Source of the DNA: an uncultured Chitinophagales bacterium
GTDB taxonomy: Bacteria; Bacteroidota; Bacteroidia; Chitinophagales; JAHDHT01
Assembly: GCA_938023075.1 (NCBI GenBank)
Contig: CALHDG010000273.1
Span: 1-51,344, forward strand
Direction of reading: 5' to 3'
DNA: 51,344 nt
Shown here: piece after piece, positions 1-51,344 of the stretch
How the letters are laid out: the number at the start of each line of letters is the position of its first letter
Numbering within the stretch: the first letter of the stretch is position 1
Made by a program: the position numbers and the translations under genes
The notes under the pieces: generated by a model
Told to the model about the DNA's origin: nothing
Database searches by the model: none
The model's input: the letters and a program-made list of their open reading frames with translations, nothing else

Positions 1-744
1 GGTGGCTTACCGCAAGTATTAGGCAATTTACCGTTCAGCATTTATGGCACAGTATATAAAGGCAATGTCAGCCATGGTGAAACTTTTATAATTTCAGATT
101 TAGCTGATGGCTCCAATTATCAAATAGAAGCTTTAGACAGCGAAATGTGTCACGATTGGGTAACCGGCTCTGTTCAATGCGATAAACTGCCAGTTGAATT
201 ATTAGTTTTTGAAGGAGAAGCCCAAGCCAATGGCAATCTTTTAAAATGGTCAACCGCAACCGAAATGGAGAACGACTTTTTTACAATAGCCTCTTCAAAA
301 AATGGGATTGACTTTATAGAGTTAGGAACAGTAAAAGGCGCAGGCAATAGCAATACATCATCAAGCTATCAATTATTAGACAGGCAAGCCAGCAGTGGAT
401 TAACTTATTACCGTTTATCACAAACCGACTTTGATGGAACGGCAACTATAGAAGCCATAACCGAAGTTGATAGGGGAGAAGCTACAGGTATTACTTTATT
501 ACATACTTATCCGGTTCCTTTTTTAGATGAATTGAACTTGCAATTGTATAATTATGTTCATGGAAGTGATATAGAAATCAATTTAATAGATGTAGCTGGG
601 AAAGAATTGATAAGTGAACATTTCACCCTTCATAAGGGTTTGAATGACGTTTCATTTTCAACTGAGATTTTATCAAAAGGATTGTACTTGATGCTTATTG
701 AAAGTAGTGACAGTATTCAGTATAAAAAAGTAATGAAAGATTAG
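1..744 (+). CDS. C-terminal part of a T9SS-exported surface protein (5' end outside window)
   Basis: The reading frame is open from base 1, so this is the last ~247 residues of a longer gene. The visible part has a beta-rich stretch, then the LLKWSTATEMENDFF and YRLSQTDFDGT motifs that commonly precede a sorting domain in Bacteroidota cell-surface proteins. It ends in a type A T9SS C-terminal domain of about 80 residues (GITLLHTYPVPFLDELNL ... SKGLYLMLIE ... YKKVMKD). Known of the family: this domain directs passage through the Por/T9SS outer-membrane translocon and is removed or anchored at the surface. The C-terminal third closely resembles the end of the giant gene at 45031-49557, so the two are paralogous in this region. 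The passenger function cannot be read from this fragment. A hairpin at 760-791 follows. Confidence 0.85.
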   Translation, partial: GGLPQVLGNLPFSIYGTVYKGNVSHGETFIISDLADGSNYQIEALDSEMCHDWVTGSVQCDKLPVELLVFEGEAQANGNLLKWSTATEMENDFFTIASSKNGIDFIELGTVKGAGNSNTSSSYQLLDRQASSGLTYYRLSQTDFDGTATIEAITEVDRGEATGITLLHTYPVPFLDELNLQLYNYVHGSDIEINLIDVAGKELISEHFTLHKGLNDVSFSTEILSKGLYLMLIESSDSIQYKKVMKD

Positions 745-759
745 GTAATCAATAGGAAG

Positions 760-791
760 AATCATCTGGCAATCGAACATGTCAGATGATT
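760..791. terminator. Hairpin between convergent genes
   Basis: Positions 760-771 (AATCATCTGGCA) pair with 780-791 (TGTCAGATGATT), a 12-bp stem with one G-T pair and an 8-nt loop. It sits between the convergent ends at 744 and 801, where a bidirectional terminator is expected. There is no long T-run on either side, so the call rests on stem and position. Confidence 0.5.
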
Positions 792-800
792 TAATGGAAC

Positions 801-1532
801 TTAATCAGCTGTTTCAGCAATAATAATCCCAAACTGCCCATTTAATTGATGCCAATTTTTTTGAGGCAGATACATTTTAGAAACAAAGCCATCTAAGTAT
901 AAGGCGTAGTTGCATCCGTTGGATTTGAAAAAAGTAGCAAAGTCAAAAAAATTAATAGTTTGATTAGAGATGGCAAAAAGCAAGTTCCCGTTGGGTAAAA
1001 TACCAACGCCGTTTCTAATATGCAAATTTTTTGAACCTTCGGTAAGTTTTGGATGAATAGCACCATCAATAACTAATAACGGACCGGATTGAGTGGCAAA
1101 TTGAATTCGATCGAGGTTTTTAAAATCCTCAGTTCGGCAAATACCGGTTTTTTTATCTTTGGTAAGATAAAAAACACCATTTGGTTGTAGATAGAAATTT
1201 CCATAACCGGTTCTATTGGTATCTAATTCGTTTATCAGCTCGCCGTTTTCAATATATAAACCCTGCGAAGATAAATCCTTATCAAACATACCACCGTTCA
1301 TCGCAAAAATTAAGGTTTGGTTCGCCTTGTCCAATTCACTTTTCAATTGCCCAATGTTTGAATAGGGTCGTCCATTGGTATTGACTGAATAAAACCGCAA
1401 ATGTTGTTTCTGTAAGTCGACTATATGAAAATCTAACTCTGGGTTATTAATAATAGAGGCATCTTTTATTTGAGCAGGACTTGCGCAAGAAGTAATGAAA
1501 AAAACTAAAATCAGATGAACAGAGAGTTTCAT
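801..1532 (-). CDS. Phosphodiester glycosidase (NAGPA/DUF2233) family lipoprotein
   Basis: A 243-residue protein with a lipoprotein signal peptide: a hydrophobic stretch ending in the lipobox FITSC at about residue 16. The mature part matches the phosphodiester glycosidase/DUF2233 family (Pfam PF09992) as recognised by its conserved blocks: FAMNGGMFD, GLYIENGEL, NGVFYL, ATQSGPLLVIDG, IRNGVGIL and YALYLDGFVSKMY. Characterised relatives remove capping sugars (human uncovering enzyme) or act on exopolysaccharide, but the substrate here is unknown. Length is typical for single-domain bacterial members. It is probably anchored in the outer or inner membrane facing the periplasm. It converges on the upstream T9SS gene, and a thioredoxin-like lipoprotein follows upstream on the same strand 36 nt away, so the two could share a transcript. 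Confidence 0.8.
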   Translation of the reverse strand: MKLSVHLILVFFITSCASPAQIKDASIINNPELDFHIVDLQKQHLRFYSVNTNGRPYSNIGQLKSELDKANQTLIFAMNGGMFDKDLSSQGLYIENGELINELDTNRTGYGNFYLQPNGVFYLTKDKKTGICRTEDFKNLDRIQFATQSGPLLVIDGAIHPKLTEGSKNLHIRNGVGILPNGNLLFAISNQTINFFDFATFFKSNGCNYALYLDGFVSKMYLPQKNWHQLNGQFGIIIAETAD

Positions 1533-1567
1533 TATCTAAATTGAATGATTAAACCTGTCTTAAAAAC

Positions 1568-2425
1568 TTAATTACCCGCTTTAGCTTTCGGTTTTGCCTT
1601 TATCTGCTTAGTTGATTGTTGAATATTTTTTATACCAATATTATTATTATTGTTATTGCCTGGCTGAACTTTTACCCTTTGCTGCAATACTGGCTTTTGT
1701 TGAAGATTTCTTTTTTGCGGTGTTGGCTTTTTTAAAGTTGATCGCACATTGTTTTTAGCTATTGGTGGAATGGCTGATGTAAATGCACTTTTAAACTGTG
1801 TAAAACCCATATTAGAAAATTCATTTTTTTGAATATAGTTTAACAAAGCGTCAAAATCGCTGGGTTGTTTGTACCCTGGAAAAGCATTAATCAAATCTAA
1901 CTCTTCATTTAAAAAAGAAATTGTAGGATAACTTAATCTTCCCTTCAACAAAAATTTGGCTAACTCATTGTGTCCTTTTCTGCCACCCGGTACAAAATTA
2001 AATTCTTTTCCCTTAAAATTAATCGTCTCTTTTGTTTCAGCATCAAATTTTATAGCATAGAAATTATCATTAACATATTGAGCTATTTCAGGATGCTGAA
2101 ATGTATTTTTATCCATACGCTTACACCAACCGCACCAACTCGTATAGGCATCTACTAACACTTTTTTGGGTTCAGTTTTCATTAATTGTTCTACTTCGGC
2201 AATGGTTTTCCAATTGATTTTGCCTGAACCAACCACTTCTTGTTTTTTATTAACAATTTGAGTCTTTTTGGTAGTATTTTTGTTGTTTATTTTTGTAGCA
2301 GATTTGTTTTCCTGCTTTACCTCATTACTTTTCTCAGCAATGGTATTATTAGTCTCTTTTGGGTTAGTGTTACACGCGTAAAAAAATAGGGTGCTGAGTA
2401 TACATAAGCATATTATTTTTTTCAT
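1568..2425 (-). CDS. Thioredoxin-fold lipoprotein with CGWC active site
   Basis: The start is placed at the ATG at 2425 (MKKIICLCIL) rather than the in-frame GTG at 2443, because that GTG lies inside a promoter -7 box. A signal peptide ends in the lipobox FFYAC (Cys18). Residues ~20-70 form a Lys/Asn/Gln/Thr-rich linker, followed by a thioredoxin domain (about 72-205) with the redox motif WCGWC (Cys98, Cys101) and a cis-Pro loop SYPT. The fold resembles DsbD-gamma/thioredoxin-like DUF255-type proteins with a SWCGWCKRMD signature, so a periplasmic thiol-disulfide role is likely. The last ~70 residues are a basic low-complexity tail (Lys, Gln, Pro, Asn) unlike ordinary thioredoxins. The redox partner is not evident. 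Confidence 0.78.
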   Translation of the reverse strand: MKKIICLCILSTLFFYACNTNPKETNNTIAEKSNEVKQENKSATKINNKNTTKKTQIVNKKQEVVGSGKINWKTIAEVEQLMKTEPKKVLVDAYTSWCGWCKRMDKNTFQHPEIAQYVNDNFYAIKFDAETKETINFKGKEFNFVPGGRKGHNELAKFLLKGRLSYPTISFLNEELDLINAFPGYKQPSDFDALLNYIQKNEFSNMGFTQFKSAFTSAIPPIAKNNVRSTLKKPTPQKRNLQQKPVLQQRVKVQPGNNNNNNIGIKNIQQSTKQIKAKPKAKAGN

Positions 2426-2442
2426 AATTTTTACTTTATGCA

Positions 2443-2471
2443 CAAAGTTATAAAATTAATCATGAACCCAA
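2443..2471 (-). promoter_or_regulatory. Bacteroidota-type promoter for the thioredoxin lipoprotein
   Basis: Read on the minus strand, TTG (2469-2471), an 18-nt spacer, then TAACTTTG (2443-2450). This matches the Bacteroidota pattern TTG-N17-23-TAnnTTTG. It lies 17 nt upstream of the chosen ATG and rules out the GTG start inside it. Confidence 0.6.
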
Positions 2472-2531
2472 CTAAAAAATGACACTAAACAATTGTCAAT
2501 AAACTTCGTATTAAAATAAAATTGAATAAAA

Positions 2532-5500
2532 ATGATGAGTAATATTTTTAAACATGTGTTGTGGATAGCTTGCCTGGTACAGATAAATTCATTATCTGCC
2601 AAAAATTTTAATACCATTTTAAGAGGCAACAATGCCAAACAGTATGTTTACAATGCCGCAGAGGTACATATTGATAAACAGACCCACGCACCGGCATTGA
2701 TTAAATTTGATTTGGACCAAGCACCTCTTGCCAACAATTTAATTAGGCTACTAAAACAGTGGTATGATTTAGATGATAACTACGATTTTGGGTTGATTAG
2801 AATAGATAAAGATCACTTAGGATTCGAACATCACCGGTTTCAACAAAAATATCAAGGCTATGAAGTGAAAAATATGGTGGTTTATGTGCACATAAAAAAC
2901 GGAAAAGTGCACATGGTAAATGGACAATTAGAAACCCGTTTTACTAAAACATTTAACTATTCTATGCAATTTTTAAATGCACTTAATATAGCAAAAAAAC
3001 ATATTGGTGCAACAAGTTATAAATGGCATATCCCTCAAGAAGAATGGTTGTTAAGTACACATAAAAATGAAAAGAAAAGTACACATTTTCCAAATCGAAA
3101 ATTAGTAATCGCTCCTCAAAATTGGAATATTGAACAAGTAGACAGCTATCAATTATGTTATGAATTAGATATGTTTGCACATGAGCCAGAAACAAGAAAT
3201 GTTGTTTATATTAATGCCAATAATGGGCAAATTGTACTAGATGAATCTTTAATTAGACATGCAGATGCAGAAGCAACTGCTCAAACAAAAAGAAGTGGTA
3301 CACGAACCATACAAACAGACAATGCTATTATACCTGGTTATTTTGTGCTTTCTGAAAGCGGAAGAGGAAACGGCATAGTTACCTTAGATGCTAATGGAAA
3401 TCATTTTCGAGACGAAGACAATAATTGGACCTTATTAGAATTTGACAATGCTGCAAGAGATTATGCTGCCGTTGATGCCCATTGGGCAGCCGAAGTAACC
3501 TATGATTATTTTAAGGAGAAACATAACCGGAACAGCTATGACGATAATGGTGCAAGAATTCAATGCAGAGTACACCGGGTTTTTAAAGGTGGTGATACCA
3601 ATAATGCAACTTGGAACGGAAGCTACATTTCAGTTGGCGATGCAACAAGATTTCCTTACACGTTTGCTACTTTAGATATTATTGCGCACGAATTTGTACA
3701 CGCCATTACAGATAATACTGCAGGATTGATATATGTACAAGAGCCGGGTGCTTTAAACGAATCGTTTAGTGATATTTTTGGAACAGCAATTGAATTTTAT
3801 GGTAAACCGCCCAATCAAAATGGTAATTGGTTAATTGGTGAAGACACCGGCTTTAGCTTAAGAAATATGTCGAACCCCAATGCAAAAAGAGACCCAGATA
3901 CGTATGGAAATAATGACCCTCATTGGATAAATACAGTTGGTTGCTTTCCTACAACTAACAATGATTTGTGTGGCTTACATGTAAACAGCAATGTACAAAA
4001 CTTTTGGTTTTATTTGTTAAGCAATGGAGGTAACGGCACCAATCATAATGGAGAAAGATACAGCGTATTAGGTATTGGAATAGATAAAGCAGCAGACATT
4101 GCCTATAGAAACTTAACCACTTATTTAACACCCAACAGCGATTATGAAGATGCCAAAACCTTTGCTATACAAGCTGCTGTTGATTTGTATGGCGATTGCC
4201 CACCTGCACCAGAAGTAATTAGTACCATTAATGCCTGGCATGCAGTTGGTTTAGGCGAAAAATACAATGCCGCTAATATATTGCAGCCAAACTTAACAAC
4301 CATCCATCCGTTAACCTATTGCTCAGCACCACAAACAATTCAGTTTGAAGGCATATCAACTCTTCCAGTAAACAGTTATCGTTGGGATTTTGGAGATGGC
4401 AACAGTTCTGCACAACAAAATCCAACACATACTTACACCGCTTCCGGTAACTATACTGTAAGTCTTCAAGTTAAAGGTTGCGACAATACCAATACCATTA
4501 CTAAAAATACCTATATACAAATTGATGACCAAAGCCCCTGTGTAACTACCATGCCCTTTAACAGTTCATTAATTGAAACAGCTTGTTCGGGCACTTTATA
4601 CGATTATGGTGGACCCAACGGAGCTTATGTTGACCAAAGCGAAGGCACCTTAACAATCGTTTCCCCCAATAATCAACCCATTACGCTTATATTTACCGAA
4701 GTAGGCTATGAATTAAATTATGATTATTTGTATATTTATGATGGCGATAGTGAAAATGATCAGTTGTTATGGACGCTTAATGGAACCTTAGTACCACCAC
4801 CCATTACTTCAAGTGGTGGAAGCATTACCTTAAAACATGATTCTGATACCTATGTGGTAGATAAGGGTTTTGCCTTAACTTGGTCAAGTGCGGGCGATTG
4901 TGATTTTAGTTGTGCCGATGTTGAAATACAAATTAGTAGTAGTGCCGAAAGACCCTCGTGTAGTGGTAATGCCGACGGTCATATAATCAACGAGATAACT
5001 GGTGGTATGGGTCCTTACGTATACCAATGGAGTTCTGGAGAAACTTCTTTAAACCTAAATAATAAGCGTGCTGGAGATTATACCCTTAGTGTTACAGATA
5101 AAAACCAATGTTCATACACTAAAACCATAACGGTTCCACCAAGCAACTTGGTGCTAACCAATACTGCCGAAATAAGTGATGAAACCTGCGTGGATGAAAA
5201 TGACGGTTCTATTAGCATAGCCGACATTAATAATGGCACGCCACCTTATCAAATTAATTGGTCAAACGGTGGTACTGGTAATACCATCACTAACTTAGGT
5301 GCAGGTATATTTAGTGCCACTATTACTGATAAAAACGGCTGTTCTGTATTTAACGAATATGAGTTGCATCCGGCAACAGGCTTGCAAGTTACTAAAGACA
5401 TCTCTTCTGCCAGCGGCAATAGAGTGCCAGATGGAAGTATAGTAGTGCGAGTAGAAGGAGGTATGCCGCCATATAGCTACTACTGGTCAAATGGTACCAC

Positions 5501-5801
5501 CAATTCTTCCGTCAATAATCTGTTTGTAGGAAATTATTGGGTGAGCATTACCGATGCGGCTGGTTGTAACTTGTTAGAAAACTATACGGTAACTTCAAGC
5601 TGTCCTGCTACTTTAAGTCATATGAATAATGCAAGTATAAGTTCAGGGCTGCAAACTGCTGGCGAAAGCATAACTAGTAATACCAAGATAACGGTAGGCA
5701 AAGTAATAAGGTTTAAAGCAGGAAAAACGATTAATTTGATCAATGATTTTGAAGTAGAAAAAGGTGCCAGCTTTAGTGCCGAAATAGGCAGTTGCAATTG
5801 A
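2532..5801 (+). CDS. Secreted M4 (thermolysin-type) metallopeptidase with PKD, CUB-like and SprB-like domains
   Basis: A 1089-residue exported zinc protease. A signal peptide (residues ~1-24) is followed by an FTP/PepSY-type propeptide (to ~250). The catalytic domain (~255-590) carries HEFVH (zinc ligands His386 and His390, catalytic Glu387), NESFSDIFG (third ligand Glu410) and the active-site histidine in GLHVNS (His483), all in the thermolysin order. A PKD domain follows (WDFGDG near 617), then a CUB-like domain (~685-795), then about three SprB-like repeats (~795-1020) with the pattern G..PY.Y.WS.G..T..... The C-terminus (~1025-1089) is a short beta-repeat segment ending FEVEKGASFSAEIGSCN, resembling the '3-coathanger stack' ends of Bacteroidota surface proteins rather than a classic type A sorting domain. 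It probably degrades extracellular protein; all catalytic residues are intact. Confidence 0.92.
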   Translation: MMSNIFKHVLWIACLVQINSLSAKNFNTILRGNNAKQYVYNAAEVHIDKQTHAPALIKFDLDQAPLANNLIRLLKQWYDLDDNYDFGLIRIDKDHLGFEHHRFQQKYQGYEVKNMVVYVHIKNGKVHMVNGQLETRFTKTFNYSMQFLNALNIAKKHIGATSYKWHIPQEEWLLSTHKNEKKSTHFPNRKLVIAPQNWNIEQVDSYQLCYELDMFAHEPETRNVVYINANNGQIVLDESLIRHADAEATAQTKRSGTRTIQTDNAIIPGYFVLSESGRGNGIVTLDANGNHFRDEDNNWTLLEFDNAARDYAAVDAHWAAEVTYDYFKEKHNRNSYDDNGARIQCRVHRVFKGGDTNNATWNGSYISVGDATRFPYTFATLDIIAHEFVHAITDNTAGLIYVQEPGALNESFSDIFGTAIEFYGKPPNQNGNWLIGEDTGFSLRNMSNPNAKRDPDTYGNNDPHWINTVGCFPTTNNDLCGLHVNSNVQNFWFYLLSNGGNGTNHNGERYSVLGIGIDKAADIAYRNLTTYLTPNSDYEDAKTFAIQAAVDLYGDCPPAPEVISTINAWHAVGLGEKYNAANILQPNLTTIHPLTYCSAPQTIQFEGISTLPVNSYRWDFGDGNSSAQQNPTHTYTASGNYTVSLQVKGCDNTNTITKNTYIQIDDQSPCVTTMPFNSSLIETACSGTLYDYGGPNGAYVDQSEGTLTIVSPNNQPITLIFTEVGYELNYDYLYIYDGDSENDQLLWTLNGTLVPPPITSSGGSITLKHDSDTYVVDKGFALTWSSAGDCDFSCADVEIQISSSAERPSCSGNADGHIINEITGGMGPYVYQWSSGETSLNLNNKRAGDYTLSVTDKNQCSYTKTITVPPSNLVLTNTAEISDETCVDENDGSISIADINNGTPPYQINWSNGGTGNTITNLGAGIFSATITDKNGCSVFNEYELHPATGLQVTKDISSASGNRVPDGSIVVRVEGGMPPYSYYWSNGTTNSSVNNLFVGNYWVSITDAAGCNLLENYTVTSSCPATLSHMNNASISSGLQTAGESITSNTKITVGKVIRFKAGKTINLINDFEVEKGASFSAEIGSCN

Positions 5802-5827
5802 GGCTTCTATAAATCAATACACCAGCA

Positions 5828-5985
5828 AATTGTTTTTTTGAAGCGAGACAGCCTTACCCGTGCAAAGGGTAGTCCTGCTTTCCACTCAAATGCTATTGCT
5901 ATGCTGCAAAAGCTTGCGCTGCAAAATAGCATAACCGTTGCAATCAGGGCTAATAAGCTGAGGATCGTGGTTCGCAGTTAGCTTT
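5828..5985 (+). repeat. Structured intergenic repeat, family A, copy 1
   Basis: First of four dispersed copies (also 9612-9805, 22075-22265, 27562-27750). The core is an outer stem GTCCTG (5872-5877) with CAGGGC (5945-5950) around an inner stem ATGCTATT (5890-5897) with AATAGCAT (5925-5932). A small 5' hairpin TACCC/GGGTA precedes it. The outer stem differs from the other copies by a compensated C-to-T/G-to-A pair. No protein-coding potential is evident. Confidence 0.75.
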
Positions 5986-6121
5986 TCCTTTCTATACAAT
6001 ATAGTGCCTTAAGAACTAAACAAACCAGCATATCTTTATTATGTTAATTAAAATGTATTTTTTTTTTGAATACAAAAGTTGGAAGTGCTACATCTTGGTA
6101 GCCAACCAATTTAATTTAATT

Positions 6122-6227
6122 GAGCTCCAGAGGAGCGACACTTTGAATCACTTTCGGTGGTATCGCTCCTCCGGAGCTTCACTAATGTGTAGCCTTTTAT
6201 GCTATCAAAATGTCATCCCTCGGGGAT
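6122..6227. repeat. REP-like palindromic element
   Basis: An imperfect inverted repeat pairs 6122-6138 (GAGCTCCAGAGGAGCGA) with 6163-6179 (TCGCTCCTCCGGAGCTT): 15 Watson-Crick pairs, one G-T, one mismatch. A second small hairpin follows (ATCCC 6215-6219, GGGAT 6223-6227). The GGAGGAGCGA core resembles REP-type elements that I recall being scattered in Bacteroidota and linked to IS200-like RAYT transposases. No RAYT gene lies in this window, so the class is inferred. Confidence 0.55.
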
Positions 6228-6274
6228 TACTTTTGTACAGTAGGTTTACATAGTATAATAACGAGTTAAACTTA

Positions 6275-6304
6275 TACCAATTTTATTTTATGGTCAATTT
6301 GGTA
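6275..6304. repeat. Miniature family D remnant with TACCAA ends
   Basis: TACCAA (6275-6280) and TTGGTA (6299-6304) are inverted ends only 30 bp apart, flanked on both sides by TTA (6272-6274 and 6305-6307). The right half (TTTTATGGTCAATTTGGTA) matches the right end of the full element at 22272-22434. It looks like an internally deleted copy. Confidence 0.5.
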
Positions 6305-6332
6305 TTAGTACTTAACCCAATAGCTTTACAAT

Positions 6333-6350
6333 TGTGATTTCATAATCACA
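6333..6350. repeat. Perfect 7-bp hairpin upstream of the DCC gene
   Basis: TGTGATT (6333-6339) and AATCACA (6344-6350) form a perfect stem with a 4-nt loop, 47 nt upstream of the TTG of the promoter at 6398. It could be an operator half-site pair or the remains of a terminator; nothing distinguishes these. Confidence 0.3.
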
Positions 6351-6397
6351 GGTACACGCAATACGCCTACTAATTGTAAAATTATATTCAATAAATA

Positions 6398-6428
6398 TTG
6401 AAAATACGAAAAATAAGAACTATATTTG
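6398..6428 (+). promoter_or_regulatory. Promoter for the DCC-oxidoreductase/epimerase operon
   Basis: TTG (6398-6400), a 20-nt spacer and TATATTTG (6421-6428) match the Bacteroidota consensus. The start codon is 33 nt downstream. Confidence 0.65.
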
Positions 6429-6461
6429 CAGAAAAGAAATCAAAAAACTTAACATCAAGCA

Positions 6462-7295
6462 ATGATTCAAAACCACAAATTATTTCTCGATACCGATTGC
6501 CCAATGTGTAAAGTATACGGCAATTGTTTTGTATACCTAAAATGGCTTGATCCAAAAACGTTAACATCTTACCAAAAAACAATAACACAATATGATGGTA
6601 AAGTAGATGCACACATAGCCCGTAACGAAATAGCCTTATATAATGAACAAACCGGGCAAACCGTTTATGGCATTCAAGCATTTACTAAAATTTTATCGGC
6701 AAACAACCGCTTTTTTAAGTGGCTCTTGAGTTTTGCTCCTTTTCAATGGTTACTGCGAAAGTTTTATTTCTTCATCACCTACAACCGAAAAGTAATTTAT
6801 CCTTCTGCAATTAACCAAACCGCTAATGCTTGTGTGCCCGATTTTAATGTGCGCTATAGAAGTTTATATATTTTTATGGTGGCATTAATAACCGGTTTCA
6901 TCCTCAATCAGTTTACCTTTAATTTATATCAAGCGTTAAGCCTAACACACACTTGGTGGCTTGAATATTTAGTTTGCTTTGGTCAAATAGTTTGGCAAGG
7001 CAGCGTAGCCCATTTTATAACTAAACACAAAACCATAGAATATTTAGGCAATATGTCAACCGTTTCATTAATAGGCGGTATTTTAATCATTCCTCTTTTA
7101 CTTGTTAATCAATTCTTCTCTTTTTCAGCAATTACTCTGTTGGCTTATTTTGGTATAGTGGTTAGCATGATGCTGGCAGAACATATTAGACGATGTAAAC
7201 TCCTTAATATTTCACTTTGGCTAACTTGCAGTTGGGTCATTTATCGTATGCTTGTATTAATGCTAATTCTTATATTTATCTTCGTTAAAAATTAA
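6462..7295 (+). CDS. DCC-motif thiol-disulfide oxidoreductase fused to a membrane domain
   Basis: A 277-residue protein in two parts. Residues ~1-105 look like a DCC/DUF393 (YuxK-type) thioredoxin-like domain, with the redox motif LFLDTDCPMC near the N-terminus where the family has DG.C..C. Residues ~125-277 hold about four hydrophobic segments, so the domain is probably tethered to the inner membrane with the thiol motif in the cytoplasm. Ordinary DUF393 proteins are ~120-140 residues and soluble, so the membrane half is an extra. The stop overlaps the start of the next gene (TAATG at 7293-7297), which implies translational coupling. The substrate is unknown; a link to the NAD(P)-binding epimerase downstream is inferred only from the operon. 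Confidence 0.65.
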   Translation: MIQNHKLFLDTDCPMCKVYGNCFVYLKWLDPKTLTSYQKTITQYDGKVDAHIARNEIALYNEQTGQTVYGIQAFTKILSANNRFFKWLLSFAPFQWLLRKFYFFITYNRKVIYPSAINQTANACVPDFNVRYRSLYIFMVALITGFILNQFTFNLYQALSLTHTWWLEYLVCFGQIVWQGSVAHFITKHKTIEYLGNMSTVSLIGGILIIPLLLVNQFFSFSAITLLAYFGIVVSMMLAEHIRRCKLLNISLWLTCSWVIYRMLVLMLILIFIFVKN

Positions 7296-8194
7296 TGAAT
7301 ATGCGCAAAATTATAATTGCAGGTGGCTCCGGATTTTTAGGCAAAGCCTTAGAAAAATATTTTGTTACCAAAGATGAGGAGGTATTCATATTAACCCGAA
7401 GTCCAAAAGCTAACAATCATCTTCAATGGGATGCCAAAACTAAAGGCAGTTGGACAAGCCATCTAAATAAAGCCGATGTTTTGATTAATTTAACCGGTAA
7501 ATCAGTAGATTGTCGTTATACCGAAGCAAATAAAGCCGCTATTTTAAACTCGAGAATTGAAAGTACCCAAGTGTTAAATGATGCTGTAGCAGAATTGGCA
7601 CATCCACCCAAAGTTTGGATTAATGCCGGAAGTGCAACAATTTACGATGACAGCTTAAGCCATTTAAATACCGAAGAAAATGGCATTATCGGCAACGACT
7701 TTTCAATGAATGTTTGCAAACATTGGGAAGCTACTTTTTTTGAAAATGATATTGAAGGGATACGTAAAATAGTGGCGCGTACTTCTATTGTTTTGGGCAA
7801 TAAAGGAGGTGCTTTTCCAAGACTAAAGCAAATTACAAAATTGGGTTTGGGTGGAAAACAAGGCAATGGACAACAGCGTTTCAGTTGGATTCACATTGAT
7901 GATTTCTGTGGAGCAATTGAATACTTAATTGAACAGCATCATATAAAAGGTGTGGTAAATGTAACGGCTCCGCATCCTGAAAAGAATGAAACCTTAATGC
8001 AATTACTTCGCAAAAAATATAAGATGCCTTTTGGCTTAGCACAGCCAAAATGGTTGTTAGAAATAGGGGCGTTTTTCTTGCGAACGGAAACAGAACTCTT
8101 GTTAAAAAGCCGAAATGTTTATCCTGAAAAATTAATTAAACATGGTTTTTCATTTCAATATTCAAAGTTAGCAATGGCTTTGGAAAACTTGTAA
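7295..8194 (+). CDS. TIGR01777/YfcH-type epimerase (SDR family)
   Basis: A 299-residue extended short-chain dehydrogenase. The N-terminus has the dinucleotide-binding glycine motif GGSGFLG at residues ~10-16. The family blocks NLTGKSVDCRYTEANK, SRIEST, ARTSIVLG and FSWIHIDD are present, followed by the C-terminal DUF1731 region (ending near 299). Length and order are typical of TIGR01777 proteins, which are predicted NAD(P)-dependent sugar epimerases with no firmly assigned substrate. The ATG overlaps the stop of the upstream DCC gene by one base; a second in-frame ATG two codons later is an alternative start. The gene converges on the Omp85-like gene, with a short palindrome ATCCAA/TTGGAT at 8194-8206 right after its stop. 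Confidence 0.88.
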   Translation: MNMRKIIIAGGSGFLGKALEKYFVTKDEEVFILTRSPKANNHLQWDAKTKGSWTSHLNKADVLINLTGKSVDCRYTEANKAAILNSRIESTQVLNDAVAELAHPPKVWINAGSATIYDDSLSHLNTEENGIIGNDFSMNVCKHWEATFFENDIEGIRKIVARTSIVLGNKGGAFPRLKQITKLGLGGKQGNGQQRFSWIHIDDFCGAIEYLIEQHHIKGVVNVTAPHPEKNETLMQLLRKKYKMPFGLAQPKWLLEIGAFFLRTETELLLKSRNVYPEKLIKHGFSFQYSKLAMALENL

Positions 8195-8232
8195 TCCAAA
8201 TTGGATGATCAATTCTGTATAAAATTTATTTT

Positions 8233-9447
8233 TTAAAAAGCCTCACTCAAAAAGAAATACAAAGCACTTTGCCGTTTGTTCTTATAAGCCGAATTAGGGC
8301 TTAACCCAAAACCATAATCAATTCGAATATTGGTGGTTTCGTTTTTGTTGATGTTAATACGTAATCCTCCACCAACAGCGAGATGAAAATCGTTAAATGC
8401 AAATTGATGATAATCACCATATACCTGACCGCCGCTAAAAAAGGCAACCATCCCTAATCTGCCTAACAAAGGTAAAAAACTATCCTCCAAAAAAGTAAAA
8501 GGTAAACGATATTCGGCAGCAAAAGTTAAAAAATGCCGGTCTTGATAAGTACCAAAAAAATAACCGCGCACCAACTCTCTACCACCAAAGCGCGCTAAAC
8601 CTCTTATGGGTAAATCTTCAATATTGGCACCAAAACGATGATTAGAAAACAAGCGTACCGCAAACACATGATCTTTATACATATTAAAATATTGCCGGGC
8701 ATCTAAACCTAAGGCAGTATACATTACATCGCTAGCCAACCATTTACCAAAAAAGTGATTAGACAATTGTACATAGCTACCGGTTTTCGGATAGTTGGGC
8801 CGGTTGCGGGTATCGTAAGTTACATTCAAACCAATGCCTCCTCTAAAACCTTTAACTGTGGTGTTCTGAAAATCTGGTGTCTCTTGCACTACAACCGAAG
8901 AATCGTTACGTACATCAAACACATAATCTAACTCAATTTGCGGACCTACATATAAATTGGGAATAATCTTCTTTAATACATTGCCTTCAAACAAAATACG
9001 TTTCGACCAAAACTGCTGAAAGTTGGTGGTATCGGCTTCCCAAACCTCATCTTTTTCTACAAAGTTTACAACAATAGATTCAACTTCATTACCAAAACCA
9101 TAATTGCGGTCATTAAAATTTCGATAACGGAAATAACCACTAGTCCGGTAGTTATCGTTGGGGCTATACAATGCCCACGAAGGTTCAAAAATAGATTGCC
9201 GCGACGTAGTGTAAGTTGCTAATAAACGCACCTTTGAAACACTAACCGTCGTGTCGCCTTTGGCTAAATCAAAATAATAATCACCAATAACCCCCATGGT
9301 AAAGCCTGTTTCCGGCGCATAACTTAAGGCAGGCAATGGCGTTAGTTGCGCCTTTCTTTTTTTTGGTATAGTATCTGGCTGTGCCTTTAAACCAAAACAT
9401 AACAATAATATAATAATAAGTACTGATGTCTTCTTTTGGTAAATCAT
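8233..9447 (-). CDS. Omp85/BamA-like outer-membrane barrel without POTRA domains
   Basis: A 404-residue protein with a signal peptide (LLLCFGLKAQ) and a body rich in alternating aromatic/polar strands. It carries the Omp85 lid-loop motif as ELVRGYFFG and the strand signature FAAEYRLPF, and ends in phenylalanine (FLSEAF), as outer-membrane barrels do. Family BamA/TamA proteins have N-terminal POTRA domains; here only ~25 residues separate the signal peptide from the first strands, so this is a barrel-only member of the D15/Omp85 surface antigen group. Such short members occur in Bacteroidota, often beside lipases or transporters, but the neighbours here give no clue. A role in membrane insertion is not supported; passive secretion or a pore is as likely. 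Confidence 0.8.
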   Translation of the reverse strand: MIYQKKTSVLIIILLLCFGLKAQPDTIPKKRKAQLTPLPALSYAPETGFTMGVIGDYYFDLAKGDTTVSVSKVRLLATYTTSRQSIFEPSWALYSPNDNYRTSGYFRYRNFNDRNYGFGNEVESIVVNFVEKDEVWEADTTNFQQFWSKRILFEGNVLKKIIPNLYVGPQIELDYVFDVRNDSSVVVQETPDFQNTTVKGFRGGIGLNVTYDTRNRPNYPKTGSYVQLSNHFFGKWLASDVMYTALGLDARQYFNMYKDHVFAVRLFSNHRFGANIEDLPIRGLARFGGRELVRGYFFGTYQDRHFLTFAAEYRLPFTFLEDSFLPLLGRLGMVAFFSGGQVYGDYHQFAFNDFHLAVGGGLRININKNETTNIRIDYGFGLSPNSAYKNKRQSALYFFLSEAF

Positions 9448-9611
9448 GGTGCTAAAGATAGGTTTTTATAACGACGAAGCCAATGGAATTTTTAACTACG
9501 AATCAATTCACAAGTTTAGCTAAAATATTATACATGGAGCGTATTATATTAAATGAATATAGACTATTTCTTATAAAATACATCTTGCTTTTTCCTTCCA
9601 AATATTATACA
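9448..9611. other. Gap without a recognised gene
   Basis: AT-rich leader between the Omp85-like gene (minus strand) and repeat A copy 2. On the minus strand TATCTTTA, one base off the -7 consensus, lies just upstream of the start at 9447. I see nothing else in it. Confidence 0.5.
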
Positions 9612-9805
9612 AGTTTATCCAAACAATAAAAGTAGTACACACTTTTGCATCTATTTTTTTTTGAAGCGAAACCTTATAGCATTATAATAAGGTTGGTCCC
9701 GCTTTCCGCTCAAATGCTATTGCTCGGCTGCATATGCTGCGCTGCAAAATAGCATAACCGCTGCAATCGGGGCTAGTTTACAAACTTCGGTGCTTCGTAG
9801 CAACA
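9612..9805 (+). repeat. Structured intergenic repeat, family A, copy 2
   Basis: Long subtype, shared with the copy at 27562: both begin near ACAAGTTTATCC and contain TTTTTGAAGCGAAACC. Outer stem GTCCCG (9696-9701) with CGGGGC (9768-9773); inner stem ATGCTATT (9714-9721) with AATAGCAT (9748-9755). A 5' hairpin CCTTAT/ATAAGG precedes and a 3' AGTTT/AAACT hairpin follows. Confidence 0.78.
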
Positions 9806-9943
9806 TAAAACGGTAGCAGTCAAAAACAGGAAAAGATCAACCACTTTGAAAAACTTGTCTATTTTCGTCAATTGATTTTTGGAATTTAGAATTTGAGCAC
9901 TGAAATATATGTTATAGGAATTTTTAATTACGCATGATTTAAA

Positions 9944-9951
9944 TACTTTTG
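9944..9951 (+). promoter_or_regulatory. -7 box upstream of comA
   Basis: TACTTTTG matches TAnnTTTG, 26 nt before the comA start codon. No convincing TTG lies at the expected distance upstream. Confidence 0.45.
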
Positions 9952-9977
9952 CGCGCATAAATTAGGGTGTTTGTTTT

Positions 9978-10745
9978 ATGAATTATCAATTATCCGGCTT
10001 GCCGGAAAGAACTGCTAAACCTAGAAAACACGGCTTAACGATGGTAATGGATAAAGGTTTAAGCCTACGGGAAACCGAAGATTTTATTGAGGTTAGCGGC
10101 GTGTATACCGATATGGTTAAGCTGGGTTTTGGCACATCAATGGTAACGCCTAATCTAAAAGGAAAATTGAAACTCTATCAACAAGCTAACATTCCCTACT
10201 ACTTTGGTGGAACCTTGTTTGAAGCGTTTGTAGCAAGAAATCAATTTAACAACTACCTCAACCTGATTGACGAATTTGAATTAGATTATGTTGAAGTATC
10301 AGACGGTTGTTTAGAAATTGAACACGAGCAAAAGTGTGCCTACATTAGTCAATTGGCAGAACATGCCAAAGTCCTCTCAGAAATTGGCTCGAAAGACGAA
10401 ACCAAAATTATGGCACCCTATATTTGGATTGAACTCATCAATAAAGAACTCGCAGCCGGCTCGTGGAAAGTAATTGCCGAAGCCCGCGAAAGTGGCAATA
10501 TTGGTATTTACCGCGCAAGCGGCGAGGTGCGCATGGGTTTAGTCAACGAAATTTTACACGCCATAGAAGACGGTCAAACCATTATATGGGAAACCCCCAA
10601 AAAGCAACAACAAGCCTGGTTTATTAAACTTCGCGGTGCCAATGTCAATCTCGGTAACATTGCCCCAAATGATGTCATACCTTTAGAAACCTTGCGCTTG
10701 GGACTGCGAGCCGATACATTTTTTGAGTTTTTGGGGGAGGGGTAG
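9978..10745 (+). CDS. comA: Phosphosulfolactate synthase
   Basis: A 255-residue cytoplasmic protein matching the ComA family (Pfam PF02679) along its whole length: GLTMVMDKGLSLRETEDF, VKLGFGTSM, PYYFGGTLFEAF, YVEVSDGCLEIEH and the late block LGLRADTFFEF. In methanogens ComA adds sulfite to phosphoenolpyruvate to give (R)-phospho-3-sulfolactate, the first step of coenzyme M synthesis. Bacteroidota do not make coenzyme M; a role in sulfolactate or sulfonate supply (for example for sulfonolipids) is inference. No comB, comC or other sulfonate gene is adjacent. It is preceded by a -7 box and repeat A copy 2. A decayed duplicate of its last ~78 bases lies just downstream. Confidence 0.88.
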   Translation: MNYQLSGLPERTAKPRKHGLTMVMDKGLSLRETEDFIEVSGVYTDMVKLGFGTSMVTPNLKGKLKLYQQANIPYYFGGTLFEAFVARNQFNNYLNLIDEFELDYVEVSDGCLEIEHEQKCAYISQLAEHAKVLSEIGSKDETKIMAPYIWIELINKELAAGSWKVIAEARESGNIGIYRASGEVRMGLVNEILHAIEDGQTIIWETPKKQQQAWFIKLRGANVNLGNIAPNDVIPLETLRLGLRADTFFEFLGEG

Positions 10746-10794
10746 AAGTTTTACTGAAAGCAACCTAAAGCCCATTAAAATAGGAGATTCATAA

Positions 10795-10858
10795 CTCGGC
10801 AACATTGTGATAAACGATGTGATTCCTTTAGAAACTTAGAGCCGATGCATTTTTTGAG
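10795..10858 (+). pseudogene. Decayed duplicate of the 3' end of comA
   Basis: Bases 10795-10858 align with comA bases 10650-10727: both start CTCGG.AACATTG, share CCTTTAGAAAC, and end GAGCCGAT.CATTTTTTGAG, with a roughly 14-base internal deletion and scattered substitutions. The copy sits 145 bp downstream of its parent in the same direction. It has no usable frame. The simplest reading is a tandem duplication of comA, or part of it, that has mostly been lost. Confidence 0.75.
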
Positions 10859-10923
10859 GAGAGAAATTATTTTTCAGAAATATTTTTGGGTAGACTCAAG
10901 ATATCATTTAGTTGCTTTTCCAT

Positions 10924-13551
10924 TCAATTCTTTTCTTTGTCATCCAACTCTTTTGTTTTGATATGCTTCATTAGATAATATTTCATTAATACTCTAATAT
11001 AATTTCGATACTTTATTTTACTTTTACTATTAAGAAATTTATCCATTCGAATATAGCTTTGAAAAGCATGGAAAAAATTTATTGTGGTTTCCTTATATTC
11101 GGTATCTAATTCGTAGTAGGAACGAGCTATTATAGAAATGCGTATTGGATTTTGATGCATATTTAACGACGATAAAGGGAGAAGATAATCAACGGCTTTC
11201 TTGTAGTCTTTTTCTATAAATGCTTTTATACCTAAATCATAAGCTATAGAAGCTATTGTTAAGTGAATGGATTTGTCTTTTTTCTTTGTCACATTTCTAT
11301 CTATTAAATTTTGAACCCTCTCACTCAAAAAGTTCTTTCCTTCACTTACTTTATCAATAGCGATAAGCAACTCATCCACATCAAAATCTTTCAGTAAAAA
11401 TCCATCTGCACCTGCTTTTAAGGTGTTTTTTACCGTTGGTAAATCATCATAATTCGACAGTATAATCACGTAAACATTTGGATATAATTCTTTGACTTTT
11501 CGTGTAGCTTCTAAGCCATCAATATCAGGCATACGAATATCTATCAAAACAACTTGAGGTTGAATATTATCCAATTTACTTAATAAGTCAGCACCATTCA
11601 AAGCAGTAAATAAAATTTCTATAGAATCTTTTTCTCCCAATATTTTTTCTATGGCTTGTAAAAATAACTGGCTGTTTTCGGCAATAGCAATAGAAATATT
11701 TTGTGTATCGCGTGAACTTGAATTATCTTTATTTGCTGAAATATACTTCTCTCCAATTTTATCAAAAAATGGTTTTAAATGTTCTTTTTCTTCTTTTAAA
11801 GAATCATTTTCAAAGGAGCGGAAATTCTCTTTCATCAATTCATCATAAGTTTGATGATGTTCAACTTTTAATCGCAACTCTTCGTCTCCGGCTAATTTTT
11901 TTTCAAAAGCTTTTAAAGCATCTCCACTTAATTCGCCATTAATGTATTGATTGATTAGAATTTCATGATCAAATTGTTCAATAGTTTTTTTTTCGAAGTA
12001 CGGTTTCCCTACTTTCTCAAAAATTGGGCTTAGTTCTTTTTTTTGTTTTTGATAAACATCGTTATTTAAATAAAGATAGTTTTCTTTTAGTAACGAGTTA
12101 ATGGATTGGTGTTGTTTAACTTTCAATCTCAATGTCTCATTGTTTGCTATTTTTTTCTCAAAATCTTTTAAGGCATTGCCACTTAACTCACCATTGAGAT
12201 ATTGAATAATTTGCATTTCATTTAAACTGTCGTCTAATTGAGCTAAAATAGATTTGGCGATATCACCATACTTTTCAGACTCTTGTAATAGATTTAGTAT
12301 TGGTTTTGCTTTATTTGGTTGTTTTTGATTTAAATAACCTAAAGCTAAATAGCAATTGGAAATATCGTAAACATCTTTGAAAGTCTGTATAGCTGATTCT
12401 TTTTTATTTGATAAAAAATCAAAAATACCCTTTTCAATAGTAGTTAGCTTGGTTACTTCAAGCCAAGGTATTAGTGGAGGATCAGTTCTAAAAGTTGATG
12501 ATTCCGAAATTAAATAGTCTTTAACTCTATTTGAATAGTGAAAATAATGATCAATTTGATCTTTTACTGAGGAAATTAAAATGAATTTATTTACGCGGAA
12601 AAATTTATTTTTTAACTCAGATGAAATTTTGTTGTAAACTTCAAAAAGCTCATTAGTGTCAACTCTCTCGTTAATTGAAAATTCAATTTTATGAATGCAA
12701 ACGATTAAGAAAAATGCAGCTATTTGATTTACTCTATTAAATGAATTACTTGCATTCCTCCAATCAACATCTAAAAATCTCCAGATTCCTTCCCCTAATG
12801 TTGGTAGACTAGAATATCTATCTGAATTCGTCGTAGAAAAGAAAATATTTTTTTGTTCCATTAGGTTTTCATTATAGAAATCCGAAAAGTCTGATAATGT
12901 TTTTTCAGAAACAGACTTTGCTTTAAAATTGCTTATTTGCTTTTCCCTTTTTTTCTCAAGCCCATAATTATCATAAAAAACAATATTTTGCGTTCTCAAC
13001 AGATTTTCCAATTGGTCAACTGCACTTTCAACAAAATATTTTCTCCCTACTTTAGTAAAAATCGGTTCAAGGGTTTCTTTTTCTTGCTTATAATTCTCTG
13101 TACTTAGTGATAAATGGTTTTCCTTTAACAGTCGGTCATTAATTTGATATTTTCGGATTTTATTCTTTAACTCATTCTTATTCTTTATAAATTCATTGAC
13201 TTTTGCCTTTACTTCTTCGCCTATTTCATTGTTAATATATTGATTTAATTGTTGAGTATCAATATGATGTACTTCGGTATTTGCTTGAACCACTTTTCTA
13301 AATTCAACCCTTTGTATAGAAGTTGTTTCTTTATATGGAAATTTAATTTTGTAAGCGTCCAAATCATAGGCTTTTATATAAGTATTGTTGTCAATAATAA
13401 AATTATCTGCATCGGATGCAGTATAATAAACAACTAAAGTATTACCCTGTAATTCTATATTTTGTAAACTATGGCTTGCATCAGGAAATACAATATTGAT
13501 AATCCTTTCTTTATTAATTTGATATGTAGAATTGCCTAATTCGGGCTTCAT
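10924..13551 (-). CDS. Anti-sigma-like / response-regulator receiver fusion with helical tail
   Basis: An 875-residue cytoplasmic protein with no signal peptide or membrane segment. Three related ~85-residue modules occur at ~101-185, 445-525 and 531-605. Modules 2 and 3 begin with YLNGELSG and YINGELSG followed by a helical FEKKLA.DEELRLKVEHHQ-type stretch, the pattern of Bacteroidota anti-sigma N-termini; module 1 is more diverged. Residues ~617-745 are a NarL-type receiver domain: phospho-acceptor Asp671 in LIDIRMPDIDG, Ser699, Lys721 in GFLLKD; one of the usual paired acidic residues is changed (Glu625-Asn626). No LuxR DNA-binding helix-turn-helix follows; residues ~755-875 are helical and TPR-like. 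Residues 190-440 are helical and unassigned. It starts 9 nt after the tandem-sigma-2 gene, so it is the likely partner of that sigma factor, perhaps releasing it on phosphorylation (inferred). Confidence 0.72.
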   Translation of the reverse strand: MKPELGNSTYQINKERIINIVFPDASHSLQNIELQGNTLVVYYTASDADNFIIDNNTYIKAYDLDAYKIKFPYKETTSIQRVEFRKVVQANTEVHHIDTQQLNQYINNEIGEEVKAKVNEFIKNKNELKNKIRKYQINDRLLKENHLSLSTENYKQEKETLEPIFTKVGRKYFVESAVDQLENLLRTQNIVFYDNYGLEKKREKQISNFKAKSVSEKTLSDFSDFYNENLMEQKNIFFSTTNSDRYSSLPTLGEGIWRFLDVDWRNASNSFNRVNQIAAFFLIVCIHKIEFSINERVDTNELFEVYNKISSELKNKFFRVNKFILISSVKDQIDHYFHYSNRVKDYLISESSTFRTDPPLIPWLEVTKLTTIEKGIFDFLSNKKESAIQTFKDVYDISNCYLALGYLNQKQPNKAKPILNLLQESEKYGDIAKSILAQLDDSLNEMQIIQYLNGELSGNALKDFEKKIANNETLRLKVKQHQSINSLLKENYLYLNNDVYQKQKKELSPIFEKVGKPYFEKKTIEQFDHEILINQYINGELSGDALKAFEKKLAGDEELRLKVEHHQTYDELMKENFRSFENDSLKEEKEHLKPFFDKIGEKYISANKDNSSSRDTQNISIAIAENSQLFLQAIEKILGEKDSIEILFTALNGADLLSKLDNIQPQVVLIDIRMPDIDGLEATRKVKELYPNVYVIILSNYDDLPTVKNTLKAGADGFLLKDFDVDELLIAIDKVSEGKNFLSERVQNLIDRNVTKKKDKSIHLTIASIAYDLGIKAFIEKDYKKAVDYLLPLSSLNMHQNPIRISIIARSYYELDTEYKETTINFFHAFQSYIRMDKFLNSKSKIKYRNYIRVLMKYYLMKHIKTKELDDKEKN

Positions 13552-13560
13552 TTTTTGTTG

Positions 13561-14382
13561 TTAAAGTTGTTTATATAATGGATGATTTTCACAACATTTC
13601 CGCAAACGCTCTCTACAAGTATACATCTTTTGATCGACATTGTTGGGTTCTATATCCAATTCTTCCGCAATTTCTTTAGCACTCATATCAATCATACGCA
13701 TGCCTAACAGCTCTTTACAATCTCTTTTTAATTCATTAAAACTATCTTTTAAAATAATGAATTGCAACTCTTTATTTTGTTCTAATGAGAAAAATGGGTC
13801 TTTTATATTTTCGGTATCAATTATATTTATTGATTGATCTTTGTTTCTCATCCTTAGTTCATTAATCCATAAATTTTTATATACCCGGTATAAATAGCCA
13901 CCAAAAGGCACCAGTAATTCTATTGGTTTTGATTGATGGCGTAACGAAACTGCAATTAAAGCTTCTTGGAAAATATCATAAGCATCATCAACCGTTCCTC
14001 CATTCCTTAATACAAATCGCTTACACTCGGGTGCATGATTCTGATAGATTTCTTCAACTAATGCTTCGTTTCTATTAACTAAAGCTTCTAAATATTTTTG
14101 ATCATCGTGCTGCCTTTTATTTATATTCTTATCAAGCCATAAATTTTTATACACCGACTGCAAATATTCTCCAAAAGGCACAACCAATTCAATGGGCTTC
14201 GATTTATGCCGTAGGGAAACCACCTTTAAAATTTCCTGAAAAATGTTATAAGCTTCGTTTTGGCTTCCTCCATTTTTTATAATAAATCGTTTACATTCAG
14301 GAGCAAACTTATTGTAGATTTCATCCACTAAAGCATCGTCTCTATAAACTAAAGCATCTATATATTTTTGGTCATCGTGCAT
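13561..14382 (-). CDS. ECF-like sigma factor with duplicated sigma-2 domain
   Basis: A 273-residue protein. Residues 2-91 and 92-181 are two copies of the same sigma-70 region 2 module: HDDQKY...AL..R..ALV.EIY...APECKRF followed by AY.IFQE, SLRH.SKPIEL and YKNLW. Residues ~206-273 are a single sigma region 4 with a helix-turn-helix (DMSAKEIAEELDIEPNNV, ~234-251). Ordinary ECF factors of ~180-200 residues have one sigma-2 and one sigma-4. The second sigma-2 keeps the canonical basic ending after NLW (INELRMRNK); the first ends NLWLDKNINKRQ and may have changed role. DNA of the two copies is still recognisably alike, so the duplication is fairly recent or under selection. The anti-sigma/receiver gene follows after 9 nt. 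Confidence 0.8.
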   Translation of the reverse strand: MHDDQKYIDALVYRDDALVDEIYNKFAPECKRFIIKNGGSQNEAYNIFQEILKVVSLRHKSKPIELVVPFGEYLQSVYKNLWLDKNINKRQHDDQKYLEALVNRNEALVEEIYQNHAPECKRFVLRNGGTVDDAYDIFQEALIAVSLRHQSKPIELLVPFGGYLYRVYKNLWINELRMRNKDQSINIIDTENIKDPFFSLEQNKELQFIILKDSFNELKRDCKELLGMRMIDMSAKEIAEELDIEPNNVDQKMYTCRERLRKCCENHPLYKQL

Positions 14383-14723
14383 AAGTTCATCAAAAATAGG
14401 CTTTTGTAGGATAAAAAAAACTCGAATTCATAATTTTTCAAAAAAATCTGATTTGTTTGCTAAGAAATTTCGCTTTTGTTGTTATACGGGTAAATGACAA
14501 GCAAAAAAGTAAAAATGACTAAAAATATTAAGCACCAAATTAATACTATAAAAGCAAAGGAAATACTATCAAGATAGTTTCATTCATCATTTAATTAAAG
14601 TATTGAATTAAAAAACAACAAAAGGTAACAGAGGTATAAAGACAGTATAAAATATATAATATTTTGTCTTTATCATAATTTCTGAATAAATTTAAATTAA
14701 TTGTTAACTAAATATTTAACAAC
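14383..14723. other. Divergent intergenic region with two inverted repeats
   Basis: No gene. It separates the sigma operon (minus strand) from the small secreted protein (plus strand). It holds a palindrome ACTATC-AA-GATAGT near 14567-14580 and a 9-bp inverted repeat ATAAAGACA (14636-14644) / TGTCTTTAT (14665-14673) with a 20-nt AT-only centre, 51 nt before the start at 14724. Either could be a binding site; neither matches a site I know. Confidence 0.5.
14391..14398 (-). promoter_or_regulatory. -7 box of the sigma/anti-sigma operon
   Basis: On the minus strand TATTTTTG (TAnnTTTG) lies 8 nt before the sigma-factor ATG at 14382. The spacing implies a very short leader. No clear -33 TTG is visible. 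Confidence 0.45.
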
Positions 14724-15062
14724 ATGAACAAAAATCGAAAGATGACATTAAAATTGTTGGCTCTTGTAGCAGCATTATTTTTTAACTTATCGCTTGCTTT
14801 AGCTCAACCCGGTATTGTAGATATTGTATGGGGTGCCAAAAAGCAGCAAACAGAAAATGTACTTATTAGTGTTGATTTGGAACAGCACAAAACATTTTCT
14901 ATAGTTTTTATACACGAAACCGGTAAGCGATTTGTAAAAAAGATTTATTTAACAAGCCAGTTTGCAAGGCTAAGATTAAACTTGCCAAAAGGTAAATACC
15001 GAATATTGGTTACAGATATAGAAACCGGATCAATACAAAAGTATACCACCTTATTTCAATAA
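14724..15062 (+). CDS. Small exported protein of unknown function
   Basis: A 112-residue protein with a clear signal peptide (LLALVAALFFNLSLALAQ, cleavage after ~residue 28). The mature part (~84 residues) has alternating hydrophobic/polar strands (TFSIVFIHETGKRFVKKIYL, KGKYRILVTDIETG), suggesting a small beta-sandwich, and contains no cysteine after the signal peptide. It is not a sorting domain and I do not recognise the family. It is divergent from the sigma/anti-sigma operon and could be one of its targets, which is inference from position and the inverted repeat upstream. A strong terminator follows 14 nt after the stop. Confidence 0.7.
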   Translation: MNKNRKMTLKLLALVAALFFNLSLALAQPGIVDIVWGAKKQQTENVLISVDLEQHKTFSIVFIHETGKRFVKKIYLTSQFARLRLNLPKGKYRILVTDIETGSIQKYTTLFQ

Positions 15063-15076
15063 AACACTTCATGCAT

Positions 15077-15120
15077 AATAACATGACCTGACGAATCAGG
15101 TCGTGTTATTTATTTTTTTT
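15077..15120. terminator. Strong bidirectional terminator overlapping a gene end
   Basis: AATAACATGACCTGA (15077-15091) pairs with TCAGGTCGTGTTATT (15096-15110), 15 bp with one G-T pair and a 4-nt loop, followed by TATTTTTTTT. It ends transcription of the 14724 gene. The right arm and T-tract also encode the last residues (KKINNTT) and the stop of the minus-strand gene at 15096. Confidence 0.85.
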
Positions 15121-16547
15121 GACAACCAAGCTCGCTCTACAGTATTTTTCTTCAACATTAACAAAAGTTTTTCTTTGCTTTGATCAGGATTGGATAGATC
15201 TCTAACTATTTGAGTAAAATTATATAGAGATTCATACAAGTAATCATCATTAAACTCATCTTTATTGTTGTTCAAATACTTTACCAAGTTTACTCGCTCT
15301 TCTTCAAATTTACTATAATCTCTTATTTCATAAAGGCACTTAATCTGTAACACTTTCCTTCTTAAATAAAACCGTATTTTTCGCTTTGAATATTTGCTCA
15401 AATACTCCAGCGATTCTTTAAATTTATTTTGAGCGAACAACTTGTAAGCCAAACATAAATTTAAAGTAGGTTCTTTGTAATCGTCCTCAATTCTAAATTG
15501 GTATTTTTTCCAGGCACTATCTATTTCATTTGGTTTTTGTTCTTCGCAACATATATAAGCGTAGTTAATTAAAATTTGAGGCTGTAATAAGCCATTCGTC
15601 AAAAACACAGACCTTTCTAAACCTAATTTATGCAAATTGAAATGTGTTGCTGTTAAGTCAATATGGTTTTTTCTTGTAATAAAGGAGGCATAGTTAATGG
15701 CAAAAGTAAGTATAGTGCCTAATTCCTTTTCATTTAAAAATGGTGCTTTTTCAATTATTTTATCGGTCAAAAGTTTTAGATGAACTTTGCTTTCTTTAAT
15801 TGATAATTCAAAACAAAGCAGGTAGAGTTCAAATAAAGTATTATTAGCATTTTGTTCTATCAGGTTTTCATTAAGGCTTACCATTTCAAGTTGAGTACTT
15901 TCAATGTCAGGCAAATTAAATTGTTCGCCTCTAATTTTTTTTCGGTACAACGCTTCTGTATAATATCGCATTTTCGTCAACCCAAGAAATGTATTTAAAT
16001 GCTGCAATAATTTTTTTAAATATTCACTACCTTTTTGCCAAATATGCGTATTTAAATTGTAGTATAAATGATGATAAAATTTATGTATTTGATAATATTC
16101 ATCAATATTATTAGCATTTGTTTTTTCTAAATGATTACCAATATCGTTTAATTTAAATTCAATCAATTTCGATAAATCAATAATACTAATACTATTTTCA
16201 GGAAGTTCTTTCGCCTGATAATAGGCGACCATTAGTAATTTTTTCTGCAGATCAAAATTATTGCTCTTATGTGTCTTTTTGGTAAGCCAATTAACTAACA
16301 AAAAATTCTCCGCTATATTAAACAATTGATGACGTAATTGGTTTATTTTATTAAGGTTTTCAATTTGCTCTGATAATTTTCGAGGTCGCTTAGCATATTT
16401 TATTATACAATTGTGTAAACGCAACAGATCATCGTGGTTTCCTTTTTTTTGTGACCATAGATTTCTGTTTTCTAACCATATTTGGAGTCCTCTTTTTTCT
16501 TGAGCATCCATTACATTATACAGTTTTACGATTTTAGTATCAGTCAT
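15096..16547 (-). CDS. Large helical cytoplasmic protein, paralogue of the 33004-34422 gene
   Basis: A 483-residue protein without signal peptide or membrane segments, predicted almost wholly helical, with TPR-like spacing in the second half (NLCLAYKLFAQNKFKESLEY, VLQIKCLYEIRDYSKFEEE). It ends with the signature RAWLSKKINNTT. The protein at 33004-34422 has the same length class and layout and ends LNKWLIQKIDEL, and their N-termini also align (KLYNVMDAQEKRGLQIWL with ELLKGLNEKEFKQLGKLI), so they are distant paralogues. I recognise no catalytic motif. This looks like a lineage-specific family, possibly a scaffold. The stop codon lies inside a terminator hairpin. A -7 box (TATCTTTG, 16684-16691) lies 137 nt upstream. 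Confidence 0.7.
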   Translation of the reverse strand: MTDTKIVKLYNVMDAQEKRGLQIWLENRNLWSQKKGNHDDLLRLHNCIIKYAKRPRKLSEQIENLNKINQLRHQLFNIAENFLLVNWLTKKTHKSNNFDLQKKLLMVAYYQAKELPENSISIIDLSKLIEFKLNDIGNHLEKTNANNIDEYYQIHKFYHHLYYNLNTHIWQKGSEYLKKLLQHLNTFLGLTKMRYYTEALYRKKIRGEQFNLPDIESTQLEMVSLNENLIEQNANNTLFELYLLCFELSIKESKVHLKLLTDKIIEKAPFLNEKELGTILTFAINYASFITRKNHIDLTATHFNLHKLGLERSVFLTNGLLQPQILINYAYICCEEQKPNEIDSAWKKYQFRIEDDYKEPTLNLCLAYKLFAQNKFKESLEYLSKYSKRKIRFYLRRKVLQIKCLYEIRDYSKFEEERVNLVKYLNNNKDEFNDDYLYESLYNFTQIVRDLSNPDQSKEKLLLMLKKNTVERAWLSKKINNTT

Positions 16548-16730
16548 ATCAGGTTGATTTTAAGATTTATAAAAAGTTTGATTTTTATTTTGATACGAAA
16601 ATATCAATTTTTAGAAATTTGAGTTTTATTAAATTAGAATAAATAAATTTTTATAAGCAATTAATTATTATGCATTTACATGTCAAAGATAAACAATTTT
16701 AGTCAAATAGTTTAATGACGTTTATAGTGT

Positions 16731-16889
16731 TTATTCTTGAAAAATTGAAATTTCACATACTTGTGGTACAAATGATTGTGCTGCATCTTTGCCAATACAA
16801 ACAACAGAATATTTACTGACAAACCCAAAAACACCACAAATGAATATTAAAGAGCACCCATTTTTATTATTTAATTCACTTAAATCCAT
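16731..16889 (-). CDS. Possible small Cys-containing peptide gene
   Basis: A 52-residue frame starting ATG at 16889 (MDLSELNNKNGCSLIF). It has four cysteines and a hydrophobic core (LIFICGVFGFV). An upstream promoter (TTTG, 17-nt spacer, TAAATTTG at 16896-16924) is the best consensus match in this region and points straight at this ATG, 6 nt downstream. I do not recognise the product; it could be a small membrane-associated or secreted peptide, or the promoter could serve a small RNA or the gene at 15096-16547. The call depends on the promoter, not on similarity. Confidence 0.3.
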   Translation of the reverse strand: MDLSELNNKNGCSLIFICGVFGFVSKYSVVCIGKDAAQSFVPQVCEISIFQE

Positions 16890-16895
16890 AATAAG

Positions 16896-16924
16896 CAAAT
16901 TTATAAAAGAATAAATAAAACAAA
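16896..16924 (-). promoter_or_regulatory. Consensus Bacteroidota promoter
   Basis: On the minus strand TTTG (16921-16924), 17-nt spacer, TAAATTTG (16896-16903). It fits the TTTG/TAnnTTTG consensus fully and reads toward the small frame at 16889 and the gene at 16547. Confidence 0.6.
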
Positions 16925-17009
16925 CCGGGTTCGCTGCTTTCAAGGAAAGTAGTTAACCAAGCCTCTCCCAGCTACAAGCGGAGCTAATAAAATACTCAAA
17001 CAACAAAAA

Positions 17010-17047
17010 GAGTAAACGGCAAATATTTGACAAACCGCCGCTTACTC
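17010..17047 (+). promoter_or_regulatory. Leader hairpin before the 17074 lipoprotein gene
   Basis: GAGTAAACGGC (17010-17020) pairs with GCCGCTTACTC (17037-17047), 10 of 11 positions, with a 16-nt loop, ending 26 nt before the ATG. It has no T-run, so it is more likely an mRNA-leader or operator structure than a terminator. Confidence 0.45.
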
Positions 17048-17073
17048 CATTTAAAAAACTAAAACAAAAATAA

Positions 17074-17787
17074 ATGAAAAATTTTAAATTAAAATCGTTT
17101 GTATTTAACCTAATGGCTATAGTAATGGTTACCGTTTTTTTAAGTTCTTGTGAGGATAACAAATTAGTTGAGGATAAACCACAAGGTTACATAGAGGAAA
17201 ATACTGATAAAAGCCCTATGCAAACCCAAGGAATGTTTAAAAAAGAGTTAGTTCTATCGGATGAGACAGGCAAAAACGAAGTTACACTATCAATTTCTTG
17301 TGATGATAAAGAAATATTGGCATTACACAATAGTGGTTCTTTAATCATTAAACCGATATTTGAAGGAGAAACATCTGAAAACAGCTTTAATGAAAATATA
17401 GAAAAAGATGTAGAGTTATCTGAATTTCCAGAATTGCACATCGAACTTGTAAGTAAGAATTTGGAAAAAGATGCTGTTGGTTTTGATCTTTTAATTCAAA
17501 TACCCGAAACAGAAATAGCCTCAAGAGGATGGTATTCTGGTGGACCATATAATTTTTATTCATGGGTAGCACCTCATTCTTTTTATGTAAAACCAAAAAA
17601 CAATTCGAATTGCGTTTCAGCTTGGTTCTATTATACTCCAAACAAAGCAAATAGTTGGAAATACTGTTGGGGAGGATGCAGTGGTTATTATTTGTGTAAT
17701 TATACACATAGTAAATATTGGAATAATAACAGCTATGATACACGCTTGAAAGCCCAAGGTAATAGTTTTTATGTTAGTTGGTATTAG
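17074..17787 (+). CDS. Lipoprotein of unknown function with aromatic, Cys-containing C-terminus
   Basis: A 237-residue lipoprotein: signal peptide ending in the lipobox FLSSC (Cys at ~26), then an acidic linker. Residues ~50-150 look like a beta domain (VTLSISCDDKEILALHN). The last ~85 residues are rich in Trp, Tyr, Asn and Cys (SWKYCWGGCSGYYLCNY) and resemble a small disulfide-stapled surface module. I do not recognise the family. It stands alone on the plus strand with an 11-bp hairpin in its leader and a good terminator 19 nt after the stop, so it is probably monocistronic. Confidence 0.75.
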   Translation: MKNFKLKSFVFNLMAIVMVTVFLSSCEDNKLVEDKPQGYIEENTDKSPMQTQGMFKKELVLSDETGKNEVTLSISCDDKEILALHNSGSLIIKPIFEGETSENSFNENIEKDVELSEFPELHIELVSKNLEKDAVGFDLLIQIPETEIASRGWYSGGPYNFYSWVAPHSFYVKPKNNSNCVSAWFYYTPNKANSWKYCWGGCSGYYLCNYTHSKYWNNNSYDTRLKAQGNSFYVSWY

Positions 17788-17806
17788 AATATATATGAAT
17801 TTTAAT

Positions 17807-17840
17807 ACAATCAGGTTTTCACCCAGCCTGATTGTTTTTA
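17807..17840 (+). terminator. Intrinsic terminator after the lipoprotein gene
   Basis: ACAATCAGG (17807-17815) pairs perfectly with CCTGATTGT (17827-17835), followed by TTTTA. It lies 19 nt after the stop at 17787. Confidence 0.8.
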
Positions 17841-17962
17841 TATAATGAAAATATCTTATCTATATTAACACTTTCAAATAAGGCTTAATGAATAAAAATC
17901 ACTATAAACCCTGATTTTAAAATATCACCATTTACAGTGAAAACAAATAATTGAAACGTCCA

Positions 17963-17970
17963 TATCTTTG
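17963..17970 (+). promoter_or_regulatory. -7 box before the Spo0M-like pair
   Basis: TATCTTTG matches TAnnTTTG exactly, 63 nt before the start at 18034. There is no TTG at the expected distance upstream. Confidence 0.4.
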
Positions 17971-18033
17971 CTTTAAAATTAAATGAACAATCTAAACAGA
18001 AACTTAAATTACGTAATCTAAACAAATTATTTA

Positions 18034-18654
18034 ATGGCTTTTTTATTCATCTTTTTTATGGCGTTTTTAATCATCCTTTCACATACCGGCGTTAATCTTT
18101 TTAATGTTCCTCCCGTCAGACGGTTTGTAACAAACGTGAAACAACGCTTTGGCATAGCAGAAACCATATTCGATCTAGAAATTCCTGCACAAGTTTGCAG
18201 AGCTGATCATTTTATCCCAGGGAAGATCATTGTACAATCTACCGATGAAGAAGAAGTTTATAACATCACAATAAGTTTAGTTGAAAAGGTAACCTCACAC
18301 CATAAAAGCGACAATCTACCACACGAAGGCATAGAGTCGAAACGGAAGCCGGGTAACAGGTCAAATTCAACCACCAAGACAACCTTAAGTGAAATTGTAC
18401 TAACCGACAATTTTAAAACTAAACCAAGTGAACCAAAAGAATTGAATTTTGAATTGCCATTTAATGTTGGAAATACACAAAAATTCTATACTAATAAATA
18501 TTTGAATAGGGATGAATTTGTTTTTGTAAGAGTCATGAAAATATTATCAACCTTCACACATAAACATACAACTCAATATTATATTAACGTATGTATGAAT
18601 GTAAGAGATAAATGGACTACACCTAAAAAATCGAAAATCATTACACTAATATAA
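18034..18654 (+). CDS. Spo0M/arrestin-like protein with N-terminal membrane anchor
   Basis: A 206-residue protein. Residues ~1-18 are strongly hydrophobic (FLFIFFMAFLIIL), a likely membrane anchor. From ~35 on it resembles the Spo0M/arrestin-like beta-sandwich: VKQRFGIAETIFDLEIP, then the strand FIPGKIIVQSTDEEEVYNI, then KELNFELPFNV. Bacterial Spo0M family proteins usually begin directly with such a KFGIG...LEIP stretch, so the anchor is an addition. The function of bacterial arrestin-like proteins outside sporulation control is poorly known. A second, related gene follows after 19 nt on the same strand, so the two are probably co-transcribed and may form a heteromer. Confidence 0.5.
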   Translation: MAFLFIFFMAFLIILSHTGVNLFNVPPVRRFVTNVKQRFGIAETIFDLEIPAQVCRADHFIPGKIIVQSTDEEEVYNITISLVEKVTSHHKSDNLPHEGIESKRKPGNRSNSTTKTTLSEIVLTDNFKTKPSEPKELNFELPFNVGNTQKFYTNKYLNRDEFVFVRVMKILSTFTHKHTTQYYINVCMNVRDKWTTPKKSKIITLI

Positions 18655-18673
18655 ATTTTAAAAAATTTGCTAT

Positions 18674-19153
18674 ATGAATATTTCAGAAAAGATAAAATCA
18701 ACTATTAAAACTGTAAAAGATAAAATTGGAATTGAAGGCGTATCGGCACAACTTCAAATCCCAAATTATTCATATAAAAAAGACAACCTTATATGTGGTA
18801 AAGTACATTTAACTACACAAAGTATCCAATATATAAATAACATCTTCATATGCCTTGAAGAAAGACAAATTTACCAAATAAAAGATGAAAAGAGTATAAA
18901 TGGCACAAGGGATGAAACAAAATCTTATACCTATGGCGAAATTAAGTTGTCTGAAAAATTTAGGATTAGTCCCGGTGAAATTATTGAGGTAGACTTTGAA
19001 TTACCTTTTGAAATAAATAGCTGGCAATTTTTTCATTTTGGCTGTTTGGCTAACAATAGAAGAACTGCTGTTAGACATTTTGTAGTTGTAAAAGTAGATG
19101 TGAAAAATACTTGGTTCAATCCTTGGGATGAGCGGGCTGTTGTATTGATGTGA
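18674..19153 (+). CDS. Spo0M/arrestin-like protein, second of the pair
   Basis: A 159-residue soluble protein without signal peptide. It shares the layout of the preceding gene: VKDKIGIEGVSAQLQIP, LICGKVHLTTQSIQYIN, and EVDFELPFEI, the last matching FELPFNV in its neighbour. It ends with a short strand (NPWDERAVVLM). It is most likely the cytoplasmic partner or a shortened paralogue of the 18034 product. Known Spo0M relatives run 150-260 residues. The gene converges on uvrA with only 16 nt between the stops and no visible terminator there. Confidence 0.5.
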   Translation: MNISEKIKSTIKTVKDKIGIEGVSAQLQIPNYSYKKDNLICGKVHLTTQSIQYINNIFICLEERQIYQIKDEKSINGTRDETKSYTYGEIKLSEKFRISPGEIIEVDFELPFEINSWQFFHFGCLANNRRTAVRHFVVVKVDVKNTWFNPWDERAVVLM

Positions 19154-19169
19154 TAATAACTGTACAACA

Positions 19170-22028
19170 TCACCCCAACTCCCCCCGCAAAAACTCAGCC
19201 GTAAAAGAACCCCCATGCTCAGCCACTACTTCCGGTGTACCAAAAACCACAATTTCCCCACCTTTACTACCACCATCAGGACCCAAATCAATAATATAAT
19301 CCGCCGCTTTAATTACATCCATATTGTGCTCAATGACGATAATGGTGTTGCCTTTGTCAACCAATTTGTTCAGCACTTCTAACAACATCAAAATATCTTT
19401 AAAATGTAAACCGGTAGTGGGTTCATCTAATATATAAATAGTTTGTCCGGTATCGCGTTTGCTCAATTCGCTACTCAGTTTTACACGTTGAGCTTCACCC
19501 CCAGAAAGGGTTGGTGCCGATTGTCCTAATTTAATATAGCCTAAACCCACATCCAACAAAGTTTTAATCTTTCTATAAATTTTAGGGATGGGTTCAAAAA
19601 ACACCGCGGCTTCCTCTACGGTCATTTTCAAAACATCACTTATCGATTTGCCTTTGTAACGTATCTCCAAAGTTTCGCGGTTATAGCGTTTAGCAAAACA
19701 CTGTTCACAAGGTACGTACACATCAGGTAGAAAATTCATTTCAATCAATTTCATCCCGCCACCTTCGCAGGTTTCGCAACGCCCGCCTTTTACGTTAAAC
19801 GAAAATCTGCCGGGTTTATAACCGCGTATTTTGGCTTCAGGTAAATTGGCAAACAGACTTCTAATTTCAGTAAACACACCAATATAGGTTACCGGATTAG
19901 AACGCGGTGTTCTGCCTATCGGTGATTGATCAATTTCAATGACCTTATCTAACAAATCCATCCCTTCAATACTTTTGTAAGGCAAAGGTTTTTTCTTCGC
20001 TCTAAAAAAATGATGGTTTAAAATTGGATACAAGGTTTCGTTAATTAAGGTTGATTTGCCACTACCCGAAACCCCCGTAACACATATAAAAGTACCTAAG
20101 GGCAAAGTAAGATCGACTGCTTGTAAGTTGTTGCCTGTTGCACCTTTTAAAATTAACCGACCACCATTACCTTCCCGTCTTTTTTCTGGTAGGGGCACTT
20201 TAGTTTTTCCACTCAAATAATCAGCAGTAAACGATTTGCCTTTTAAAAACTGTTTAGGCGTTCCTTCTCCTACAATTTTACCACCGTGCTCCCCTGCACC
20301 CGGACCGAGATCAATCAAATAATCGGCTTCTAACATTATATCTTTATCATGCTCCACAACCAAAACCGTATTATCCGCTTTTGCTAAATCCTTTAAAGCC
20401 TTAATTAATCTTTGGTTGTCTCGTTGATGCAAACCAATACTTGGCTCATCTAAAATATATGTAATGCCTGATAAAGCCGAACCAATTTGAGTAGCCAACC
20501 GAATGCGCTGCGACTCGCCACCGGACAAAGTCCGCGAAGGGCGGTTAAAAGTTAAATAATCTAAGCCAACATTTAATAAAAAACCAATACGCAAGCGTAA
20601 TTCTTTTATAATATCTTTTCCAATGGCTTTTTGTTTTTTATTCAGTTTGGGTTCCAAACCATCTACCCAATTATAAGCCTCCGAAATATCCATCGTTGCA
20701 ATTTCGGCAATGTTCTTTTTATCAATTTTAAAATGTAAAGATTCCTTTTTCAAGCGGGCTCCCTCACATTCCGGGCAACTAACTTGAACCATAAAACCTT
20801 CAGCCCATCGCCTAATCGCATCCGAACTACTGCTGTTAAAACTTCTAATAAGCATAGGTATCACCCCTTCATAATCCGTATAATAGGGTTTGTCTAAAGC
20901 ATTGGTTCCATAGGTGAAATCTATATCCGGTTTAGTTGCGGTTCCATATAAAATTAGGTTGAAGGCTTTGTCAGGTAAATCTTTTAAAGGCGTACCAAGC
21001 GTAAACTTATGTTTTCGGGCAAGCGAACGGATGTGTTTAAACATATAATTATCCCGCACTTCGCCTAAAGGTAAAATACCCACCTGATTGATCGACTTGC
21101 TATTATCCGGCACAATCAATTCTAAATCAATATTTTTAATAAAACCCAAACCCCGGCAAGCCGAACAAGCTCCATACGGCGAGTTAAACGAAAAGGAATT
21201 AGGCGAAGGAATTTCATACGAAATACCGCTCACCGGGTCCATCAGCATTTTACTAAACGGACGAACTGCTTCCGTTTCGTAATCCATCAACATCATTAAA
21301 CCCTTGCCCATTTCTAAGGCTTTTTCAACCGACTGACTAATACGCGGCACATCATCTTTATTAATTTCGAGGCGATCAATAACCGCTTCAATATTGTGTA
21401 CTTTATATCGATCAACTTGCATTTTGGGTTCAATGCTTTCAATGCTCCCTTCAATGCGCACTTTTAAAAAACCTTGCTTTCGCAACTGTTCAAACAACTC
21501 TCTGTAATGCCCTTTTCTACCTCTTACTAAGGGCGCTAAAATCACTACTTTTTTACCGGCATAATCTTGTACCGTTTGCATTACAATTTGTTGACTCGTG
21601 TACTGCACCATTTTTTTACCCGTTTCGTACGAAAAAGCCTCGCCAACCCGGGCAAACAACAAGCGCAAAAAATCATAGATCTCAGTAACCGTTCCAACTG
21701 TCGAACGTGGGTTTTTGTTAGTCGTTTTTTGCTCAATAGAAATCACCGGACTTAAGCCGGTAATTTTGTCAACATCCGGGCGTTCCATAGAACCAATAAA
21801 CTGCCGGGCATAAGCCGAAAAACTTTCCATATACCGGCGTGAGCCTTCCGCATAAATCGTATCAAAAGCCAACGACGATTTTCCACTGCCACTAATGCCG
21901 GTAATCACCACCAACTGATTGCGCGGTATCGATACACTAATGTCGGCTAAGTTATGCACCCTTGCACCGTATACATTAATATAATTTAAATCATCATCTT
22001 GTGCGGTTTGCTTCAATTGCTTCGTCAT
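19170..22028 (-). CDS. uvrA: Excinuclease ABC subunit A
   Basis: A 952-residue protein, full length for UvrA. It has the N-terminal nucleotide-binding site GISGSGKSS (residues 44-52), the paired zinc-binding modules CSACRGLG/CPECEGARL and CETCEGGG/CEQCFAKRYN, both ABC signatures (TLSGGESQRIRLA, TLSGGEAQRVKL), both Walker B segments (YILDEPSIGLH, YILDEPTTGLH) and a second Walker A GVSGSGKST. UvrA dimers find bulky DNA lesions and load UvrB in nucleotide excision repair. No uvrB or uvrC is in this window, as is usual for uvrA in Bacteroidota. Repeat A copy 3 and a family D element lie upstream. I see no damage-inducible (SOS-box-like) site in the leader. Confidence 0.97.
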   Translation of the reverse strand: MTKQLKQTAQDDDLNYINVYGARVHNLADISVSIPRNQLVVITGISGSGKSSLAFDTIYAEGSRRYMESFSAYARQFIGSMERPDVDKITGLSPVISIEQKTTNKNPRSTVGTVTEIYDFLRLLFARVGEAFSYETGKKMVQYTSQQIVMQTVQDYAGKKVVILAPLVRGRKGHYRELFEQLRKQGFLKVRIEGSIESIEPKMQVDRYKVHNIEAVIDRLEINKDDVPRISQSVEKALEMGKGLMMLMDYETEAVRPFSKMLMDPVSGISYEIPSPNSFSFNSPYGACSACRGLGFIKNIDLELIVPDNSKSINQVGILPLGEVRDNYMFKHIRSLARKHKFTLGTPLKDLPDKAFNLILYGTATKPDIDFTYGTNALDKPYYTDYEGVIPMLIRSFNSSSSDAIRRWAEGFMVQVSCPECEGARLKKESLHFKIDKKNIAEIATMDISEAYNWVDGLEPKLNKKQKAIGKDIIKELRLRIGFLLNVGLDYLTFNRPSRTLSGGESQRIRLATQIGSALSGITYILDEPSIGLHQRDNQRLIKALKDLAKADNTVLVVEHDKDIMLEADYLIDLGPGAGEHGGKIVGEGTPKQFLKGKSFTADYLSGKTKVPLPEKRREGNGGRLILKGATGNNLQAVDLTLPLGTFICVTGVSGSGKSTLINETLYPILNHHFFRAKKKPLPYKSIEGMDLLDKVIEIDQSPIGRTPRSNPVTYIGVFTEIRSLFANLPEAKIRGYKPGRFSFNVKGGRCETCEGGGMKLIEMNFLPDVYVPCEQCFAKRYNRETLEIRYKGKSISDVLKMTVEEAAVFFEPIPKIYRKIKTLLDVGLGYIKLGQSAPTLSGGEAQRVKLSSELSKRDTGQTIYILDEPTTGLHFKDILMLLEVLNKLVDKGNTIIVIEHNMDVIKAADYIIDLGPDGGSKGGEIVVFGTPEVVAEHGGSFTAEFLRGELG

Positions 22029-22074
22029 TGCTTGTTTTGCTAATGGGCGAATTTAAGTACAAATGGCTTTTAGT

Positions 22075-22265
22075 TATCATGTTAGCTACAATAAATTTTT
22101 CTTTTTTTTAGTAGCGAAACAATGGTCGTTCGCACAAAGGGCAGTCCCGCTATCCGTTCAAATGCTGCGCCAACGCACAAATGCCAACGCTTCAGGCAGC
22201 ATAACCACTGCTATCGGGGCTATTTTGCTAAGGACTATCGCCGTAGTAACATTCCTTATTTCGTA
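22075..22265 (+). repeat. Structured intergenic repeat, family A, copy 3
   Basis: Outer stem GTCCCG (22144-22149) with CGGGGC (22215-22220); inner stem ATGCTGC (22162-22168) with GCAGCAT (22196-22202). The inner stem differs from copies 1 and 2 on both arms yet still pairs. The stretch CGCACAAAGGGCAGTCC resembles copy 1. Confidence 0.75.
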
Positions 22266-22271
22266 GTCTAA

Positions 22272-22434
22272 TACCAATTTGACTGTAAAAAGTGACACAA
22301 AAATTTTGGAATTAATTTGGTGAGCTCAAGGTAAAAAACGCAGACATAGCCAGCGGCTATAGCGAGTATTTTTAACGAAGAGATCGCCAATATTAAACCG
22401 AAATTTGTGTTACCATTTTATGGTCAATTTGGTA
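22272..22434. mobile_element. MITE-like element, family D
   Basis: A 163-bp element with imperfect ~38-bp inverted ends beginning TACCAATTTG (left) and ending CAATTTGGTA (right). TAA flanks it on both sides (22269-22271 and 22435-22437), a likely 3-bp target duplication. There is no coding capacity. A deleted copy lies at 6275-6304 and a half copy at 35750-35825. Confidence 0.6.
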
Positions 22435-22467
22435 TAATACCTTGCACCTTCTTAACATAATCTTAAA

Positions 22468-22914
22468 ATGATGGTTATTGTAAATAAATTATCTTTAAGC
22501 CAAAGTAAAGGGTATATAAATTTGAAAAATATTTTATTTGTTTGTGTGGAAAATGCTAACCGTAGTCAAATGGCTGAAGCATTTGGGCATATACACAAAA
22601 AAAAGGGAATTGAAGTATACAGTGCCGGCTCAAAACCTACCGGAAAAATTAATCCCAAAGCCATTGCAGCGATGGCTGATTTATCATATGATTTAACAAG
22701 CCATCAGTCAAATTCATTAAAAAAAGTTGAACACCTTCGCTTTGATGCCGTAATATCTATGGGTTGTGGAGAGGATTGTCCACAAATAAAAACTGAACGC
22801 CGGGAAGATTGGCAAATACCCGATCCGAAAAATTTATCGGACAAAGCCTATCATACTATTAGAGATTACATTGAACTTAAGGTTATGGAATTGTTTGATC
22901 ATCTTTTACGTTAA
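22468..22914 (+). CDS. ArsC-type low-molecular-weight phosphatase / arsenate reductase
   Basis: A 148-residue protein with the low-molecular-weight tyrosine phosphatase P-loop CVENANRS (C-x3-N-x2-RS) and the general acid region PDPK. The block SMGCGEDCPQ holds two cysteines in the position of the resolving pair of thioredoxin-coupled arsenate reductases, so it belongs to the ArsC/Wzb-like superfamily and may reduce arsenate. The listed ATG gives an 18-residue extension; an in-frame TTG at 22522 starts the usual LKNILFVC and is a credible alternative. PhoB- and PhoR-like genes follow within 9 and 30 nt, which ties it to phosphate (and arsenate as its analogue) sensing. Confidence 0.78.
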   Translation: MMVIVNKLSLSQSKGYINLKNILFVCVENANRSQMAEAFGHIHKKKGIEVYSAGSKPTGKINPKAIAAMADLSYDLTSHQSNSLKKVEHLRFDAVISMGCGEDCPQIKTERREDWQIPDPKNLSDKAYHTIRDYIELKVMELFDHLLR

Positions 22915-22923
22915 ACCAATTAA

Positions 22924-23604
22924 ATGGCAAATAAACAAAAAATTTTAGTAGTTGACGACGAGCCGGATATTCGCGAATTTATTGAATATAATTTAATTAA
23001 AGAAGGCTACGAAGTGGCAACAGCCGAAAATGGGGCAGATGGTTTAAGCAAAGCAAAAACCTTTTTACCCGATTTAATTTTATTAGATATTATGATGCCC
23101 GATATGGATGGCATTGAAGTATGCAGCGAGTTGCGCAGTTCTGATGAATTTGCCGATACCGTTATTGCCTTTTTAACTGCTCGAAAAGAAGACTTTACTC
23201 AAATTGCCGGTTTCGAAAGCGGTGGAGATGATTTTATCAACAAGCCGGTAAAACAGCGGGTACTGATGAGTCGCATTAAAGCCTTGTTGAAAAGAAAGAA
23301 GCAACCAAACAAAGAAATTGTTGAAGAGACTTATGGTGATTTGGTCATTAATCATGAGCAAATGCTGATCTATTTAAATGGAAAGCCACTCACCTTAACT
23401 AAAAAGGAGTTTGAAATATTAGTTCTTTTGGCATCGAAACCGGGTAAAATTTTTAACCGCTCCGAAATTTTTCAAAAGGTATGGGGCAATGATTTAATTG
23501 TTGGCGACAGAACGATAGATGTGCACATACGAAAAATAAGAGAAAAAGTAGGCGATAAATATATTCAAACAAAAAAAGGGGTGGGCTATAAATTTGATTA
23601 TTAG
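22924..23604 (+). CDS. OmpR/PhoB-family response regulator
   Basis: A 226-residue regulator. The receiver domain has Asp11-Asp12, phospho-acceptor Asp55 (LLDIMMPDMDG), Thr85 and Lys107 (NKPVK). The C-terminal winged helix (~130-226) includes LTKKEFEILVLLASKPGKIF, DRTIDVHIRKIREK and the end KKGVGYKF. All switch residues are present, so it should be phosphorylated by the histidine kinase encoded 30 nt downstream. PhoB assignment is by family resemblance and by the ArsC-like neighbour; a Pho box was not identified. Confidence 0.93.
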   Translation: MANKQKILVVDDEPDIREFIEYNLIKEGYEVATAENGADGLSKAKTFLPDLILLDIMMPDMDGIEVCSELRSSDEFADTVIAFLTARKEDFTQIAGFESGGDDFINKPVKQRVLMSRIKALLKRKKQPNKEIVEETYGDLVINHEQMLIYLNGKPLTLTKKEFEILVLLASKPGKIFNRSEIFQKVWGNDLIVGDRTIDVHIRKIREKVGDKYIQTKKGVGYKFDY

Positions 23605-23634
23605 AAGTATTTAAATCACAATGAAAGTTTCGGC

Positions 23635-24684
23635 ATGAAAAATCCTACACCAAGAGAAGTTGCCTTATCGGTTGCTAGCCGTATTACAGCTATTATTGTA
23701 CTACTCATTATATTAACCAAATTTTTTTTTAGTCCAGAAATATATTGGGGACATATTGCTGCCATTGCGCTACTGAGTTTTGTGATCTCCTTTTTAATTG
23801 TGCTTTCTGCCATTCAGCAGTTCATTTATCGAAAAATTAAATTGATCTACAAAAAAATATCAACCATAAAGTTGGGAGATATAGAAAAAGTAAAGCAATT
23901 TAGAAGTGATATTGATGTAATTTCGGAAGCCGATGAACAAGTAAATGAATGGTTAGATAGCAGCAATAGAGAAATTGAAAAACTGAAAATTGAAGAAGCC
24001 TACAGAAAAGAATATTTGGGTAATGTAGCACACGAGTTGAAAACGCCACTATTTACTATACAAGGTTATGTTGAAACCTTAATTGATGGTGCTTTAGATG
24101 ACCCGAATGTGAATATGAAATACCTCAGCAAAGCGAAAAAAAATATTAAGCGGCTCAATAAAATTATTGACGATCTCGATACGATTAATGTGTTAGAAGC
24201 CGAAACCTTTAAATTAGACAGTGAGGTATTTGACATGCATACCTTAACGGAGGAGGTTTTTGAAGAATTAGAAGTGAAGGCAAAAGAGTTTAACATCAGC
24301 TTTCAGATTAAAGAAGGCATTGAAGGTAAATTTATGGTATATGGTGATGTAGAAAAAGTTCGTCAGGTGTTAATTAATTTAATTGAAAACTCTATAAAAT
24401 ACGGTAAGCCAAGTGGCACTACTGCTGTTGGGTTTTACGATATGGAAAAGTATATCTTAACGGAAGTTTCTGACGATGGCAAAGGCATTGCTGAAGAAGA
24501 CATTCCTCGGTTATTCGAGCGATTTTACCGGGTAGAAAAAAGCCGAAGCCGCGCAAGAGGCGGCACGGGATTGGGCTTAGCTATTGTAAAACATATCATT
24601 GAAGCCCACCGTCAATCTATTAATGTACGCAGTAAATTAGGTTTTGGATCTACCTTTGGGTTTACGATGCAAAAGGCGGTTTAA
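23635..24684 (+). CDS. Sensor histidine kinase (PhoR-like)
   Basis: A 349-residue kinase. Two membrane helices (about 15-33 and 40-62) are joined by only a few residues, so there is no large periplasmic sensor. A linker and a short helical region lead to the dimerisation box VAHELKTPLF with phospho-His133. The ATPase domain has the N box (LINLIENSIKYG), G1 (DDGKGI), F box (LFERFYRVEKSRSR) and G2 (GGTGLGLAIVKHI). The missing sensor implies it reads a membrane or intracellular signal, as in PhoR where a transporter complex signals. It forms an operon with the regulator upstream. Confidence 0.93.
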   Translation: MKNPTPREVALSVASRITAIIVLLIILTKFFFSPEIYWGHIAAIALLSFVISFLIVLSAIQQFIYRKIKLIYKKISTIKLGDIEKVKQFRSDIDVISEADEQVNEWLDSSNREIEKLKIEEAYRKEYLGNVAHELKTPLFTIQGYVETLIDGALDDPNVNMKYLSKAKKNIKRLNKIIDDLDTINVLEAETFKLDSEVFDMHTLTEEVFEELEVKAKEFNISFQIKEGIEGKFMVYGDVEKVRQVLINLIENSIKYGKPSGTTAVGFYDMEKYILTEVSDDGKGIAEEDIPRLFERFYRVEKSRSRARGGTGLGLAIVKHIIEAHRQSINVRSKLGFGSTFGFTMQKAV

Positions 24685-24772
24685 ATTTATTGATGATGAA
24701 TTGATTAATTATTGATTTTCTAACAAAAAACATTCCTGATTATTTAATACTTAATTGTTTTAAGTTTTAGAA

Positions 24773-24814
24773 TTGGAATTTGATACTTGGAATTTAGTAC
24801 TTGAAATTTATCAC
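24773..24814 (+). repeat. Three imperfect 14-bp direct repeats
   Basis: TTGGAATTTGATAC, TTGGAATTTAGTAC and TTGAAATTTATCAC follow one another without gaps. They run up to and over the stop of the DUF1499 gene (24811). Confidence 0.55.
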
Positions 24815-25278
24815 AAAGCCTTCTGCTTCTCTAAAAAAGCACTTCTAATGTTTTCCATACGCTTGCGGTTAGCGCCTAAATCAGAATGCCCTACCCTAGA
24901 AGCCGACCGAAAATGAAAAAGATTATTATTGGCATCTTGCAAAAACTCCACATCATCAATAAATATTTTGCTTTTGGTATAATAAGCTACGTGCATATAT
25001 TGATTGTCTTGCTTCTTGATAATGTTGGCTAATTTATCTTGCTCCATTAATTCAACTAATAATAACCACGCGGCTTCATCTTCTATACTGTATGCAATCG
25101 GTTCTATTGTGGCTTTCTCTTTATTGGTTTGAGTAGATACACAATTAGGAGAATCCGGACAATCAATCAACTGCCCATTTTTAGAAAGCCCCAAACCTTC
25201 AGGCACCGTTCTACCACATGACATGATTAAACATACAATAAACAGCCAACCGCTATTTCGAAAAATTGATCTTATCAT
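24811..25278 (-). CDS. DUF1499 lipoprotein
   Basis: A 155-residue lipoprotein (lipobox LIMSC at ~21). It carries the DUF1499 (Pfam PF07386) blocks in order: CPDSPNCVST, a central strand region (YTKSKIFIDDVEFL) and SRVGHSDLGANRKRMENIR near the C-terminus. Length is typical. The family is widespread in bacteria and plastid-bearing eukaryotes with no known activity; its function here is unknown. It converges on the histidine-kinase gene. Confidence 0.88.
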   Translation of the reverse strand: MIRSIFRNSGWLFIVCLIMSCGRTVPEGLGLSKNGQLIDCPDSPNCVSTQTNKEKATIEPIAYSIEDEAAWLLLVELMEQDKLANIIKKQDNQYMHVAYYTKSKIFIDDVEFLQDANNNLFHFRSASRVGHSDLGANRKRMENIRSAFLEKQKAL

Positions 25279-25359
25279 AACACTTTTTTTAAGTTTAATT
25301 ATCAGGGCATCCCTAAACGAAATATAAAGTCATACATCTTACTTCTCGCATCATCTAAC

Positions 25360-25833
25360 CTAACGCAAAATATAACGCAAAGAAAAACCACCGACTTGCC
25401 AGTCAAAATTATTTCTTTCATCTTCCGATTGAAATAAGTAGACAGTTGGGGAAATATCTAATGAGGCATTAATTGGTATATCAAAAAAGGTAAATTCAAT
25501 ACCTACAACACCGCCTAAACCAACATTAAATTCACTGCCAATACCTAATACCGGACCACCACCGTAATACCATCTTAAGCCGTCTACATTGGTTGTTTGC
25601 GTTCTTTCATATAAAGCACGTACTGTTAAAAGCCGGTCCCAAAAATTTAAAATGGCTTCCCCGTAATTGGCTTCACTACCCAATTGCTGCTTATAGGTTA
25701 TACCGCCACCAAAGCCTCCACGTAAGCCAATAGCTTGTTCGTAAGCGTGCGCATCACCGTGTCCTTCAACACTTTGGGCTTGGGCACTTGTAATTAAAAA
25801 TAAAATCAATACACTAAATAATAACTTTTGCAT
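25360..25833 (-). CDS. Small outer-membrane beta-barrel protein
   Basis: A 157-residue protein with a signal peptide (LLFSVLILFLITSAQAQ) and a body of short amphipathic strands rich in Gly and aromatics (AIGLRGGFGGGITYKQQ, GLGGVVGIEFTFFDIPINAS). It ends FSLRYILR. This fits a small eight-stranded OmpX/OmpA-like barrel of the kind common in Bacteroidota, with no identifiable ligand. The FtsB/DivIC-like gene lies 33 nt upstream on the same strand. Confidence 0.7.
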   Translation of the reverse strand: MQKLLFSVLILFLITSAQAQSVEGHGDAHAYEQAIGLRGGFGGGITYKQQLGSEANYGEAILNFWDRLLTVRALYERTQTTNVDGLRWYYGGGPVLGIGSEFNVGLGGVVGIEFTFFDIPINASLDISPTVYLFQSEDERNNFDWQVGGFSLRYILR

Positions 25834-25866
25834 TTGCTACTTGGTTTTTGAATTTTTATGCTAATT

Positions 25867-26163
25867 TTAGGGGTCGGTAATAATAATTATTTCATTTTCT
25901 TTTTTCATTAAATATTGTTCTCGGGCGTATTTTTCTAAAGCCGCTTTATCATTTTTAATAGCAGCCGTTTGATCGTCAATTTTTTTTATAGCGGTTTGAT
26001 AGTAATCTTTCTTTTGTTTCAAAGCATCCCGTTCTTTTTTGTAAGTTAATTGATCTAACCAATTATATTGTTGAAAAAAAATAAGATAAATAATAAATAC
26101 CATTAAAGTAATAGCATACTTATTTGTGAAAATCTTTTTAATATGTGACCAATAACTTTGCAC
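25867..26163 (-). CDS. Septum formation initiator (FtsB/DivIC-like)
   Basis: A 98-residue bitopic protein: short cytoplasmic N-terminus, one transmembrane helix (ITLMVFIIYLIFF, ~18-30), a coiled coil (~40-75) and the conserved C-terminal block LEKYAREQYLMKKENEIIII. This is the FtsB/DivIC layout; the protein joins FtsL and FtsQ at the division septum in the periplasm. The start is GTG at 26163; no ATG offers a sensible alternative. The gene follows eno with a 38-nt spacer containing a 16-bp palindrome, the usual eno-ftsB pairing. Confidence 0.85.
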   Translation of the reverse strand: MQSYWSHIKKIFTNKYAITLMVFIIYLIFFQQYNWLDQLTYKKERDALKQKKDYYQTAIKKIDDQTAAIKNDKAALEKYAREQYLMKKENEIIIITDP

Positions 26164-26165
26164 CG

Positions 26166-26181
26166 TAAAATTGCAATTTTA
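26166..26181. repeat. 16-bp perfect palindrome between eno and ftsB
   Basis: TAAAATTGCAATTTTA reads the same on both strands. It could form a short hairpin in the eno-ftsB mRNA or bind a dimeric regulator. The AT-rich context lowers its weight. Confidence 0.4.
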
Positions 26182-26201
26182 TGAACTTCAGTAGGGTAAA
26201 G

Positions 26202-27536
<1,335 letters not shown>

Positions 27537-27561
27537 TTATTTTAAGTACAATTCAATTTTA

Positions 27562-27750
27562 GACAAGTTTATCCTAACAACAAAATAGTTGACACTTTTG
27601 CATTGCTTTTTTTTGAAGCGAAACCTTTTAGCATTATAAAACCGTAAGTCCCGCTTTCCGCTCAAATGCTGCGGCTAGGCTGCAAAATCTTGCGCTTCAG
27701 GCAGCATAACCGCTGCAATCGGGGCTAGTTTAAATACTTCGGTTCTTCGT
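27562..27750 (+). repeat. Structured intergenic repeat, family A, copy 4
   Basis: Starts ACAAGTTTATCC like copy 2. Outer stem GTCCCG (27648-27653) with CGGGGC (27720-27725); inner stem ATGCTGC (27666-27672) with GCAGCAT (27701-27707), the GC form seen in copy 3. It abuts the family B array at 27751 with no spacer. Confidence 0.78.
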
Positions 27751-28083
27751 CACACAATGGAACAGGTTCCATTGGAACAGCAACTATTTTACTACCGAAA
27801 CTTAAGTTAACTTAATTCAACATATAAAGCATAAAATCATCCAAGTGAACCTGTTCACTTGTTGTAGTAAAGTGACTATGCTTTTGTTCACACAATGGAA
27901 CAGGTTCCATTGGAACAGCAACTATTTTACTACCGAAACTTAAGTTAACTTAATTCAACATATAAAGCATAAAATCATCCAAGTGAACCTGTTCACTTGT
28001 TGTAGTAAAGTGGCAATACTTTTGTTAACACAATGAAACAGGCTCCATTGGAACAGCAACTATTTTACTCCCGAAACTTAAGT
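27751..28083. repeat. Palindrome-rich tandem array, family B (138-bp unit, 2.4 copies)
   Basis: Units at 27751-27888, 27889-28026 and 28027-28083 (partial); the first two differ only near GACTATG/GCAATAC. Each unit holds GGAAC-AG-GTTCC, GTTCCA-T-TGGAAC, AAGTGAAC-CT-GTTCACTT, the palindrome TTAAGTTAACTTAA and the end sequence TACTACCGAAACTTAAG. The last unit supplies the stop codon of the minus-strand gene at 28078. The reverse-oriented relative is at 40884-41133. Confidence 0.85.
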
Positions 28084-28515
28084 CTCTAATTGTAAACGAT
28101 GAATGGTGTTGTAGAGATGTATCAGTAAAAAAGCAAACAGCATCCAAGCCGGTGCGTAATCTAAGCGTATTAGTCCATCAATATGCCAACCTTTATCATA
28201 AGTCCACGGGCAAGCACCGATTATACTTTGAAGCAACCATCCGGTAATATATTCGACGGCAAAAATGCTTAATGTAATTAAGGTTAATTGTAATAGTAGT
28301 GGCAACTGTTTTATTGTAGCATAACAAGCATGAAAGAGCAAGTAAGACAATCCATAAATAGGGATCATCCAAAAATAAATTTTAGTTCGCAACATCCAAT
28401 CTATCGGTTGACCATAATATAGCTGTTCTCCAACATTGGTAATTGTTCTAAACACTACTTCTGATAAAATACCAAAAGCCGCAAAAATGATAATCGAAAT
28501 TAAAATTTTCTTCAT
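28078..28515 (-). CDS. Small membrane protein resembling the putative ABC permease (CmpB-type) family
   Basis: A 145-residue protein with four hydrophobic segments. The middle block FAVEYITGWLLQSIIGACPW followed by Y..GWHIDGLIRLDYAPAW resembles the PF06541 'ABC_trans_CmpB' pattern (EY.TG.L.E...G...W.Y....N..G.I.L.Y...W). Function of that family is not established despite the name. The stop (TAA, 28078-28080) lies inside the family B repeat end, so the original C-terminus may have been changed by that insertion, though the length is plausible. No partner gene is adjacent. Confidence 0.5.
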   Translation of the reverse strand: MKKILISIIIFAAFGILSEVVFRTITNVGEQLYYGQPIDWMLRTKIYFWMIPIYGLSYLLFHACYATIKQLPLLLQLTLITLSIFAVEYITGWLLQSIIGACPWTYDKGWHIDGLIRLDYAPAWMLFAFLLIHLYNTIHRLQLET

Positions 28516-28736
28516 TTAAAACCGTATTGATTTATTTGGGCTAATATACAAATAGTCAATTTGTTATACGCAACAATGGTAATAGAGTTAAACGAAAATT
28601 ATAATTTGAAAGATAATTTTACAACAACTTAAACAGCTCTGTCCCGTCCACCTCAAAAACAAGCTGCCCACTAAGCCTGCGTTTTTCAACTCGTCTATCA
28701 AAAAATGACTTTATCAGAGTTGATCAATTTATTTTC
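28516..28736. other. Intergenic region with a family C repeat fragment
   Basis: Holds the reverse-oriented family C repeat at about 28668-28747, which ends in the wrecked sigma-factor gene. The far end of the element is decayed. No gene is visible. Confidence 0.45.
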
Positions 28737-28747
28737 TCATCGTTCCT
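28668..28747 (-). mobile_element. Family C MITE-like fragment inserted in a sigma-factor gene
   Basis: Reverse complement of the left ~80 bp of the element at 41189-41347: the end AGGAACGATGAG, AACTCTG.TAAAGTCATT, GATAGACGAGTTGAAAAACG and GGCTTAGTGGG are shared almost base for base. Its terminal bases provide the premature TGA of the adjoining sigma-factor fragment. Confidence 0.7.
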
Positions 28748-29003
28748 TATTTTTCAAAATACGCATAAAATAAGCATCAAACTTATTTTCATCAAATACA
28801 TATTTATCGTTTTCAATATTCATATAAATTTGCAAAATCACGTCATTATATAATTCATCTGCGTCATATTCATTACAAGAGTTGACTTTAACATGGGTAA
28901 TTGCTTTCGCCCTGAATTTCTTATCCAGAAATTTGTAGACTTTCAAGTCACACGCTTTGATGCCCTCAATAAGCTACTGGTCTGTTAGTTTTTTTGTAAA
29001 CAT
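28737..29003 (-). pseudogene. Broken ECF sigma-factor gene
   Basis: From the ATG at 29003 the frame reads MFTKKLTDQ, a TAG stop at codon 10 (28974-28976), then LIEGIKACDLKVYKFLDKKF and on through a sigma-70 region 2 (DADELYNDVILQIYMNIENDKY, FDAYFMRILKN). It then runs into the family C repeat, whose first bases give KER and a TGA. Region 4 is missing altogether. An intact gene would be ~180-190 residues. The conserved region 2 text on both sides of the TAG shows it was once functional. It differs from the tandem-sigma gene at 13561. Confidence 0.75.
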
Positions 29004-29148
29004 ATTTTCATACATTTTTAGGTTAATACTTACTTACTTATCGAAAGTATGGTCGTTTGGTTATCGTTTTAGAGCAACTTTTTTGAAGTGGATATACTTT
29101 AATTACTTCCCCTAACCTATTTCCCACATGAAATTTAACCAAAAAAAC

Positions 29149-29156
29149 TAACTTTG
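29149..29156 (+). promoter_or_regulatory. -7 box directly before the DUF58 gene
   Basis: TAACTTTG lies only 4 nt before the ATG at 29161, so a transcript from it would be leaderless or nearly so. No -33 TTG is evident. Confidence 0.45.
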
Positions 29157-29160
29157 CGCA

Positions 29161-30102
29161 ATGGCATTAGAAACCAAATTGAACACCGGCGCCCAAATCC
29201 ATCAATTCAACAATATAGAATTGTTGGCAAAGCAAGTGGTAGAAGGTTTTATTATTGGCTTACACAAAAGCCCCTTCCATGGTTTTTCGGTGGAGTTTGC
29301 CGAACACCGGCAATACAACCCCGGCGATCCTATCAAAAATATTGATTGGAAGGTATTGGCGCGAACGGATAAACTCTTCATCAAAAACTACGAAGAAGAA
29401 ACTAACCTGCGTTGTCAATTGGTGATTGATACCTCCTCTTCTATGTATTATCCCGAACCGGATGATACCACCAACGAAAAGAAAATTAACAAACTGTATT
29501 TTTCCGCCCTATCCTCGGCAGCTATTATGCATATGTTACGCCAACAGCGTGATGCCTTTGGCTTAAGTACCTTTAACGATAAAGTCAGTTTGCATACCCG
29601 AACAAAGTCGACTACGGCGCATCATAAATTACTGTTAAGCCATTTGGAAAAAGCCTTAAACGTAACGGAGCGAAAAAAAGGTACATCGGCAGCACAAAGT
29701 TTACATCAAATTGCCGAAAATGTACACCGCCGTTCGTTGGTGGTTATTTTTAGTGATATGTTTGACAATGCCTCTAATGCCGATGATTTGTTTGAAGCCC
29801 TCCAACATTTAAAATACAACAAGCATGAAGTCATTTTATTTCACGTAGTCGATCATCAAAAAGAATTGGAGTTTCAATTTGACAATCGCCCATATGTGTT
29901 TATTGATATGGAAACCGGCGAAAAAGTTAAGCTGCATTCTAATCAGGTAAAAGACGAATACGTTAAACAAATGGGCGCATTTAAAAGCGATTTAAAAATG
30001 CGATCTTTACAATACAAAATTGATTTTGTAGAAGCCGACATCAATAAAAGTTACGATCAGATACTACAACCTTATCTTGTCAAACGCCAACGGATGATGT
30101 AA
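29161..30102 (+). CDS. DUF58 (vWA-like) protein
   Basis: A 313-residue soluble protein. The DUF58 core GFSVEFAEHRQYNPGD...IDWKVLAR occupies ~41-68, followed by a von Willebrand A-like domain whose metal-ion site DTSSS (Asp90, Ser92, Ser94) is intact. Family members usually sit with a MoxR ATPase and Bat proteins, where they are thought to help fold or activate membrane or periplasmic complexes. Neither a MoxR nor a Bat gene is adjacent here, so this copy is detached from its usual operon. The start follows a -7 box by 4 nt. Confidence 0.88.
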   Translation: MALETKLNTGAQIHQFNNIELLAKQVVEGFIIGLHKSPFHGFSVEFAEHRQYNPGDPIKNIDWKVLARTDKLFIKNYEEETNLRCQLVIDTSSSMYYPEPDDTTNEKKINKLYFSALSSAAIMHMLRQQRDAFGLSTFNDKVSLHTRTKSTTAHHKLLLSHLEKALNVTERKKGTSAAQSLHQIAENVHRRSLVVIFSDMFDNASNADDLFEALQHLKYNKHEVILFHVVDHQKELEFQFDNRPYVFIDMETGEKVKLHSNQVKDEYVKQMGAFKSDLKMRSLQYKIDFVEADINKSYDQILQPYLVKRQRMM

Positions 30103-30200
30103 TGGATCAATATACAAGTTGAATGATTACTTCTAAAATCTTCACTACAGTTCTTCCTACCTAATAATTAATAATTAATAATTTGTAAAGTTAATAAACG

Positions 30201-31808
30201 ATGGAAGCTACCTTAGCCATTTGCAATGCCCAAATTTTCAACGGCTATCAAATGCTGCAAGCCAATACAGTGCTAATTCATCAAAATAAAATAATAGCAG
30301 TTGACGATTATGTGAATCTAAAACCCGCCATTCACGCATCAACCAAAATTATTGATGCGCAACAACAATTTTTAATGCCGGCTTTTATTGAAGGACATGG
30401 ACACTTCCTCAATTTGGGATTAAGTAAAATGAAAGTCAATTTAACGGACTGTAGCAATTGGCAAGCAATACTTGATAAGGTACAGAAAGCAACTGCCCAA
30501 CAAACAAAGGGCAATTGGATAGAAGCCGAAGGTTGGCATCAGGAAAAGTGGAACGAGCAACCAGTTTTAGTAAATGGTTTGCCAACCAATCATTTGTTAA
30601 ATCAAGTTTCGCCAAACCATCCTGTTGTGTTGTGGCATGCTTCAAGGCATAGTGCCTTAGTTAATCAAGCAGCATTGCAACAATTGGGTTTTGATGAAAA
30701 CAGTACTATTGAAGGTGGTCAACTAATACGAAATAACAAAGGTAAATTGACCGGCATGCTCATTGAAAATGCCATTAATCCGGTGTGGACAATGTTGAAA
30801 AAAATTTATGCTTCCAATAATAGCAACCGTTTTTTCAAAGCCCTGAAAATTGCTTCTCAAGAATGCCTCCAACACGGTATTACCCTTTTTCAAGATGCCG
30901 ATATTCGCTTGCCAGAGTTTGAACAATACAGCAGTGCACAAGGACAGACTGCCTTAGGTGTGAAGCTGTGGATGATGATGCACGAAGGGGTCGACAACCT
31001 AAAAAGTTTACAAAAATCTTTTCCGTTTAAAGATGGAAAAATAACCATAGGCGGCATCAAACGATATATGGATGGAGCGGTTGGCAATCACGGGGCATGG
31101 TTTTTAAAACCCTATACGGACAATCCGGAAACCCAAGGACATTGTACTTTGGATTTGGAGGAGTTTAAACCCATCTGTACGTTCGCAGCCAAACATCAGT
31201 TACAAATGGCAACTCATGCTATTGGTGATTTAGCCAATCGAACCGTATTAGAAACCTATGCGAATTGCATTAATAAATTTGCTTTGAAAGATCACCGGTG
31301 GCGTATTGAGCATGCGCAACATCTTCATCCTGATGATTTATCATATTTTAGTAAAAACGATATTCTCGCCTCTATTCAAACTAATCATTGCACTAGTGAT
31401 GCGCCCTATATTGAAAAGCGGCTTGGTAAAAAACGCATAGAAGAAGGTGCTTACTTATGGCAAACGCTTTTACAAAACAATATTAAAATTAACAATGGTA
31501 CCGATTGCCCGATTGAACCGATTGATCCTATTGCTAATTTTTATGCTGCCATTACCCGAAAGTATAATGCTGGTAAAGATGCTTTTTATCCGAAAGAATG
31601 TTTAAGCCGTTTGCAAGCTTTGCAGGCATATACTATTCACAACGCCTATGCCGCTAAATTAGAACATCAAACCGGTAGTATTGAACCTGGCAAAACGGCT
31701 GATTTAACTTTACTTTCAGATAACATTTTAACGTTAGAGGAAACTAATATTTTACATACGAAGGTAATGTTGACCATTCAAAGTGGTGAGGTGGTTTATG
31801 AAAGATGA
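30201..31808 (+). CDS. YtcJ-type amidohydrolase
   Basis: A 535-residue cytoplasmic metal-dependent hydrolase of the amidohydrolase_3 (PF07969) group. Metal-site motifs appear in order: GHGHF near residue 65, the KRYMDGAVGNHGAW block, ATHAIGDLAN, WRIEHAQHLHPDD and GTDCPIEP. The C-terminus GSIEPGKTADLTLLSDN is the usual composite beta-sandwich closing segment. YtcJ relatives act on N-acyl, formamide or related amide substrates; the substrate here is not evident. It is monocistronic by appearance, 98 nt after the DUF58 gene. Confidence 0.87.
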   Translation: MEATLAICNAQIFNGYQMLQANTVLIHQNKIIAVDDYVNLKPAIHASTKIIDAQQQFLMPAFIEGHGHFLNLGLSKMKVNLTDCSNWQAILDKVQKATAQQTKGNWIEAEGWHQEKWNEQPVLVNGLPTNHLLNQVSPNHPVVLWHASRHSALVNQAALQQLGFDENSTIEGGQLIRNNKGKLTGMLIENAINPVWTMLKKIYASNNSNRFFKALKIASQECLQHGITLFQDADIRLPEFEQYSSAQGQTALGVKLWMMMHEGVDNLKSLQKSFPFKDGKITIGGIKRYMDGAVGNHGAWFLKPYTDNPETQGHCTLDLEEFKPICTFAAKHQLQMATHAIGDLANRTVLETYANCINKFALKDHRWRIEHAQHLHPDDLSYFSKNDILASIQTNHCTSDAPYIEKRLGKKRIEEGAYLWQTLLQNNIKINNGTDCPIEPIDPIANFYAAITRKYNAGKDAFYPKECLSRLQALQAYTIHNAYAAKLEHQTGSIEPGKTADLTLLSDNILTLEETNILHTKVMLTIQSGEVVYER

Positions 31809-31903
31809 GTTTGGTTTTAACTCAACAAATAAACTACTTATTGCAACCTTTTTGTAGTTATTAAGGTATGATATTATATATTGCCATCATAACTATGTAC
31901 AAC

Positions 31904-32977
31904 ATGAAATTTTTTTATTCCATTATTTTTCTTGTAGCCTTTGTCTGTCAAATGAACGCTCAAAACCCTGCCATTGAGGTAGACATTCATCAAATAGACA
32001 CCTATTATAATGATGCCAGAGATTCTTTAGAACACAATATTATTCTTTCTTTAGATGTGGATTATGGAAACCTTGTTCAAGCAGATATTCGTCAGTTAGA
32101 TTTTGATTTAAAGATTACCGATTATGATGAGATCCGTTGGTCATTAAACCGCTTTGATTTGGGCTTATGCAACGGGCAAACAGGCTTTAGTATTGATACT
32201 GCCGGTTTTGCGATGGATTCTATTGTTCATATTCAGATTGATTTTGCCAATGGGGTAGATACTACTCAAGTTTGCCGCTTTAGAGCTATTGCCATTGTAG
32301 AGGTTGTTTTAGAAAATCAAATTAGCAGTAATCAAAGAATTGATGTGACTTCACCAATTAATGATGCGTGCACATTTAGAAGAAAAGCAGATATTTTTGT
32401 TGCTGCTTTAAATCCAGCAATTACATTAGAAAATAATTCTAATATTGCATTTATAAATGATACTTTAAGTAGAAGATTATGGTTAGCTACTTGTGGTTTG
32501 CCAGAGATGGCGGACAACCAATATGATACTCATTTTGAAGTAGTTTCATACACCGATAATACAGTTATAATTGAATTGATGGTACGCTATAATGATGATT
32601 TTTTAACTATTTCTGGTGAAGACACCGTGTATTTTGCTACTGGAAATATCCGTTTTTTCTTTGATGAAACAGGATTAGCTAACCCAAGAGTTTTACCTTG
32701 TGACGGATGCGCAGCATATACAACAACCGGCTCACTTGGTAATTTAGTTTCCTTTAATTTTGAGTGGTTAACCAATTATCAAGTTGCTACAAAACAACGG
32801 CTCGCTTTAATTGAATTTGATATTATCCAGAATATTGAAGAGGTTTGTGCAGTTATTATGTACAATGAGCCACCTGTATTCCCATTTACTACAATATTTG
32901 CGTTTGATAATACGGAACTCGAAAGTATAGGCTTTGATAGTTTAGACTTTTGTCCAAGTCAGTTTGAAATTCCATAA
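31904..32977 (+). CDS. Exported protein of unknown function
   Basis: The start is placed at ATG 31904 (MKFFYSIIFLVAFVCQMNAQ), a typical signal peptide; an upstream in-frame ATG at 31868 adds 12 residues before it. The 357-residue product is acidic and beta-rich (LSLDVDYGNLVQADIRQLDF, VDTTQVCRFRAIAIVEVVL) with a Cys cluster (VLPCDGCAAY). It may be a cohesin-like or T9SS-associated beta-sandwich, but there is no sorting domain at the C-terminus (FCPSQFEIP) and I do not recognise the family. It stands alone and converges on the helical-protein gene at 33004. Confidence 0.65.
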   Translation: MKFFYSIIFLVAFVCQMNAQNPAIEVDIHQIDTYYNDARDSLEHNIILSLDVDYGNLVQADIRQLDFDLKITDYDEIRWSLNRFDLGLCNGQTGFSIDTAGFAMDSIVHIQIDFANGVDTTQVCRFRAIAIVEVVLENQISSNQRIDVTSPINDACTFRRKADIFVAALNPAITLENNSNIAFINDTLSRRLWLATCGLPEMADNQYDTHFEVVSYTDNTVIIELMVRYNDDFLTISGEDTVYFATGNIRFFFDETGLANPRVLPCDGCAAYTTTGSLGNLVSFNFEWLTNYQVATKQRLALIEFDIIQNIEEVCAVIMYNEPPVFPFTTIFAFDNTELESIGFDSLDFCPSQFEIP

Positions 32978-33003
32978 TCCAGCCGATCTTTTAGAATTGC
33001 ATT

Positions 33004-34422
33004 TTAAAGTTCATCTATTTTTTGTATCAACCATTTGTTTAAAAATAGCGGTTTTGAGTTTTCGTATTTCAACTCAATTTCTTGCTTGTTATATTTATTT
33101 AAGTTCTGAGCTTTAACCAAGTACTTCGTGTAAGATATCATATTGCTTAAGCCTAATTTTATATGTTCACTCATTGCTTTATTTCGTTTTACGAATTTAG
33201 CATAAGATTCAAAGAAAAAATCAAGTGTATGCCATTCTTGCAGTTCATAATAACTTTTCAATAACATATTCCGCATAGTAATATTATCAAATAAATCTTG
33301 AAATTCAATATTTTGCAACAATTCAATAACTTTATTATTGTTACCTTGACTTTGAAAAACTTTTGCCTGACATAAGGTAACAGTATTTTCTTTGTCGTTT
33401 TCTTTCAAATATTGTTGATGAGTTTCAATAAAATTCGTAACCCAATCATCTTCATTCATTGCTAAACCAACTGTTACAATATTTTTGAATTGGTTAGTGT
33501 TGATTGTATTATCTTCTACCAAGATGTCCTTTTCTATAGAGAACTTATACAACAGCAACATTTCTTTTAGTTTAGTAGAATGATTAAATCTATTTTCACG
33601 GTTACAATAATTGGTTAAATAAATTATTCCATTAATTTTATCTTCTTCATTTAGGTGTTCGTACTGTTCAAAATAATATTGCTTTACCTCTTCATAATTT
33701 GATTCATTTTCTTCGCTCATTAATTTTAAAAAATAGTAGTTCAGCTGTATAGATGGACTAACTTTTTTCAACTCATCATTCTCCAGTTTTTTTATGATCT
33801 CAGGAATCATTAAGTTATCAATATCTTTAAAAAATATTTTTTCTCGAGTAAGCAATACACAATTGTAAATCAACTTGATGTTAAAGTAGTAAGCATCCAA
33901 ATCATTCATTATTTCATGTTCTAACCCTTCATTGTTTGCAATTTTGTTAGATAACTTATGTTTGAAATGGTTGTATTGAAAGCGCTCCAAATCCTGGTCT
34001 AAATATTTTGCTTTCGCTTTATCAATTTTCGTAATTTCTTTGTCTATCAGATGAACACATGCTTCATCCATTTTGCGGCGACGTAAACTTTTCAGTAGCA
34101 ACATATTCTTCTCGTAGCTGTCAAAGGCTAATTCTAATTCAATTAAAAATTGAGTAATAGTATTGTTTAAATTGTAAAAAGGATTCTTTAATTTTTTGCT
34201 GATAAATTGCTCTGTCTTAGCTTTATCCAACTTTTTCAACTCATTCATTTGTTCTTTAAATACAAACTGAAAGCATTTTTGTTTATTCAAATTTTTATGC
34301 TGAAAATCAGGATAATACTTTGCAAGGTATTGATATAGCTTATATAAATAACTTTTATCCGATTCGTTTTGGATAAGCTTACCCAATTGTTTGAATTCTT
34401 TTTCATTCAACCCTTTTAGCAA
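33004..34422 (-). CDS. Large helical cytoplasmic protein, paralogue of the 15096-16547 gene
   Basis: About 472 residues, nearly all helical, rich in Lys/Glu/Asn/Leu, no signal peptide or membrane segment. It ends SKPLFLNKWLIQKIDEL, matching the W-L-x-x-K-I end of the other member, and its N-terminal ELLKGLNEKEFKQLGKL aligns with that protein's start. The start is uncertain: the first codon here is TTG, and similarity to the paralogue continues upstream (KLKINKTIE), so initiation may be at a CTG or other rare codon near 34446, before the in-frame TAA. No catalytic motif seen. Possibly a lineage-specific scaffold. Confidence 0.65.
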   Translation of the reverse strand: MLKGLNEKEFKQLGKLIQNESDKSYLYKLYQYLAKYYPDFQHKNLNKQKCFQFVFKEQMNELKKLDKAKTEQFISKKLKNPFYNLNNTITQFLIELELAFDSYEKNMLLLKSLRRRKMDEACVHLIDKEITKIDKAKAKYLDQDLERFQYNHFKHKLSNKIANNEGLEHEIMNDLDAYYFNIKLIYNCVLLTREKIFFKDIDNLMIPEIIKKLENDELKKVSPSIQLNYYFLKLMSEENESNYEEVKQYYFEQYEHLNEEDKINGIIYLTNYCNRENRFNHSTKLKEMLLLYKFSIEKDILVEDNTINTNQFKNIVTVGLAMNEDDWVTNFIETHQQYLKENDKENTVTLCQAKVFQSQGNNNKVIELLQNIEFQDLFDNITMRNMLLKSYYELQEWHTLDFFFESYAKFVKRNKAMSEHIKLGLSNMISYTKYLVKAQNLNKYNKQEIELKYENSKPLFLNKWLIQKIDEL

Positions 34423-34576
34423 CTCTATGGTCTTGTTAATTTTCAGTTTGGCAACTTCTATTTTTTAGAGTAAGCTCTTATTACTTGCCCTTTATTTAGA
34501 TATACGCCAATTATATGCCAAAGGTTGGAGAAGTGATTGCTTTTGTAGTTTTATGACCATAATGCTTAGGCACCTT

Positions 34577-35578
34577 TTAACCCGGTTCAGCCTCTGAGCC
34601 TACCGCACTTTTTAGCAAACCTCTATAGGCATCAAAAACTGTATCGCCTTCGTACAACACCTTATATACTGAGCGGGCAATAGGCATTTCAACCTTATAT
34701 TTTTCAGCCAGTTCCATTACTACTTTAGCGGTTTTCACGCCTTCTGCTACCTCGCTCATTTCAGCAATAATCTCATCAATTTTTCTGCCTTTTCCCAAAT
34801 TGTAACCAACATATCGATTTCTACTTTGAGTACTTGAGCAAGTCGCCACTAAATCACCCATACCAGCTAAACCGGCAAAAGTAGTGGGTTGCCCGCCCAT
34901 TACTACATCTAATCTGGTCAATTCTGCCAAGCCTCTGGTAATAATCATGGCTTTGGTATTTTCGCCGGCTTCTGCGCCATCGCCCATACCGCAAGCAATG
35001 GCAATAATGTTTTTTAAGGCACCACCCAACTCACAACTAATAACATCAGTATTGGTATATACCCTAAATAAACCCGTGCGAAATACTTTTTGTAATCGAT
35101 CAGCAATTGTATCATCAACCATGGCAATAACACTTGCCGCCGCCTGCCCGGCAATAATTTCTTTTGCAAGGTTAGGTCCGGTTAATACTCCAGCCGGATG
35201 TCCTTCCATTTCTGCTTCAATTATTTCGGTCATTCGCATATTGGTGCCGGTTTCTAAACCTTTAGATAAACTAACAATGGGCACCCAAGGGCGTATGTGC
35301 GGGCGAGCATCTTGTAACACCTGTCTAAAACTTTGTGCAGGAACCCCCATCACTACTACATCGGCATCTTGCACCGTATCCGGTATCGTATAAAAAGCTT
35401 TTAAAGATTTAGTTAAGGTCGCTCCCGGCAAATACACTTCATTTTTATGATTGTTGTTAATCTTATCTACCGTTTGTTGTCGTCTTGCCCAAATTTTGGT
35501 GCTACAGTTTTGGGCTGTTAAAGAAGCTACCGCAGTTCCCCAAGAACCACCGCCCAGTAAACCTACTTTTAATTTCAT
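34577..35578 (-). CDS. gpsA: NAD(P)H-dependent glycerol-3-phosphate dehydrogenase
   Basis: A 333-residue cytoplasmic enzyme that reduces dihydroxyacetone phosphate to sn-glycerol 3-phosphate for phospholipid synthesis. Motifs: N-terminal nucleotide-binding GGGSWGTAVA (~9-18), GVPAQS, LTGPNLAKEI, the conserved lysine in ELGGALKNIIAIACGM, and FAGLAGMGDLVATCSS. Length matches the family and the protein ends without extra domains. It stands alone on the minus strand, with repeats C and D in the 309-bp gap upstream. Confidence 0.96.
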   Translation of the reverse strand: MKLKVGLLGGGSWGTAVASLTAQNCSTKIWARRQQTVDKINNNHKNEVYLPGATLTKSLKAFYTIPDTVQDADVVVMGVPAQSFRQVLQDARPHIRPWVPIVSLSKGLETGTNMRMTEIIEAEMEGHPAGVLTGPNLAKEIIAGQAAASVIAMVDDTIADRLQKVFRTGLFRVYTNTDVISCELGGALKNIIAIACGMGDGAEAGENTKAMIITRGLAELTRLDVVMGGQPTTFAGLAGMGDLVATCSSTQSRNRYVGYNLGKGRKIDEIIAEMSEVAEGVKTAKVVMELAEKYKVEMPIARSVYKVLYEGDTVFDAYRGLLKSAVGSEAEPG

Positions 35579-35664
35579 TTTTACTCATGTTTGGTATACG
35601 ATGGGAAGATAAGTAATGCGGAGACAATTAATATATTATTAGGTGATCGAAATGAGTATTATAA

Positions 35665-35880
35665 TCCTTTTAGAAATGATGCGAAAATAAATTTACTATC
35701 TCTGACAAAGCCATTTTTTGATAGCTGAGTTGAAAAACAAAGGCTTATACCAATTTGGTTATTAGATGTAACACTAAAATTTAGAAGTTAATTTGGCAAG
35801 ATTCAAACCTACCTATAGCCTAAGCTAAGTATATCGGAAAATGGCGAAGTAGGATTTTATTGAGAAACAAAGGTTGGGTT
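35665..35880. mobile_element. Family C MITE-like copy with a family D element inside it
   Basis: The left part (GAAAATAAATTTACTATCTC, GATAGCTGAGTTGAAAAAC, AGGCTTA) and right part (AGTATATCGGAAAATGG) match the family C element at 41189-41347. They are split by ~75 bp (about 35750-35825) beginning TACCAATTTGG and continuing GTAACAC.AAAATTT and TTAATTTGG, as in the family D element at 22272. The family C copy is decayed. Confidence 0.55.
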
Positions 35881-35887
35881 ATTAATT

Positions 35888-36418
35888 TTAGTATTCTTTT
35901 TTGGTTGCTTCTATTAATGGTATGTTATCATTGTCATCTGCGAATTCAGTTGCTATATCTATCCAGCTTGCATCAGCTCTCGGATAAAAATCTGGTGTGG
36001 CAATAATCGCTTCTCGTAATAAACCTTGATAATTATTGTTCAGTTTATCGTTAAAAAATTGAAGTGCGGTTTCAATTTGTCTAACTGCTTTTATTCGATT
36101 GTTATAAATGGTCCTTCTTTTATTGCTTGTGGCATTTAATTTTAATTCAACAAAACTAAAATATACATCGTTGAAAATTACTGCTTCACAACAATCTTCA
36201 CCTATAATTCCATCTCCATCAACCGGTATAAAATGAATATCGTTTTGCTGTGTATTAATAATGGAAAAGCAATAAACACTATCTATGCATGTATCTGCTA
36301 TAATTGCTGTTCCAGAAACATCTTTAATGTATAATTGCTTGTTTGAAGCTATTTCGAGACATTCTTCAACCTTTTCAATTTTTAATAGTTCTTGAACAAG
36401 CTCTTTAGCTGGTTTCAT
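35888..36418 (-). CDS. PD-(D/E)XK nuclease-like partner of the ATPase
   Basis: A 176-residue soluble protein. The centre reads GEDCCEAVIFNDVYFSFVELK: a C-E-A strand, a second strand and the pair Glu91-Leu92-Lys93, then a conserved Gln in KAVRQIETAL (Gln114). This spacing is the E...ExK...Q pattern of PD-(D/E)XK nucleases as found in small partners of AAA ATPases in Bacteroidota. Catalysis is inferred; the first acidic residue is Asp75 or Glu78. The ATG overlaps the ATPase stop by four bases (ATGA, 36415-36418), so the two are translationally coupled and probably act as one complex. Confidence 0.6.
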   Translation of the reverse strand: MKPAKELVQELLKIEKVEECLEIASNKQLYIKDVSGTAIIADTCIDSVYCFSIINTQQNDIHFIPVDGDGIIGEDCCEAVIFNDVYFSFVELKLNATSNKRRTIYNNRIKAVRQIETALQFFNDKLNNNYQGLLREAIIATPDFYPRADASWIDIATEFADDNDNIPLIEATKKEY

Positions 36419-37830
36419 TTACGTGCGAAAGATTTAGTATACAAATCATACAAGCTATGAAATTCACTATTGAGTATATCCGAGACACTATCCAGAAAAT
36501 TTTGTGAAATCAATCCCGTTTTAGGATTTACAATACTTTGACAATATACATCCCCATCATTTTGAACAATTTTTAAGGCGTAAGCACCAAAGTCTTCACT
36601 GTCTAACAGGCAGGCTTCATCAACAATTTTAAGTACTTCTTCTTTCTGTTCTTCATTTTTTTGGATGACTCTATTGGCGAACAATAGGTTGTTGTAAGCT
36701 GTTAAAATGTAGGGGCTGTGGGTGGTTATGATTAATTTATTGTCTTGATAGTAATCTTCTTTACCCTCAGCATATTCCTTGTGATAATTAATAAAGCAAG
36801 CAAAAATTTCGACTAATAATTTCTGAGCTTCGGGAAATAAATGAGCCTCCGGTTCTTCAATTACCCTGAAATTATTATGCTTATCTAAAGCTAAAAATAT
36901 GTCTTGTAGAATTCTTATCACTTCCTGTTGACCTGTTGAGGCATTCTTCAATAAAATATATTTTTCTTCCAATCCATTCAATCTGATATTTTCAGAATCA
37001 TTTTCTAACTCGTAGTTACCTTTCAAAATTAAATTACTGTTTTTAAGCACAGTTTTGTAAATAGTTTTTTCTTCTTCAACATTATTAGAGTTATTATTAT
37101 TAAATATATTCTCAAAACTTTTTTTTTCGATAAAGTGGTATGCTTCAAACTCATTTTTAATCTCGTCCACTCTCTCTATGAATTCTAGCATCAAAGTTTC
37201 ATCATAAGATTTGGATTGACCATTTGAATTACTCAAGTCTGCAAATAATTGCTTTTCAAAAGTTCTTGAGTAACTTACAGTAGCATTTCTTCCGGCTATT
37301 ATAAATAAATTATTTTTTCTTCCAATAGTTTCAAGCCCTAACAGATGACTTTTTAAGATGTTGTTAAATTCAAATTCAGGAACTATTGGATTTATCCTTG
37401 TGATATACTGTGATAATTTTTTTTCCAAATGCTTTCTCGAATCTGCATCAAATTCTGCTGTCAAACTTTGCTTTTCATTAACTTCTAATAAAATGTATGT
37501 AGGATCGTCTTCATCTGGATTCCTGTAAAAGTATTTTATTTTGAAACTTGAAGAATTATAAATATGCTTAAAGTAGTCGTTAAACTTTTGTCTGATTGTC
37601 TCAATAATATCTATATCGAAATTAAATTTAGTTTTACTTGTTTGTTTGTTATGCACAAAATTCTGCAAGAGATGTATTTTCAACTCCTCCGGCAAAGTCC
37701 GAAAAAAATAAATCAACTTAGCAATCGTACTTTTGCCACTGGCTTGTTCGCCAATTAAAATTAAGGTTTTCTTAATTTCGATTTCAGCATCTTTTACTGG
37801 TCCAAAATTTTTAATGATTATTTTTTGCAC
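36415..37830 (-). CDS. ABC/OLD-type AAA ATPase
   Basis: The start is set at GTG 37830 (MQKIIIKNFGPVKDAEIEIK): a longer frame would begin at a TTG that lies inside the -7 box at 37849-37856. The ~471-residue protein has a Walker A (GEQASGKST), an ABC-like signature (STGQQEV), Walker B with catalytic Glu (RVIEEPEAHLFP) and the H-loop (IITTHSPYILT). This is the AAA_15/AAA_21 class shared by RecF/OLD/Septu-type ATPases. There is no Toprim nuclease domain at the end, unlike OLD proteins; the nuclease function appears to be the overlapping downstream gene. A defence or DNA-repair role is plausible but unproven. Confidence 0.8.
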   Translation of the reverse strand: MQKIIIKNFGPVKDAEIEIKKTLILIGEQASGKSTIAKLIYFFRTLPEELKIHLLQNFVHNKQTSKTKFNFDIDIIETIRQKFNDYFKHIYNSSSFKIKYFYRNPDEDDPTYILLEVNEKQSLTAEFDADSRKHLEKKLSQYITRINPIVPEFEFNNILKSHLLGLETIGRKNNLFIIAGRNATVSYSRTFEKQLFADLSNSNGQSKSYDETLMLEFIERVDEIKNEFEAYHFIEKKSFENIFNNNNSNNVEEEKTIYKTVLKNSNLILKGNYELENDSENIRLNGLEEKYILLKNASTGQQEVIRILQDIFLALDKHNNFRVIEEPEAHLFPEAQKLLVEIFACFINYHKEYAEGKEDYYQDNKLIITTHSPYILTAYNNLLFANRVIQKNEEQKEEVLKIVDEACLLDSEDFGAYALKIVQNDGDVYCQSIVNPKTGLISQNFLDSVSDILNSEFHSLYDLYTKSFARK

Positions 37831-37848
37831 GTTTGTCTTGTTCTTCTT

Positions 37849-37856
37849 CAAAGATA
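37849..37856 (-). promoter_or_regulatory. -7 box of the ATPase/nuclease operon
   Basis: Minus strand TATCTTTG, 18 nt upstream of the GTG at 37830. The in-frame TTG further upstream is part of this box and so is unlikely to be the start. Confidence 0.5.
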
Positions 37857-37916
37857 CATAATAGTTTTTATACTGTGGGTTAAATAAACAATCTACCTAA
37901 AACAGGTTCGATCAAA

Positions 37917-38021
37917 GATCTCTGCGAGAGATCCTAATGAAGAATGGAAAGGGGACATAAGTGTAATAAAGTTTAATCTTTAAGGGTTGTGAAAAAATAA
38001 TTTCCCATTCAAAGTGGGAAA
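37917..38021. promoter_or_regulatory. Two hairpins in the divergent gap
   Basis: GATCTCT-gcg-AGAGATC (37917-37933, perfect) and TTTCCCA (38001-38007) with TGGGAAA (38015-38021), separated by ~67 bp, lie between the ATPase operon and the BNR-repeat gene. They could be operators, or relics of an inserted element. Confidence 0.4.
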
Positions 38022-38118
38022 AATAGTTTGTTTATCTTAGCAAAAGCAATTTTACAATTTGGGTTGATAAAAACCTTAATAAAGCATGTTTATGCTATAA
38101 TTACTTAATATTAAAATT

Positions 38119-40803
38119 ATGAAAAGACTAATATTCCTTTTGTTAAGCGTTCTTTTAATTACTGGTAATTTAAATGCTCAAAATATAACTCCAATTATTA
38201 GCGTAGTAGATAATAATGTCAGCGGAGGTGGTTTTCAAAGTGATGTAACCATTACTGATGATGGACAAACCATCTATTCTTCAGCAGATGTTTCAGGAAT
38301 TTTTAAATCAACAAACGGTGGATTGAGCTATAAAAACATTAATGAGGGCTTAAAAAGTCCTAAAGTGGCATCTTTAGCAATTACGCCGGATAACCCCCAA
38401 ATACTATATGCCGGTACGGGCGATAAAGGAGGTTCAGGTGGATTGTTTAGATCGGTTAACGGGGGCGATTCATGGAGATTAACCGATGCTGGGGATAATG
38501 CGCAATTTTCAGGTAATCATTCCGATACTAAAGATGCGAATGCCATACCAACAGGTCATCCAAGGTCTAATGGAGATTTAATAGTTGTTGATGTAGGTTC
38601 AGATACTACTACATTTACAGATGATATTGTAATAGCAGGCACCTACAAATCTGGAGTAAAATTATTTTCGGCAGGTGGGAATGTGTTAGAAGAAACCATA
38701 ATGGATAACGGTTTTGTCCGGTCTTTGGCTTATAATTCTGCAGTTCCAAATACGGTTTATGCGGCTATCCAATTTAGCGACAGTTCACAAAACGGAATAT
38801 ATAAAATCAACTACTCAAATGATTTTACTACGGTAACTTACTCTTTAGAATATGCAACGCTTCGTCCTGAAGGAATAACCGTTTTGGCAAGCAGTCGCGT
38901 TTATGCAGCAATTGGCGAAAGTGGAATTGTAAAGTATAATGGAACTAATTGGAGTTTGAAAAATTCCGGACTTTCAATCAATAATTCAAATAGAAAATGG
39001 ACTGCAGTAACGGGTTATCTTAAATTTAATAATAATAGTGAAAATGACGTGGTATATGCAGGTTTAAATAACGAAGGTGGAAGTCAAAACGGAGAGCATT
39101 ACTCGAGTATCTGGAGGACCGTAAATGGTGGCAATACGTGGACCCCTTTAGTAATTGTTGATTCCAATGTTTCCGACCAAATATATGGGCAATCATATGA
39201 CTGGTGGTTTAGGACAAACGCATTCCGTGAAGCTGGTTTGGGACGCCGCAACAGCATAGTTAGCTCTATTGAGGTAGCTCTTGGACCATTTCCCAGTGTT
39301 GTTTCTGACGATATCATTTATGTTTCCGGTAGAGGTGGTATTTGGAAATCTGCTGACGGCGGTGATAATTGGAATCCGGCAGTTTACAATATGCAAGCTA
39401 CATCAAACGAAGGTGTAGCGGTAAATCCGAAGAATCCAAGTCAGATAGCCTTAGCAAATACCGATTATGTAGTATTAGCAACCAGCAATGGATTTGAAGA
39501 TAGTGATATATATAGAGATAAGCCAAGTGGTGCAGAATCAAGGGCCTATGATATTATTTTCGATGCAACTACAGACGAGGTAATTATAGGTGTAGGGAAA
39601 AGAGATAATAATAATAGTGGAGGCGGAGAAGTTTATGTTAAATCAACCAATGCGCTTGGAAATACGGCAACCAGCTGGAATAATACTGGCTTAATAGATA
39701 AAACTTCTGACAATAATGGTAGAGTTCGAGCTATTACCTACGGCTATCACGACGGTGATTCAAACACTTCTCAAATAATTTTGGCAGCAGTAGAAGGTGA
39801 AGGTGTATTTAGATACCATAATGAAAATTGGAAAAAAAGTAATATTTGGTTTGAAGGTAATAAAATAAATATAGATGCAACGCACCGGAGTAATTTTGTT
39901 TGGCCTGATAACGCTAATTCAGGTGTTGTTTATTTGTTAGATTTATCAATCGGTTTATATCGTTCTAAAGACGGTGGCGAAAACTGGGTAAATATTTGGC
40001 CAGATATGAGCTTCAATAATAAAAATTTTTATAACACAGGCTATATTACTGCAGACAATAATGACCCAACGATTATTTACCTTTCCATTCAAGGCGGCTG
40101 CAGCTCTGCTAAATTGAAGTGTAGCGATGACTGTTACTGCCCTGCAATAGGTACTGATTTTAAGGTTTATAGAATGACCGGAGCAAATAAAGGAGTATTC
40201 GCTCAACCGCAATCAGCCCCAGACCCAGTAACTGGCGAAGTTGCGGATGACATAACTGATATAACAACATTTCACTTTGGCGACACATTAATTGAGCGAC
40301 CTGGTCCCATCGTATTTGGTCCCGATGGTAGATTATGGCTGACCCAACAGCAAGATTCTCCAAATGGCTATACTGCCGGGCTTTTTGTAATGGAAAATCC
40401 AACTACTGACTTATCTTTTACCAATGTAACCACTAATGAGTATCGCAGCATCGCTATCAAGCCAAGTGGAATTGATGTGTCAACAGATAGTCATATTTAT
40501 ATTTCTCAGAATGGCACTGGTTTGGTAAAAATACGATATTCTGATAAGCCCAATATGGCACTTAGTGCTTCTCTTATAGAAATCAATCCAAATACCACTT
40601 CAAACTTGTATACCATAAGTGGTAATTTAGCCTTATACAATATCGCTATCTTAGACGCTAATGGTGCAGTTCATTCAAGCATAAGTAATAATGAAACATC
40701 AGTAAGTATAGATTTATCTGATTTGCCGGAAGGAATTTTCTTTATTAGAATATCAGACCCTAATACGGAACAGATGTATGTTGAAAAAATTCTAAAATTC
40801 TGA
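38119..40803 (+). CDS. Secreted BNR-repeat protein with T9SS sorting domain
   Basis: An 894-residue exported protein: signal peptide (FLLLSVLLITGNLNAQ), then a beta-propeller-like body with at least five BNR/sialidase-type repeats (GIFKSTNGGLSY, GLFRSVNGGDSW, SIWRTVNGGNTW, GIWKSADGGDNW, GLYRSKDGGENW). A 70-80 residue type A T9SS sorting domain ends it (ISGNLALYNIAILDANG ... LPEGIFFIRIS ... YVEKILKF). The architecture resembles GH74-like or VPS10-like propellers. No catalytic acid pair could be assigned from the sequence alone, so glycosidase activity is not claimed. It stands alone and ends with TGA, confirming UGA as a working stop here. Confidence 0.85.
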   Translation: MKRLIFLLLSVLLITGNLNAQNITPIISVVDNNVSGGGFQSDVTITDDGQTIYSSADVSGIFKSTNGGLSYKNINEGLKSPKVASLAITPDNPQILYAGTGDKGGSGGLFRSVNGGDSWRLTDAGDNAQFSGNHSDTKDANAIPTGHPRSNGDLIVVDVGSDTTTFTDDIVIAGTYKSGVKLFSAGGNVLEETIMDNGFVRSLAYNSAVPNTVYAAIQFSDSSQNGIYKINYSNDFTTVTYSLEYATLRPEGITVLASSRVYAAIGESGIVKYNGTNWSLKNSGLSINNSNRKWTAVTGYLKFNNNSENDVVYAGLNNEGGSQNGEHYSSIWRTVNGGNTWTPLVIVDSNVSDQIYGQSYDWWFRTNAFREAGLGRRNSIVSSIEVALGPFPSVVSDDIIYVSGRGGIWKSADGGDNWNPAVYNMQATSNEGVAVNPKNPSQIALANTDYVVLATSNGFEDSDIYRDKPSGAESRAYDIIFDATTDEVIIGVGKRDNNNSGGGEVYVKSTNALGNTATSWNNTGLIDKTSDNNGRVRAITYGYHDGDSNTSQIILAAVEGEGVFRYHNENWKKSNIWFEGNKINIDATHRSNFVWPDNANSGVVYLLDLSIGLYRSKDGGENWVNIWPDMSFNNKNFYNTGYITADNNDPTIIYLSIQGGCSSAKLKCSDDCYCPAIGTDFKVYRMTGANKGVFAQPQSAPDPVTGEVADDITDITTFHFGDTLIERPGPIVFGPDGRLWLTQQQDSPNGYTAGLFVMENPTTDLSFTNVTTNEYRSIAIKPSGIDVSTDSHIYISQNGTGLVKIRYSDKPNMALSASLIEINPNTTSNLYTISGNLALYNIAILDANGAVHSSISNNETSVSIDLSDLPEGIFFIRISDPNTEQMYVEKILKF

Positions 40804-40875
40804 ACTGAACTTTTGTTCGTTATAAAAAATACACATTAGTTCATCATAAACAAGTACAATTTAAGCAACGTGAAA

Positions 40876-41141
40876 TAGATAACTTAAGTTTCGGTAGTAA
40901 AATAATTGCTGTTCCAATGGAACCTGTTTCATTGTGTCAAGTTCCAATGGAACCTGTTCCATTGTGTCAACAAAAGCATTGCCACTTTACTACAACAAGT
41001 GAACAGGTTCACTTGGATGATTTTATGCTTTATATTTTAAATTAAGTTAACTTAACCTTATTGAGTACTTCAATTTCCATAAATAATTTATATTCAAGTT
41101 AATATGAAATAAATACTACTACCGAAACTTAAGTAGATAAC
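40876..41141. mobile_element. Family B MITE with 8-bp target duplication
   Basis: The ~250-bp element (40884-41133) has inverted ends CTTAAGTTTCGGTAGTA (left) and TACTACCGAAACTTAAG (right). TAGATAAC flanks both sides (40876-40883 and 41134-41141), with one base shared with the end repeat, so the duplication is 7-8 bp. Inside is a family B unit in the opposite orientation to 27751-28083, with the same palindromes (GTTCCAATGGAACC, AAGTGAACAGGTTCACTT). There is no coding capacity. Confidence 0.8.
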
Positions 41142-41188
41142 CTTGTAATGCAAACAAGTCATCAACACCAACAAATAGAAAACACTTC

Positions 41189-41347
41189 AGGAACGATGAG
41201 AAAATAAATTTATCAACTCTGTTAAAGTCATTATTTGATAGACGAGTTGAAAAACGTAGGCTTAGTGGGTCTAAGACGAGGCTTTTCAAGGAAGTATATC
41301 GGAAAATGGTAAAGTCAGATGGTAAATTTATTTTTTTATCGTTCCTC
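41189..41347. mobile_element. Family C MITE-like element, complete copy
   Basis: A ~157-bp element with inverted ends AGGAACGAT....AAATAAATTTA (left) and TAAATTTATTTTTTTATCG TTCCT (right), about 24 bp with a few mismatches. TCA lies on both sides of the GGAACG/CGTTCC ends (41187-41189 and 41346-41348), a possible 3-bp target duplication. Internal: GATAGACGAGTTGAAAAACG and GTATATCGGAAAATGG, shared with the copies at 28668 and 35665. Confidence 0.7.
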
Positions 41348-41483
41348 AGTGGCAGAAAAGCCCAACTTTGCATCTCAACTAAAATCAATACTAACTATTG
41401 ATTATTTCTAAAAATATCAATATATTTATAACACCGTTTTTAAAAGTGCCCTATTTTTTGCATTAAATTTTAATAATTGTATT

Positions 41484-44066
41484 ATGAAAAACTATATTTT
41501 AAACTCGCTAATGATGATTAGTTTGAGTATTTTCACCCTTTCAGCCAATGCACAATTAGGTGACAAAGCGAAAAAATTTAAAGAATTCGGACAAGATGCA
41601 TGGGGCGTTTTGAGCGATTTATATGAAAACTATACTTCGTGCAGAGCGATGGGTTTTAGCGATGAGCAATGCCAACGAGCTGCTACTATTTGTGCTACCT
41701 TCAATTTTGCTACCGGCAAAGCGCCGGGCATTGTCGGGCAGGTTTTTAGAGAGTTGAAATTATTTGAAACATTTAAACCCCGTTGTGGTGATGGCACTTG
41801 CTTTCAATGTTGCTACGCAAGCGGTGGTTGCCATACCTCATTTATTGGGTTTCCGGTAATAAATTGTAATTATAATTATGGTGCCGATGCCAGGGCAGCG
41901 GGTATCACTTTAGTATTGGGTGGAGAGCCTGGAGATGCTTGCCTGTTTACTCCTCAAACTTGCGAACATATCCCCATTTGTCATTCTGGTCGAACTCAGC
42001 AACAAATTGATAACATCAATAATGATCCGGATCATATTATAAAAGCAATCAATGCCACTGAACAACGCTTGCTGAACTATGGCAAAGATCTGTTAGAAGA
42101 TCAAATATATGAGTTTTTGAATGATTTCAGTACGGGTGATCGCCTGTTTCAAAAGGTTGCTTCCTCAAATTACAACGACAGTTATAAAACGGCATCTAAC
42201 CCAAATGATACTATTTTAATTGATGACTTAACGTTAGCTGATTTTTATAATTTAATCAGTTCAAGAGGTAACCCACATTGGGGAGCATGGATTGACAGTC
42301 TATCTATTTTAAGTTTAAACCAGGAAGCCTTTGGTATTTATGATACGCTGACCAACGAATTGTTAACCGGTCCTTCTAAACTTAATTTTATCCGTCAAAT
42401 TACTCTTGCCCGAACCTTGGCATCTGTTCCTAATCTTATTGAGCGCCTCAATTTTACGGGGTCGTATATTTGGACAGACTCTACTTTAGCAGATTATATG
42501 ACCAATATTATTGACCCGGATGAATTACTGGAAAGCCAAATGAATCCGCTTGCAGTGCATTTCATTAAAAATAATACCAAGCATCAGGACTATAGATTAT
42601 TGGCTGTACCATTACAAGATGAGGGAGACTTAAGTAATTTTTATGGTGGTTACGATGTAGGGCAACCGCCCGTGCTGCAAACAACATGGACAGCATTGGC
42701 TAACAACGAAATTGAGTTGGATATGGCTTTGTTTTCGCCGGGAACGCACCAACCTCCTTATGTTTTTGATGGAACGGTTTATTGGGGCGATGGAACGGTT
42801 ACACATTTTACTTTAAATGATTTGTTAGATACCCAACTGCTAAAACACACCTATCCGGCACAAGGCAATTATCAGGCATTTACGGTTGTTCAAAATAGTT
42901 CGGGGCTTCGTTGTTTTAAAATGGATGCTATTAACATCTCTACCAATGCAACACCTAATGTATCTTCTTTACCGGTTGTAAATGAATTGACTCTATCAGA
43001 TGTGAATATTTCTACTGGCAGGTTTACGTTTACCAGTCAAATCGGATTGAAGATGTCTATTGGTAAGAACAATGCTAAAGTATTAGCCGGTCAAATTGGA
43101 GCCCGAACTTATAACAATTTGGGCAACGAGAATTTTGGCGAGGTTTCCGTGCATAATTACAGTTTAATTGAGGCAGATACAATTTATATAGAACCCTTGT
43201 TTGTTGATGATGATGAAAGTGGAGCATTCTCATGGTTAACCTTTGGCAGTTTACAAGGCTATTTTTATAATGCGGCAACCGATGAAGATATGCTAATCGA
43301 TTTACCCATTGATATTAATAACATGGTATTTTATGATACAGAGGGAAACCGGCGAACAGAAGAGTTAGCTTTTATACAAGACGACACCGGGAAATGGGGC
43401 GTTTATTTAGAGTTTGAAGATTTTAATATGAGTCGCATTGCTATCCCCATTGATCAAAATACACTTTCCAATAACTATATTCCACCGCAAACTACCCCTG
43501 CAACAGATAACCATACTTATTTAGAAATGAAACCCAATCTATTTGAAACCTATTTATTACCCGATTGTAGTCAAGAAGTCAGTGATTTGTCAATTGCAAC
43601 GGTGGTTTCTTTTGCAGATGTTATCCAAACGAATACTTCGGTGGATGCTGATGAATCGGTTGCATTAATTGCAACCGATACAATCAAATTATTATCTGAT
43701 TTTTGCACAAAATTAGGTGGAGAATTTCATGCCCGTATTGGAGTTTGTATGCCCGCAATCAATCCTTCCAAGTCGCCTGTAGTTGGTTCTGCTAATCATA
43801 TAGAAAGCCAGTTTAAAACACCCGATAAGGTAATAGATAATGCAACTTCCTTTTATTTCAATTTACCCAAAAATCAAATGGAAGTGAGCATCAAACTGTT
43901 GAACTTAACCGGCACTTTGCAAAAAACAATGATTGACAAACAATTGTATCCGAAAGGGCAACATCAATTTCACTTTACCAAAGGCAACCTTTCGGCAGGT
44001 GTTTATCAGCTTGTTTTTGAGGTAGATGGAATTGTAGTGAAGACGGAGGTGTTTAAGTTGTTGTAA
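41484..44066 (+). CDS. Cys-rich secreted protein with T9SS sorting domain
   Basis: An 860-residue exported protein with signal peptide (ISLSIFTLSANAQ). The N-terminal third contains a Cys-rich stretch (SCRAMGFSDEQCQRA, CGDGTCFQCCYASGGC, FPVINCNYNYG) that looks disulfide-bonded; I do not recognise its family. The middle contains a PKD-like strand region (FDGTVYWGDGTVTHFTL, HTYPAQGNYQAF). The C-terminal ~80 residues are a type A sorting domain (VSIKLLNLTGTLQKTMI, LSAGVYQLVFEVDG, TEVFKLL). Probably a surface protein; activity unknown. Family B and C repeats lie in its long 5' gap. The terminator downstream is not clear. Confidence 0.8.
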   Translation: MKNYILNSLMMISLSIFTLSANAQLGDKAKKFKEFGQDAWGVLSDLYENYTSCRAMGFSDEQCQRAATICATFNFATGKAPGIVGQVFRELKLFETFKPRCGDGTCFQCCYASGGCHTSFIGFPVINCNYNYGADARAAGITLVLGGEPGDACLFTPQTCEHIPICHSGRTQQQIDNINNDPDHIIKAINATEQRLLNYGKDLLEDQIYEFLNDFSTGDRLFQKVASSNYNDSYKTASNPNDTILIDDLTLADFYNLISSRGNPHWGAWIDSLSILSLNQEAFGIYDTLTNELLTGPSKLNFIRQITLARTLASVPNLIERLNFTGSYIWTDSTLADYMTNIIDPDELLESQMNPLAVHFIKNNTKHQDYRLLAVPLQDEGDLSNFYGGYDVGQPPVLQTTWTALANNEIELDMALFSPGTHQPPYVFDGTVYWGDGTVTHFTLNDLLDTQLLKHTYPAQGNYQAFTVVQNSSGLRCFKMDAINISTNATPNVSSLPVVNELTLSDVNISTGRFTFTSQIGLKMSIGKNNAKVLAGQIGARTYNNLGNENFGEVSVHNYSLIEADTIYIEPLFVDDDESGAFSWLTFGSLQGYFYNAATDEDMLIDLPIDINNMVFYDTEGNRRTEELAFIQDDTGKWGVYLEFEDFNMSRIAIPIDQNTLSNNYIPPQTTPATDNHTYLEMKPNLFETYLLPDCSQEVSDLSIATVVSFADVIQTNTSVDADESVALIATDTIKLLSDFCTKLGGEFHARIGVCMPAINPSKSPVVGSANHIESQFKTPDKVIDNATSFYFNLPKNQMEVSIKLLNLTGTLQKTMIDKQLYPKGQHQFHFTKGNLSAGVYQLVFEVDGIVVKTEVFKLL

Positions 44067-44210
44067 AATTTACAATTATCTTCAAATAATAAATCTGTTT
44101 AACTCTATTGCTATTTTGGGGTATCACTATTTGTATATTACACTATTCGTCGTTTATAATTAGAGAAAATATATTAAACGGAAGTAAAATTATTATAACT
44201 CACCAATTTT

Positions 44211-44966
44211 TTAAATATCTGTTTTTCTTAACCTGACCGAATATTCTTTTAAACCTTTTTGATCTTTTACCAATAATTGAAATTTAGGAATTGTTTTTAT
44301 TAAGTGATTAAACTTAGCTTGACCGTATTTTCTGCTGTCAAATGTTGGATCAATCTCCCTTATTTTAGTACCTAAGGTGCTTAGAGAGATTACCTCTGTA
44401 TCATTTTCTATAGATGCTTTTTTATATGCCCTATCTATTATTTCTAAATGGCTTGACAAAGGTTCATTTAAATAGTCTGTTTCTTCTATGTGATTATTGT
44501 ATTCTATACTATTTAATTGATCAAAAAAAAGAAATTCTTCACAGGCGTTCTGGAAAGCCCAATGGGTTTGCCGGTTGCCAATGCCCATCATAAAAAAGCC
44601 TTCTTCTCTAATTCGCTTGGCTAAACCAGTAAAATCGCTATCGCTCGATACCAGGCAGAAGCCTTCTACTTTTTTACTATACAAAATATCCATCGCATCA
44701 ATAATAAGTGCAATATCAGTAGAATTTTTGTACCCCGTATAAGCAAAATTTTGAATGGGCTTTAACGAATATTTGTTTGTAGCAAATTGCCAACTTTTGT
44801 TACTTGGTAAAGTCCAATCGCCATAAACTCTTCTAATGGTTGGCTTGCCATGCATCGAAACGGTGCCTATAATATCTTTACCTAAAGCTTGGGTAGCATT
44901 ATCTCCATCAATTAAAAGGGCAAGGTTAATTTCTTTTTCTGATATTTTTCGTCTATCCATTTTCAT
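44211..44966 (-). CDS. NYN-domain RNase-like protein with OST-HTH/LOTUS domain
   Basis: The start is placed at ATG 44966 (MKMDRRKIS); a TTG two codons upstream is in frame. The ~251-residue protein has an N-terminal NYN (PIN-like nuclease) domain with the acidic sites ALLIDGDN, STDIALIIDAMD and SSDSDFTGL (~12-150), then a C-terminal OST-HTH/LOTUS domain (~175-245; LSTLGTKIREIDPTFDSRKYG, FNHLIKTIPKFQL). The pairing is widespread in bacteria (LabA/DUF88-like) and is thought to bind and cut RNA; the target is unknown. All metal-binding aspartates appear intact. Its neighbours give no hint. Confidence 0.88.
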   Translation of the reverse strand: MKMDRRKISEKEINLALLIDGDNATQALGKDIIGTVSMHGKPTIRRVYGDWTLPSNKSWQFATNKYSLKPIQNFAYTGYKNSTDIALIIDAMDILYSKKVEGFCLVSSDSDFTGLAKRIREEGFFMMGIGNRQTHWAFQNACEEFLFFDQLNSIEYNNHIEETDYLNEPLSSHLEIIDRAYKKASIENDTEVISLSTLGTKIREIDPTFDSRKYGQAKFNHLIKTIPKFQLLVKDQKGLKEYSVRLRKTDI

Positions 44967-45030
44967 TAACAATATTTTTAATATGAAAGATATGACATTT
45001 CTTGGAGAAATGCCATATCTAAAATAATAC

Positions 45031-48000
45031 TTAATACTTCAACAACTTCTCCGAAACTAAAGTGTCTTTCCCTCTAACCGACAACAAATAAACCCCACGT
45101 GGTAAACCTTCAACATTGAGTTGAAGGATATTCAATTGCGGATTTAATGCACGCGCTTGACTATACACCAACTGCCCCAAATGATTGTGTATTTGAATTT
45201 GAACCAGTTCATGTTGGTTATGCGTCAACAATAAATCAAACTGATTCTTCACCGGCATGGGTATAATATTGAGAATACTTAAACCGGTTTCGCCTCTTTG
45301 TAAAGTAAGATCACCAACTGTAGTTTCCGTTCCATCAAAATCGGTTTGCTGCAATTGATAATAACTGCTGCCAGATGAAGCTGTCCTATCTAAAAACTGA
45401 TAATTTTGCGGTACAGAAACTGTACCTGCACCTTTTTGCTGATGCAACATTTCATAATCTACTCCATTGGTGGAACGATGCAAACTAAAATAATCATTTT
45501 CAATTTCGGTAGCGGTTGACCATTTGAGCAGATTGCCTTCTTGTAATACTTCACCATTAAAATGAAGTAACTCAATGGGTACTTTACTGCAATTGTTGGG
45601 TCCTCTATTAATAGAAGCGGTGCAACCAAAGCCATCATCTACAACAGTTAAACTATAAGTAGTGCCTTCTGCTAAATTACCGATGCTGTAGACTTCACCG
45701 GCAACTACCGTTCCGATATAATCGCCGGTAATTTGGTAAGTGCCGCCTTGCAATCCTGCGCCGCCTCCACTTACTGAAAACTGTACGGTATAGGTTCCAT
45801 CATCTGCTGTACAATCTACATTGTGAGTAATTACGATTGGATAATCTGTGCAGTTGGGTGTAGGTTCTGAACAAGCTTGACAATCACCGCCGCAATCTAT
45901 ACCGGTTTCGTTGCCGTTTTGGATGCCATCGGTGCAAGTAGGTATTTCTTCTCCACAACCTTCAATTAATTCATAAACACACTCACAAGTTTCTATGTCT
46001 AAATTATCTTCTGTGCATTCATTATAATCATTACAAAAAATATCAATAAACATCACAATGCGACAAGTGCAATTTGCTGCATCCCACTCATAAACTGTTA
46101 AACAACTATCATAATCACAGGTGGTATCATAAGCCTCACAAGAACTGTCGTCTTCAGTGGCGGCGGCATTGTAATTAGGTGCGCAAGGATCGGTACAGCC
46201 CGGAATTGGGGCAGTGGAACAAGGAGGGCAATCACCGCCGCAATCTATATCGGTTTCATTGCCGTTTTGGATGTTATCGTCGCAAGTGGGCGGCACTTCT
46301 ACCCAAGTATAGCGAATCGTATCGGTTGAAAAAGGTGTAGTTAAAATACATTCTTCAATACCAACATAAGGGCTGCTTGGGCAAAATTCTATTTGACCAA
46401 GGAGGTTGGTGGTGTATACCGTATCAACCAAAATTTCATCTACACCTTCAATAGTGCTTATGATGCTTACTTCTACTCCGGCTATTACATTGATGCCTTC
46501 TTCATCGGTAATTGTAATAGTGGTGCATAGGCTTTCACCAACGGGTACTTCAGGTGGTGTTGAATAAAACGTTCCATTATAAATGTGTCCGAATGATAAG
46601 AACAAATCTAAATCGAAATCTGTGCCTCCTCCAAAATCAAAAACGATATTACCAAAAGTGATGTTGAAATTACCCGAAGTAACGGTAATAAAATCTAAAC
46701 CAAAATTGCTCGGTGTATAACACAATTGAACCTGACCAAGCGAATCGGTATGACCTGCATCATACAAACCTTCGTTAGCACCGCTTACCAAAAAGTTGAC
46801 AGGAGTATTTGGTAGAATTGCTCCACTAAGCGTATCTGTTACAGTAACTATCAAACAATATTCTTCACCAATAACTGCATTGGGTTGCTGAGGTTCAACT
46901 ACACAATCAATCACAATATCCAATCCTACACAAGTACAATTATCCATATAGCTGATGATAGTGTTGGGGTTGTTATCATCACAAGGTGCACCAAACATAA
47001 AGGCAGGGTTGATGACCACATTATCGCAATCTACAAAACAAAACGGCTTATACACACAAGAACCATCATCTTCATTCGCTCCAAAAGTAGAGTTGCAGGC
47101 TAACCTATCGGTACAGCCTGAAATACTTTCATCATACATACAAGTACCATCATCGCAATTGGCATCCGGATTGTAATTATTGGCTCGGAAATCGGTGCAG
47201 CCAACGTTTGCGCCATCTGCTCTTTCTAATACCCAAGTTGAGTTGCACGCTACAACCGAATCATCAACAGCCGACGAAAACTGCCAATTAATAGTATCCG
47301 CATTTTCCGTAAAACTGCCCATGCCATAAATGGTATATTCAAAAAAGTTTTGGGTAGGAAAAATAAATTGATCTTCGTGAATTTCTGCCTCAAAAATTAT
47401 GTCGAAACCAAAGCCAAACAAATTAGTAAAGTTGAACGTAGTATTGTTTTTTAAACTCCACACATCAATTGTATAGGTTTCGTTGGGTTGATAATCATCT
47501 TCTCTACAATCATCGGTAGCTTGCCAAGTGCCTAAAATGGTACAAGGAAAAGTAGCTTCTGTATTGGGATAGTTGCAAATGTCTTCCGGTTCGCAGTTGG
47601 CTTCGGGGTTATAGTTGATGGCTGTTTCATCCATACAGCCTTTGATGTTCATTCTGCCAAATTCACAACTACATGTTGATGGATTCCATACTTCGTAAAT
47701 ATCATAATCGCAATCTTGTTGGCATGTGCCGGGGTCGGCGTTGGGGGTTTGGCAGCTGCCATCGTCGCAGTTGGCTTCGGGGTTGTATTCGCAGAAGTTG
47801 GGGTTGGTGCAGCCATCGGGTAAGATGCATGAGTTGTCATCTATGTTGGCTTCGGGGTTGTAGTTACAGGCGGTTTCATCGGTGCAGCCTTCAGTACAAT
47901 TTCCATTAACCGTAACTGTGAAACTGCAAGTATCTATATTATTATTAAAATCGGTAGCAATATAAGTAACCGTTGTTGTACCAATTGGAAATTCGGCTCC

Positions 48001-49557
48001 ACTTTCCAATCCTTCAATTAATTGAACATCAACAAAAGCGCCATCAAATTCGACTACAATAAATGCTCCACTCCTAATAAAATCTTCATCATTCCATCGG
48101 CCAGAACCATCAGCATTCATAATTGCCCAATCTTCTCCACTTTCAAAATCATTTGGTTCTCCTGGAATCCAATTGGTGTAAGTACTATCTTCGCCAGTAA
48201 CCCAAATAAAGTTTCCTTCTCCTGCTCTATCTGTTAAGCCTAACCAAATTGGAGAAGTATTGTTTGTTCTAATAAAACTTTCTTCTTCAGCAGATGATAA
48301 AGTTAATAAATGTCCTCCAGTACTAATTGCTATATCATTGGTAGCATCGGGTGTTTGATAAGTGCTATTTGAAATAAAATAAGTATGTCCTTCGAAAACA
48401 CCTAATAAAGTGAATCCATCTATCTCTTGAGGAATAGAGACTTGACCACAATTATCTGATGCAGAAATCGGATATTCTACAATAGCACTACACGCTCCTC
48501 CCACTGCATCTGCAATAACATCAAATGGACAAGTAATGTTTGGTTTGATGGTATCGTTAATTGTTGGCAAGATGCAATTGCCGTCATCTACATTGGCTTC
48601 GGGGTTGTAGTTGCAGGCGGTTTCATCAGTGCAACCGCCAATATAAGGAGTAGGTTTTTCACCTTCGTAAATGGCTTCTATTTCGCATTCATTTAAGGCG
48701 CGGTTGTAAATTGAAATATCATCAATCTTACCTATAAAATATTCAATATTTCCAGGAACATCTCTTCCAATATCTAAACTTTCTGAATTTGGTATAATAG
48801 GAGTTATTGTAGTCTCAACAATTAATTCATTATCAAGATAAAAAGATAAGATGCCGTTTTTCAATATAAATGTTGCATTATACCATACATTTAAGTCTAA
48901 AGTTTTGGTGGTAATTATATTATCGTTAAAATAAATAAATCCTTGGTCAGTATAATAGAATGAAAGTTGTCTTTTTTTGTCGAATAGAACCGCCCAATTC
49001 AAATCAAAAAAGTAATATGATTGGGTTTGAAATGTTATTGAAATGGTAAACTCCTCTGATAAGTTTTCAAGTTGAGGAGAATTTGGAATGGATATATAGT
49101 TCTCTCCATCAAACAAATATGCTGAGTCTTCATTTATCAAACTTTCCACTTCTTCACCGTCATTATTATTCTCGCTTTCATCATTTGCATTGCCATTGAA
49201 AGGATAATAGGCTATTAGGTTTTGGTTGAGGTTGATTTCTGCTTCATTACATATATCAATTACTATGCAAGACTCATCATCACAAGTTGCAGTTTCATCG
49301 TAATTTTCGGCATCAGGATTTGTACAACCAACTATATCCTCACAAGGATTGGGGCAAGCGGATTCACCAAAATCACATGAATCATCATTTGTAGTAGCTT
49401 TAGGATTGAAATTACATGCCGCTGGGTCAATACATCCTTCTATACAGTTCTCATTTGTTTCTTTTGTAACTGTAATGTTGTCAATAGCATATACTTCAGT
49501 TGTAGCCTCTGATGTAGTAGAAGAAAAATTGAATACTAAATTGCCTGAAGTTGACAA
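45031..49557 (-). CDS. Giant T9SS adhesin-like protein, C-terminal part downstream of an in-frame TGA
   Basis: About 1508 residues in frame with the 49597-51344 coding part and separated from it only by a TGA at 49597-49599 and 13 sense codons, so the pair is one gene. There is no signal peptide at this ATG-less start. Domains from the N-terminus: LamG-like (SAYLFDGENYISIPNS), a HYR domain split by a C-type lectin-like domain (48035-48420, with the GEPNDFESGEDWAIMN and RWND core), nine GCTDETACNYNPEAN..DD.SC repeats, an Ig-like segment (CLIVTVTDTLSGAI), two CDDNIQNGNET.IDCGGDC modules and a type A sorting domain (QFDLLLTHNQHELVQIQI, GVYLLSVRGKD, EKLLKY). Probably a surface adhesin or carbohydrate-binding protein. 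Confidence 0.75.
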   Translation of the reverse strand: MSTSGNLVFNFSSTTSEATTEVYAIDNITVTKETNENCIEGCIDPAACNFNPKATTNDDSCDFGESACPNPCEDIVGCTNPDAENYDETATCDDESCIVIDICNEAEINLNQNLIAYYPFNGNANDESENNNDGEEVESLINEDSAYLFDGENYISIPNSPQLENLSEEFTISITFQTQSYYFFDLNWAVLFDKKRQLSFYYTDQGFIYFNDNIITTKTLDLNVWYNATFILKNGILSFYLDNELIVETTITPIIPNSESLDIGRDVPGNIEYFIGKIDDISIYNRALNECEIEAIYEGEKPTPYIGGCTDETACNYNPEANVDDGNCILPTINDTIKPNITCPFDVIADAVGGACSAIVEYPISASDNCGQVSIPQEIDGFTLLGVFEGHTYFISNSTYQTPDATNDIAISTGGHLLTLSSAEEESFIRTNNTSPIWLGLTDRAGEGNFIWVTGEDSTYTNWIPGEPNDFESGEDWAIMNADGSGRWNDEDFIRSGAFIVVEFDGAFVDVQLIEGLESGAEFPIGTTTVTYIATDFNNNIDTCSFTVTVNGNCTEGCTDETACNYNPEANIDDNSCILPDGCTNPNFCEYNPEANCDDGSCQTPNADPGTCQQDCDYDIYEVWNPSTCSCEFGRMNIKGCMDETAINYNPEANCEPEDICNYPNTEATFPCTILGTWQATDDCREDDYQPNETYTIDVWSLKNNTTFNFTNLFGFGFDIIFEAEIHEDQFIFPTQNFFEYTIYGMGSFTENADTINWQFSSAVDDSVVACNSTWVLERADGANVGCTDFRANNYNPDANCDDGTCMYDESISGCTDRLACNSTFGANEDDGSCVYKPFCFVDCDNVVINPAFMFGAPCDDNNPNTIISYMDNCTCVGLDIVIDCVVEPQQPNAVIGEEYCLIVTVTDTLSGAILPNTPVNFLVSGANEGLYDAGHTDSLGQVQLCYTPSNFGLDFITVTSGNFNITFGNIVFDFGGGTDFDLDLFLSFGHIYNGTFYSTPPEVPVGESLCTTITITDEEGINVIAGVEVSIISTIEGVDEILVDTVYTTNLLGQIEFCPSSPYVGIEECILTTPFSTDTIRYTWVEVPPTCDDNIQNGNETDIDCGGDCPPCSTAPIPGCTDPCAPNYNAAATEDDSSCEAYDTTCDYDSCLTVYEWDAANCTCRIVMFIDIFCNDYNECTEDNLDIETCECVYELIEGCGEEIPTCTDGIQNGNETGIDCGGDCQACSEPTPNCTDYPIVITHNVDCTADDGTYTVQFSVSGGGAGLQGGTYQITGDYIGTVVAGEVYSIGNLAEGTTYSLTVVDDGFGCTASINRGPNNCSKVPIELLHFNGEVLQEGNLLKWSTATEIENDYFSLHRSTNGVDYEMLHQQKGAGTVSVPQNYQFLDRTASSGSSYYQLQQTDFDGTETTVGDLTLQRGETGLSILNIIPMPVKNQFDLLLTHNQHELVQIQIHNHLGQLVYSQARALNPQLNILQLNVEGLPRGVYLLSVRGKDTLVSEKLLKY
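47905..48570 (-). other. C-type lectin-like domain nested in a HYR domain
   Basis: Within the giant T9SS gene. The HYR start (KPNITCPFDVIADAVGG, ASDNCGQVSIPQEIDG) and HYR end (GLESGAEFPIGTTTVTYI, CSFTVTVNG) are separated by ~125 residues resembling a C-type lectin (FISNSTYQTPDA, HLLTLSSAEEESFIRTN, PIWLGLTD, NWIPGEPNDFESGEDW, GRWNDEDF). Confidence 0.6.
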
Positions 49558-49596
49558 AATCGATTTACATATTTCATATTTTGTACCTAAGTTATT

Positions 49597-51344
49597 TCAA
49601 TAATAATTTCCAGAAAGGACAGCTTCTGTGCCAGCAGGATTGTTACCTTCTCCAATATTATCCGGAAATGACTGACTTCCATTTACATTAGCAAAAGTTG
49701 CATCTAATAGAACTTGACTGCCAGATGAACTAATTGTAATTCTATCGTTACCACTATTTCCATCCCAAGTTCCTAATATCCATAAATCAAAACAAATTGT
49801 AATACTGTCTCCAATTTGTAGGTTATCTAAACTAAAAGTGTAGTCTTCAGAACGATTAAACACTCCCAAAACGGTTGTATTATTTATAGGTTCTGTTTTA
49901 ATTAACGACCATTCATTACCAATTTCATTATCAAAATCATTTGAATACAGCAAGTTGTTTTGGCAATCTAAATCTTCACAGTCAATGTATCCATCACCAT
50001 CATTGTCCTTACCATCTGAGCAATCTTCTATGTAAGAAACATAAGGCATTTCAAACAAAGCCTCAATTTCGCAAGAACTTAATACCCGGTTGTAAATTCT
50101 TACATCATCAATATCTCCATTAAAAAAGGCTTGTGGAGTTTGGGTGTCATTACTTGCACCAATTAACAAAGGTTCAGTATCATAAGCAATGGTAGTAGCT
50201 TCGTTTTTCGAATCAACCAGTATAGTATCTATATATAAATTGGCAACATCATTTTCATCACTAAAAGAATATACAATATGATACCATTTGTCTGTATTAG
50301 GCATCAAGTCTTTTGAAAGTTCTGAACCAAAGTCATTTTCTCCACTTAAAATCGCTTTAACAGCGTTATTTTCAAACCATATTTCATAAGAATCCAAATA
50401 AGCTGTTCCGAGATGTTTGTCTATTATTAATTGAAGTCTACTACTACTCAAATCATCAAACCTACACCATAACGAAATCGTAAAATCTTGCGGTCTTAAA
50501 CTTGGGTCATCTTCAATACGAATATGTGAATTTCCATCAAAATGGAAAGCGTTATTTTCATTGCCAAAACGGTCGGTTGTTAATGTTGCTCCTAATATTT
50601 CGCCATTGTTTGCGTTTGGGCTTTCATCTATTGCATTACTTTCAAAAGGATAATGGGCAGCTAATCCGTTTTCTAAATTAATTTCAGAAGTGTCGCAAGT
50701 TTCGTTAGCAGTTATTCGAAGGTTGTCGAACGCACCATAATAATTTTCAAGTAAATTAAACAGGATTGTGATATTATTATTCGTTGAATTTCCAATATTT
50801 AGATCTGCATTAACTCTTATCCAATTAAATTCAAATTTGGTAGTACCTCCATTTGTTCCAGCTAATTCCATTTCGTCTAATAAAGTAAATGAATTAAGAG
50901 AATTTATGTTAAAGTCATTATTTGGAGTATCGTAAATTGAGATTCTCATTTTAGGATTACGTGCTGTAGCACCCACTCCACAACCCATATCGCTCGTTAT
51001 ACTTATTGCGGAAATATCAAATGAAATATTTATGGAGTCAAGTCCAAATGAGTTAAATGAAAGTGAGAGTAAATCATCTTGTGCAGTAGCTAAAAAACCA
51101 ATGCAATAATTTCCTGCGATATTTTGAGGGTCAGAGTATAAATTTCCCGTTCCATTTACTAAAATTGTTTCAACTGTAAAGGTCTGATCAAACTCAACCG
51201 TTCCGCTTGTGCCAATTCCTGTTTCGAAATATAATTCATTTACATTTCTTTGATCTAAATCGATATAACATCCTCGCATTGGCTCAACTGCATAATTCTC
51301 AAAATCATTCTCATACAGCAAAATTTCATCTTGCCCAAACCCCA
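49597..51344 (-). CDS. Giant T9SS adhesin-like protein, upstream part (5' end beyond window)
   Basis: The frame is open to the window's last base on the minus strand, so the start lies outside. It ends at TGA (49597-49599) after LSGNYY; the next codons continue the same domain (NNLGTKYEICKSILSTSG), in the same frame. This part holds a LamG-like domain (FHFDGNSHIRIEDDPSLRPQ, DIDDVRIYNRVLSSC), a DGKDNDGDGYIDCEDLDCQN-type acidic motif and two CBM-like jelly-roll segments (ENDFENYAVEPMRG, YSNDFDNEIGNEWSL). A TGG-to-TGA change (YYW) is the likely cause. Without the sorting domain this product would not be anchored. Confidence 0.75.
   Translation of the reverse strand, partial: GFGQDEILLYENDFENYAVEPMRGCYIDLDQRNVNELYFETGIGTSGTVEFDQTFTVETILVNGTGNLYSDPQNIAGNYCIGFLATAQDDLLSLSFNSFGLDSINISFDISAISITSDMGCGVGATARNPKMRISIYDTPNNDFNINSLNSFTLLDEMELAGTNGGTTKFEFNWIRVNADLNIGNSTNNNITILFNLLENYYGAFDNLRITANETCDTSEINLENGLAAHYPFESNAIDESPNANNGEILGATLTTDRFGNENNAFHFDGNSHIRIEDDPSLRPQDFTISLWCRFDDLSSSRLQLIIDKHLGTAYLDSYEIWFENNAVKAILSGENDFGSELSKDLMPNTDKWYHIVYSFSDENDVANLYIDTILVDSKNEATTIAYDTEPLLIGASNDTQTPQAFFNGDIDDVRIYNRVLSSCEIEALFEMPYVSYIEDCSDGKDNDGDGYIDCEDLDCQNNLLYSNDFDNEIGNEWSLIKTEPINNTTVLGVFNRSEDYTFSLDNLQIGDSITICFDLWILGTWDGNSGNDRITISSSGSQVLLDATFANVNGSQSFPDNIGEGNNPAGTEAVLSGNYY

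Follow-up and report, generated by a model that had tools for sequence, protein, structure and literature searches.

A gene for an ECF sigma factor followed directly by a gene whose product joins anti-sigma-like modules to a response-regulator receiver raises the question of whether the second protein controls the first, and by what kind of signal. The pair lies in a 51,344-nucleotide stretch of DNA from an uncultured Chitinophagales bacterium (contig CALHDG010000273.1), referred to here in its entirety as the window. The reading frame of the mosaic protein spans positions 10924–13551 on the minus strand, encodes 875 residues without a membrane helix and starts 9 nucleotides past the stop codon of the sigma gene; frame, strand, length and spacing are all as given in the original prediction for this locus. 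A run of 875 open codons has a chance probability of 2e-29 at the local base composition, and codon bias favours frame 0 over both other frames in eight of eight segments, its value being about zero in the mid insert and in the C-terminal domain described below. Length and codon bias mark the frame as coding, less strongly in these two parts.

The reading frame, HMM matches and segment comparisons together resolve the protein into a succession of parts, all on the minus strand. An N-terminal segment (residues 1–97; 13261–13551), for which no homologue was found, precedes a degenerate anti-sigma module 1 (residues 98–177; 13021–13260). There follow an insert at the position of the membrane helix of the paralogues (residues 178–365; 12457–13020), for which a homologue was equally sought and not found, and a partner-type TPR tail (residues 366–440; 12232–12456), recognized by the match of residues 371–471 to the partner gene region of a paralogous pair, C163 (42% identity, E 4.6e-11). 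Modules 2 (residues 445–523; 11983–12219) and 3 (residues 528–609; 11725–11970) lead into a NarL-type receiver (residues 618–742; 11326–11700), and the chain ends in a TPR-like domain (residues 769–868; 10948–11247). This C-terminal domain matches a paralogue, C34, at 46% and is common to a paralogue family of about 480–510 residues; its AF2 model (pLDDT 86) is helical, with structural neighbours of TPR type. The helical proteins of this family occur in many copies in the source genome (L084, L085 and other loci), and the neighbour of the sigma gene in the window (15096–16547, minus strand) is a distant member. The TPR tail at about residues 366–440 and the TPR-like C-terminal domain, as well as the E625–N626 pair and the ten-pair paralogous family treated below, are points that the original prediction did not contain. 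Its statement that the protein has no DNA-binding output agrees with domain scans, Pfam included, which found no such domain.

The identity of the modules was assessed with an HMM trained on 35 modules of other proteins, none of them from the window. This model detects exactly three modules in the 875-residue protein, with scores of 20.8, 59.9 and 60.7 bits for modules 1, 2 and 3 (best of 999 shuffles, 7.6 bits). The predicted number of modules thus holds; the shared YLNGELSG-type motif does not, since YLNGELSG/YINGELSG is confined to modules 2 and 3 and module 1 reads YINNEIGEE. Among 26 full-length homologues, the NCBI anti-sigma factor model NF052375 matches 23 (best 1.2e-12), the putative anti-sigmaE model PRK13920 matches 10 and zf-HC2 matches 4; the NF052375 score, where printed (one homologue), is 36 bits against a curated cut-off of 100, and the window modules by themselves give no NF052375 match. 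The AF2 model of module 3 shows four helices (2–10, 16–28, 30–53 and 56–82) at a middling pLDDT of 79.6, low in its last part. A Foldseek search of the PDB with this model returns two chains, both weak matches (E 1.8–2.3) and both of the anti-sigma factor RslA (3hug), and a second alignment with RslA is middling (VIA Z 5.7, r.m.s.d. 5.2, 61 residues aligned). A match to an unrelated helical family had been named beforehand as the outcome that would count against the anti-sigma assignment; only weak, sub-threshold local matches of about 25 residues to Nif11 are seen, and Nif11 was rejected as the true family of the module. Taken together, the family models on homologues, the RslA fold match and the gene order described next argue strongly that the modules are anti-sigma domains.

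Ten other gene pairs in the source genome encode an ECF sigma factor (about 180–206 residues) together with a partner (231–291 residues) in which a single module is combined with a single membrane helix and a TPR tail. The module is present in 106 of 299 genomes of the order, mostly in reading frames of about 200–420 residues. In all 30 homologue loci examined, an ECF sigma gene lies immediately upstream on the same strand, and all 30 homologues carry a hydrophobic membrane segment, which is absent from the window protein; by eye, the partner in one pair of the source genome, C211, likewise has no obvious membrane helix. Pairs of an ECF sigma factor and a module–membrane helix–TPR anti-sigma-like protein are widespread, in the source genome and in these 106 genomes, and annotation may miss them because the family-model scores, where printed, fall under the curated cut-off.

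Phylogenetic trees place the two region-2 copies of the window sigma factor as sisters (99/94) and group the three window modules together (90/89), with C163 and C247 as the nearest pairs in both cases. Most simply read, each gene duplicated its first domain after the split from these two pairs. Sigma copy 1 and module 1 have longer branches than their sisters, and their faster evolution could be decay. With the gene order, the family models and the paralogous pairs, these congruent nearest relatives of sigma factor and modules make the adjacent sigma factor the likely target, and the predicted assignment of the modules as anti-sigma-type partners of the neighbouring sigma factor is supported on the same grounds.

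The presumed target (13561–14382, minus strand; 273 residues; Sigma70_r2 1.1e-5, TIGR02937 3.6e-18) has a tandem region 2, with copy 1 at residues 2–86 (14125–14379) and copy 2 at residues 92–181 (13840–14109), and one region 4 at residues 215–255 (13618–13740), whose match to Sigma70_r4_2 (E 3.5e-4) lies under the gathering score. The two copies are 67% identical (dN 0.27, dS 1.24; dN/dS about 0.22), and copy 1 retains 23 of 27 conserved positions. At the depth searched, a tandem region 2 occurs in only 4 of the 299 order genomes; those of the ECF sigma factors in G150, G128 and G041 (L132, L133 and L135) are diverged copies. Three modules facing two region-2 domains had been taken to suggest multivalent binding. 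The partners of the tandem sigma factors carry three modules in the window, two in G128 and one each in G150 and G041, so that module numbers do not follow those of region-2 copies. A three-to-two matching is unsupported because the partners of the other tandem sigma factors have one or two modules, and because class I anti-sigma domains also contact region 4, through helix 1, in addition to region 2, through helix 4 (PMC7406223).

The receiver is well defined as a domain (PF00072, residues 621–732, 2.7e-23), and the Asp671 (codon 11539–11541) and Lys721 on which the original prediction relied are both present, the former at the canonical phospho-acceptor position, as is Ser699. The active site reads E625, N626, D671, S699 and K721. 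At the second acidic position, Asn626 (codon AAC, 11674–11676) stands where all 30 other receivers spanning this site, from the source and related genomes, have Asp. This second acidic residue ligates Mg2+ directly; by definition a receiver that lacks any one of the five active-site residues is a pseudo-receiver, and Asn is a common substitute at this very position (PMC12632262). A canonical receiver has two acids, D, S/T and K all present; with Asn626 in place of the Mg2+-ligating acid, the window receiver is, by its residues, a pseudo-receiver under the published definition. How pseudo-receivers are activated is still a mystery according to a 2025 review (PMC12632262), and a literature search on CheY D13N found no paper. 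Among the paralogues, C19 has the closest receiver (64% over the receiver) and continues into GerE and HTH_17, an output that in the window is replaced by the C-terminal domain of the 480–510-residue family. The C19 regulator itself (receiver, GerE, HTH_17; L071:5149-6734) is followed directly by a PIN_3-domain gene, possibly a toxin–antitoxin pair with a receiver-bearing antitoxin.

A survey of genomes for the same gene pair, proposed with the original prediction, yielded no second example of the fusion among the sampled genomes and candidates scored. Scans of GTDB contigs with the 875-residue protein and with the sigma factor confirmed no relatives. Among the candidates scored per genome, no second fusion was found in 60 relatives, 299 order genomes and 395 phylum genomes, and no fusion of module 3 to a receiver in 395 class genomes; these surveys covered sampled genomes with a limited number of candidates in each, and absence from them is not proof. 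Long homologues of 344–478 residues, inspected singly by eye, have no receiver. The module–receiver fusion is a singleton among the genomes surveyed and the candidates scored in them.

These observations are, with fair probability, best joined in a single reading: the 875-residue protein would be an anti-sigma factor that acts in the cytosol on the tandem-region-2 ECF sigma factor of the preceding gene, was rebuilt from a module–membrane helix–TPR ancestor and is switched by protein binding. It would descend from the anti-sigma factors of this type that lie beside ECF sigma genes throughout the order. Region 2 and the anti-sigma module were each duplicated within their own gene, the membrane helix was lost, and the receiver of a NarL-type regulator and a TPR-like domain were gained in place of the envelope-facing sensor; sequence comparison shows these steps, except their order in time. 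The modules are expected to sequester the sigma factor, probably in class I manner, with helices 1–3 contacting region 4 and helix 4 contacting region 2. Given Asn626, the signal most likely arrives through a protein that binds the surfaces of the pseudo-receiver and TPR parts, and not through phosphorylation of an Asp.

The phosphorylation-controlled switch that the original prediction proposed, taken here as release or tightening of the sigma factor once an orphan kinase from another locus has phosphorylated Asp671, has in its favour a complete receiver signature and the retention of D671, S699 and K721, with which weak or unusual phosphorylation is conceivable. However, the direct Mg2+ ligand is Asn626 here and Asp in all 30 other receivers, and no kinase gene adjoins the reading frame, as had been predicted; the nearest (23635–24684), about 10 kb off, adjoins its own OmpR-type regulator. 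The substitution in the acid pair means that phosphorylation is not supported as the leading hypothesis for this receiver, and the orphan-kinase reading appears unlikely. Support of the sigma factor instead of inhibition has an apparent precedent in PorX, which binds its ECF sigma factor SigP with a KD of 78 nM and without which SigP is missing (PMC4800418). Against such stabilization by the 875-residue protein, module homologues match anti-sigma family models and a Pfam scan of the protein found no PorX-type output, which leaves it improbable.

It is similarly improbable that the fusion is a decaying mosaic, a genomic accident with no regulatory role. Its singleton status, the degenerate module 1, the long branches of module 1 and sigma copy 1 and a codon bias of about zero in two segments, the insert and the C-terminal domain, would fit such an origin. 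Set against them are the length of the open frame, with its 2e-29 chance expectation, the preference for frame 0 in every segment, the dN/dS of about 0.22 between the region-2 copies and the 23 of 27 conserved positions that copy 1 keeps.

A second fusion of the same module, counted in favour of the reading of the 875-residue protein as a cytosolic anti-sigma factor, occurs elsewhere in the source genome. In locus L082:2206-3614 (G000:C237:24205-25613), an ECF sigma gene encodes a short anti-sigma-like motif at its N-terminus, and the gene that overlaps it by 4 nucleotides encodes a fusion of an anti-sigma module with TssD/Hcp (PF17642, 1.3e-26), within a T6SS locus (TssC, TssD and VgrG-like neighbours). 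The arrangement suggests that sigma activity is coupled to secretion in an FlgM-like manner, and was not found elsewhere in the 299 order genomes.

Among known systems, the class I anti-sigma factors (RseA, RskA, RslA, RsiW and ChrR) share with it a short helical module whose gene adjoins that of an ECF sigma factor, here with the 9-nucleotide gap and in 30 of 30 homologue loci. Module homologues match anti-sigma models (under the curated cut-off where the score is printed), the only fold matches in the PDB are the weak ones to RslA, and the AF2 model of module 3 has the three-helix bundle and fourth helix of the class (at the pLDDT of 79.6). The window protein differs in its three modules, pseudo-receiver and TPR-like domains, in the absence of a membrane helix and in modules that lack the Hx3Cx2C zinc motif. 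Class I anti-sigma factors are seldom recognized in Bacteroidota, lying near only 6% of the ECF genes there (PMC7406223); the present module, which accompanies ECF sigma genes throughout the order, may fill part of this gap. The window protein further suggests that the sensor part joined to this module is exchangeable, and offers a test case for signal transmission by pseudo-receivers.

CrsR/HsbR already combine a receiver with an anti-sigma domain in a single chain, and RssB and PorX are sigma-binding response regulators; these are closer precedents than PhyR/NepR, with which the original prediction drew a correct contrast while missing the other three. CrsR/HsbR (REC-PP2C-GHKL, acting on RpoS) shares the single-chain arrangement (PMC6482189); its anti-sigma domain, however, belongs to the GHKL kinase class and acts through partner switching with an antagonist, and neither PP2C nor GHKL is among the Pfam matches of the 875-residue protein. 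RssB likewise joins a receiver to a sigma-binding part with no DNA-binding output, but its output is PP2C-like and the RssB–RpoS complex is degraded by ClpXP (PMC4800418). PorX of Porphyromonas gingivalis is, like the window protein, a Bacteroidota protein with a receiver, and binds the ECF sigma factor SigP directly (PMC4800418); it has another output domain, is phosphorylated by PorY and appears to support SigP, whereas behind the window receiver no PorX-type output was seen, Pfam giving no match above cut-off except the receiver itself. In PhyR–NepR–EcfG a receiver also governs the availability of an ECF sigma factor, but PhyR itself has the sigma-like domain and NepR is the anti-sigma factor that it binds, whereas the window receiver protein bears the anti-sigma modules and has no sigma domain in the Pfam scan. 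A soluble three-module anti-sigma factor of class I type with a pseudo-receiver matches none of CrsR/HsbR, RssB, PorX and PhyR. A further reading, somewhat less likely than not, would make it a class I anti-sigma factor in which a pseudo-receiver has taken the place of the membrane sensor: a multi-module sigma trap in the cytosol, with a sigma partner whose region 2 co-duplicated, and switched without phosphorylation by protein binding to a receiver fold. If this holds, the window fusion and the TssD fusion of the same module in the same genome would together make the anti-sigma module a portable unit that can be joined to different sensors.
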